In this document: positions 1 to 39,477 of the stretch, piece by piece
Position numbering within the stretch: the first letter of the stretch is position 1
How the letters are laid out: every line of letters begins with the position of its first letter
From: Methanosarcina spelaei
GTDB lineage: Archaea > Halobacteriota > Methanosarcinia > Methanosarcinales > Methanosarcinaceae
NCBI RefSeq assembly: GCF_002287235.1
Contig: NZ_LMVP01000201.1
Location: 1 to 39,477 of the forward strand
Direction: 5' to 3'
Length of the DNA: 39,477 nt
The notes under the pieces: generated by a model
Databases searched by the model: none
The model's input: only the letters and a program-made list of their open reading frames with translations
What the model was told of the DNA's origin: nothing
Translations under genes and position numbers: made by a program

Positions 1-27
1 GCAGCAGTTCAAAGAATGCTCTATTAC

Positions 28-315
28 CTAATCAGGATTATCAACCATTTTAAGAGTTGTTCCTGGATGACCTTCTTGACCTCCAGGGTTCTTTTCGCTC
101 TTTTTACGGAGACTCTTGGGATTAGGTTTTCCTTTGACAAAAAAATCAGTAGAAGGAGGTTTACTGCTGTTTCTGCTATTTTGATTTAAGCGAGATTCTA
201 AAACTTGCAATTTTTCACTAAGCTGTTTTATTTGAGATTCAAGACTCTCAATGTAAGTTGCAATAACTTCAGGGTTTGAAGTACACAGAGCAAGAATCTC
301 TTCACGTTTCATCAA
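28..315 (-). pseudogene. IS66-type transposase, N-terminal fragment
   Basis: This 95-codon frame has a coiled-coil N-terminus (heptad-like residues 18-45) followed by a RNSSKPPSTD block and a KNPGGQEGHPG block. That is the usual N-terminal region of IS66-family transposases (DUF6444-like zinc-finger leader). Full transposases of this family run to about 450-500 residues, so the zinc-finger and DDE catalytic regions are missing. A TAG stop ends the frame at position 28, and the rest of the element, if present, lies off the left edge, possibly frameshifted. The start codon at 315 is ATG, with a second possible ATG one codon in. I see a fragment; that it is inactive is inferred from the early stop. 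Confidence 0.75.
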
Positions 316-340
316 AGATAGAAATAACTCATTGTAAATC

Positions 341-389
341 CAATTTTTCCTCGAAAAGAGGAAAAATTGTGTAGCCCTAAAAAGGCTAC
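341..389. repeat. Two adjacent perfect hairpins between IS66 fragment and beta-helix gene
   Basis: The first hairpin pairs 341-352 (CAATTTTTCCTC) with 358-369 and is a perfect 12-bp stem with a 5-nt loop. The second pairs 371-376 (GTAGCC) with 384-389 (GGCTAC) around a 7-nt A-rich loop. They may mark the outer end of the IS66-type element or act as back-to-back terminators. The beta-helix frame opens right inside the second hairpin, which supports an insertion boundary here. Confidence 0.5.
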
Positions 390-1334
390 CTGAATAGTAA
401 CAACAAATCTTTCATTGATTCTACAATTTCCGTAATTTTATCCTGGATATATCCCAATAATTCTCCTGATAACGAGAGCAATAATTCGATAAGTAATTTT
501 CTCGATAATATCAGTGATGATTCAATAAATGTCTACGTACACACAGGAGACTCGATCCAGCAGGCAATAAACAATTCGAGTTCCGGCGATATTATTGCTG
601 TTGACCCGGGGTTATATAAGGAGAACCTTGTTGTGAACAAATCCCTTATCATAATTTCAAAGCCTGGAGAAACGACTGAAACTATGATTCAGGCTGCAGA
701 TCCGGAAAAGGATATTTTCTATGTAGCTGCCGACAATGTAACAATTAGCGGATTCAATGTGACAGGAACAAACAAGTCAGGCATATGTTATACAGAATCT
801 GGTGGCATTATCGCTGGTAATAAACTGGTTTCTGACGAGTACGGAATCTATCTGGAGAAAGCCGAAAACATTACAATTGAAAACAACAATGCGTCTCAAA
901 ATGGATGTGGAGTTTACTTTAGCGACTCCAGCGGAAATACTCTAAAAAACAATGAAGTAAGTTATAATTGGCTCTATGGGAAGGAGTATAGAAATGGGAT
1001 CTTTCTTGAAAATTCGAGTAATAACAAGCTAACAAATAACAATTTATTGAGAAATTGGGATGGTATATACCTCAGCAACTCTTCAAATAATGAGTTAAAC
1101 AAAAATAGAGTTATAAATGACTATTTTTGCATTCGCCTTAAAAATTCAAATGATAATAAACTTTTTGGCAATACTGTCAAATCAATTGGATACTCATATG
1201 TAATTACACTGACAAAATCTAATAACAACATATTAAAAGATAACAGTGCAGGTTTTATGACTGAAATTACAGTATCATCTGACCTTGAGAGTAAAAACAA
1301 TACACTTGAAGGCAAGCAACATATTAGAAGATAA
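381..1334 (+). pseudogene. Parallel beta-helix (NosD-like) surface protein, 5'-truncated
   Basis: The frame is open from 381 (preceded by TAA at 378) to the stop at 1334. It carries the standard start of this family (GDSIQQAINNSSSGDIIAV, then NLVVNKSLIII), followed by repeated 22-24-residue coils rich in NNxLxxN and SSxNxLxxN. These are right-handed beta-helix repeats of the NosD/periplasmic copper-binding type. No ATG lies ahead of the conserved domain: the first usable start is GTG at 633, inside the domain. No signal peptide is visible. The upstream end abuts the hairpins of the IS66 remnant, so the true 5' end was probably lost by insertion. The C-terminus also ends without the membrane anchor common in relatives. 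The domain call is firm; function unknown. Confidence 0.65.
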
Positions 1335-1594
1335 AGCAGCCAGTTTTTTGTCAAAGATTACGATTGAACCTGGTGCCTTGGCAATTTAATTTTAGATCAC
1401 TTAGAGACTCTGAAACCTTTTATGTTGATCTAATCTCCAAAATATATTCCACAGTTAATTGTCATAACACTAGCATTCGCAAATATTTTCTTAACCAACA
1501 GAATTTTTCTCAAAATATTCCTATTTACCATATTATTTTTAATATATTTTATCTACTTTGATCATTTTAACTGTCACTTCTGAATCCAAATGGG

Positions 1595-1957
1595 TTGTAT
1601 AAATCGGGTTGTATTTATGTTAGAGTTTTCCCCCTCTTCCATAAATTAGTTTACTCAAACGGTGCCTGGAAAGGGCTCTGTGAGACCTGCCTCGATTCCG
1701 CCCAGAAGACCTATCTAAGCATCAATAAAGACGAACTCTCCTGCAGGAGAAACAAATGCGTTCTATGTGGTAAAAAAGGCAGAGTTTACCCTGTGGAAGT
1801 CCAGATTCCCAATTTTTCAAAAGGAATCGTAAAAAAACAGGTAAACGCCTGCACAAACTGCCTGGATTCTATCAATGAGACTTATATAAGGTTCAAAAGG
1901 GAGCAGATAGAGAGTTCGGCTTGTGAACATGGGCATGAGCACGTTCATGAGCATTGA
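1595..1957 (+). CDS. Small Cys-rich zinc-binding protein with His-rich tail
   Basis: This 120-residue protein has three CxxC pairs: CETC near residue 29, CVLC near 56 and CTNC near 87. It ends in a His-rich tail (HGHEHVHEH). The two halves look like a degenerate duplication: each has a CxxCLDS...TY element (CETCLDSAQKTY and CTNCLDSINETY), while the leading CxxCGKKGRVYPV element is kept only in the second half. It probably binds zinc, or another metal through the His tail. No catalytic motif is seen. The only in-frame start is TTG at 1595 without a clear ribosome binding site, so the N-terminus is uncertain or truncated. I recognise no named family. Confidence 0.6.
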   Translation: MYKSGCIYVRVFPLFHKLVYSNGAWKGLCETCLDSAQKTYLSINKDELSCRRNKCVLCGKKGRVYPVEVQIPNFSKGIVKKQVNACTNCLDSINETYIRFKREQIESSACEHGHEHVHEH

Positions 1958-2021
1958 GTTTTGAGTAAAGCCGCAAAATGCAGCTTTATTTTTCTTATTT
2001 TTTTCTTTTTAATATTTATTT

Positions 2022-2459
2022 TTACTCTGCAAGCCTCTCTGCATATTCTGCAGCGTAAAGGGCAAATGTGTCAAAGTCTTTCAGATTTTCAGCAAGCAGT
2101 TTTCTTAATATATCAAAATCCACTTCTTCATAAACATGGACCAGGATATTTCTGAATCCAGCAGAAAAAGCAAATTTTTCTGCGAATTCTTCAGGAATTA
2201 TTTCGTGCCTGCCAAGAATCCGAAATACACTCCTGTAATCTTCAGGCCTTTCAAGTCCCTCTTTTGAGATGATGATTTCTCCTATGTCAATAGCACATTC
2301 AATTGCAAGTTGAAAATTTCTCTCTACTGCGGAACGCTTTTCATAGTTGCTTTCAAGGTCTGAGCTTTCGGGATCTATTGATTTAAGGTAGTCTACACAA
2401 CGCTGCATAAAGTTCAACTTTCTAAATAACTTATCTGCTGCTGACATTCCGAATATCAC
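2022..2459 (-). CDS. hepT: HepT-like toxin (DUF86 family ribonuclease)
   Basis: This 145-residue helical protein ends its catalytic helix with RNILVHVY, the Rx4HxY motif of HEPN-type HepT toxins (Arg, His and Tyr). An RNase role and control by tyrosine AMPylation are known for characterised MntA-HepT pairs. It overlaps the upstream nucleotidyltransferase by 29 bp in another frame, so the two are translationally coupled. A GTG at 2459 lies 4 nt past GGAG, and an ATG at 2447 (MSAADK) is an alternative start. The HEPN fold and pairing make the call strong. Activity is inferred. Confidence 0.85.
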   Translation of the reverse strand: MIFGMSAADKLFRKLNFMQRCVDYLKSIDPESSDLESNYEKRSAVERNFQLAIECAIDIGEIIISKEGLERPEDYRSVFRILGRHEIIPEEFAEKFAFSAGFRNILVHVYEEVDFDILRKLLAENLKDFDTFALYAAEYAERLAE

Positions 2460-2895
2460 TCTTCTCCCTGATTCGTTTCAGTAATTCCCTGTTTAAAAAG
2501 TCTTCATGATACTTTCGGTCCAGGTATCTAGACATGACGTACTGCTCCACGTCCAGTTTCAGGTCTTCATTTCTTACAAATAACGGCACATTGGGTCTTA
2601 TGACTTCAAAATTAATAACGGGTGCAGCATCGTTCATCACCAGGAGGTCTACATGATCATTCTTGAGGAGGGTTGAAAGTTCTCCTATCAATTCCAGACG
2701 CTTTTCTATTCTTTCTCCTTTTGTGAGTTTGCTGGAAAGATAAACACCTATATCAATATCGCTTAACGGTCCTTCTGTTCCCTCTGCTGTCGAACCAAAG
2801 AGATATGCAAGTTCTACATACTTCTTCTTATTAAAAAACTCAGGAAGCAAAATACACAGAATTTCTTTCCCTAACTCGTGAATTTTAGGACCCAT
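2431..2895 (-). CDS. mntA: MntA-like nucleotidyltransferase antitoxin
   Basis: This 154-residue protein has the minimal nucleotidyltransferase signature LFGSTAEG...LSDIDIGVYL at residues 32-52, matching GSx10DxD exactly, and a further acidic strand at DHVDLLVM (about residue 80). In characterised pairs, MntA transfers AMP to the HepT tyrosine and neutralises the toxin. It is encoded upstream of and overlapping hepT, the usual order. The start is ATG at 2895. Nothing in the sequence suggests damage, so the module looks intact. It stands alone between intergenic regions, as mobile TA modules often do. Confidence 0.87.
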   Translation of the reverse strand: MGPKIHELGKEILCILLPEFFNKKKYVELAYLFGSTAEGTEGPLSDIDIGVYLSSKLTKGERIEKRLELIGELSTLLKNDHVDLLVMNDAAPVINFEVIRPNVPLFVRNEDLKLDVEQYVMSRYLDRKYHEDFLNRELLKRIREKSDIRNVSSR

Positions 2896-3966
2896 TGTAT
2901 TTTCTCTATGTCCTGTTCTTTCAAATACGTTATGTTGTAAGAAGGGACAGACATTGTAGATTGTGATCTTCGCAGGCGCACAGTTCAGTTATTTATCCCG
3001 TATTGGTTTTTTCTTTTCCTCCTCAAGTTCGTTTATCCTGAGAGTTTCTGAAAAGGCTCTGTGCGGTAAAAAAAGGCAAGGGTTTAATCTTTAGAATAAT
3101 AGGAAATTCAACTGATAATCCTGAATATGAAATTCAGGTTGCAGTTTTTAATTTTGAGATCAATCCAGTCATCAAAAGACAAGTCACTAAAAGATCTTCG
3201 AATCACTTAAATCCAATAATCTAACAGCTACAAAATCCCTGCTTAACTTGGAAAACTAAGGAAACCAGAGAATTAATTAAAGAAAAGATGAACCTTTTTA
3301 TATTAATAAACTGCTTTATAATTATTAATTTGTAACGGTAATCTATGGAGATTGATAACTTGATTATAAAGGTTTCCTCTCTGTTCAATAATCCGGCTAA
3401 ATCTCATTACCTGCCCTAAGCTTCCTTTTTACTCTTGTGGAGTTCCTCTTATTAAATTAAATAGAATTGCAAGCGGCCATCTTGTCTCACTCTCAACATG
3501 TTATCCGATAACTAAATTTCAGGGCAAAAATATGTAAAAAATACGTATATAAAACCTTTAAGACAGTCTTCAGATTTGCTGTAAATTCAAAGTTAATTTG
3601 TGTGTACTGAGTATAATATCGTTCTTTAAATATCAATTTCAAACCACTAACTTCTTGAAAGTTATAATCTTACAGAAAATCGAAACTCTGCCGTTAATTT
3701 CGATGCAAAGCACATAATCAAGGTGTTTGTTAATATAATTGAATGTGTCTCTGGTGTTTGATCTCAAAGGCAAAGCAGATCTAACGCTAACTGAATAACA
3801 ATAGAACTCGGAAGAGTGTATAAATTTATATTCTCAGATTCGGTTGAGTTGTTTGAACATCTTGAAGTTGCAGGAAATTCGTTAACAATATAGATATCTG
3901 ACAAAATTTTAACTACAAATAAAAAACATGGGTATGCTGTTAATCTAACAGAGGAAGAGCATAAGA
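2896..3966. other. Long AT-rich intergenic region
   Basis: No convincing intact gene. At about 3055-3230 on the plus strand an open frame without a start reads LCAVKKGKGL..., faintly like the CxxCGKKGR zinc-protein at 1.6-2.0 kb, but too weak to call. At about 3817-3895 a short frame reads SDSVELFEHLEVAGNSLTI before a stop and may be a gene remnant. The region ends with GAGGAAG, the ribosome binding site for the gene at 3967. Confidence 0.4.
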
Positions 3967-5664
3967 ATGAAATCGTGGGTTATTTTAACGGTCTTTTTGT
4001 TATGTTTTATGGCAATGCCATCGTCGGCAACTATCGAAATTCCAGCGGGTACGGTTTCGTCTTACTCGTTAAATATTCCCGGAGAAACATACGTGCTGAC
4101 GGGCGATGTCGATGCTTCAGCCACAGCGTTCTCAGTAGATGCTGACAACATAACATTTGATGGTAAGGAATATACAATTAATTTTGCACAGAACACTGCA
4201 GGCAGTGGAATTTTATCTTTTGGTAAGAACGGTATTGTAATCGAAAATGTAACAATCAATCAAATGAACAAGAGTGTGCCGTCTGCATACGGAATATATC
4301 TGGCTGACTGTAATTATATGAGTATTTTGAATGCCACGGTTGACGTATATAAAAATTCAGGAATTTTTGTAAAGTCAGCATCATCACATGTAACTATCCG
4401 TGACTGTAACATTTCCTCAAATACCTATGGAATATTTGCAACTAACAGTCAATGTCTAACAGTTAATGAATCTACCCTGACCTCAACGAAAACCAATTCC
4501 ATCCGTTTATCCAATTCGGGGTACTGCAATTTTTCGGGTTGTGAGTGTAACTCTGCAAATACCGGTATAAATTTGAGTGATATGGCAAATAACAACACTT
4601 TCACTGATTGTACAGTTTCAACCGTTATTGGAGACAGCATTGGTATCGCAACATCAAACAATAACACCTTTTTGAGGTGTAATACATCGGCTATTAGAGG
4701 AAATAATGGAATTTCTTTAGTCAATTCAAGTTGGAATGCTTTCACGGATTGTGTTTCTATTGCTGAAAAAGGTTTTGGAATAAATACAACTGACTCTTGT
4801 GATAATGTCTTCAACGGATGCACTATCAATGTTATTGAAAATATGCCCGTAATGATAACAAATTCTACAAACAAATTCTCAAATATGAGTGTTTCCTCTA
4901 CAAGGGCATCTTCACCACATACTTCTAATCATATTTTGACTGTGGGCGATTCAATTACAAAGGGCGTAGGAGTTAATTACGGACTCGGGTATGGATCGTA
5001 CCTAAATGCTACTCTGAATGCATATTCTCCTACCTGGTATGTGTCTAATGTCGGAATAGGTGGCACTACGGCAGCACAGGGTCGAGTTACGTTTCCTCAG
5101 TGGTTAGATATCTACAATCCTGACATTGTTTTAATCATGTATGGACAAAATGATATTTCTGCCGGGCGCAGTGAACAGGACATAATTAATGATATACTTT
5201 GGATGGCACAGGAGGCTAGAAACCGAAGCATCACTCCCTACATATTGACGACTGTGCCAATTTCAAGCAATAACTTCAAGCGTATATCGTTAAATGACAA
5301 TCTAACTTCGCAAGCTGCGCTGGCCGGTATCTCGGTAATAGACACATACGACTCTGTTGACTTATCACCAGAAAACGGCTTACACGATGGATATGATGAA
5401 AATAACTCACTTGATGGGGTACATCCGAATTCGGTTGGGTATACACTCATGGGAAATTATGTCTCTAAACATATCCTAACATCTGTATACCCAAACTCTG
5501 ATTTTACCGGTAATGTTACCTCAGAAAAGGCTCCTTTGACTGTTACTCTTACTGATAAGTACCGACTTGCCAGTTTTATGGAACTGGAGCTCTGGATACG
5601 GCACGTTTTCAACGACGAAGTCCAACACATACATATTATGCAGGAAATTACGTTGTTAGCTTAA
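3967..5664 (+). CDS. Secreted beta-helix / SGNH (GDSL) hydrolase fusion with broken PKD tail
   Basis: A signal peptide (residues 1-21, cleavage after SSA) leads into about 290 residues of right-handed beta-helix repeats. From about residue 320 an SGNH-hydrolase domain follows: block I GDSITKG (Ser), block II Gly in VGIGGTT, block III GQND (Asn), and block V DGVHPNSVGY (Asp and His). All catalytic positions are present, so it could de-esterify surface polysaccharide or lipid. After NSDFTGNVTSEKAPLTVTL, a PKD domain begins but the frame shifts. Fragments of the lost PKD sequence (LWNWSSGYGTFST; then THTYYAGNYVVSLTVKNAA to about 5689) lie in the other two frames. The final 28 residues are therefore frameshift product. 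ATG at 3967 follows GAGGAAG. Beta-helix plus SGNH suggests binding and trimming a repetitive surface glycan (inference). Confidence 0.85.
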   Translation: MKSWVILTVFLLCFMAMPSSATIEIPAGTVSSYSLNIPGETYVLTGDVDASATAFSVDADNITFDGKEYTINFAQNTAGSGILSFGKNGIVIENVTINQMNKSVPSAYGIYLADCNYMSILNATVDVYKNSGIFVKSASSHVTIRDCNISSNTYGIFATNSQCLTVNESTLTSTKTNSIRLSNSGYCNFSGCECNSANTGINLSDMANNNTFTDCTVSTVIGDSIGIATSNNNTFLRCNTSAIRGNNGISLVNSSWNAFTDCVSIAEKGFGINTTDSCDNVFNGCTINVIENMPVMITNSTNKFSNMSVSSTRASSPHTSNHILTVGDSITKGVGVNYGLGYGSYLNATLNAYSPTWYVSNVGIGGTTAAQGRVTFPQWLDIYNPDIVLIMYGQNDISAGRSEQDIINDILWMAQEARNRSITPYILTTVPISSNNFKRISLNDNLTSQAALAGISVIDTYDSVDLSPENGLHDGYDENNSLDGVHPNSVGYTLMGNYVSKHILTSVYPNSDFTGNVTSEKAPLTVTLTDKYRLASFMELELWIRHVFNDEVQHIHIMQEITLLA

Positions 5665-5733
5665 CGGTAAAGAATGCTGCTAGATAACGCGAAAATAATA
5701 AAGAGCTATGTTGTTGTGAATTAAAGTCCCTTT

Positions 5734-5919
5734 CATTTGTATTCGGTTAAGGATTTTGAGCTGCTGATCTCGATTTCGACGGAAAAACTCAAACCCAAAT
5801 GTTTAGTGTTTAAATTGAAATCGATATCAGATTCCAGTTTTGCATTTGATGAATAATTTAATAAATTTTATGAAAATCAATGCAATTGATAACGATTTTT
5901 CCTTAACCGATGACCAATG
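5734..5919 (+). mobile_element. MITE type A, copy 1 (186 bp)
   Basis: A 186-bp element begins CATTTGTATTCGGTTAAGGA and ends with an imperfect inverse (17 of 20 match). It is flanked by the direct repeat AAGTCCCTTT at 5724-5733 and 5920-5929. The same 186-bp unit occurs inverted at 32732-32917, nearly identical, with its own different flanking duplication. It encodes no protein. The 10-bp repeats begin AA and end TT in both copies, so true duplication length could be 6-10 bp depending on where the terminal repeat stops. The last three bases, ATG, create a spurious upstream start for the acetyltransferase. Confidence 0.85.
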
Positions 5920-5970
5920 AAGTCCCTTTTGTTGTTTCTTCGGCATTTATCTTTACAGGACGTTGTCAAA

Positions 5971-6468
5971 ATGGATTTTGAACTGAGAACGTGGAAAAAA
6001 ACAGATGTTGAAAACTTTTTCAAGTATTCCCATAATACAAAAATTGCAAAAAATATGAGGGATTCTTTTCCCTCCACTTTAGATGACTGCCGAAAAACTG
6101 TAGAAAGCTTTAGCTTTAACGATGAAACACAACAATGCTGCAGGGCAATTGTTGTGAACGGAGAAGCTGCAGGGTGCATTGCATTATTCCTTAAAAGCGA
6201 TGTTTATTGTAAGAATGCAGAAATTGCATACTGGCTTGGCGAACCTTTTTGGGGCAAAGGAATAATGAGCGAAGCAATAAAACAGCTTTGTCGGACAGCT
6301 TTTGAACAGTACGACATTGTCCGGATATTTGCAGAGCCTTATGCACAAAATATCGGCTCACGAAAAGCTCTTGAAAAAGCCGGATTTATTTTTGAGGGCA
6401 TAATGAAGAAGGGTGTCTATAAAAATGGTAATTTCTTTGATTATTGCATGTATGCTCTTGTGAAATAA
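5971..6468 (+). CDS. GNAT family N-acetyltransferase (RimJ/RimL-like)
   Basis: This 165-residue protein begins MDFELRTWKKTDVENFFKYS and carries an acetyl-CoA pyrophosphate loop at GEPFWGKGIMSEA (Q/RxxGxG/A-like) followed by the classic AxPYAQNIGSRKALEKAGF of ribosomal-protein-type acetyltransferases. The ending, EGIMKKGVYKNGNFFDY, is typical of RimJ/L relatives. Substrate unknown: these enzymes modify protein N-termini, amino acids or antibiotics. An in-frame ATG at 5917 comes from the MITE end, but ATG at 5971, where family homology begins and with AGGACG upstream, is the likelier start. The MITE probably separated the gene from its original promoter. Confidence 0.87.
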   Translation: MDFELRTWKKTDVENFFKYSHNTKIAKNMRDSFPSTLDDCRKTVESFSFNDETQQCCRAIVVNGEAAGCIALFLKSDVYCKNAEIAYWLGEPFWGKGIMSEAIKQLCRTAFEQYDIVRIFAEPYAQNIGSRKALEKAGFIFEGIMKKGVYKNGNFFDYCMYALVK

Positions 6469-6786
6469 CATGTGACTTATCATTCAACACCCAACTCTGG
6501 CTTTTGAGAAACCTTGATTTATTTTTTATTTTTTTCCTTTTACCAAATCCAGGTGCCAGAAAATCTTAAAAATACATACACAGGTACTATCATCCTACAT
6601 TCGGCAGCAAGCACATTCCAACATCTAAATATTCTTAATTGTTATTTTTTGTAGGTTAAGTTAAAAAACAGCATCTTGCGGATTATCTATCTAGCATGAT
6701 TTGTCTTTTATCTCATATATTATAAATATATATTAATTATGTTATGGTTAACATTTAGTAATTTTTGATTTAAATTAAATATCAAA

Positions 6787-7135
6787 AGTTCTAAAAAAAA
6801 CGATATCAATAGAAAAATTGAATGGATTTTTATGTCGACCTGCCGAAAGCAGGATCATTAATGGGGAAACTAGGAGTAAAACCAAATTTTACTAATGTTT
6901 TTTGTCCTAATCAAGATTGTAAATTTTAAGGTATTTCTGGGAAAGAAAATGTCACAGGTAAAGGTACTATCAAATTAAGAACAAAAGAATTAGAACAAGA
7001 GAATTAGAACAAGAGAATCAGAACAAGAGAATTAGAACAAGAGAATTCGAAAATATATCTGCCGTGAAAAGGGGTAGAGTATTCAATAATCGTATAAGTA
7101 TATTCTTTAATCCTAGATTCGGCAAGTCGACATTT
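6787..7135 (+). mobile_element. Decayed IS1-like element, zinc-ribbon start of transposase
   Basis: From 6860 a plus-strand frame reads MGKLGVKPNFTNV then CPNQDCKF, a TAA stop, and GISGKENVTGKG. This resembles the N-terminal zinc-ribbon (CPNxDC...YG) found in archaeal IS1-family transposases. It lies between ATGTCGACCTGCCGAA (6832-6847) and an inverse copy (7118-7133) with one mismatch. The transposase is broken by a stop and most is missing. Family assignment rests on the short zinc-ribbon motif. Confidence 0.5.
6961..7050. repeat. Short tandem repeat, about 14-bp unit
   Basis: GAATTAGAACAAGA is repeated about five times with minor variation within the decayed IS1-like element. A frame running across it is a repeat artefact. 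Confidence 0.7.
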
Positions 7136-7324
7136 CATTTTAATCCTTTTTGCTGATGGCGATTTTGAAATGATGGTCCCATTGTGTGCAGTTATAAGGT
7201 TTACATATGATCCAAACACAATCTCTCATGCTAAACTTTAATGGAAAAATGATCCAGTATTTATATATGTCGTGGGAGTTGAGCCACACGTTAACCAGCT
7301 TTAAATCTAATGTATATTTATCAA

Positions 7325-7624
7325 ATGTTCAAAAACGATATCAAGAGAAATATTTAAATTCCTTATGTCGACCTGCCGAATCTAGGTTTAATATATTCTA
7401 AAAGACAATGAATTATCATACTAGCCTTAAATATGGCTATTAAAGAAATGTCAACAGAAGCCATAGCTGGTGTATTGAAAATTCAACCAGCTATAGTTAG
7501 TAACCTGTTGGGGACAAGAGAGAGTGTTAGCTATCCTAGAGGGCCTATTCCAGAAAGTTTATTCCAGAAAGTTTATTCCAGAAAGCCTATCTCAGAAGAT
7601 AAAAAGTCTCATTTTTATTATTAA
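7325..7624 (+). mobile_element. Second fragment of the IS1-like element with HTH remnant
   Basis: The 55 bp at 7325-7380 repeat the left flank of the previous element (AAAACGATATCAA... then ATGTCGACCTGCCGAA). Downstream, a frame at 7433 reads KEMSTEAIAGVLKIQPAIV, a helix-turn-helix-like stretch of the kind that follows the zinc ribbon in such transposases. It then runs into a 14-bp repeat (TTATTCCAGAAAGT, three copies near 7543-7590) and stops. I read the whole 6.8-7.6 kb stretch as an IS graveyard; the HTH match is weak. Confidence 0.4.
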
Positions 7625-7674
7625 TCAACAACTCAAGTGCCCTTAGAAGGAATTAGTATGCTCATAATTCACAG

Positions 7675-8154
7675 TTATGTTTTTTTTCCATTTCCTACTC
7701 GAATAATCCGTACGATGAAGAAAACTAGTGTGCCAAATATGGTTATTATAAAAATAGGTAAAAAAGTAATTGACAGAGGTTGTGCAGTTACGGTATGATA
7801 ATTCAGGTAAAAGAATATAGTCAACATCTCAACTTTCAAGAATATAATTAGGTTCTTTGTACTGAGGTACACTGCTTCTTTGTTCTCATCTGTTACTTGA
7901 ACGGTAACATTCCAAATCTGTGGGAAAAAAGATACTACAGTAATGAAAATATAAAGCAAAATACTTATGATTGGTAAAACGAGGATTTGATATTTACTTC
8001 CCCAGCTATCGATTTTACCCAGTGCATTATAATGCATAGGAACTTGTTGAGGAATTTGGTCCCACTGAATGTAAATAAAAACGATCATACCTACTAAAAG
8101 TAGAAGCCCTATAATTTCCAAGGCAAGTTGGAGTTTAGTATACTTCAATTTCAT
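7675..8154 (-). CDS. DUF1648-containing membrane protein
   Basis: A 159-residue membrane protein with four predicted hydrophobic segments. After the first, IQWDQIPQQVPMHYNALGKI matches the DUF1648 signature (W-x-x-IP-x-x-VP-x-HYN-x-x-G). The domain is common in SdpI-like proteins and other small membrane proteins of bacteria and methanogens; some SdpI members give immunity to a secreted killing factor, but this one lacks other SdpI features I can see. ATG at 8154 has GAGGAG 10 bp upstream; a longer frame to 8220 adds a hydrophilic leader without a ribosome binding site. Confidence 0.8.
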   Translation of the reverse strand: MKLKYTKLQLALEIIGLLLLVGMIVFIYIQWDQIPQQVPMHYNALGKIDSWGSKYQILVLPIISILLYIFITVVSFFPQIWNVTVQVTDENKEAVYLSTKNLIIFLKVEMLTIFFYLNYHTVTAQPLSITFLPIFIITIFGTLVFFIVRIIRVGNGKKT

Positions 8155-8552
8155 AGTAAGATTCTCCTCTGAAGTAAAACACAAGCTTTTACTGCTTGTA
8201 TTATTTGTCACATGCAGCATATTTTCAATGATAGTATATCAAAAATTCCATAAATTTTATACGTCAATACATTAATTACAAACATAATATTTTGAACAAC
8301 TGTCATAGGTTTTTATTAAAAACCTGGAGGAACTCCAATTTTTTATAGAACCTTTAACATACTGCTCTATTTTACAATAGAAGGAGACAAATTTTTCAAT
8401 TGTACATAATACGTAGGCAGTATATAGCATTAATGTACTTATTATCTACTCTACAAGAAGCTAAAAATGAAATGGGAGATCTTGTTAGAACTCTCCATTC
8501 AGTAGGCTTTTTTAAGTTTTTTAAGCTTTTTAGGTCTTTTCATGATAATCTC
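8155..8552. other. Intergenic region
   Basis: About 400 bp, AT-rich, with the leader of the DUF1648 gene at its left end. No gene or strong structure seen; plus-strand frames here are antisense shadows running into the NlpC/P60 gene. Confidence 0.4.
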
Positions 8553-9050
8553 TTAACTATGAGACCATCTTGCAAAGTACGGCATTCCTTCTTTATACAC
8601 ACCAGTGATATTTTCTGTGGTAACATTTTCAGTATCAAACGATGGGTCTATAAACTGATTGTTTCCTATGTATATTCCTACATGGGTGGCAAGCCAATAC
8701 ATTTTGCCGTTCTGGCTGACGTCCTTTTGCCAGAAGATTACGTCTCCGGGAGCTGGAGAGGTTGTATTAACATAATTTGTATTGTTTTTCATCTCAGGTA
8801 CTTTCTGGAAAAATATGTCTTTAGCACCTACCTGGCTGTATACCTGATATACCAGGTGAGAACAGTCAATAGCACTTGTGTTATTGGCTCCGTGTACGAA
8901 CTCAACTCCTAGCCAACCTTTTGCGGCTTCTACTGTTGCGTTTTCGGAATCTTCTATGGGAGCTGCTGCTCCAAGGGGTATGAATGCTATAAAAATAGCC
9001 AGAAGTACTGTCGTTGTTAACTTTTGTTTATTTATCTTCATTTTTCTCAT
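8553..9050 (-). CDS. Secreted NlpC/P60 family cysteine endopeptidase
   Basis: This 165-residue protein has a signal peptide (residues 1-29, cleavage after GAA) and one NlpC/P60 domain. The catalytic Cys lies in AIDCSHLVYQVY, preceded by GVEFVHGA; the conserved PGDVIFWQ strand follows; the catalytic His lies in THVGIYIGNNQFIDPS. Length is normal for a single-domain member. In bacteria these cleave peptide bonds in murein. This organism type has no murein, so the target may be another surface peptide or a competitor's wall (inference). Two close ATGs at 9050 and 9041 could both start it. Confidence 0.88.
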   Translation of the reverse strand: MRKMKINKQKLTTTVLLAIFIAFIPLGAAAPIEDSENATVEAAKGWLGVEFVHGANNTSAIDCSHLVYQVYSQVGAKDIFFQKVPEMKNNTNYVNTTSPAPGDVIFWQKDVSQNGKMYWLATHVGIYIGNNQFIDPSFDTENVTTENITGVYKEGMPYFARWSHS

Positions 9051-9429
9051 CTATATCGTAATTTTACTGGCCTAATTATTGTTAAGGCTTATTTATTATA
9101 TCTTAAAATAGATTTATTTACTCTAATTGTCAGTACTTAACGACTTTAACATAAATACATAACGGCAGTATTCTAATTATTGCAAAACCGGAAATTTTGG
9201 AAAAATAGTAAAGTAGAATACTTAGTTTTGTAAAAATATGTTAGAATTATCTCTAAACTCTAAAAATAAATAAGAAGAATTCCATTTATTGGGTTTAAGA
9301 TAGTGAAACGTGCTATTTTGAAAATGTATATAAAAATAAAACCCTAATGGTCTAAAAAGAACCTTTAATAACGTTAAAACGGAAATTGACTATATAATTT
9401 AGCCATATGTCTTTATATATTTTCGGACT
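9051..9429. other. Intergenic region
   Basis: Very AT-rich; it must contain the promoter of the NlpC/P60 gene, but no certain element is visible and no gene is supported. Confidence 0.35.
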
Positions 9430-9830
9430 GCCAAAATTTTTATTTTTTGATGTGTTTTTTCAATCTTTTCACCATAAGCCTTCCATTCTGGACAAATTAG
9501 AAGCACGGTCAGCAAATTTTAAGCCTATCCCACGTATGGAGTACAGATACGTATAATACCACACTGTGTCATCTTCTTTTCTTTCATGTGAGACTTCACG
9601 AATAGAGACCTGCGACATCTTCGCCGAACGTGATAAATAAATTTTCATATTTCGTGTCGGTGTCTTCTAACGTGTCATGAAGTAGTGCAGCCGTTTGTAA
9701 TTTAAAGTCATCAGGGAAATTATTTTAATGATTTCATAGACCTGCCAGCAGTGGGCCATAAAATAGTCGTTTCCTGCATAATCAAGTTGCTCAGCATTTG
9801 CTTTTGCACCAGATTCCGTTGCTTACCTAA
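9430..9830 (-). pseudogene. Decayed SpoT/RelA-type HD domain protein
   Basis: Reading the minus strand and shifting frame, the pieces are: AKANAEQLDYAGNDYFMAHC then WQVYEII (around 9730-9810); PDDFKLQTAALLHDTLEDTD with FITFGEDVAGLYS (around 9610-9725); then EDDTVWYYTYL with GIGLKFADRASNLSRMEG (around 9470-9595). The HD pair in LLHDTLEDTD and the later KFADRASNLSRM are hallmarks of the metal-dependent HD domain of (p)ppGpp hydrolases such as SpoT and Mesh1. At least two frameshifts and internal stops break it. No complete frame remains, so it is a pseudogene. Confidence 0.75.
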
Positions 9831-10172
9831 CTGTCATATATTATGCTGTTCATTCACATCACTTTCGCGATATGAGTTAAGGTAATTTGGTCATAAAGGC
9901 AATTGCTCATATACCTTCTATCTAATAGTCAAACCATCAAAGATCAGAAAATAATCACAGATACTACATAAGTATAAAATTGAATTGTTTGAGAGTCTAC
10001 ACAGAAAGTTTATAAACTTTTAGTAAAAAAGAAGTTTCTAGGGTTTAAATCTCTTTACCAAAATTGCCCCAATTCAGTGAAACAGGCTTTAAAAGGCATG
10101 GCTAATGTTAGCTTTAAGAATATTTAAGCTTCCTAAACTTGCTTCTGGGTAAAGCATATAGGAGTAATTTAA
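9831..10172. other. Intergenic region
   Basis: No gene seen. At its right end AGGAG (10160-10164) sits where the ribosome binding site of the following secreted-protein gene should be. Confidence 0.35.
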
Positions 10173-11045
10173 ACGATAACAAAGAAGAAATTTCGAATAG
10201 AGATTTTGCTTTTAGCAATATTACTACTATGCACGATGTTTGTGTCTACTGTAAGTGCACAAGATAATTTAACAACAAATGTTAAGCCCTCTGAACTGGA
10301 ACAAGGTTTAATAGATGCACTAAATTCTGATACAAAAAATCTGGCTGCAGACTATGTGATTGCTAATTATTGTAAAGCAACCGAAGACAAAATTTCAACA
10401 TCAGAAAACAATAATGTTTCAAGCAAAAGTAATTCAAGGACATATCAACTGGAAAGTGGATCTAATATAACTTTTATAAACCATGGTAATTTTTTAATTA
10501 ATGATTTGAAAGTTGACAATAATACTATTCAACCAGTTAATAAAGAAAATGAGATGAACTTACAATCCGAAGATAATTCTTTTTATACACCTTCTCTAAT
10601 ATCTTCCGTAAGTGAATACAATTCTTTTGGTTGGAAATTGTTTACTGTCTACACACAAGGGTATTTCGGGTATGATAATAAATCTGTAAAACCTTATCAT
10701 GTAAATTCATGGTATGTACATAATATGCCTTTCAATCTCTGGCAGATTTCTAACTGGGAAGAAGGTACGGATATAATTTCCAGTAATACGGCAGAAGTTT
10801 ATAGCCAGGGGAATTTCCACTATGGTTTTGAATACAAAGGTAACAGCTTAACCGTTCAGAACTATTACATTAAAGTTTATTTGTCGTGTGATCAAAATGG
10901 AAATTACGGAGCTTATTATTCTCTAACCGAGCTTATCCCAAAACTCAAAGTTGGTTCTTTGAATTTGAGCTTTGGATCATCAACCGAATATCCGAGGATA
11001 AAGAATGGCTCTGCAACCCTTACTATACAGGACGACTTATCATGA
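10173..11045 (+). CDS. Secreted protein of unknown function, non-ATG start
   Basis: The mature protein (about 260 residues) is rich in Asn, Ser and aromatic residues, with repeated YNSFGWKLFTVY / NSWYVHNMPFNLW / NYYIKVYLSC segments that suggest beta structure. The N-terminus ITKKKFRIEILLLAILLL...VSA is a clear signal peptide. It resembles MITKKKFRS, the leader of the lipoprotein at 30.8 kb, but here the expected ATG is ACG (10173-10175), 8 nt after AGGAG. Translation could start at this ACG, the next ATA, or TTG at 10206, which shortens the leader. A small membrane protein overlaps its stop. I do not recognise a family. Confidence 0.6.
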   Translation, partial: TITKKKFRIEILLLAILLLCTMFVSTVSAQDNLTTNVKPSELEQGLIDALNSDTKNLAADYVIANYCKATEDKISTSENNNVSSKSNSRTYQLESGSNITFINHGNFLINDLKVDNNTIQPVNKENEMNLQSEDNSFYTPSLISSVSEYNSFGWKLFTVYTQGYFGYDNKSVKPYHVNSWYVHNMPFNLWQISNWEEGTDIISSNTAEVYSQGNFHYGFEYKGNSLTVQNYYIKVYLSCDQNGNYGAYYSLTELIPKLKVGSLNLSFGSSTEYPRIKNGSATLTIQDDLS

Positions 11046-11245
11046 TGAAAAAATCAAGTTATGAGATCTTATTTATCGCTTGCTTTGCCTTTTTCTTTAT
11101 TTTAAACTTTATAAACGTGATTGGCCAACCTGATTTACCATTATTTGTAGCGATAATTATTGGAGCTTTAATAGAATCTTTTACTCCATATTTAGTTCTA
11201 ATCTTAATTATACGTATAATAAGTCGTGACAGTAGCAAATTTTAA
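11042..11245 (+). CDS. Small membrane protein coupled to the secreted protein
   Basis: A 67-residue protein with two hydrophobic segments (about residues 7-30 and 34-62) separated by a short INVIGQPDLP turn. Its ATG overlaps the stop of the upstream gene (ATGATGA), so the two are translationally coupled. A tiny two-span protein tied to a secreted protein could be an accessory or protective protein, but nothing in the sequence shows this. No family recognised. Confidence 0.6.
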   Translation: MMKKSSYEILFIACFAFFFILNFINVIGQPDLPLFVAIIIGALIESFTPYLVLILIIRIISRDSSKF

Positions 11246-11691
11246 ACTAACTTCAATTTGTCAAAGTATTTGACTTTTAGCATAGTTCTTACAAACAAGA
11301 ATAACAAACAAGAATAACAAACAAGAATAACAAACAAGAATAACAAACAAGAATAACAAACAAGAATAACAAACAAGAATAACAAACAAGAATAACAAAC
11401 AAGAATAACAAACAAGAATAATAAAGACGGCTCTTTTCCAAATAGACTCGCAATGGTTAAAAAAGTTTTAATTCAACTCTGACTATATTGAGAAATTTAC
11501 ATTAACTGAATTTCAATTTGTGTTAATGCTTTCTGCATCACTTGATTTTAAGTGACTTGGACAGTGCATTAGTTTAAGCTTCCGAATTATTTATCGTCTG
11601 CTGTCACTTAAAGCCTGCCCTTAAATACTCAACTTTTCTAAATCTTTTAAATCCTTTGTCATTAAAAATCCGTTAGTAAACCACAGCAAGT
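11246..11691. other. Intergenic region with tandem array
   Basis: About 445 bp between convergent genes. It holds the 13-bp tandem array listed separately; nothing else is supported. Confidence 0.5.
11291..11422. repeat. Tandem array of 13-bp unit, about 10 copies
   Basis: ACAAACAAGAATA is repeated head to tail about ten times with almost no variation, in the 3' gap between convergent genes. Such purity implies recent slippage expansion. There are no spacers, so it is not a CRISPR. Confidence 0.95.
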
Positions 11692-12381
11692 TTACTGTGG
11701 GCAAACTTTAACACAGAGCCCACAACGAAGACCTCCAAGTACATTAAACATATACTGTGCACACTTTTGCCTGTCAATTTTCCCATCCCGGGAGATAGCA
11801 CCAGCCGGGCATATTTCAATGCATTTGCTGCATTTGCTGCATTTCTCGTTAATAAACGGTAGTAAAGTATCCTTTTCTCCTTTTTCTAGCGGAGCATTGG
11901 TCAGTATTGCGGTCATTCGAACTCTGGGGCCGTAGTCTTTTGTAATAAGAAGGTGATTCATGCCAAAGTTTCCCAGTCCTGCATGATATGCAGCATATTT
12001 GATGGACATGTTTGCCTTAAGTGTTTCACGGTTAGCATACCAGTATCCGAATTCACTTCCTTCTGTAGGCACAATAGTTGCTCTGTATCCTTCTTTTTCA
12101 ATAAGTTTTGCAATTTGAAAAGCGACTATTCGAAGGGTAGCAGTTGCTGCCATAAGAGTGTTGGTATACTCGGCCCTTCCTTCTGGAAGGGTCTCGAAAG
12201 CTCCTCTCGGTACGCTTACTCCCAGGATTATAACTGACCGAACGCTTGCCATCACATCCTGAGGTTTATTTCCTGTATATTCCGAGCTTTCAAAGCAAGC
12301 TGCATCTGCAATTCCAATAAAATCCGCGTTCATTTTAAAAGCAGTATTTTCTATCTTTTTTGTAAGAGTAATCTCCCTCAT
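11692..12381 (-). CDS. 4Fe-4S double-cluster protein, QueG-like
   Basis: This 229-residue protein has an N-terminal alpha/beta part with VRSVIILGVSVPRG and AYHAGLGNFGMNHLLIT, typical of epoxyqueuosine-reductase-like (QueG) and reductive-dehalogenase-related proteins. Its C-terminus has CSKCSKCIEICP (CxxCxxCxxxCP) and CGLCVKVCP near the end, two ferredoxin-type clusters. It stops right after the second motif and lacks the HEAT-like extension of true QueG, so queuosine synthesis is unlikely. It fits the shorter 4Fe-4S family common in methanogens, whose substrates are mostly unknown. AGGAG precedes ATG at 12381. Confidence 0.82.
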   Translation of the reverse strand: MREITLTKKIENTAFKMNADFIGIADAACFESSEYTGNKPQDVMASVRSVIILGVSVPRGAFETLPEGRAEYTNTLMAATATLRIVAFQIAKLIEKEGYRATIVPTEGSEFGYWYANRETLKANMSIKYAAYHAGLGNFGMNHLLITKDYGPRVRMTAILTNAPLEKGEKDTLLPFINEKCSKCSKCIEICPAGAISRDGKIDRQKCAQYMFNVLGGLRCGLCVKVCPQ

Positions 12382-12453
12382 ACTTATCTCCTGTTAAACT
12401 TAAATTTGGGTTAAATCCGGATTTACTTTGTTCTCTTTTCCTGGTTATAACTT

Positions 12454-12615
12454 TTAAGGTTCAATTTCTATTTGCTTGTCTTAAGGTTCAATTTCTATTT
12501 GCTTGTCTTAAGGTTCAATTTCTATTTGCTTGTCTTAAGGTTCAATTTCTATTTGCTTGTCTTAAGGTTCAATTTCTATTTGCTTGTCTTAAGGTTCAAT
12601 TTCTATTTGCTTGTC
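12454..12615. repeat. Perfect tandem array, 27 bp x 6
   Basis: Six identical 27-bp units starting TTAAGGTTCAATTTC and ending TTGCTTGTC fill exactly 162 bp. Because 27 is a multiple of three, one plus-strand frame stays open as a nine-residue repeat (LRFNFYLLV); that frame is an artefact. The array lies upstream of the minus-strand 4Fe-4S gene. Confidence 0.97.
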
Positions 12616-13098
12616 AAGCTTTCCTATTTACAGGCTCAGGTTTTGCGTAGAATAAAAGATACGTTTAAAAACAAGGAAATAGTTAATATATAAATTATTA
12701 ATTTCATCCGTATGTTAATAAATGTCTTCGTAACAAGTAATAACAGTCGGCTTAAAGTTGTCTTATTCTAAGACTGAGAGTTTATGTGAAGTTTCCGTGG
12801 GGTGGTTTTGAAAGTTAATGAATATGGAAAAAGTAATTTGTAGAGATTTTAAAAATAACTAAGCTTCTTATAACTAACCTCATTTAGTTTGAATTGAATG
12901 TCAATGAATTGGATGTCAATGAATTTTCTTATTTTTTTCAACTACTTAAAACGAGTTTAAACTCCTTCTACCAAATTTAAACCTCGTCACTTTGTCAGTA
13001 GCTCCAGATTACAAATCTCAAATTAGAGTCTAGAATATAAACTTTTTAAATCCTGTTTATTCATGTATAAGCACTGGAGTACTTAGCTATTATAATTT
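12616..13098. other. Intergenic region upstream of the metal transporter
   Basis: No gene seen. Contains a short direct repeat (AATTGAATGTCAATG / AATTGGATGTCAATG, 12893-12920) and AT-rich DNA ahead of the operator at 13099. Confidence 0.35.
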
Positions 13099-13115
13099 TT
13101 TGGCCATATACCAAA
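13099..13115. promoter_or_regulatory. Operator candidate TTTGG-N7-CCAAA upstream of cbiQO
   Basis: TTTGGCCATATACCAAA has the same 17-bp layout as the two sites at 15209-15225 and 15229-15245 in front of cbiM. Position about 265 bp before cbiQ and about 80 bp before the small frame at 13197 suits control of that transcript by a metal-responsive repressor. Confidence 0.55.
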
Positions 13116-13196
13116 CATTCCCCAATATATTTGCGTTTCACCCAAAAGATATATCTGCCTGTTAGATGTTAATATCTAGAAATCAGGAGATCAAAA

Positions 13197-13301
13197 ATGA
13201 GAAAAAATAGTTTTGAGTTTAACCGTATCTGTTTTTTGGAACGCGAAGAATCGGATATTATATTTTTAAATTTGGTGCTTCAAGCAGGTATGAAAAAATA
13301 G
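13197..13301 (+). CDS. Possible 34-residue leader peptide
   Basis: ATG at 13197 has a good AGGAG 7 bp upstream and opens a 34-codon frame (MRKNSFEFNRICFLEREE...) that stops at 13301, 63 bp before cbiQ. The ribosome binding site is better than that of cbiQ, so this could be a real small gene or regulatory leader. It resembles nothing I know and has no metal-binding cluster beyond one Cys. Could be chance. Confidence 0.3.
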   Translation: MRKNSFEFNRICFLEREESDIIFLNLVLQAGMKK

Positions 13302-13364
13302 TTTTCTTGCTTATTACTTTGATTTCTGTCAAACAAAATTTTGATTCAAAATTGCGGATTATAT

Positions 13365-14183
13365 ATGAATAACTCACAGGCTTCTGGTCATATCCCTGAT
13401 CTTGATCTGATCACTTATTATAGTGAGAACTCTTACTCTTTTCTTTCTAAGGCCAGTCCCTGGATAAAACTAATTGGGCTTATTGCCATCATCTTAATTT
13501 TAACTATTGTTAAAAGTGTTGAAGTACTGGTGGCTCTGTATGCTCTTTTACTTCTTTTATATTGGCAGATTGGGCTGCCAGTAAGAAAGCTATTTGACTG
13601 GTGTCTTTTGCCTGTTTTGTTTGTTTTATCTTTAGTTATCTTATTGATGTGGAATGAAACCGGTGTACCACTATTTTCCCTCAAATTCTTCTGGTTTTCC
13701 TTAACTTTAACAGATAATGGGTTATTGCTAGTGGTTAGGCTTTTGCTAAAAGCTCTTATATCAATGACATCTTCCCTTCTGTTTCTCATGACGACTAAGT
13801 ACGCTTATCTTTCAGTTATGATTTACAGGATCTTTCCATTTCCTATAGATCAGATATTTTTGATGTCCTACAGGTTTCTTTTCATAACACTGGATATGGT
13901 TGATTCTATGATAAGGGCTTTTAAATCGAGAGGTGGAGGTTTAATTAAAAGTGTGGTCAGGCAAAGCCAGACCTTTGCGGAGATCTTTGCGCTTGTTTTT
14001 ATTCGATCTTATGATCAGGCGGAAAGGGTGAACAAAGCTATGGAGTCTCGGGGATATGATGGAACATACACTACATCAACAGAAGTTCCTCAAATGAAAC
14101 CTATAGACTATATTGTTTTGTTGGTGTTTTTAGTCGTAATAATTTATCTACTACTATTTCATAATTCATCAATTTCGAGGTGA
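13365..14183 (+). CDS. cbiQ: ECF transporter transmembrane component EcfT (CbiQ/NikQ)
   Basis: This 272-residue integral membrane protein has about six hydrophobic segments. It carries the two EcfT coupling motifs: MIRAFKSRGG at about residue 190 and AMESRGYDGTY at about 230 (A-x-x-x-RG type), which dock on the ATPase. It would couple ATP hydrolysis to Ni2+ or Co2+ uptake through the CbiM component. ATG at 13365 is chosen over an upstream TTG at 13341. It is 11 bp from cbiO. Whether cobalt (for corrinoids) or nickel (for F430, CO dehydrogenase, hydrogenase) is carried cannot be told from sequence. Confidence 0.88.
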   Translation: MNNSQASGHIPDLDLITYYSENSYSFLSKASPWIKLIGLIAIILILTIVKSVEVLVALYALLLLLYWQIGLPVRKLFDWCLLPVLFVLSLVILLMWNETGVPLFSLKFFWFSLTLTDNGLLLVVRLLLKALISMTSSLLFLMTTKYAYLSVMIYRIFPFPIDQIFLMSYRFLFITLDMVDSMIRAFKSRGGGLIKSVVRQSQTFAEIFALVFIRSYDQAERVNKAMESRGYDGTYTTSTEVPQMKPIDYIVLLVFLVVIIYLLLFHNSSISR

Positions 14184-14194
14184 ATGCCTAATTT

Positions 14195-15058
14195 ATGAAA
14201 AAACATATTGATCCAGTACAAAACCATGCTTTTTCAGAGCCTCATGAGCTAATACATATAGACTGTGCAAGTCACGTCTACCCAGATGGCAGCATTGGAA
14301 TTCATGATTTGTGTTTCAGGGTTAAAGAGAATGAAATTGTTGCCTTATGCGGGGCAAACGGCTCAGGCAAATCGACCCTTTTGGAGCACCTGAACGGCCT
14401 GCTTTTGCCGTCAAAAGGTAATATATATGTCATGGGCGAAAAGATAGACTCTACAACAAAAAAAGATCTGTGGAAACATGTGGGAATAGTGTTTCAGAAA
14501 TCGGATGATCAGCTTTTTGCGCCAACTGTCCTTGATGACGTTATGTTCGGCCCACTCAATTTAGGTATGAACAGAGGTGAAGCCTGGAACGCAGCAATGG
14601 AAGCTTTAAGGGCTGTAGGCGCTGAGAAATTTATAAACAAGATTCCTAATTATCTTAGCGGTGGGCAGAAACGTTTAGTCTCCATAGCTGGCATCCTTGC
14701 CATGAAACCGAAAATAATTGCTCTTGATGAACCAACTTCCGACTTGGACCCAAAGCATGCCGAAATTATTGAAAATATAATCTGCGAATTAAAAGAAAAT
14801 CATGGCATCAGTATTGTCCTGGCAACACATGATCTCGACCTTGCTGCACGTATAGCTGATAGGATCTGTATTGTTAAAGGAGGATCTGTAATTGCAGAAG
14901 GCAGGCCCTCAGACATCTTTTACAATGTTGATTTACTTGAGGATGCAGGGCTAAAGGAACCTAAAATTGTACAGGTGTATGAGGCTCTCTGCGAGTTCAA
15001 AAAAATAGAGATAAAAAGAAAGCCTGTGACTGTGGAAGAACTGGTAAAATCCCTCTAA
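14195..15058 (+). CDS. cbiO: ECF transporter ATP-binding protein (CbiO/NikO)
   Basis: This 287-residue ABC ATPase has Walker A GANGSGKST (about residue 54), Q-loop FQKSDDQLF, signature LSGGQKR, Walker B IIALDEPTSDLDP and the switch His in ATHDLD. The Q-loop form QKSDDQLFAPTV is typical of ECF-family ATPases. A roughly 20-residue N-terminal extension precedes the domain. GAGGTGAATG lies upstream of ATG at 14195. Only one ATPase is encoded, so it presumably works as a homodimer with CbiQ and CbiM. All catalytic motifs are intact. Confidence 0.93.
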   Translation: MKKHIDPVQNHAFSEPHELIHIDCASHVYPDGSIGIHDLCFRVKENEIVALCGANGSGKSTLLEHLNGLLLPSKGNIYVMGEKIDSTTKKDLWKHVGIVFQKSDDQLFAPTVLDDVMFGPLNLGMNRGEAWNAAMEALRAVGAEKFINKIPNYLSGGQKRLVSIAGILAMKPKIIALDEPTSDLDPKHAEIIENIICELKENHGISIVLATHDLDLAARIADRICIVKGGSVIAEGRPSDIFYNVDLLEDAGLKEPKIVQVYEALCEFKKIEIKRKPVTVEELVKSL

Positions 15059-15089
15059 TCTGCGAACAAATATAAACAGTGTCTGAAGA

Positions 15090-15145
15090 GCTATAACATG
15101 CAGCATCTAAAAAGTTGTAACATGCAGCATCTAAAGAGCTCTAAC
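15090..15145. repeat. Short direct repeat upstream of cbiM
   Basis: AACATGCAGCATCTAAA occurs twice about 23 bp apart, within a degenerate unit of GAGCT(A/C)TAAC. It is in the leader between cbiO and cbiM. Significance unknown. Confidence 0.6.
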
Positions 15146-15208
15146 GAACTAGTTTGAGTTTTATTCTTCTCAATTTCATTTCTTTCTAGCTAACTCGCAA
15201 AATTAAAA

Positions 15209-15245
15209 TTTGGTATAACACCAAACAATTTGGTATTATACCAAA
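15209..15245. promoter_or_regulatory. Paired operators TTTGG-N7-CCAAA upstream of cbiM
   Basis: Two copies: TTTGGTATAACACCAAA (15209-15225) and TTTGGTATTATACCAAA (15229-15245, a perfect palindrome about its central base). Their starts are exactly 20 bp apart, about two helical turns, so a regulator would bind both on one face. A third copy lies before cbiQ. Shared sites on both transporter units argue for one metal-responsive regulator such as a NikR- or DtxR-type protein (inference). Confidence 0.7.
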
Positions 15246-15337
15246 AATTAGTAAAATTGGTAAATTCGACAACCAGCATTCTAAAACCTGGTTAAAATCT
15301 GCATAAATAAAAAACAAATATTATAGGAAGTTCTCAA

Positions 15338-15997
15338 ATGGCTCACATACATTTAGAAGACGGTGCTTTTTCCTTCCAATGGATTTCTATATGGTGGACT
15401 CTCGCTATAATTTTAATCTGCCTTTGTATGTACTGGATGAAAAATGTGAAGAAAAGCAATGACAATAAAGTGTTAACTATTGCAGGGATGTGCACTGCTG
15501 CTTCATTTGCAATCTTTCAGATAAATATCCCCTTGTTTGGTGGAGTTCACATGAATCTAACGCCTCTTATAGGTATTCTGGGAGGTCCGGCAGTAGGAGG
15601 GATAATTGTGTTCATAGTGAATATATTATCTGCAGCAATAGGACATGGTGGATGGGGGATGATCGGAGCGAACACTCTAGTCAATATAACTGAAGTTTCG
15701 GTTGCCTACTTTACATATCGCGGACTTATCAAAGCCAAATTAAGCTCGTTTTCGAGAGCCGGTATCGCTACTTTGGCAGGACTTTTGCTTGGTAACGTAA
15801 CCATGATAGTCATAATATTGGTCTCAGGTATCCAGGGAGTAACGCAGAGTCGTATGGATATTCTCTATGGTCTCTCTCTCCTGGCAGGAGTCAATATGGG
15901 AGTTGCTGTGATAGAGGCTGTGCTTACTGGATATGTAGTATCGTACATACGAAAAATCAGGCCAGATATGCTCTCGGAGGCTGAGTCACTTGTATGA
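15338..15997 (+). CDS. cbiM: ECF transporter substrate-binding component CbiM/NikM
   Basis: The 219-residue membrane protein starts MAHIHLEDGAF; the family binds the metal with the N-terminal amine and nearby His residues. A second conserved His lies in LFGGVHMNLTPLIGILGGP, and AIGHGGWGMIGANTLVN matches the family core. About six to seven transmembrane segments. GGAAG is upstream of ATG. It overlaps the next gene by 8 bp. The N-terminal MAHxH form occurs in both nickel and cobalt members, so the metal is open. Confidence 0.9.
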   Translation: MAHIHLEDGAFSFQWISIWWTLAIILICLCMYWMKNVKKSNDNKVLTIAGMCTAASFAIFQINIPLFGGVHMNLTPLIGILGGPAVGGIIVFIVNILSAAIGHGGWGMIGANTLVNITEVSVAYFTYRGLIKAKLSSFSRAGIATLAGLLLGNVTMIVIILVSGIQGVTQSRMDILYGLSLLAGVNMGVAVIEAVLTGYVVSYIRKIRPDMLSEAESLV

Positions 15998-16256
15998 AAT
16001 AGATCGAAAGAAAAGTATGCTCTTATTTGGGTTTTTGGTTTTGGCTGTTGCAGGATTAAGCTTGATTGCCTACCATGTCTCAGGCCATATGGGCATAGAA
16101 GAAAGGTTTAATAGTGCTGTTGGGATTGAACCGGGCCCTGAGGAAGAAGAATCTTCAGGAATATTTGGATTTAATATTGAGGGCAACCCATTATACTATG
16201 CGGTTATTCTTGTCGTCCTGATAATCTTATGTCTGATTATTTACATTAAAAAGTAG
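15990..16256 (+). CDS. Small CbiN/NikN-like membrane component
   Basis: This 88-residue protein has two transmembrane segments (about residues 10-29 and 67-86). An extracytoplasmic loop rich in acidic residues (GPEEEESSGIFGF) lies between them, the usual layout of CbiN or NikN partners of CbiM. It starts with TTG at 15990, overlapping the end of cbiM, so is translationally coupled. CbiN-type subunits help load metal into CbiM. Canonical PDGLE motif is not seen, hence no symbol. Confidence 0.75.
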   Translation: MYEIDRKKSMLLFGFLVLAVAGLSLIAYHVSGHMGIEERFNSAVGIEPGPEEEESSGIFGFNIEGNPLYYAVILVVLIILCLIIYIKK

Positions 16257-16323
16257 AAAAGTAACATCCGTAACTTGAGATTAACTTCAGTAGTTTAAAA
16301 CATTTTTCCGATAGCACGGTTTT

Positions 16324-16360
16324 TGCTCCTTGTTTTTTGTGGGGATAAAAACAAGGAGCA
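16324..16360 (+). terminator. Strong inverted repeat downstream of cbiMN
   Basis: TGCTCCTTGTTTTT (16324-16337) pairs perfectly with AAAAACAAGGAGCA (16347-16360) across a 9-nt loop, about 70 bp after the last transporter gene. It may end the transcript or stabilise its 3' end. Confidence 0.6.
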
Positions 16361-16459
16361 GTTATACAACTTAATTGGGAAAATTTGAAAGATCTACTTT
16401 AAAAATGACTTCCCCTAACTTTCGATCTCTCTTATTTTTCAGTTACTATTAGATAATAA

Positions 16460-16743
16460 TGCATGTTTACTGACTTCCTGGTTCTGGGACTTTGGGAATG
16501 GTATTAATTCAAAGAATACAATGAACACGACGTACACTTTGAGCCTATCCCAAAACCTTGAATTTTGAATAATCGCTCTAATTTCTAACATGAAAATAGT
16601 ATAATAGATTTGGTAATGAAATCGGTTCTAGGATGAGCTCTTTCATAAAACCTGGAACTTATAACGTTACTCTAAATGTAACTAATACTGATGGCAGCAG
16701 TTCGATAATAAGGCCTGGCTATGTCACTGTAAAAAGTGAGTAA
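16460..16743 (+). pseudogene. PKD-domain gene fragment split by a MITE
   Basis: One half reads SWFWDFGNGINSKNTMNTTYT, the start of a PKD domain (shown here as two pieces: SWFWDFGNG and KNTMNTTYT). The other reads PGTYNVTLNVTNTDGSSS and ends at the stop at 16743. A 99-bp element with a CTTT duplication lies between. Deleting it restores TYTFIKPGTYNV in frame, the canonical PKD core. Upstream of the first half no coding sequence remains, so this was the C-terminal end of a larger surface protein. Confidence 0.8.
16541..16639 (+). mobile_element. MITE type C (99 bp) inside PKD fragment
   Basis: Starts GAGCCTATCCCAAAACC and ends GGTTCTAGGATGAGCT, imperfect inverted ends (13 of 17 match when the next base is included). 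It is flanked by CTTT at 16537-16540 and 16640-16643. Only one copy is seen here. Confidence 0.65.
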
Positions 16744-17099
16744 CATACTTTATGAATACTGAAAACGGTCATAGCTGAAAGGTAGTGGAAAATTATTGAC
16801 CAAACCTGGAAAGCGGACAAAAATATTGTTTCCGGTCAGATTTAATAGCTAAAACTTTCTTAGCTTTCAAAATCTACCTGGTTAATAATTTCGTTTTACG
16901 ATATTCCTATCTTCGCTGCCTCTAAATTTAAAATCCCTACCGATAATTTTGCTGACTTTAAACTCGAAGCATAATTTTAATTCGTAAATGTTCTTTATAA
17001 AATACTGTCTTTTTTCTATAGTGCCGTCCTTTTTCTTTTTTCTAACACAAGACTCTTGCAAAAAATTCATGTGGAATAAACTCCTAAACTATAATTATT
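16744..17099. other. Intergenic region upstream of beta-propeller gene
   Basis: About 350 bp, AT-rich, presumably with the promoter of the next gene. No gene or structure supported. Confidence 0.35.
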
Positions 17100-18563
17100 A
17101 TGGGACAGTCAGCGGGAATATGGTTACTTATAGCACTGGGTCTGCTCTTCGGCCTGTTTGCAGATTCGGGAGCTGCAGACTCTGTTACCCCGGACAATGG
17201 TGGGGACGTAAATCTTTCGGAACTCAGAGCTTTTGACCTTCTCTGCAAATGCGAAACAGGATGTATAGTTAACACGGTTTCTCTTTCTTCCAGCGGGGGT
17301 TATATTGCAGTTGGGGACTTTAATCATAATGTTTCTCTTTTTAGTTCCGAGGGGAAGGAACTCTGGAATTATACTACTGGAGATATTGTTTACACCGTAT
17401 CAGTCTCTCCAGATGGGTCTCGTGTAGCTGCAGGAAGTAACGATAAGAAAGTATACTTTTTTAACAGGGAAGGAAAATTACTCTGGAGTTACGAAACTGG
17501 GGGCAGCGTGAATTGTGTTGTGGTCTCTTCCGATGGTTCATATGTGGCAGTAGGCAGTGAAGACGGCAAGATTTACTTCTTTAATAACGAAGGCAGGTTA
17601 TTATGGAATTTTGATTCAGAAAATTCCGTCCGCAGTATAGCTCTCTCCATAGATGGCACTTACGTTGCAGCTGGAGGTTCCAGTTATTACATTTACCTCT
17701 TTGATAAAGAAGGAAATAATATCTGGAAACGAAAGACAGGCAGTGTAATTAATTGTGTGTGCATCACTCCACAGGCCAATTATGTGGCTGCCGGAGGTTC
17801 CAATTATAATGTCTATCTCCTTAACCAGAAAGGTGATTTTTCCTGGATACACAATCCTGCTTACTGGATTAGCAGTGTTTCCCTGACAAATAACGGCTCC
17901 TATCTGGCAGCAGGAAGTTTTGATGATAAAATCTACCTGTTTAACGATACAGGTACAAAACTCTGGGACTACAAGGCAAAAGAAGATATTTACAGTGTTG
18001 CAATTTCACCGGATGCATCATTCATTGCAGCAGGAAGCTGGGACGATACGCTTTACGTGCTGGATCTGGATGGGAATGAGTTCTGGAACTACAGTTGCGG
18101 AGGAAATATTAATAGTGTGTCTGTTTCTCTCGATAGCTCAACCCTTGCTGCAGCGAGTGATGACGGAGCAGCGTATCTTTTTGAGCAAAATCTCTCAGTT
18201 TTTGCACGACTCTTTGGAAATGAGTGTTTCCCTTCAGGAGAGGGACTCGGACTGCCTTTAAAAGAAGGAATAGTAGTAACGGGAGGTATTGAAAACGTAG
18301 TTGAGACTGCTTCAGCTTCCTCAGGTGAAGTATCAGATGATATAAAAGGTGAAAACGATCCGGCTATAGGGAGTTCAGCCTCTATAGAGAGTTCATCAAG
18401 GTTTTCGGGACTGCTTAACTTCTTTAAATATCCCATATTTCTTTTACTGGCAGTTTTTATAGTGGCTATCTACCTGAACAATCGAAAATTTAAAAAACGG
18501 GTCGAGAAAGAAGAAGACCTGGAAGACTTTGAGAACCTTGATGATGAAAAAACACAGGCCTGA
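17100..18563 (+). CDS. Membrane-anchored extracellular beta-propeller protein
   Basis: This 487-residue protein has a signal peptide (residues 1-25) and eight tandem repeats of about 41 residues, roughly residues 55-365. Each has the form SVSxDGSYVAAGSxDxKIYLFNxEGxLLW, a WD40/PQQ-like propeller in which the last repeat probably closes with the N-terminal strand. A linker rich in Ser and Glu follows, then one transmembrane segment (about 440-460, PIFLLLAVFIVAIYL) and an acidic Lys/Glu tail of about 25 residues. The propeller should face outside with the tail inside the cell. Such domains bind ligands or other proteins; no catalytic residues are seen. ATG at 17100 has only a weak ribosome binding site. 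Confidence 0.85.
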   Translation: MGQSAGIWLLIALGLLFGLFADSGAADSVTPDNGGDVNLSELRAFDLLCKCETGCIVNTVSLSSSGGYIAVGDFNHNVSLFSSEGKELWNYTTGDIVYTVSVSPDGSRVAAGSNDKKVYFFNREGKLLWSYETGGSVNCVVVSSDGSYVAVGSEDGKIYFFNNEGRLLWNFDSENSVRSIALSIDGTYVAAGGSSYYIYLFDKEGNNIWKRKTGSVINCVCITPQANYVAAGGSNYNVYLLNQKGDFSWIHNPAYWISSVSLTNNGSYLAAGSFDDKIYLFNDTGTKLWDYKAKEDIYSVAISPDASFIAAGSWDDTLYVLDLDGNEFWNYSCGGNINSVSVSLDSSTLAAASDDGAAYLFEQNLSVFARLFGNECFPSGEGLGLPLKEGIVVTGGIENVVETASASSGEVSDDIKGENDPAIGSSASIESSSRFSGLLNFFKYPIFLLLAVFIVAIYLNNRKFKKRVEKEEDLEDFENLDDEKTQA

Positions 18564-18695
18564 AAATCACCACGATATCCAGAAACATGAGATTTCAGAT
18601 ATATGGATATGGAGGCGTAAACTTACAGTTTTGTAATATTTAGAGAAGATTGCCATATTCAGGAACTGATATCATAATAATTTTTCAGTGATAAT

Positions 18696-18888
18696 GACTC
18701 TGTTCCAAAACCCAGTGATTAATCTAAAGTTCAAAATCACTGGGTTTTATAATTGGTCATAATCGACTATATTTCTGGATTGAAGTCTTTAGATGTTGAA
18801 TCTTGATTTTGATGAAAGCCGAACTCTTCTTGCTAATTCAGATTTTCAATCAAGAAATGTAAAAATTATTAGATTTTGAAACAGAATC
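18696..18888 (-). mobile_element. MITE type B, copy 1 (193 bp, reverse)
   Basis: Matches the elements at 26237-26434 and 31552-31748 in the opposite orientation. Ends are GACTCTGTTCCAAAAC and an inverted GATTCTGTTTCAAAAT. The GACTC end carries an internal hairpin (AACCCAGTGATT ... AATCACTGGGTT). No clear target duplication remains here, so it may be the oldest copy. Confidence 0.8.
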
Positions 18889-19024
18889 ATAAAATCTTTT
18901 AAATATAAATATATTATCGTATTTTCCTATGTTAAATTAAACAGAAATATAATTTACTAGTAGAAACATAATTCACTCAGTATGAAACATAATTTATTCA
19001 GCAAAAATATAATTTATTTCAGTC

Positions 19025-19215
19025 GAATACCCCGCTAGCTTGCTGCGGGGATGGAAACTTCCCCGGTAACCGTTGATAATAATAAAATTTCTCAATTCCA
19101 TTTTCGATTACTAACTTCTGCTCACACTAAATTGTTTAGGGTTATTATTTCCTTTAACGGAATTTTGAGCGGTGGCGCGAACATACCCCGTTGCTTGCAG
19201 CGGGGTGCGCCAGCG
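19025..19215. mobile_element. IS200/IS605-like palindromic element (no transposase)
   Basis: Two GC-rich hairpins stand out in AT-rich DNA: CCCCGC...GCGGGG at 19030-19050 with loop TAGCTTGCT, and ACCCCGTTGC/GCAGCGGGGT at 19185-19206. Both contain the CCCCG..GCTTGC..CGGGG design of IS200/IS605 ends. The 130 bp between them has no tnpA or tnpB. I infer a non-autonomous (PATE-type) derivative; they could also be two unrelated remnants. Confidence 0.5.
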
Positions 19216-19377
19216 CAACTTTGATTTATTATAGTGTTTTCTTTTCTACACTCGTATTCTATAGTAATATCATCTACTTGTTATCTCTTTTACTTTTACT
19301 CATGTTACCAAAAATAATCATATTGTAAAAAACACATATTGCTGAATATTTATTAAATATCTAACTTTTAACAGCTT

Positions 19378-20025
19378 TCAGATTTCTTTACTTGCAGCTT
19401 CGGACAAAGTCCTTATGTGGAAGCCCGAACCAAGCTCATCTGCAAGCTTTTTACATTTTTCCAGGTCAATTTCGGGCACATTAACTACTGTAACCCGTGT
19501 ACTGATTCCTGCCTTCCTTGCTTCCTTAACAAAATCAAGTACTGCAGAATAAGCATTTTCATGAGTAGGCCTGCAGAGCTTATTGTATTTTTCTTCGGAC
19601 TCGGCATTCAGGCTCACGGAAATAGAGTCTATTCCTGCGGCTTTCAGTTCTAAGACCACATCTCTTCCCGGATTTATCAGGACTGCCTGTCCGTTGGTAT
19701 CTAGCCTTACTCGAATATTCCGGCTTTTCAGCCAGCGGGTTACTACAAGCATCACGTCGAACCTGAGAGTTGGCTCTCCAAGGCCTGTGAATACGATTTC
19801 TTTGTATTTTGAAAGGTTTAGCTTTTCAAGTGCTTCGATAACTTCCTCTGTTGTCGGTTCTCTTGAAAGCCTCAGGTCATATCCATAAACTCCGTCTGCA
19901 AAATTACGGATGCAAAAGACACAGTCTGAACTGCAGCGGTTTGTAAGGTTAATATATAGATTTTTATGAGCTTCATAGTAAATTGTGTCCATAAAAGCAA
20001 AATTTCTTACATTCCTTATAACCAT
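19378..20025 (-). CDS. Radical SAM protein (TatD-linked type)
   Basis: This 215-residue radical SAM protein has the cluster motif CSSDCVFC (Cx3Cx2C) at about residues 32-39. It then has VFTGLGEPTLR (the GGE-like SAM-binding strand), VRLDTNGQAVL, and ISVSLNAESEEKY with RPTHENAY. This pattern, including LYINLTNRC at the start, fits the family often found fused or adjacent to TatD nuclease. No tatD is seen nearby. Substrate unknown. ATG at 20025 is used; ATG at 19992 (MDTIYY) is an alternative just before the conserved region. Confidence 0.85.
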   Translation of the reverse strand: MVIRNVRNFAFMDTIYYEAHKNLYINLTNRCSSDCVFCIRNFADGVYGYDLRLSREPTTEEVIEALEKLNLSKYKEIVFTGLGEPTLRFDVMLVVTRWLKSRNIRVRLDTNGQAVLINPGRDVVLELKAAGIDSISVSLNAESEEKYNKLCRPTHENAYSAVLDFVKEARKAGISTRVTVVNVPEIDLEKCKKLADELGSGFHIRTLSEAASKEI

Positions 20026-20288
20026 GACGTATTAATTCATTTTTATCCTGGAACTGAAAATAGCCTTATATATATGGATTTCTTATTACTTTACTTCTGC
20101 TTTTGGTTTATGACTCACGTTTTCAAGCAGAAAGTTTATAGGTGATCATGTACTTTTAAGGTTCGATCTGCAGCATTTAGCTAGCAGTATCTATATTTCA
20201 ACTCATTTGCTCTCCGCATTGAAGTCTATATGGTTTTTATTTACTATTTGACTTCAATGTTGACAGATATGTGTTAAAAAACCTATGA

Positions 20289-20696
<408 letters not shown>

Positions 20697-20705
20697 TCCT
20701 GATAA

Positions 20706-21148
<443 letters not shown>

Positions 21149-21192
21149 GAGTAGAATTGCAGTTTATGTGTTCGAATTATTAAGGTGTGCAT

Positions 21193-21642
21193 ATGGAACA
21201 GACATACGTTATGGTAAAGCCTGACGGAGTCCAGCGCGGGCTGGTAGGAGAGATAATTTCCAAAATCGAGAAGCGGGGTCTGAAGCTCGTTGCTCTCAGG
21301 ATGAATGTTATCAGTGAAGCCACTGCAAAAGAGCATTACAGTGAACATGCAGCCAAGCCTTTCTTCCCAGGCCTTGTCGGATTCATTACGTCTGGCCCTT
21401 CAGTTTCAATGGTAGTTGCAGGAAAAGATGCAATTCGGGTTGTGAGGGCTATAAACGGGGCTACAAATCCTGTAGATGCGGCTCCCGGAACAATCCGTGG
21501 GGATTTTGCTCTGGATGTAGGCAGAAATGTAGTTCATGCCTCCGATTCCCCAGAAGCTGCAGCAAGGGAAATTGCAATTCACTTTAAGGACTCCGAAATC
21601 GGGAACTATTCCAGGATCGACGAGGTCTGTCTGTACGAATAA
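21193..21642 (+). CDS. ndk: Nucleoside diphosphate kinase
   Basis: The 149-residue protein has [17 protein letters not shown] at the start and the phosphohistidine motif [10 protein letters not shown] at about residues 113-122, with [18 protein letters not shown] before it. It transfers phosphate from NTPs to NDPs through the histidine. It is full length and intact. AAGGTG is upstream of ATG at 21193. Its place in a translation operon next to infB is a conserved archaeal arrangement, linking GTP supply to initiation. Confidence 0.97.
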
Positions 21643-21723
21643 AGCAGGTATATCAAAGCCTTTTCGTGTTTCTGGAACCTCAGGGCACGATTCCAGGCCT
21701 TTGTTTACCGGTACCTGCAATGT

Positions 21724-21749
21724 GGGTCCGTCAGGGTAAACCCGGACCC
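21724..21749 (+). other. GC-rich hairpin between ndk and infB
   Basis: GGGTCCG (21724-21730) pairs with CGGACCC (21743-21749) over a 12-nt loop. A weaker CTGGAA/TTCCAG hairpin precedes it. It could be an internal attenuator, processing site or chance in a 155-bp gap inside an otherwise tight operon. Confidence 0.35.
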
Positions 21750-21797
21750 TTCTGGACCTGCAGCAAATAAGACGCGGGAATGAGAGAGGTTTTGCAT

Positions 21798-23573
21798 ATG
21801 GCCGACAAGAAAAATTTGAGAACTCCTATAGTCTGCGTGATGGGGCACGTCGACCACGGGAAAACAACTTTACTTGACAAGATCAGGGGTACTGCAATTG
21901 TCAGTGGAGAAGCCGGTGCCATCACCCAGCATATCGGGGCAACTGAAGTCCCAATAGATGTAATTATCGACAAGCTTGGAGACCCAAGGCTTCGGGATAG
22001 GTTCATAGTTCCAGGACTGCTCTTTATTGATACGCCTGGGCATCATGCTTTTACAACTCTCAGGAGCAGGGGAGGCGCTCTTTCCGATCTTGCAATCGTT
22101 GTAGTGGACATAAACGAAGGCTTCAAGCCCCAGACCTACGAAAGTCTGCAGATCTTAAAGCGGTTCAAAACTCCTTTTGTTGTTGTTGCGAATAAGATTG
22201 ACAGGATTAGTGGCTGGGTCTCGCAAAAAGACCTACCTTTTGCGGCTACATTCAAAAAACAGTCCGAAGACGTTCAGGCCCGGCTTGAGACAAAACTCTA
22301 CGAGGTCATCGGCGAGTTATACAACCAGGGCTTTGCAGCTGAAAGGTATGACAGAGTTACAAACTTCCAGAAAACCCTGGGTGTAGTGCCTGTAAGTGCT
22401 GTGACAGGCGAAGGAATCCCTGATGTTCTGATGGTACTTCTTGGTCTGGCTCAGAAATTCCTTGAAGTAAATCTGCAGTACAGTGCCGAAGGTCCCGGAG
22501 TCGGTACTGTCCTTGAGGTTAAGGAAGAAAAAGGCCTTGGTGCGACCCTGGACATTATCCTCTATGACGGCACTTTAAAAAAGGGCGACACAGTTGTTAT
22601 CGGAAGCCTGGGAGAACCAATCCAGACAAAGGTACGTGCTCTCTTAAAGCCCAGGGAGCTTTCTGAGATTCGTTACGAAAGTAAGTTCAAGCAGGTAAAT
22701 AAGGTTACTGCTGCTGTTGGGGTAAAGATTTCGGCTCCTGGTCTCGAAGGTGCGCTTGCAGGATCTCCAATACGGGTTGCTACCGAAGAAACTCTTGACG
22801 AGATTGTAGCTCAGGTAAAATCCGAGATAGATGAGGTCAGAATTGATACGGGTTCGGTCGGGATTATGATCAAAGCCGACACTCTTGGCTCTCTTGAGGC
22901 TCTTGTCCATGAGTTCCAGAAAGATGAGGTGCCTATCAGGAAAGCCGAGGTAGGAGATATCTCACACCGGGACGCAATTGAGGCTTCTACGGTTGAAGAT
23001 CCGCTCTATTCGGTGATCATAGGTTTCAATGTCAAAGTTCACCCTGACGCCAGAGATTTCCTGCAGGAAAGTACTGTGAAGGTATTCACGAGTGACGTGA
23101 TTTACCGCCTGGTTGAAGATTACCAGAAATATGTAAAAGAACAGCAGGAACAGGCTGAAAAGAAGATTTTCGAAACAATAATTCGCCCGGGAAAATTCAA
23201 AATCCTTCCTGGCTGCATATTCCGCCAAAGTAAACCTGCAGTTGTCGGCGTAAGAGTGCTTGGCGGAGTCGTGCGGACAAATGCCGATGTGATGCTTGAT
23301 AACGGAAACGTTGTAGGCAAGATCAAGGGCTTGCAGATCGAAGGAGATAATATTCCATCTGCAGGAGTAGGCAAAGAGGTTGCAATGGCAATTGAAGGTG
23401 CAACCGTAGGCAGGCAGATTAAAGAGGAGGACGTGCTCTATATCAATGTGCCTGAGAGACATGCCAAAATTCTTGAGCACGAGATATATGATTCCCTTTC
23501 AACTGATGAAAAGGAAACTCTTGATATCTTTCTTTCCCTGAAAAGAAAAGATAATCCTTTCTGGGCAAAATAA
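21798..23573 (+). CDS. infB: Translation initiation factor aIF5B (IF-2 type)
   Basis: The 591-residue translational GTPase has G1 GHVDHGKTT, the switch I region with GAITQHIGATEVP, G3 DTPGHHAF, G4 NKID and G5-like SAVTGEG. The C-terminal domains include the aIF5B-type RPGKFKILPGCIFRQSKPA. It promotes subunit joining and initiator tRNA placement. It lacks the long bacterial N-terminal extension, as archaeal members do. ATG at 21798 is preceded by GAGAGAGG; an in-frame ATG at 21780 is unlikely. Downstream is rps6e. Confidence 0.97.
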   Translation: MADKKNLRTPIVCVMGHVDHGKTTLLDKIRGTAIVSGEAGAITQHIGATEVPIDVIIDKLGDPRLRDRFIVPGLLFIDTPGHHAFTTLRSRGGALSDLAIVVVDINEGFKPQTYESLQILKRFKTPFVVVANKIDRISGWVSQKDLPFAATFKKQSEDVQARLETKLYEVIGELYNQGFAAERYDRVTNFQKTLGVVPVSAVTGEGIPDVLMVLLGLAQKFLEVNLQYSAEGPGVGTVLEVKEEKGLGATLDIILYDGTLKKGDTVVIGSLGEPIQTKVRALLKPRELSEIRYESKFKQVNKVTAAVGVKISAPGLEGALAGSPIRVATEETLDEIVAQVKSEIDEVRIDTGSVGIMIKADTLGSLEALVHEFQKDEVPIRKAEVGDISHRDAIEASTVEDPLYSVIIGFNVKVHPDARDFLQESTVKVFTSDVIYRLVEDYQKYVKEQQEQAEKKIFETIIRPGKFKILPGCIFRQSKPAVVGVRVLGGVVRTNADVMLDNGNVVGKIKGLQIEGDNIPSAGVGKEVAMAIEGATVGRQIKEEDVLYINVPERHAKILEHEIYDSLSTDEKETLDIFLSLKRKDNPFWAK

Positions 23574-23721
23574 TGCTTATAAGCGCATAATTATATTCAG
23601 AAATTATATTCAGAATGCACGAAAGATTCAGGTAAAAATTCCGGAAAATCCGAGTAAGGTTCGGATGGAAAGGCAAAGTAAAGAAATTATTTAAAACAAA
23701 TCTTATATTGGAGGATTTCAC

Positions 23722-24141
23722 ATGGCTAATTTCAAAGTTGTAGTTTCTGACCCTAAAGACGGGCGTGCTTACCAGATCGATTTAAAAGACGCTGAAGCAA
23801 ACGCATTAATTGGAAAGTCAATAGGCAACGTTGTTGATGGTTCAATTTTCGGCCTGTCCGGCTACAAAGTCAAGATCACAGGTGGATGCGACGGTAGCGG
23901 TTTTGTTATGAAACCCGACCTCCCAGGTCCCAGAAGGCAGAGAATTCTGATGGCGGTAGGTGTGGGCTATGTCCCTAAACTTCCAGGACAGCGCAGGAGA
24001 AAGATGGTCCGCGGCAAGGAAATCGCCTCTGACATCGTTCAGATCAATGCAAAAGTCGTTGAGTACGGAAGCAAATCCATAAAAGCTCTTCTTGGCCTCG
24101 AAACCGCAGAAGAAGTTCCGGCAGAAACTCCGGCAGAGTAA
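23722..24141 (+). CDS. rps6e: 30S ribosomal protein S6e
   Basis: This 139-residue protein shows the S6e core [55 protein letters not shown] and the basic [11 protein letters not shown]. The C-terminus ends in an acidic/proline run. Archaeal S6e is shorter than the eukaryotic form and lacks its phosphorylation tail. GGAGG lies upstream of ATG at 23722. Last gene of the operon; a GC-rich hairpin follows. Confidence 0.97.
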
Positions 24142-24151
24142 TTTTCAAGTT

Positions 24152-24167
24152 CCCGCCTGCGGGCGGG
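24152..24167 (+). terminator. GC hairpin after rps6e
   Basis: CCCGCC (24152-24157) pairs with GGCGGG (24162-24167) over TGCG, 10 bp after the stop, followed by CTTTAAAC and T-rich DNA. It is the only GC-rich hairpin in the area, and probably ends the translation operon. Confidence 0.65.
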
Positions 24168-24516
24168 CTTTAAACACTTTTCGTATTACTTTTTTTGATT
24201 TCGCTGTTTTTTTCTTCTTATAGTATTCTATTGTCATTATTTTCAATAGAGATATTTCTATGCTTAATTTCTCATGATTTGCCTTTTATATACTCTACTT
24301 TTCTATAGAAGAATTATCGATAGTGTGATTAATGCTATGATTGATACTGTGATTTTAAAGATCTTCAGCACATTATTTCTATGTTAGTGTGCCAATTTTT
24401 CTGCAAAATCATAAATCTTAATAAGTTGGCAGTTGGAGAATCCAACACCAGGAGAATTTCATAATATCTCAATAAGTATCTTTATTTCACAAAGCTGTGT
24501 ATTCCGATAACAGAAT
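24168..24516. other. Intergenic region between convergent genes
   Basis: About 350 bp, AT- and T-rich, between the plus-strand translation operon and the minus-strand block. No gene seen; T-runs near 24185-24215 may help termination. Confidence 0.4.
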
Positions 24517-25170
24517 TCAGTTACCCGAATTTTGTTTACGTTGTGACCATTTTATTCCCAAAACCATAAGTACCAGTAGTGCTCCAAGAATTATACTTCC
24601 TTTTAAAATAGGAAGAATCGGATAATCAAGTATGAGGTAACGTACAAAAATGAAAACACATGCGATTACATAGAAAATCAGCAATCTTACAGGATCTTTT
24701 TGACCTGCTTCCGTGCTTTCATCATATATAATCTTTGATAGTACGAACCCCATAAATAATAAAAACAAAATCCAGAATATCTGATTTATGTTGTAAACCA
24801 AGGAAGCGTAGAGGTAAGTGATATACAGTAGTATTATAAGAATCAGAAGACGTAGATTTTTTTTAATAGAGAAAGAGATACTTGTTTCTTCATTTTCATA
24901 AGGCTTTTTAGTTTTTTCTTCATGAGATTCGGATTCAAAAATATGACCTATTATTAAAGAAATTGATGGGTTCAATAATTGTTCTTTTTCTCTATACCAT
25001 ACCAAGAGTGAGAAATGGATTGCTGCAAAAATTAGGGGTAAAATAAAAACAATCTGGGGTTCTACAGAAAGATATCCTTTTTTATATAAATACATAAAAA
25101 AAAGAAGAAAAACGAAATAAACTGCAGTTGAACGCCATAATTCTTGTTTTACGATATTGTCAATCTTCAT
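24517..25170 (-). CDS. Multi-pass membrane protein, unknown family, with decayed paralogues nearby
   Basis: This 217-residue protein has about six hydrophobic segments (two near residues 13-60, four between 105 and 207). A hydrophilic cytoplasm-sized loop (ESESHEEKTKKPYENEE, about residues 79-95) lies after the second. No catalytic motif seen. Two relics of the same gene lie in the window: its C-terminal third at 29041-29216 and the loop region at 38027-38260. Repeated duplication next to an archaeocin-like gene would fit an immunity or export protein, but that is only inference. GGTGGCC lies upstream of ATG at 25170. Confidence 0.7.
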   Translation of the reverse strand: MKIDNIVKQELWRSTAVYFVFLLFFMYLYKKGYLSVEPQIVFILPLIFAAIHFSLLVWYREKEQLLNPSISLIIGHIFESESHEEKTKKPYENEETSISFSIKKNLRLLILIILLYITYLYASLVYNINQIFWILFLLFMGFVLSKIIYDESTEAGQKDPVRLLIFYVIACVFIFVRYLILDYPILPILKGSIILGALLVLMVLGIKWSQRKQNSGN

Positions 25171-25289
25171 GACCTGGCCACCACTGTATTTTTGGGAATT
25201 ACAAACTTGAATTCATTTGCTTCTAAACCTGTAATGATTAAAGTCTCATTCTTTTGATTGAAGTCTTTGACAATAAAACTTTCAAAAAA

Positions 25290-25316
25290 TTTACAAACAC
25301 ATTGTATGTTTGTAAA
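25290..25316. promoter_or_regulatory. Inverted repeat upstream of the membrane protein gene
   Basis: TTTACAAACA pairs with TGTTTGTAAA over a 7-nt loop, 120-146 bp before the minus-strand start at 25170. Could be an operator; AT content makes chance possible. Confidence 0.35.
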
Positions 25317-25869
25317 AAATTAATTAGAAACTTAGCTAGATTAATCAAACGTGGACTACTTATACCTGCACTTCAATACTCAAAAGTTTTTTCTCAATAA
25401 AGGGATTAATAGATTATTTTAAAAATACAGTCTTTTTGATGGTAAGACCGAATTTTACAAGGCACCTAACTTTGCGATCCCGCTTATGATTTCATTTTGA
25501 ACTGTAAGATATAGGATGAAGCCGGGACTACTAAGACAAGTATGAGAGCGTAATGCAAACTGAATTAACGAGATCGGAGAACCACTCTCTTATATCAGAT
25601 ACTTGTTTATTTTTAAATTGCTATATACAGCTATCGGAGGATTAATAGTCTGCAAACAGGAGTAAAGACATAGCAAACTTTAAATTATCTTGTAGTCACC
25701 GACTTTTCCTTTGAAGCATTCAGGATTAAGCAAAATTAACAGCCACTGCTTAACCCTAAAAACACTTTCATTGTCTAAAAATTCATAATCCTTTAAAAGT
25801 TTTATGTGTAATCTCTCAAACAATCAAATAAAAGAAAATATCTACAGATCTGAAATGGGTTAATAAAAA

Positions 25870-25892
25870 ACAGTTAGAGAGATTGGCCGGAA
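25870..25892. repeat. Single arm of the 23-bp palindromic repeat
   Basis: ACAGTTAGAGAGATTGG followed by CCGGAA is identical to the right arm of the palindromes at 32189-32278 and 36824-36913. The left arm is eroded (AATCTCTCAAAC around 25810). Confidence 0.8.
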
Positions 25893-26236
25893 GTTATATC
25901 TAGGGCAATCCAATACAAATTGATTTTTACTCTATTTTTTCGATAGTATATTTATTTTCTTCGGTATTCCATATTACCTGAATTTGGAAAATGTAACTGA
26001 TTACGTAAAAGTTAGTACCAAAAGTGAATACTAAATCTTTCGAATAACAGATACAAATAAATGAAAGTACTATTCACCGTACCTTTTTTTGACTATGTAT
26101 TTTGTTTTTATACTGGAGTTCGGTTGTTCTAAGTTGTTTTTTCAAACCATGCTAACTAAGGTCCTTACAAGAAAGAGTGAGATAAATACTTTATTTTTTT
26201 ACAATTTATGTTTATATATAAATTAGGCATCTAATA

Positions 26237-26434
26237 GACTCTGTTCCAAAATCCAGTGATTTTCGTATTTTTTAATTGAAGACCTGAGTTAGCAAGAAGA
26301 GTCCAGTTATCATCAAAATCAATATTCGACATCTAAAGACTTCAATTTTTAAGTTATGTCACAAGGATTATGACTAATTACAAAACCTAGTGATTTTGAA
26401 CTTTAAATTCATCACTAGGTTTTGGTACTGATTC
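26237..26434 (+). mobile_element. MITE type B, copy 2 (198 bp)
   Basis: Starts GACTCTGTTCCAAAATCC and ends ACTAGGTTTTGGTACTGATTC, its imperfect inverse (last 20 bases: CTAGGTTTTGGTACTGATTC). The 8-bp target duplication ATCTAATA flanks it at 26229-26236 and 26435-26442. It has the same internal structure as the copy inside the archaeocin gene. No coding capacity. Confidence 0.9.
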
Positions 26435-26748
26435 ATCTAATATCATTTTCATCCGTACGAAATTCAATACTAAAAGTAAGGAAAAATAAACGTTTAATTT
26501 CCCAATTGAAGTGCTTAAATCCTTTAAATATCAACTAAACTGTTTAATAAATGTACCTTAATTGAAGAAGGACTGACACTACGTTTAATTGGGCAAATAA
26601 GAATTAATTTCCATTAAAAACTAATCGTTTTTCACGGGTTTACTTAATTTTATACAAATTTGTGAATAGTACCTGCTTCTCAAAATTGATTAATAACTCC
26701 GTACACAACCATTTTTTCTAATTTTTGTTTTCCTGCGGGTCACTAGTT
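26435..26748. other. Intergenic region downstream of the long lipoprotein
   Basis: About 310 bp, AT-rich, after the lipoprotein stop codon. Nothing supported. Confidence 0.35.
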
Positions 26749-27849
26749 TTATTTCTCTTCTAAGATTGATTCAGCGACTTTTAGCATTTCGTCTTTTTCC
26801 AGGGAAGCGCAAAGACTTAGATCAACATCTCCTAACTTCCACGTCAAAAGTTTCGTTTTCCCCATCGAAAGATATTTTCCTTCTATCCCATTAATCTGAA
26901 TATCTTCGCCTTTATCCATAATTGTAGCATCAGATGACTGGTTTTTAGAGACGGTTTCTGCGAGATTTATAACTGCTTTATCTTTTGTGTATGTCAGTTC
27001 GACGGTCTCAGAAATCTGACTTTCAGAAGAGAATTGGCTGTTGTTGTAGATCATTGAACTATTGAATTCATAGCCTTCAGGAAGGTAATCCGGAGTAAGG
27101 ATCTTAAAACTGGCTTTCTTTCTGGCCTCTTCAAGGCTTAATTCTTCAGGAAGCTTAATTTCTCCCATATCTACTATATTTGCGCCTTCAGGGATCTCAA
27201 ACTTGAATTCCGAGTCCGGAATTCCGGTGTTAACTTTCAGGTCTTGAATTTCCAATTTCATGGTTCGATTTCCATCGCCGTTATAAGTTTCATATCTGAG
27301 AGGCATCCATGTTTCCTGATCTACCCAAATTTTTGTCTTGTATATCAGTTCGTAATCCCCATCGTTTTCTTTTGGAGTTGTCTCCAGCAGATAAGTTTTT
27401 CTTCCATCTATATTCTCAACGCTAAGTACTGTTACATTAGTGTCATTAAGAAATTCACTTATAATATTGGTATAGTCATTTTTCGTAAGTTCAGAAGCTC
27501 TGGAAATTTTCATTTTTGTTACCGTATTAGTATCTGGGGTGTAACTCCACAATATTTTCCCATCTGAAACGAATATAGTTTGATTTTCTTTACCGGACTC
27601 TGTTACAATACTTTTAATCATATTAGGTTTTTTGAACATAGTTTTGGATTCTGTCTCCTTGTTTTCCCCTCCAAAGTAAGAGGTCATGTGCATTGTATAT
27701 GAATAATCTCGAGTGTTGTTCTCTTTATCCATCATCTGAGCTGCAATTTGTTCTGCACTCAGGTTTTTTTCCATGCAGCCTGAAGCAAAGAGGGCTACAA
27801 TTATGACAGTCAGTACAAATATTGATCTAAATTTTTTCATTGTTGTCAT
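26749..27849 (-). CDS. Secreted lipoprotein: LolA-like domain plus DUF4367
   Basis: This 366-residue protein has a lipoprotein-type signal (FVLTVIIVALFASGC, lipid-accepting Cys near residue 25). Residues 30-230 form a LolA/MucB-like beta domain with SYTMHMTSYFGG, MFKKPNMIKSI, WSYTPDTNTV, YLLETTP and DQETWMPLRYETY. From about 240 a second region, SFKILTPDYLPEGYEF... to GKTKLLTWKLGDVDLSL, resembles DUF4367. The LolA-like half is closely similar to the 229-residue lipoprotein at 30150-30839, so they are paralogues. ATG at 27849 is chosen because it aligns with the paralogue's start. The fold binds acyl chains or lipopeptides in relatives; role here unknown. Confidence 0.87.
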   Translation of the reverse strand: MTTMKKFRSIFVLTVIIVALFASGCMEKNLSAEQIAAQMMDKENNTRDYSYTMHMTSYFGGENKETESKTMFKKPNMIKSIVTESGKENQTIFVSDGKILWSYTPDTNTVTKMKISRASELTKNDYTNIISEFLNDTNVTVLSVENIDGRKTYLLETTPKENDGDYELIYKTKIWVDQETWMPLRYETYNGDGNRTMKLEIQDLKVNTGIPDSEFKFEIPEGANIVDMGEIKLPEELSLEEARKKASFKILTPDYLPEGYEFNSSMIYNNSQFSSESQISETVELTYTKDKAVINLAETVSKNQSSDATIMDKGEDIQINGIEGKYLSMGKTKLLTWKLGDVDLSLCASLEKDEMLKVAESILEEK

Positions 27850-27944
27850 ATTAATCATCTTTCACAGTTAATTTTTCTATAAATATTGTAAAACCAATAA
27901 TCTTGATGACTTTTGTAATTATCACAAAGCTTTCAAAATTAAGC

Positions 27945-28985
27945 TTAAAACATTATCCATAAACCAAGTAACATAAGCACAAATCCGCTAATTTTTTTCA
28001 AATATATTTTATATGAACGAATTTGTTTAGATAGAGTATAGCCTCCTATCAAGCCAATTCCAATAAAAGGCGTCAATACTCCAGCGCTGAAAGCAAGTAA
28101 AAGAATCAAATTATTAAACGTTCCAGTTGTAACGGTTTTATTTAGCAGTACAAGGAGCATCGGAGCAGTGCAGGGAACTTTTACAAACGAAAACAATATC
28201 CCAAGGAAAAAAATTCCACCCAAAGTACCTGCATATTTCCTTGCAGAGTTCTGAAAATAGTTATCCAGAGCAACAGGTGATTTTAAAATTCCCATAAGGT
28301 TTAATCCAATGAGGATTATAATTATGCCTGTAATATAAGAAAAACTTTCAAAACTGGGAATTGACTTTCTAAAAGAGAGCAAACAAATACCTAAAACTAT
28401 ATAAGAACTTACCAGTCCCAATCCAAATATTATTGCACGTACCATACCGTTTTTTGTGCTACTACTTGTTCCTGCAGTAAAGCTTAAAAGAAAACCCAGT
28501 ATAGCCATCAGGCAGGGAGAAAAACCTGCAAAGAAGCCAAGTGAATAGGCAAACGGCAGATTAAAGTCTGTACTTATATACTCATTATATTGTTCTTTTT
28601 TCGGTATTTTTTCTGTGGAATTTTTAGTATTCTTTTTCTCTTCCAAAAGATGTTCATTGATCGATGTTTTTAACTTCTTTTCAGTAATTTCTTCTTTTGG
28701 AATTTTTGTTTCATTGTTTATCACAATAGCCGGGACTTCAAGAAAACCATACTTGTTCCATTGATTGAAACCATCAGCAGTAATAGTATCAATTCGTGTT
28801 ATCACGATGCTATCGTTATATTGAACTTCTATTCTATCGACAATGGGATCAGTCACTTCGCAATCGTGACAGCCTTTTTGATGGAAATACTGGATTGTAA
28901 CTGGGCCTGCATAAGCCAGTGGTATAAAAAGAAGAAATAAACAAATGACAGCCACGACAGCTATTGTATGAGAACTGCGTTTCAT
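27945..28985 (-). CDS. Thioredoxin-CcdA (DsbD-like) fusion thiol transporter
   Basis: This 346-residue protein starts with a signal peptide (cleaved near AYA). A thioredoxin-like domain of about 90 residues follows, with FHQKGCHDCEVTDP (CxxC) and the cis-Pro turn in FLEVPAIVI. From about 150 a CcdA-type domain with six transmembrane segments carries the paired cysteines in FSPCLMAI and KVPCTAPML. CcdA proteins move electrons from cytoplasmic thioredoxin to outside thiols. The fused domain would be the external partner. An obvious client is the ten-cysteine peptide encoded 2 kb upstream on the same strand (inference). ATG at 28985 follows AGGGA. Confidence 0.9.
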   Translation of the reverse strand: MKRSSHTIAVVAVICLFLLFIPLAYAGPVTIQYFHQKGCHDCEVTDPIVDRIEVQYNDSIVITRIDTITADGFNQWNKYGFLEVPAIVINNETKIPKEEITEKKLKTSINEHLLEEKKNTKNSTEKIPKKEQYNEYISTDFNLPFAYSLGFFAGFSPCLMAILGFLLSFTAGTSSSTKNGMVRAIIFGLGLVSSYIVLGICLLSFRKSIPSFESFSYITGIIIILIGLNLMGILKSPVALDNYFQNSARKYAGTLGGIFFLGILFSFVKVPCTAPMLLVLLNKTVTTGTFNNLILLLAFSAGVLTPFIGIGLIGGYTLSKQIRSYKIYLKKISGFVLMLLGLWIMF

Positions 28986-29040
28986 GGGAATCCCTAACAA
29001 GTATAGTTCTTCATTTCACAAATCTCGGCGTCAATAAAAA

Positions 29041-29216
29041 ATGAAGTTAGTTGTCTGAATTTTGTTTAACCGTGATCATTTATCTCCAAAATCAAAAGTA
29101 CCAATAATAATATTCAAAGAGTTATGTTTCCCTTTAAAACATGAAGAATAGATTAGTCAAGCATAAGGTAGCAGACAAAAATAAAACAAATATGACTATC
29201 ATAGAGAATTGACAAT
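29041..29216 (-). pseudogene. C-terminal relic of the 24.5-kb membrane protein family
   Basis: The DNA matches the 3' end of the gene at 24517-25170 (compare CTGAATTTTGTTTAACCGTG with CCGAATTTTGTTTACGTTGTG-like sequence there) across about 170 bp, with indels. Remains of the last two membrane segments only; no open frame. It lies directly after the stop of the next upstream gene. Confidence 0.75.
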
Positions 29217-29230
29217 TTTTGATACTTCCT

Positions 29231-29842
29231 TTATTTTTTCTCTAAAACAATGTACGATTTTTTCCACGTTCCATAGCTTTTATCGAAATAGATAATTCTA
29301 CGATTTTTCTTTTCCCAATATATTAGCTGAAAGTAGTTAAGCCACATGCTGATAAGGAGACCCCCAACGAATGAAAACATTGATTGTGTCATTGATTGTA
29401 ATGTGAGTTCCTGAAAATAATAATAAGGAGTGAGCATCAAAGCTGCAGTGATTATGATAAACAGTACTTTCATATTTGGATGATCAATAGATGGCTGCTT
29501 TACTAGGGCATCATATCTTTGCATTTGAGTATTCCAGTAAAATAAAGTTGAAAACAGAGCAATTAAAAACCCAGCAAGTAAAAAAATAATGTTTGCACCA
29601 AAATAAGCCATAATTAAGGAGAATATAATAGTGAAGAAAAAATTAACCAGAAATGTTCTTGTACTTGCTTTTCGAAACCATCGCAGATTCTTCATATTTT
29701 CTCTTTCTCCCTTTGCTCTGTTTGGAATATTCAATCCAAAAATTTCAAGATGAATATGCTGTCTGACTTCAGATAATCTCGAATTAGAGCACCAGCTTAC
29801 TAGCCCATTTATGTTTTTTGTGAAGAGATTCATCTTACCCAC
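29231..29842 (-). CDS. Four-span membrane protein of unknown function
   Basis: The frame gives 203 residues. Four hydrophobic segments fall at about 65-85, 87-105, 125-141 and 150-172. The C-terminal tail (about 30 residues) is basic and aromatic (YWEKKNRRIIYFDKSYGTW). The first 49 residues are hydrophilic and unlike a signal, and an internal ATG at 29695 (MKNLRWF) has GGGAGA upstream, so a 154-residue protein is equally likely. No family recognised. It lies between the Trx-CcdA gene and the short lipoprotein, so could serve the archaeocin locus. Confidence 0.65.
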   Translation of the reverse strand: MGKMNLFTKNINGLVSWCSNSRLSEVRQHIHLEIFGLNIPNRAKGERENMKNLRWFRKASTRTFLVNFFFTIIFSLIMAYFGANIIFLLAGFLIALFSTLFYWNTQMQRYDALVKQPSIDHPNMKVLFIIITAALMLTPYYYFQELTLQSMTQSMFSFVGGLLISMWLNYFQLIYWEKKNRRIIYFDKSYGTWKKSYIVLEKK

Positions 29843-30032
29843 CTAATTCTCTTATATGAGCTCAAATTCTTTATATCAATCTTTTATTTCTTAGAATTTA
29901 TACGGTTGAACTTACTAGTTAACGACGCTAACTTTTTAAAATGTTTAACTCATAGAGTTAACAGAAAAGTTTATTGATCTTGATTTTAAACTTCAAGTGT
30001 GTAAGTTCTATTTCTAAACAATTCGTTAACTA

Positions 30033-30149
30033 TTTTTTATGATCCATAGTCTCAAGTTTAAGCTTTGTTTCCTCTGCAAAATCCCAAATATGTTCGATAC
30101 ATTCTCTGTACCTGTCGTCTTCCGGATTCAATTCCTTAGGCGGGTTAAG
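30033..30149 (-). pseudogene. In-frame coding relic directly after lipoprotein stop
   Basis: After the lipoprotein's TAA the same frame continues LNPPKELNPEDDRYRECIEH and IWDFAEETKLKLETMDHKK before a stop at 30033. The composition is clearly protein-like (acidic, helical), but no start exists. It is a leftover of a different gene's C-terminus, joined by a deletion. Confidence 0.5.
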
Positions 30150-30839
30150 TTATTTTAAATCTACTACTTTTGCGCCACTTGGAATTTCAAATTTAAACTC
30201 AGAATCTGGGATTTCTGTGTTAACCTTTAGGTCTCGAATCTCGACTTTAATAGTTAAATTTCCATCTCCGTTATAAGTTTCGTATCTTAGAGGCATCCAT
30301 GTTTCCTGATCTATCCAAATTTTTGTCTTATATATCAGCTCGTAATCTCCATCTTTTTCTTTTGGAGTTGTTTCCAGCAGATAAGTTTTTCTTCCATCTA
30401 CATTCTCAACTCCAAGTACTGTTACATTAGTATCATTAAGGAATTCATTTATAATATTAATGTAGTCATTTCTCGTAGGTTCGGAAGCTTTAGGGAGTTT
30501 GATTTTTGTGACTGTGTTTGTATCTGGGGTGTAACTCCAAGCAATTTCCCCATCCGAGATGCTTATTGTCTTATTCTCTTTTCCGGGTTCTGTTATAATC
30601 TCTTTAAACATGTTTGGTTTTTTGATCATGATATTTGATTCACTTTCTTCAAGCTTTCCCCCCATATATGAGATCATGTGCGCTGTGTATGAATAATCTT
30701 GAATGCCATTCTGTTTATCTAGCATTTGAGTTGCAATCTCTTCTGCACTTATATTTTTTTCAGTGCAACCTGAAGCAAAAAGAGCCATAATTATAGCTGC
30801 TAGCATGATTATCGATCTAAATTTCTTCTTTGTTATCAT
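30150..30839 (-). CDS. LolA-like lipoprotein, short paralogue
   Basis: This 229-residue lipoprotein (signal LAAIIMALFASGC, Cys near residue 25) matches residues 1-230 of the longer lipoprotein at 26749-27849 almost throughout, including SYTAHMISY, YLLETTPKE, DGDYELIYKTKIW and QETWMPLRYETY. It ends at VVDLK, exactly where the longer protein enters its DUF4367-like domain. The DNA after its stop is unrelated, so the second domain was either lost here or never added. It starts MITKKKFRS at ATG 30839, after AAGGATT. It lies about 200 bp downstream of the archaeocin-like gene. Confidence 0.87.
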   Translation of the reverse strand: MITKKKFRSIIMLAAIIMALFASGCTEKNISAEEIATQMLDKQNGIQDYSYTAHMISYMGGKLEESESNIMIKKPNMFKEIITEPGKENKTISISDGEIAWSYTPDTNTVTKIKLPKASEPTRNDYINIINEFLNDTNVTVLGVENVDGRKTYLLETTPKEKDGDYELIYKTKIWIDQETWMPLRYETYNGDGNLTIKVEIRDLKVNTEIPDSEFKFEIPSGAKVVDLK

Positions 30840-31034
30840 ATTACTAATCCTTTGATAGTAATTTTCTTCTTTTATATTTTGTGAAAATCATAACCGAAAA
30901 ACTGTTTTTCGGTTATCTTAATTAGCCTGGTTGTATTATCAAAATGTACTTAGTTGTCGATTTCTTTGTTCTATATATAACTTAATACAAAATAAGTAAA
31001 AATAAAGGCCGTTTTTAATTAGAAATCTCAATTA

Positions 31035-31583
31035 TCAGCAAAACTTTGCTTTTTGGCATAAGTAGACTGAGGTATGTCCACATCCATAAGTTCCTATAGT
31101 ATTACATATAGCATATACAGCTAAAGTGCATGCAATCCCCCCAACAATCGATAGGTCTGCCATAGCACATAGTAATTGCCCTCCTTTACCACATCCATGC
31201 TTACATGCTAAGTAGACCAGAGCTTGACATGCCTCACATCCAGTAGAGCTAGTTGTTACAGCATCAATGGCAGCTGAGCTTTTCATAGCCATGACACTAC
31301 TAATATTACCACTTTCTGTTACTATGTTATTCCCTTTTACAGTTAATACTTCTGCAGTCAATTTGTCCTTATCGGCTCGGAGAATTTTTGCTTCAGCTTT
31401 GATAATTTCATTATTTTTAAAAACAACATAAATTCCAGCAGAGGAATCATCCGGGCTTTCAAATGACAACGCTAATCCCTCTATATAACTCCCATCTGCT
31501 TGAATAGCACCTAACCCCAAATAATCAGTTTTATTTAATTCATATCCTTTAGACTCTGTTCCAAAATCCAGTGATTTTTGCAT
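31035..31583 (-). CDS. C-terminal part of the archaeocin precursor (after MITE)
   Basis: This 182-codon frame begins with 13 codons from the MITE end (MQKSLDFGTESKG), then continues the original protein at YELNKTDYLGLG. It carries the region SSAGIYVVFKNNEI and the ten-Cys domain at about residues 113-182 with a glycine-rich hydrophobic core (LSIVGGIACTLAVYAIC). Without the signal peptide encoded upstream, any product from the MITE's ATG would stay in the cell. So it is probably non-functional as a secreted peptide, although an internal immunity function could remain. Confidence 0.7.
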   Translation of the reverse strand: MQKSLDFGTESKGYELNKTDYLGLGAIQADGSYIEGLALSFESPDDSSAGIYVVFKNNEIIKAEAKILRADKDKLTAEVLTVKGNNIVTESGNISSVMAMKSSAAIDAVTTSSTGCEACQALVYLACKHGCGKGGQLLCAMADLSIVGGIACTLAVYAICNTIGTYGCGHTSVYLCQKAKFC

Positions 31584-31748
31584 TTTTGATAGAAAGTCTT
31601 AATTAGCAAGAAGAATCCAGTTTTTATCAAAATCGATATTCGCTATCTAAAGACTTGAATCACTAAGTTGTATTACATGGATGGTGACCATTTATAAAAT
31701 CTAGTGATTTTGAGTTTTACATTCATCACTAGATTTTGGTACTGAGTC
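31552..31748 (+). mobile_element. MITE type B, copy 3 (197 bp), inside archaeocin gene
   Basis: Starts GACTCTGTTCCAAAATCC and ends TTTTGGTACTGAGTC. Flanked by the perfect duplication ATCCTTTA at 31544-31551 and 31749-31756. Orientation is the same as the copy at 26.2 kb. The perfect duplication and restored frame on removal show a fairly recent insertion. Confidence 0.93.
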
Positions 31749-32019
31749 ATCCTTTAGATGCTAATCTCTTTATTAGTTTTTCTACATCTTCAGATTCTAA
31801 TGCTTTTTTTAAATTCTTGTCAACTATAGTGAGATCTAAACTTGAAATGTTTGAAAGATTACCTATACCTGTACACTTGGGACAATCTGCGAGCGTTCCA
31901 GTTTGCGAACAGTCTGCTCCAGCTGGACATGCCATTGCAGGCGTAACCAGTATCATACCTATAACGAGCATTATCATAGAAAGCCCGCTAATTCGTTTAA
32001 CTTTACTATTTAATTTCAA
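31747..32019 (-). CDS. N-terminal part of the archaeocin precursor (before MITE)
   Basis: This 90-codon frame starts at TTG (32019) and gives a signal peptide ending VTPAMA, then CPAGADCSQTGTLADCPKC with four cysteines, then a helical stretch (LTIVDKNLKKALESEDVEKL) ending LASKG at a stop made by the MITE end. The shortened product would be secreted but lacks the ten-Cys domain. The ribosome binding site sits in a small hairpin (see 32029-32051). Confidence 0.72.
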   Translation of the reverse strand: MKLNSKVKRISGLSMIMLVIGMILVTPAMACPAGADCSQTGTLADCPKCTGIGNLSNISSLDLTIVDKNLKKALESEDVEKLIKRLASKG

Positions 32020-32640
32020 TCTATTCCACCTCTTTACTTTTATTCAAGAGGCAAGAAGCAAACTTTAAAATAGTTACAAAGTATATACTTCATGCCTTCG
32101 GGTATGCAGGGTTCAGCATTGCTCTCAACTCTACTGAACCCTATATAACATTCCCACTTATTCAGTTTTAGAGAATCCTTTATAAGTTTTCCGGCCAATC
32201 TCTCTAACTGTCAGAGATCAGAGAATCTTTACAGATCTAAAATGAGCTACAAAAAACAGTTAGAGAGATTGGCCGGAAGTTATATATAGAGTGGTTTGAT
32301 GCAAATTATTTAAAATCTACAGCTAGTAACCAGACTTTTGTTGAAAAAGAATTGCCGATGTATTCTTTGAGATATTGTATTTTTTTATGGCAAAGCCGGA
32401 CTTTACGAGATCACTTGGTTTTAAGACTTTGTCGTTAATGTATTTTTATCGCAAGATGAGTGAAGTCATATTTTATTCTTGGGACTGTATAAGATTTAAG
32501 GTTTAAGAATAAGTAGATTGGAGAAAAAAGATCTGCTTAATTAAAAAAGGATGTAGTGATATTGAAGCAGACTTTTTCAGGAACTTTTTGATAATCAGTA
32601 TTTTTGAACCTTAATTTGACAGGTTCTACTAATAGATACA
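32020..32640 (-). promoter_or_regulatory. Duplicated leader/promoter region, copy U1 (archaeocin)
   Basis: About 600 bp matching 36654-37250 closely over the first 300 bp and more loosely beyond. From the gene outward: CCTCTT/AAGAGG hairpin (32029-32051) that includes the ribosome binding site; an AT-rich TATA-like stretch near 32081-32088; a 9-bp stem AGGGTTCAG/CTGAACCCT (32108-32142); the 23-bp palindrome (32189-32278); then shared sequence such as GGACTTTACGAGA and AATAAGTAGATTGGAGAAAA. Conserved structures in both copies suggest a shared regulatory circuit. Confidence 0.7.
32189..32278. repeat. Palindrome with perfect 23-bp arms
   Basis: TTCCGGCCAATCTCTCTAAC plus TGT (32189-32211) is the exact inverse of 32256-32278, with a 44-bp centre. 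An almost identical palindrome is at 36824-36913 and one arm at 25870-25892. It may be a folded RNA, a binding site or a small mobile unit. Confidence 0.9.
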
Positions 32641-33060
32641 GTATTTTTCTTCAAAAAATACATCGCGTTGACACATACCTATGAGAAAAAAATGAAAGAT
32701 GTCAAAAATCAATAAACACATAAGATAAATTCATTGGTCATCGGTTAAGGAAAAATCGTTATCAATTGCATTGATTTTCATAAAATTTGTTAAATTATTC
32801 ATCAAATGCAAAACTGGAATCTGATATCGATTTCAATTTAAACACTAAACATTTGGGTTTGAGTTTTTCCGTCGAAATCGAGATCAGCAGCTCAAAATCC
32901 TTAACCGAATACAAATGAAGATAAATTTGAATCGTATGAAGAAAACAGAAATCTGAAGCCCATTTATACCTTATAAAATGTATACTTTTGTCAAAGTAAG
33001 GTAATAAAGTACGAATTTAAAAATTAGATGAATACGGATTTTTGTGCCTTACTCGATATA
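32641..33060. other. Intergenic region holding MITE A copy 2
   Basis: Beyond the duplicated leader, this stretch holds the type A MITE and about 140 bp downstream of the M28 peptidase stop. No gene. Confidence 0.5.
32732..32917 (-). mobile_element. MITE type A, copy 2 (186 bp, reverse)
   Basis: Inverse of 5734-5919, with the same length and almost no differences (one seen, in a T/C near the middle of an AATTT run). Flanked by AAGATAAATT at 32722-32731 and 32918-32927, a target duplication unlike that of copy 1. Confidence 0.92.
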
Positions 33061-35010
33061 TTATATACCCTCTTTCTTTTCAGCTTCAGAGACCTTTGGA
33101 CCCGAAAATCTCTTTTTTATCCGCTTCCCATAAAAAGCAAAAGCAGCCAAAATTGCAAATATACCTGAGATGAAGACAAGAGGATTTCTACGATCCATGA
33201 ATGGGTTATCTACCTGGACTCGTTCCATGGAATATTTTCTAAAATCTGGAGTTTTATTCTCCATGAACAGAGTTCCACTTTCATTTTCAAACCATATTTT
33301 TAAATTGTGACTACCGGGAGTGAGAACAAAAGGATTCTCGGGATCCAGAGGCCCAAAATCATCCAGATAGTAATAAATAGTTCTGTTTGAGTCCATGGGA
33401 TTTTCGGGATAACCAATTACATATTTTATCTCGTTCACAGAACTCTCTATTTCCTGATGAGGGGGCTCAGAACTTCTATTTTGCTTTTCCTCATTTACTA
33501 CATTTATGCTCTCGGTGCCTCTGTTCCCATAACGGTCGGTTGCCAGAACTTTGATGGTATGTCCTCCTTCCGGAAGCGAAAAAGTCCTGCCTGATCGGAG
33601 ATTTCCCAGGCTCTGGTTGTCAAAAAAGACTTCCACAGTACTCTCGGGGTCAGAGACGTTATACATGAGTTCAAATGAGGCTTCTGAAACTTTCGGATTG
33701 GAAACATTAACAAGAGGAGCCTGATTCTCATCTGGATCTGCCAGATAAATAATGCTTCTAGCAGCCAGAGCACTTGCATTCCTGATAACCGAAAAATCGA
33801 CATTATCAACCGTATCACTCAACTCGTGGAAATTATCATGACTTTTGTAATTGTGGTGGCAAAGGACTACTGCAGGAATATAGTTTTCCCAAAAGATTTC
33901 ATGATCTCCTCTTTCTATAAGTGCAGATTGAATTCTGATCCCTGAACTTTTTGCTTCATTTTCAAAAATATCTCTAAGCCAGGCATATTGGGGAAGATAG
34001 CATACGTAAAGAGGTTCGTTTCCCACGCAATCCACGTTAACAACCGCAACAATGTTGTCTTTCAGCTCAGGATGGGCTTTAACCCATGCCTGGCTGCCAA
34101 GAAGATTAGACTCTTCTCCGGAAAAAGCAATGAAATATATTGTCCTGTTAAACGACTCATTCTGCAATGTTTTTGCAAGTTCAAGCATGCAGGCAACTCC
34201 ACCTGCATTGTCATCCACTCCGGTTCCGTTGGCCGATTCGCAAACGTAAGTATCGGACCAGACCGGCCAGAGATAGGGCCTTTTAATCCTGGAATCAAAA
34301 AAACCTCGTATACCGGATTTAGGAGGTACAAGTATTATTGAATCATAATGTGCGGTTACAAGAATAATCTCATCCTTAAGGACATTTCCATCTTTAACTC
34401 CCACAATGTTTGTGCCACTCACATTCCAGTAATTGAAATTCCTTGTACGCACCCTTACGGAAAAATTATCAAGAGAGACTTGCAGACCTGCGTTTTCCAT
34501 CTCATTTTTTATGAATAGAGAAGCTTCGGCAGCGTTTTTACTTCCGATTTTTCTTTCCCCAAAAGAAGATATGACCCGGGTTGAGTTTTCGATTCTTATT
34601 TGGGAAATGTCAAACGGAACTGATGTATTATTGTAATGTATGCCGGAATCGGAAGAGAGTATCGTATCCGAGAATGCAAGAGCTGTAGGAAAAGATGCTG
34701 AGTAATGTCTGGTGCCCAGCAGGGTTAAGATGCTTTTTATTGGAAAGATGGGATTTTCTCTATCGTTTAGTTGAGTATGGCCCGTAAGAGATTCTTCACT
34801 TAATTTTGAGAGCATGAGAATTGTTTTGTCTGGACTATCATGCCAGCCAGAGTACGGGATATTGTATACAAGTCTTTCTGGACAACTATTTGTTCCATTA
34901 ATTTCATAAAAATCAGAAGAAAGTAAATGGTAATCACGGACAAGTATGGTTCCCGAAAGTAAAACTAAAATTAAAAAAGTAATAAGTATGTTTGTTAATT
35001 TTCTTCCCAC
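33061..35010 (-). CDS. Membrane-anchored M28 family zinc aminopeptidase
   Basis: This 649-residue protein has an N-terminal membrane anchor or signal (residues 5-25) and an M28 catalytic domain at about residues 150-430. Zinc and catalytic residues are visible: LVTAHYDS (His), GVDDNAGG (bridging Asp), FSGEESNLLGS (Glu-Glu), VNVDCVG (Asp) and HDNFHELSDT (His). An Ig/PKD-like and a second beta region follow (430-610), then a C-terminal transmembrane segment (about 618-633) and basic tail. It should trim peptides at the outer face. GTG at 35010 follows GGTGAG. It lies 14 bp from the upstream beta-helix gene, so they are co-transcribed. Confidence 0.92.
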   Translation of the reverse strand: MGRKLTNILITFLILVLLSGTILVRDYHLLSSDFYEINGTNSCPERLVYNIPYSGWHDSPDKTILMLSKLSEESLTGHTQLNDRENPIFPIKSILTLLGTRHYSASFPTALAFSDTILSSDSGIHYNNTSVPFDISQIRIENSTRVISSFGERKIGSKNAAEASLFIKNEMENAGLQVSLDNFSVRVRTRNFNYWNVSGTNIVGVKDGNVLKDEIILVTAHYDSIILVPPKSGIRGFFDSRIKRPYLWPVWSDTYVCESANGTGVDDNAGGVACMLELAKTLQNESFNRTIYFIAFSGEESNLLGSQAWVKAHPELKDNIVAVVNVDCVGNEPLYVCYLPQYAWLRDIFENEAKSSGIRIQSALIERGDHEIFWENYIPAVVLCHHNYKSHDNFHELSDTVDNVDFSVIRNASALAARSIIYLADPDENQAPLVNVSNPKVSEASFELMYNVSDPESTVEVFFDNQSLGNLRSGRTFSLPEGGHTIKVLATDRYGNRGTESINVVNEEKQNRSSEPPHQEIESSVNEIKYVIGYPENPMDSNRTIYYYLDDFGPLDPENPFVLTPGSHNLKIWFENESGTLFMENKTPDFRKYSMERVQVDNPFMDRRNPLVFISGIFAILAAFAFYGKRIKKRFSGPKVSEAEKKEGI

Positions 35011-35024
35011 ATTCTCACCAAAAA

Positions 35025-36080
35025 CTACTTTTTTCTCAAGAGTATAAATGCTATTCCAAATATAACAACTATCAGGAAAGGACAGATAAACACTGTCTGT
35101 GAAGCATTCGTATCATGGATTTTGCCTTCCTTAATTTTATTATTGTAGATTTGGTTGGTAGAGCCTTCCATTACGATACTTTCACTGTTATTTGACAGGA
35201 AATTATCTTTAACTGTATTATTGCTGGAATTCCTTATTATTGAAACTCCAGTACGGCTGTTGTTTGATATGGAATTATTTTTGATCATATTATCGCTGGA
35301 ATCAGTTATTTGAACTCCAACGAGGCTCAAAGTTACATTGTTATCTGACATTGTGTTGTTATTGCTGGACTCAGTAATTAGAATACCGTCATCACTATTT
35401 GAGACCATATTGTTTTTCAGTATGTTGTTATTACTGCCATCTTCAATCCAGATACCGTCTTCTTCGTTCGAACTTGCATTATTATAACTCAAAACATTAT
35501 TTTTGGAGCCCCAAAAGTAGATGCCAAAACGGTTTTTAAAAGCATCATTATTGATGAGATCATTGCCGTTAGAATTTGTAAGACTAATGCCTCTCTCATT
35601 ATCAGAAACAGTGTTGTTGTTCAGCATGTTATAATCGGAACTCTGGAGATCTATACCGACTATGTTGTTTGATAACTTGTTGTTACTAATAATGCTGTTA
35701 TTAACTCCTTCGAGATGCACTCCAGCGATTGGAGATGTAACAATGTTATTGGCACCAGTAATTTTAAAGCCACTGATAGTTACGTCATCCTCAGTCACAT
35801 TGAAGATATGTTCTCCAGGATTGGAAGACTGAATTATGGTATCATCTGGATTGCCAGAGTTAGATTTTATGGACACAGATTTATTAACAATCACATTTTC
35901 TGTGAAGTTCCCACTGTAAACAAGAATTGTATCGCCATCTTTTACATTATTGATAGCTTCCTGAATAATTGTGTAATTCGCTTCATCATTTTTGCTCACT
36001 GTGACCGTATCTGCTTCTGCGGTGCCTGCAATTAATATTAGATAAACAAACACCACTGAAAAATAAGCTTTAATTTTCAT
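35025..36080 (-). CDS. Secreted beta-helix (NosD-like) protein with C-terminal anchor
   Basis: This 351-residue protein has a signal peptide (cleaved near AEA). It then has the family start NYTIIQEAINNVKDGDTILV and NVIVNKSVSIKSNSG, about ten beta-helix coils with SSxNxxxxNxxSNN, and a C-terminal transmembrane segment (PFLIVVIFGIAFILL) with a KK end. It probably displays the helix on the cell surface; ligand unknown. ATG at 36080 is preferred over GTG at 36089. It precedes the M28 peptidase gene in one transcription unit. Confidence 0.88.
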   Translation of the reverse strand: MKIKAYFSVVFVYLILIAGTAEADTVTVSKNDEANYTIIQEAINNVKDGDTILVYSGNFTENVIVNKSVSIKSNSGNPDDTIIQSSNPGEHIFNVTEDDVTISGFKITGANNIVTSPIAGVHLEGVNNSIISNNKLSNNIVGIDLQSSDYNMLNNNTVSDNERGISLTNSNGNDLINNDAFKNRFGIYFWGSKNNVLSYNNASSNEEDGIWIEDGSNNNILKNNMVSNSDDGILITESSNNNTMSDNNVTLSLVGVQITDSSDNMIKNNSISNNSRTGVSIIRNSSNNTVKDNFLSNNSESIVMEGSTNQIYNNKIKEGKIHDTNASQTVFICPFLIVVIFGIAFILLRKK

Positions 36081-36170
36081 ATATATCACTTTAAGAAATG
36101 GTCTCCAAAAAATTCAAAGGAAGGTACAATGTAACCTTCCCTATAAAGCCCTTCATTGATTAGCTATCAG

Positions 36171-36653
36171 TCAATTATAAACAGTTGCTGAACCATCGTA
36201 TCCAGGAGTACCATTTAGGTCAACGCCTTTAACCTTGATTTTCCAGGTACCTGCTGTTAGGTCATAACCGGGATCATAGTTGAAATCCAAATGAGTCTCA
36301 GTACCATATATAGTGTCGCCAGCTACCTTTGTGCCGTCTGGCTTGATTAATTCTATACTAATATCACCATTTATATCAAGAGTGTGTATATTGGATACTA
36401 GCACATCTGCTGATACTCTGTCCCAGCCCTTTCCAGACGGTACAGTAAAGTAGTAGGTATCTGTGTTTGAGGGCTGACTTAAATCCCCACTAATATCTAT
36501 GTACAATATAGGGGACAGGATTCCAACATATCCATCTTTAGCATTCTCCACTACATTAACAGCTTCTTCTGCATTGGCTGCCGGCATAAAAGCCATACAT
36601 ATTAGGAACATTGTCAAAAACAATGTTCCGGTGCCAAATTTCTTTGTGATCAT
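36171..36653 (-). CDS. Small secreted protein with PPC-like beta domain
   Basis: This 160-residue protein has a signal peptide (cleaved near ANA) and one beta-sandwich domain: TDTYYFTVPSGKGWDRVS, then VLVSNIHTLDINGDISIELI, KPDGTKVAG and TAGTWKIKVKG. This is the pattern of bacterial/archaeal pre-peptidase C-terminal (PPC) and proprotein-convertase P-like domains. No catalytic residues. It carries the same leader as the archaeocin-like gene, including the hairpin around the GAGGTG ribosome binding site, so the two are probably expressed together. Start ATG at 36653. Confidence 0.82.
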   Translation of the reverse strand: MITKKFGTGTLFLTMFLICMAFMPAANAEEAVNVVENAKDGYVGILSPILYIDISGDLSQPSNTDTYYFTVPSGKGWDRVSADVLVSNIHTLDINGDISIELIKPDGTKVAGDTIYGTETHLDFNYDPGYDLTAGTWKIKVKGVDLNGTPGYDGSATVYN

Positions 36654-37250
36654 TTATATTCACCTCTTACTTTTATTCAAGAGGCACGAAGCAAACTTTA
36701 AAATAGTTATAAAGTTATGTACTTCATGCCTTTGGGTATGCAGGGTTCAGCATTGCTCTCAAACTCTACTGAACCCTGTAGAACATTCCCACTTATTCAG
36801 TTTCAGAGAATACTTTATAAGATTTCCGGCCAATCTCTCTAACTGTCAGAGATCAGAGAATCTTTACAGCTCTAAAATGAGCTACGAAAAACAGTTAGAG
36901 AGATTGGCCGGAAGTTATATATAGAGCAGTTTGATGCAAATTATTTAATATTTTATAGCTAGTAACCAGGCTTTTTGTTGGAAAAGAACGGTTGATATGT
37001 TCTTTGAGACACTGTATTTTTCTATGGCAAAATCGGACTTTACGAGACCATCTGATTTTAAAACTTTGTCACCATGCCTTTTTACCCCGTAAGACGGATG
37101 AAGTCAGCTTTTATTCTTGTGACTATATAGATTCAGGGTCTAAGAATAAGTAGATTGGAGAAAAAGATTTGCCCAATTAAAAAAGGACTTAATGAGATTA
37201 AAGCGAATTTTTTCAGGAACTTTTTAATAATCAGTATTTTTAAAACCGGA
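36654..37250 (-). promoter_or_regulatory. Duplicated leader/promoter region, copy U2
   Basis: Counterpart of 32020-32640. CCTCTT/AAGAGG hairpin at 36663-36684 masks the ribosome binding site; a TTTATAAC-like box on the minus strand lies near 36706-36713; the AGGGTTCAG/CTGAACCCT stem is at 36742-36777; the 23-bp palindrome at 36824-36913. The copy ends about 10 bp from the stop of the regulator gene at 37263, which may mean regulator and leader were once duplicated together. Confidence 0.7.
36824..36913. repeat. Palindrome with perfect 23-bp arms, second copy
   Basis: Same arms as 32189-32278 (36824-36846 and 36891-36913) and a nearly identical centre. Confidence 0.9.
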
Positions 37251-37262
37251 TTCAAGGTTATT

Positions 37263-38027
37263 TTATCCATATTTTTCAATCAAGTTTTCATAAGAAGGAT
37301 TTACTCTATAAATGATGTTTTTTCCTTTTCTTTCTTCATTTATGAGTTCCACTTCTTTAAGAGTTCTCATATACCAGCTAATTGTAGCTCTGGAAACTCC
37401 GATTTCATGTGCAAGAGCTGAGTTTGTATTATATTTACCATTTTGTATTTCTGAAATTATTCTTTGATTTGTTACGTTTTGAAGAGCAGAAATAATTTTT
37501 CTTTCTTCTTCATCATAAGTGGAATTATTTTCGAAATACCTAATTTTTCCGCCGTCTTCATGGACTTCAATTTTGTTCTGAACTTCCAGAATAGTTATAT
37601 GATGCCTTACTCTTCCCCTGCCTAAGCCTGTTTTTTCTACAATTTCGCCAATGTATGCTCCCGGTTTAGTCTTGATATACGTATAAATACTGGACCGATC
37701 AGGATTATCTAGTATATTTCTTTTATCTACAATTTTGAATCCCAGTACCACGAAAATAAGCTTTGCAAAATACAGAATTACATCTATTATTGATAAAATT
37801 TGCATCGCAGCTAGCCAGATTAGAAACTGCCAGTAAGGTATCTGAGTGACTTCAAGTTCAACTACTTTTTCTCCGTTAATTGAAGCTCCGGCTTGATCAC
37901 CTGGAGCTGGGCTTACAATATATTCAGTAGCCTCAGCTGTTGTTGTTAAAAGGAAAAATAGTAAACAGAAGATAAGCTTTTTTTCAAGCTTAATACTGGT
38001 AAACAATAAACGTATACTATGTTCCAC
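37263..38027 (-). CDS. Membrane-anchored regulator with two winged-helix domains
   Basis: The 254-residue protein has an N-terminal signal-like segment (about 17-33), an outside loop of about 35 residues with AGASINGEKVVELEV, and a second hydrophobic region (about 66-97, two segments). Inside are two winged-helix domains: TKPGAYIGEIVEKTGLGRGR then VRHHITILE (about 118-160), and NSALAHEIGVSRATISWYMR with TLKEVELI (about 200-240). This layout is common among Methanosarcina transcription factors thought to sense outside signals. It lies directly upstream of the duplicated leader U2. GTG at 38027 is the start used. Confidence 0.88.
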   Translation of the reverse strand: MEHSIRLLFTSIKLEKKLIFCLLFFLLTTTAEATEYIVSPAPGDQAGASINGEKVVELEVTQIPYWQFLIWLAAMQILSIIDVILYFAKLIFVVLGFKIVDKRNILDNPDRSSIYTYIKTKPGAYIGEIVEKTGLGRGRVRHHITILEVQNKIEVHEDGGKIRYFENNSTYDEEERKIISALQNVTNQRIISEIQNGKYNTNSALAHEIGVSRATISWYMRTLKEVELINEERKGKNIIYRVNPSYENLIEKYG

Positions 38028-38260
38028 TAACCGATTCTCCGCAAACTTTGAACTTCCAGGTTTCTTGTTGTACGTATCCCTGGGAGGGATTTATACTGAG
38101 ATCTTCTTTCAGTCAAGGAAAAGACCCTTATTTCTTTATTTTCATAAGGCTTTTTAGCTTTTTCTTCATAAGGTTCGAATTCAAAAATATGGCTGGCTAT
38201 TAAAAAGTAGTATTCTGAAACCATGGCTGTAAAGGTGATCTGCGAACTCTTTCTGAGCAA
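38027..38260 (-). pseudogene. Relic of the 24.5-kb membrane protein family (loop region)
   Basis: The 77-codon frame contains ASHIFEFEPYEEKAKKPYEN then KEIRVFSL, which aligns with IIGHIFESESHEEKTKKPYE then NEETSISF of the protein at 24517-25170. The rest (LPGIRTTRNLEVQSLRRIG) has no match and the membrane segments are gone. TTG start without ribosome binding site. A fragment, not a gene. Confidence 0.72.
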
Positions 38261-38287
38261 TAACTCCAGTATTTCTCAAATCTACCG

Positions 38288-39477
38288 TCACAAATAACTC
38301 CTCCTGAGAATGAAAAAAACCAAGATTAAAAATATGGTAATTCCCCTGAACCCTGGAATTTGGGTTTCAGATCTGGTGACATTCTTGTTTCCAGAATCAG
38401 AGAATGGTTCAGGAACTGCTGACCTAACCGGAGACGCTGAGGAGTTCTCTTGCACGACGAGAACTTTACTTGCGGATCTATATCCTGTTTTGCTGGCATT
38501 TATCACATATCTGCCTTCATCAGGAAAACTATAATTCAGGAAGCCTGAACTATTTGCAAGACCGATTTCTTTCCCATTGAGAGTCAGTAACGCATCTGCA
38601 ATCGGTTCCGACATGCAGCGAACTCTTAGCTGGCAGTTTTCTTCTTCTACAGGTGTCAGAAAATCAATTGAGAGAGGGTCTTCGTATCCTTCGAGTTTTA
38701 TTATGAATAGCCCTGTGAACCCATATTGAGATACAAGCAGTCTGCTGCCGTCAGGACTCCAGCCTTCAAGAAACCTACCGTCTTCAGCAAGCTTTATTTT
38801 CGTTGATCCATCCGGGCTTGCAGCAAAAACAGAACCTGATGAAACAAAACTGATAAATTCTCCTGAAGGATGCCATTCGTAGTCGGTTATTGTGGATGCA
38901 ATAAGACTTTTTTCGCTTCCGTCGGGATTTATTGTATAAAGGTCATCGTCTTGTGCAAAAGCTATTTTATCTCCTTTCGGGCTCCAGCTAGGTTTGAAGA
39001 TAATATACCCCGGAAACTCTTGAAGAGCTTTTACATTTTTTCCTGTAGATTCAGCTATGTATATAGTTACTTTATCAGAGTTTATAGCACTGAAAATCAG
39101 TTTTTTTCCATCTTTGCTAAATTCGAAAACGTCTTCAATTGAGGAAAATTCTTTTGAAAGTTGAACTTTATCTGTCCCATCGACCTTAATTGAACAGAGA
39201 CTGAAATTTTCATCAAAATAGAATATTCTGCTGTCATCAGGGTTCCAGGCAACCATAATTCCATTGTCATTAAGTCTCTTCCTGACGGTCCCATTTTCAT
39301 TAACTGTCCATAGTCCATTTTCACTTTTAGGTTTTCCAGTAGCACTATATGCTATTTTTTTGCCGTCATGGCTCCACAATGCAAACCCTACATTATTAGG
39401 CATATCTGTAAGTTTTTGGAGCACAAAGCCATTTGGATCAAGTAAATACAACTGAGACCTTAGAGGTTTTTGATCCA
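38288..39477 (-). CDS. TolB-like beta-propeller surface protein with PGF-CTERM tail (partial)
   Basis: The frame runs off the right edge, so the N-terminus is missing. It has six or more PD40/TolB-type repeats of about 40 residues (WSHDGKKIAYSATG, WNPDDSRIFYFDE, FSKDGKKLIFSA, WSPKGDKIAFAQ, WHPSGEFISFVS, WSPDGSRLLVSQ). A carboxypeptidase-regulatory-like beta domain follows (about residues 268-325, LTNGKEIGLANSSG-like). The C-terminus is QIPGFRGITIFLILVFFILR, matching the PGF-CTERM signal: PGF, hydrophobic stretch, basic end. Proteins with this tail are cut and lipid-linked by archaeosortase A. So it is an S-layer-associated surface protein; ligand unknown. Confidence 0.87.
   Translation of the reverse strand, partial: DQKPLRSQLYLLDPNGFVLQKLTDMPNNVGFALWSHDGKKIAYSATGKPKSENGLWTVNENGTVRKRLNDNGIMVAWNPDDSRIFYFDENFSLCSIKVDGTDKVQLSKEFSSIEDVFEFSKDGKKLIFSAINSDKVTIYIAESTGKNVKALQEFPGYIIFKPSWSPKGDKIAFAQDDDLYTINPDGSEKSLIASTITDYEWHPSGEFISFVSSGSVFAASPDGSTKIKLAEDGRFLEGWSPDGSRLLVSQYGFTGLFIIKLEGYEDPLSIDFLTPVEEENCQLRVRCMSEPIADALLTLNGKEIGLANSSGFLNYSFPDEGRYVINASKTGYRSASKVLVVQENSSASPVRSAVPEPFSDSGNKNVTRSETQIPGFRGITIFLILVFFILRRSYL

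Follow-up and report, generated by a model that had tools for sequence, protein, structure and literature searches.

Why would a region of about 600 bp occur twice in one archaeal locus, each time directly ahead of a gene for a secreted protein, and what do the two copies control? We address this question in a 39,477-nt stretch of Methanosarcina spelaei DNA (contig NZ_LMVP01000201.1, from an assembly of 5.09 Mb in 559 contigs), hereafter called the window. We put the probability at roughly 0.8 that the two copies, U1 and U2, are a duplicated sRNA162-type locus, in which an antisense RNA acts in cis on the mRNA leader through a proposed switch at the ribosome-binding site. The RNA family is a known one, and what our analysis contributes is new members, a better-defined conserved partner, and a far larger set of related leaders; the mechanism we infer is offered as a testable proposal.

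A duplicated control region ahead of two secreted-protein genes

U1 (32022-32608) and U2 (36640-37244), both on the minus strand, align at 87% identity over 593 bp with their order kept (E 4.8e-201). The match starts about 19 bp past the stop codon of a regulator gene and runs to the start codons of the two secreted-protein genes, confirming the duplicated control region reported in a first-pass annotation. The structures listed there as common to both copies are also present in order: an inverted repeat, a TATA-like box, a stem, and a hairpin over the ribosome-binding site. U2 does adjoin the 3' end of the regulator gene, whose product carries two winged-helix domains (Pfam) and, by eye, hydrophobic N-terminal segments. 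Shared control of both secreted-protein genes is likely. The features of the locus are as follows.

25707-25896, plus strand: third sRNA162 copy, decayed (RF02792, 94.2 bits)
31035-31583, minus strand: C-terminal part of a halocin-like precursor, with a halocin C8-like domain (TIGR04449, E 7.7e-13, 49.2 bits)
31552-31748, strand not assigned: MITE-like mobile element of 197 bp inside the halocin-like gene (8-bp flanking duplication; 41 copies in the genome)
31747-32019, minus strand: N-terminal stretch of the same halocin-like precursor, the U1 partner (90 aa, UUG start; aligns to residues 1-88 of an unbroken 267-aa relative)
32020-32158, minus strand: 5'UTR of the U1 mRNA, ~139 nt, its start placed as for U2; UUG start codon at 32017-32019
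about 32030-32051, minus strand: U1 ribosome-binding-site hairpin, counterpart of that in U2
32094-32282, plus strand: U1 antisense sRNA162 (RF02792, 160.1 bits, E 1.8e-31, full length)
32178-32289, arms 32178-32211 and 32256-32289: U1 inverted repeat, SL3 of the sRNA with its flanks (repeat search and covariation)
36171-36653, minus strand: partner of U2, a secreted PPC-like protein of 160 aa (Pfam PPC at 22 bits, under the cut-off of 25.9)
36654-36792, minus strand: 5'UTR of the U2 mRNA, ~139 nt, its start placed by the 65-nt overlap in M. mazei (PMC3510493) and alignment
36663-36684, minus strand: U2 ribosome-binding-site hairpin, CCTCTT...AAGAGG (two pairs changed on both sides among 23 leaders)
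36697-36705, plus strand: putative TATA box of the U2 sRNA, TTTAAAATA, read from the sequence, ~27 nt from the sRNA 5' end
36728-36917, plus strand: U2 antisense sRNA162, with SL1, SL2, linker and SL3 (RF02792, 162.8 bits, E 4.5e-32, full length)
36813-36821, minus strand: putative TATA box of the U2 mRNA, CTTATAAAG, read from the sequence, ~25 nt from the presumed mRNA start
36813-36924, arms 36813-36846 and 36891-36924: U2 inverted repeat, SL3 of the sRNA with its flanks (repeat search and covariation)
37263-38027, minus strand: MM2441-type regulator of the ArsR class, membrane-anchored and with two winged-helix domains (Pfam HTH_HVO_0163_N and HTH_24)

Both copies encode an antisense RNA of the sRNA162 family

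An Rfam scan of both strands returned three matches to RF02792 (sRNA162), all on the plus strand and opposite to the genes, and all above the gathering cut-off of 78 bits over model positions 1-190. That U1 and U2 are two sRNA162-type loci is near certain, and the U2 sRNA has a predicted fold of -79.1 kcal/mol (z -9.2). In the third copy, the SL3 arms are mismatched in the alignment, with one of each sequence type, and no start codon was found at 70-84 nt and no gene at the expected place.

In M. mazei, sRNA162 is a constitutive RNA of 191 nt from the intergenic region that separates MM2442 from MM2441, the gene of an ArsR-type regulator (Jager et al. 2012, PMC3510493). Gel shifts and footprints showed that nt 1-65 of this sRNA, which overlap the 5'UTR of MM2442, bind to it, so that both RNAs, their ends, and this binding are published for that species, while the linker of the sRNA binds the MM2440-41 mRNA, with evidence from compensatory mutations (PMC3510493). 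Overexpression of sRNA162 slightly reduced the MM2442 transcript, and overexpression of its 5' fragment gave no phenotype (PMC3510493). One or two copies were known to that study, which described the duplicated paralogue sRNA171 and proposed transposition for it (PMC3510493). The window shares with sRNA162/sRNA171 the same RNA family at full length, with the same stem-loops; it also has a duplicated pair within a few kilobases, and U2 keeps the regulator-sRNA-secreted gene order. It differs in having SL3 of the other sequence type, a linker without pairing to the regulator mRNA, three copies rather than a pair, and a PPC-like protein and a broken halocin-like gene as partners.

By homology to M. 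mazei, the window copies fit this geometry, and we place the probable ends of their sRNAs and mRNAs on the same basis. This placement bears on what may be called a leader. The 23-bp palindrome, previously taken as part of a 600-bp leader, lies upstream of the mRNA start as mapped in M. mazei, and so belongs to the sRNA as stem-loop 3; the transcripts would thus start downstream of this one of the shared structures, an outcome that the first-pass annotation had named as speaking against its reading. With the TATA-like box CTTATAAAG ahead of an mRNA start near 36792, the mRNA leader would be ~140 nt long and not 600. The label therefore holds for the gene-proximal ~140 bp, and the rest of the duplication comprises the promoter, the body of the antisense sRNA, and a conserved remainder of ~330 bp. 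This remainder, past the sRNA 3' end (36918-37244 and 32283-32608), is conserved between U1, U2 and other genomes and holds no long reading frame. The inverted repeats of U1 and U2 have arms of 34 nt that are 85-88% complementary around a 44-nt loop. We had considered a divergent or convergent promoter pair around the palindrome and dropped it, as the M. mazei transcript ends put the mRNA start between the palindrome and the gene.

Conserved RNA structure and a candidate switch at the ribosome-binding site

We aligned 25 full-length sRNA copies and scored SL1-SL3 against 500 shuffles. Three stem-loops with a single-stranded linker are conserved, with 97.2% of cells paired, and covariation exceeds chance, at 38 double-change cells against 11.4 in shuffled alignments and a score of 0.238 against 0.140 (0/500), although the shuffles overstate significance because the 23 to 25 aligned sequences are related and not independent events. 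SL3 occurs as two sequence types, with TATGTGTAA or CCGGCCAA as the 5' arm, and the 3' arm switches along with it. Three copies (L072:9178-9366, L070:12366-12557, L045:6579-6779) keep the stem of SL2 but show its apical part as the reverse complement of that in the other copies, as if flipped between the arms.

The search for compensatory changes that the first-pass annotation had suggested for the hairpins thus comes out strongly for the sRNA, and weakly for the hairpin over the ribosome-binding site. In 23 leaders, that hairpin together with the leader stem at nt ~21-68 has 92.9% of cells paired, and five pairs changed on both sides compared to 1.8 in shuffled alignments (2/500). Most leaders have CCTCTT/AAGAGG in the hairpin, and others CCTT/AAGG or CCTCA/TGAGG.

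We propose the following course of events. A plus-strand antisense RNA of ~190 nt would start ~75 nt upstream of the start codon and run away from the gene, across the mRNA start and promoter. Its nt 1-65 would be complementary to nt 1-65 of the mRNA leader, which would thus be its target in cis, with the other copy's leader as a probable second target. The mRNA leader is predicted to hide its ribosome-binding site within the short hairpin, and nt 1-65 of the leader may help to keep this hairpin open by competing for the anti-Shine-Dalgarno strand. By covering nt 1-65, the sRNA would let the hairpin close, and translation would be repressed. The candidate partner under this control is exchangeable, being a secreted and often Cys-rich protein, with halocin-C8-like precursors among them.

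Folding predictions are consistent with such a switch. The mean predicted opening of the ribosome-binding site in 23 leaders is 0.25, and 0.12 when nt 1-65 are occupied; opening drops by more than 0.05 in 12 of these leaders and rises in one. The predicted change is small in the window itself (0.06 to 0.04 for U1, and 0.21 to 0.15 for U2). In most copies, the native nt 1-65 are predicted to open the site more than shuffled ones do, and in many, the downstream part of the leader is predicted to close it more than shuffled versions. A long-range leader stem, AGGC.../...GCCT, competes for the same CCT and is conserved (91% paired). Covariation of this stem, which is assumed for the open state, is near chance, so we infer the switch, and repression as its direction, from these predictions.

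Partner genes encode variable secreted proteins

By a crude rule, applied to frames of at least 30 aa, 20 of the 21 partner proteins are signal-peptide-like, compared to 130 of 410 control genes taken from the same stretches. Partners include Cys-rich secreted proteins, PPC-like proteins, longer secreted proteins that by eye resemble papain-type peptidases, and others, and several partner genes are broken or shortened. The Cys-rich proteins have a common N terminus, MKLNSKVRKISGLFMIMLVxGMILVTPAMACPAGT, and diverge beyond it. The PPC protein assigned to U2 in the first-pass annotation has a sub-threshold Pfam match behind its name, and the archaeocin assigned to U1 bears out in its domain while its gene is split. 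The TIGR04449 domain spans residues 116-182 of the C-terminal frame, well above the cut-off of 24 bits, and that frame aligns to residues 85-267 of the 267-aa relative. A single precursor frame is thus interrupted in the window by the 197-bp element, and unbroken relatives occur in other genomes. Of the element's 41 copies, 23 are identical; in the same genome, it also interrupts two further genes of the secreted set that carry a leader (C44:4271-4467 and C190:30937-31133).

Within the genus, TIGR04449 has six matches, five of which lie just after an sRNA162 copy, while the sixth begins at a contig end. These genes resemble that of the halocin C8 precursor ProC8 (TIGR04449; PMC11509114) in encoding a precursor of ~270-280 aa that is secreted and has a Cys-rich halocin C8-like domain at its C terminus. 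They differ from it in lying under an antisense sRNA162 locus and in a signal region that is not the haloarchaeal one, and the gene in the window is in addition interrupted, with antimicrobial activity of the C-terminal peptide and immunity through the N-terminal part being putative. Within the collection of papers searched, none links sRNA162 with halocins.

The fixed position of the partner genes also suggests a different start codon for the M. mazei gene. In the Cys-rich group, a UUG start follows AAAGAGGTG at 74-77 nt from the sRNA 5' end, which, with the mapped 65-nt overlap, puts the start codon ~140 nt into the mRNA. For MM2442, the published start lies 184 nt from the mRNA start and lacks a ribosome-binding site, and an upstream open frame was noted (PMC3510493). 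In genome G008, which we take to be M. mazei (scores of 215 and 205 bits, and a linker helix of -17.2 kcal/mol), an internal Met at codon 15 would fall at ~182 nt. The published start would then be internal, and the upstream open frame may be the true N terminus.

A constitutive, structured, multi-copy antisense RNA over the mRNA of a possibly harmful peptide calls to mind type I toxin-antitoxin systems. In those, the toxin is a small, hydrophobic, intracellular membrane peptide, whereas the sRNA162 partners are secreted proteins of ~140-420 aa (with signal peptides, and mostly 139-424 aa), and their toxicity is putative. The likeness may be in how the cassettes work, as an analogy.

The neighbouring regulator and pairing in trans

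A regulator of the same family as that beside U2 lies 75-610 bp from the sRNA 3' end in 14 cassettes, while U1 and many other copies have no adjoining regulator and keep their partner gene. The closest named relatives of the window's regulator are in Methanosarcina MAGs, with four loci among named genomes. Linker pairing with an MM2441-type mRNA has been shown for M. mazei, where it underlies the proposed control of the regulator by the sRNA, and is outside the Rfam definition of RF02792. We searched the 14 sRNA-regulator pairs for the best near-contiguous helix between linker and regulator start region, with 150 shuffled linkers each. The M. mazei-like copy G008a forms a helix, CCCCAUAAUCCUU/AAGGUUUAUGGGG, of -17.2 kcal/mol that no shuffle reached (0/150), close to the published -17.6 (PMC3510493). 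In this helix-only test, no pairing stands out in the other 13 pairs; for U2 in the window, the best helix has -6.3 kcal/mol, and 94 of 150 shuffles did as well. The trans target thus seems to be a peculiarity of an M. mazei-like lineage. The helix-only test took the place of RNAduplex runs with the full linker and start region, which, with large loops allowed, could not tell true pairs from false ones.

At 38027-38260, upstream of the regulator gene and in the position of MM2440, lies a frame that seems to have been cut short and joined to a segment resembling the membrane protein at 24517-25170. The frame of relatives at this position is conserved and ends ...FKVYGESVSGT...YTFNVYQH, unlike that of the window.

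Copies, possible recombination and a larger leader family

At E <= 1e-5, sRNA162 is found in 19 of the 31 genomes of the genus, with up to seven copies per genome, and 16 of these genomes are over the cut-off; among 14 control genomes, M. acetivorans alone gave a match. The sRNA gene often lies between a gene for an MM2441-type regulator and one for a variable secreted protein.

Genome G002 is collinear with the window (97% over 5.2 kb) and lacks the ~6-kb stretch between the 25.8-kb copy and U1 (25934-32174), which holds halocin-like, DsbD-like and lipoprotein genes. It has one hybrid sRNA copy at the joint (L058:13084-13230), and this difference fits recombination between sRNA162 repeats, in either direction. 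Between U1 and an M28 peptidase gene lies a second repeat of 187 bp (32731-32917), with an identical copy in contig C190 (L039:8809-8995), that is absent from the collinear place in G002.

Diverged leaders keep the order of elements found in sRNA162 loci, with an antisense TATA-like site and SL1-like, SL2-like and SL3-like parts. A model built from ten of them, R1, finds 20 copies in the source genome and 3-22 in 25 of the 31 genomes of the genus; in a search of 100 genomes of the order, matches outside Methanosarcina came from three genera, all of its own family. An Rfam scan reported no family among the R1 leaders scanned. In 50 of the 56 R1 leaders with a following frame, that frame looks signal-peptide-like. 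Going by sequence, sRNA162 loci and R1 leaders are related control regions, and the set is much larger than was known before. Single hits to one SL3 arm elsewhere had suggested lone promoters, a reading that we dropped when they turned out to represent the near arm of diverged leaders lying on the opposite strand. At 9984-11045, the window itself has a weak R1-type leader (34 bits, minus strand) followed by a plus-strand gene for a secreted protein of ~280 aa, in which the codon aligned with the start of relatives is ACG.

Alternative explanations

The main competitor to an RNA that pairs with the leader is control at the level of transcription, in which antisense transcription into the mRNA promoter sets expression by interference or occlusion and RNA pairing is secondary. 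At the mapped positions, the sRNA gene does cover the mRNA TATA box and start, and the M. mazei authors left this possibility open (PMC3510493). Interference alone requires neither the conservation of SL1-SL3 as RNA structure, with its many compensatory changes, nor the in vitro binding of sRNA nt 1-65 to the 5'UTR in M. mazei (PMC3510493), and both count against it; we consider it unlikely, while giving it appreciable weight. We see far less reason to think that the sRNA works chiefly in trans on the membrane regulator next to it and thereby controls the secreted proteins, with the overlap in cis incidental. The compensatory mutations in M. mazei (PMC3510493), the helix of the M. mazei-like pair, and the 14 adjoining regulator genes speak for such a route, but the pairing is missing from 13 pairs, that of the window included, and partner genes are kept at U1 and at many copies where no regulator adjoins. 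This explanation is improbable.

In a model that follows the first-pass annotation, the palindrome and stems would be binding sites of the regulator, which would directly drive both secreted genes in answer to an outside signal. A regulator next to U2 and many other copies, and an inverted repeat near the mRNA TATA box, are what this would lead one to expect, but the repeat is SL3 of a transcribed RNA, and its arms change together between two types, which would be odd for a fixed operator. We hold this to be quite doubtful, if marginally less so than control through the regulator in trans. It is harder still to see the repeated leader as a MITE-like element spread by transposition, without a regulatory role. 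It is repetitive and has a long inverted repeat, and transposition was proposed for sRNA171 (PMC3510493); yet every intact copy has, at a distance of 74-77 nt, a start codon provided with a ribosome-binding site, a fixed spacing that speaks against this origin, as does the conserved RNA structure, and the true MITE-like repeats of the same locus look quite different. We regard this last explanation as very improbable. For the inverted repeat itself, the Rfam hit and the compensating arm changes led us to reject both the operator and the MITE reading. A duplicated sRNA162-type locus acting in cis remains our preferred explanation.

Meaning for Methanosarcina and its family

sRNA162 is among the few archaeal sRNAs with experimental evidence for a target, and its cis target has hitherto had no assigned function or regulatory outcome. 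The class of that target is now identified as secreted and Cys-rich, with a halocin-C8 domain in several genomes. Our analysis also suggests a corrected start codon for MM2442-type genes and proposes a concrete switch, and the published trans target is probably not general.

More tentatively, and with slightly less than even confidence, we suggest that sRNA162 belongs to a multi-copy system of cassettes of antisense RNA and hairpin in the Methanosarcinaceae, of which it was the first to be described, with restraint of competition-type proteins, such as halocin-like precursors, as its main role, and the methylotrophic trans target of M. mazei as a local by-product. If so, each genome would hold ~20 diverged copies and one to seven sRNA162 copies as exchangeable control for secreted proteins. 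Should the larger leader family also make antisense RNAs, this would be an unusually large set of antisense-controlled secreted proteins in archaea.
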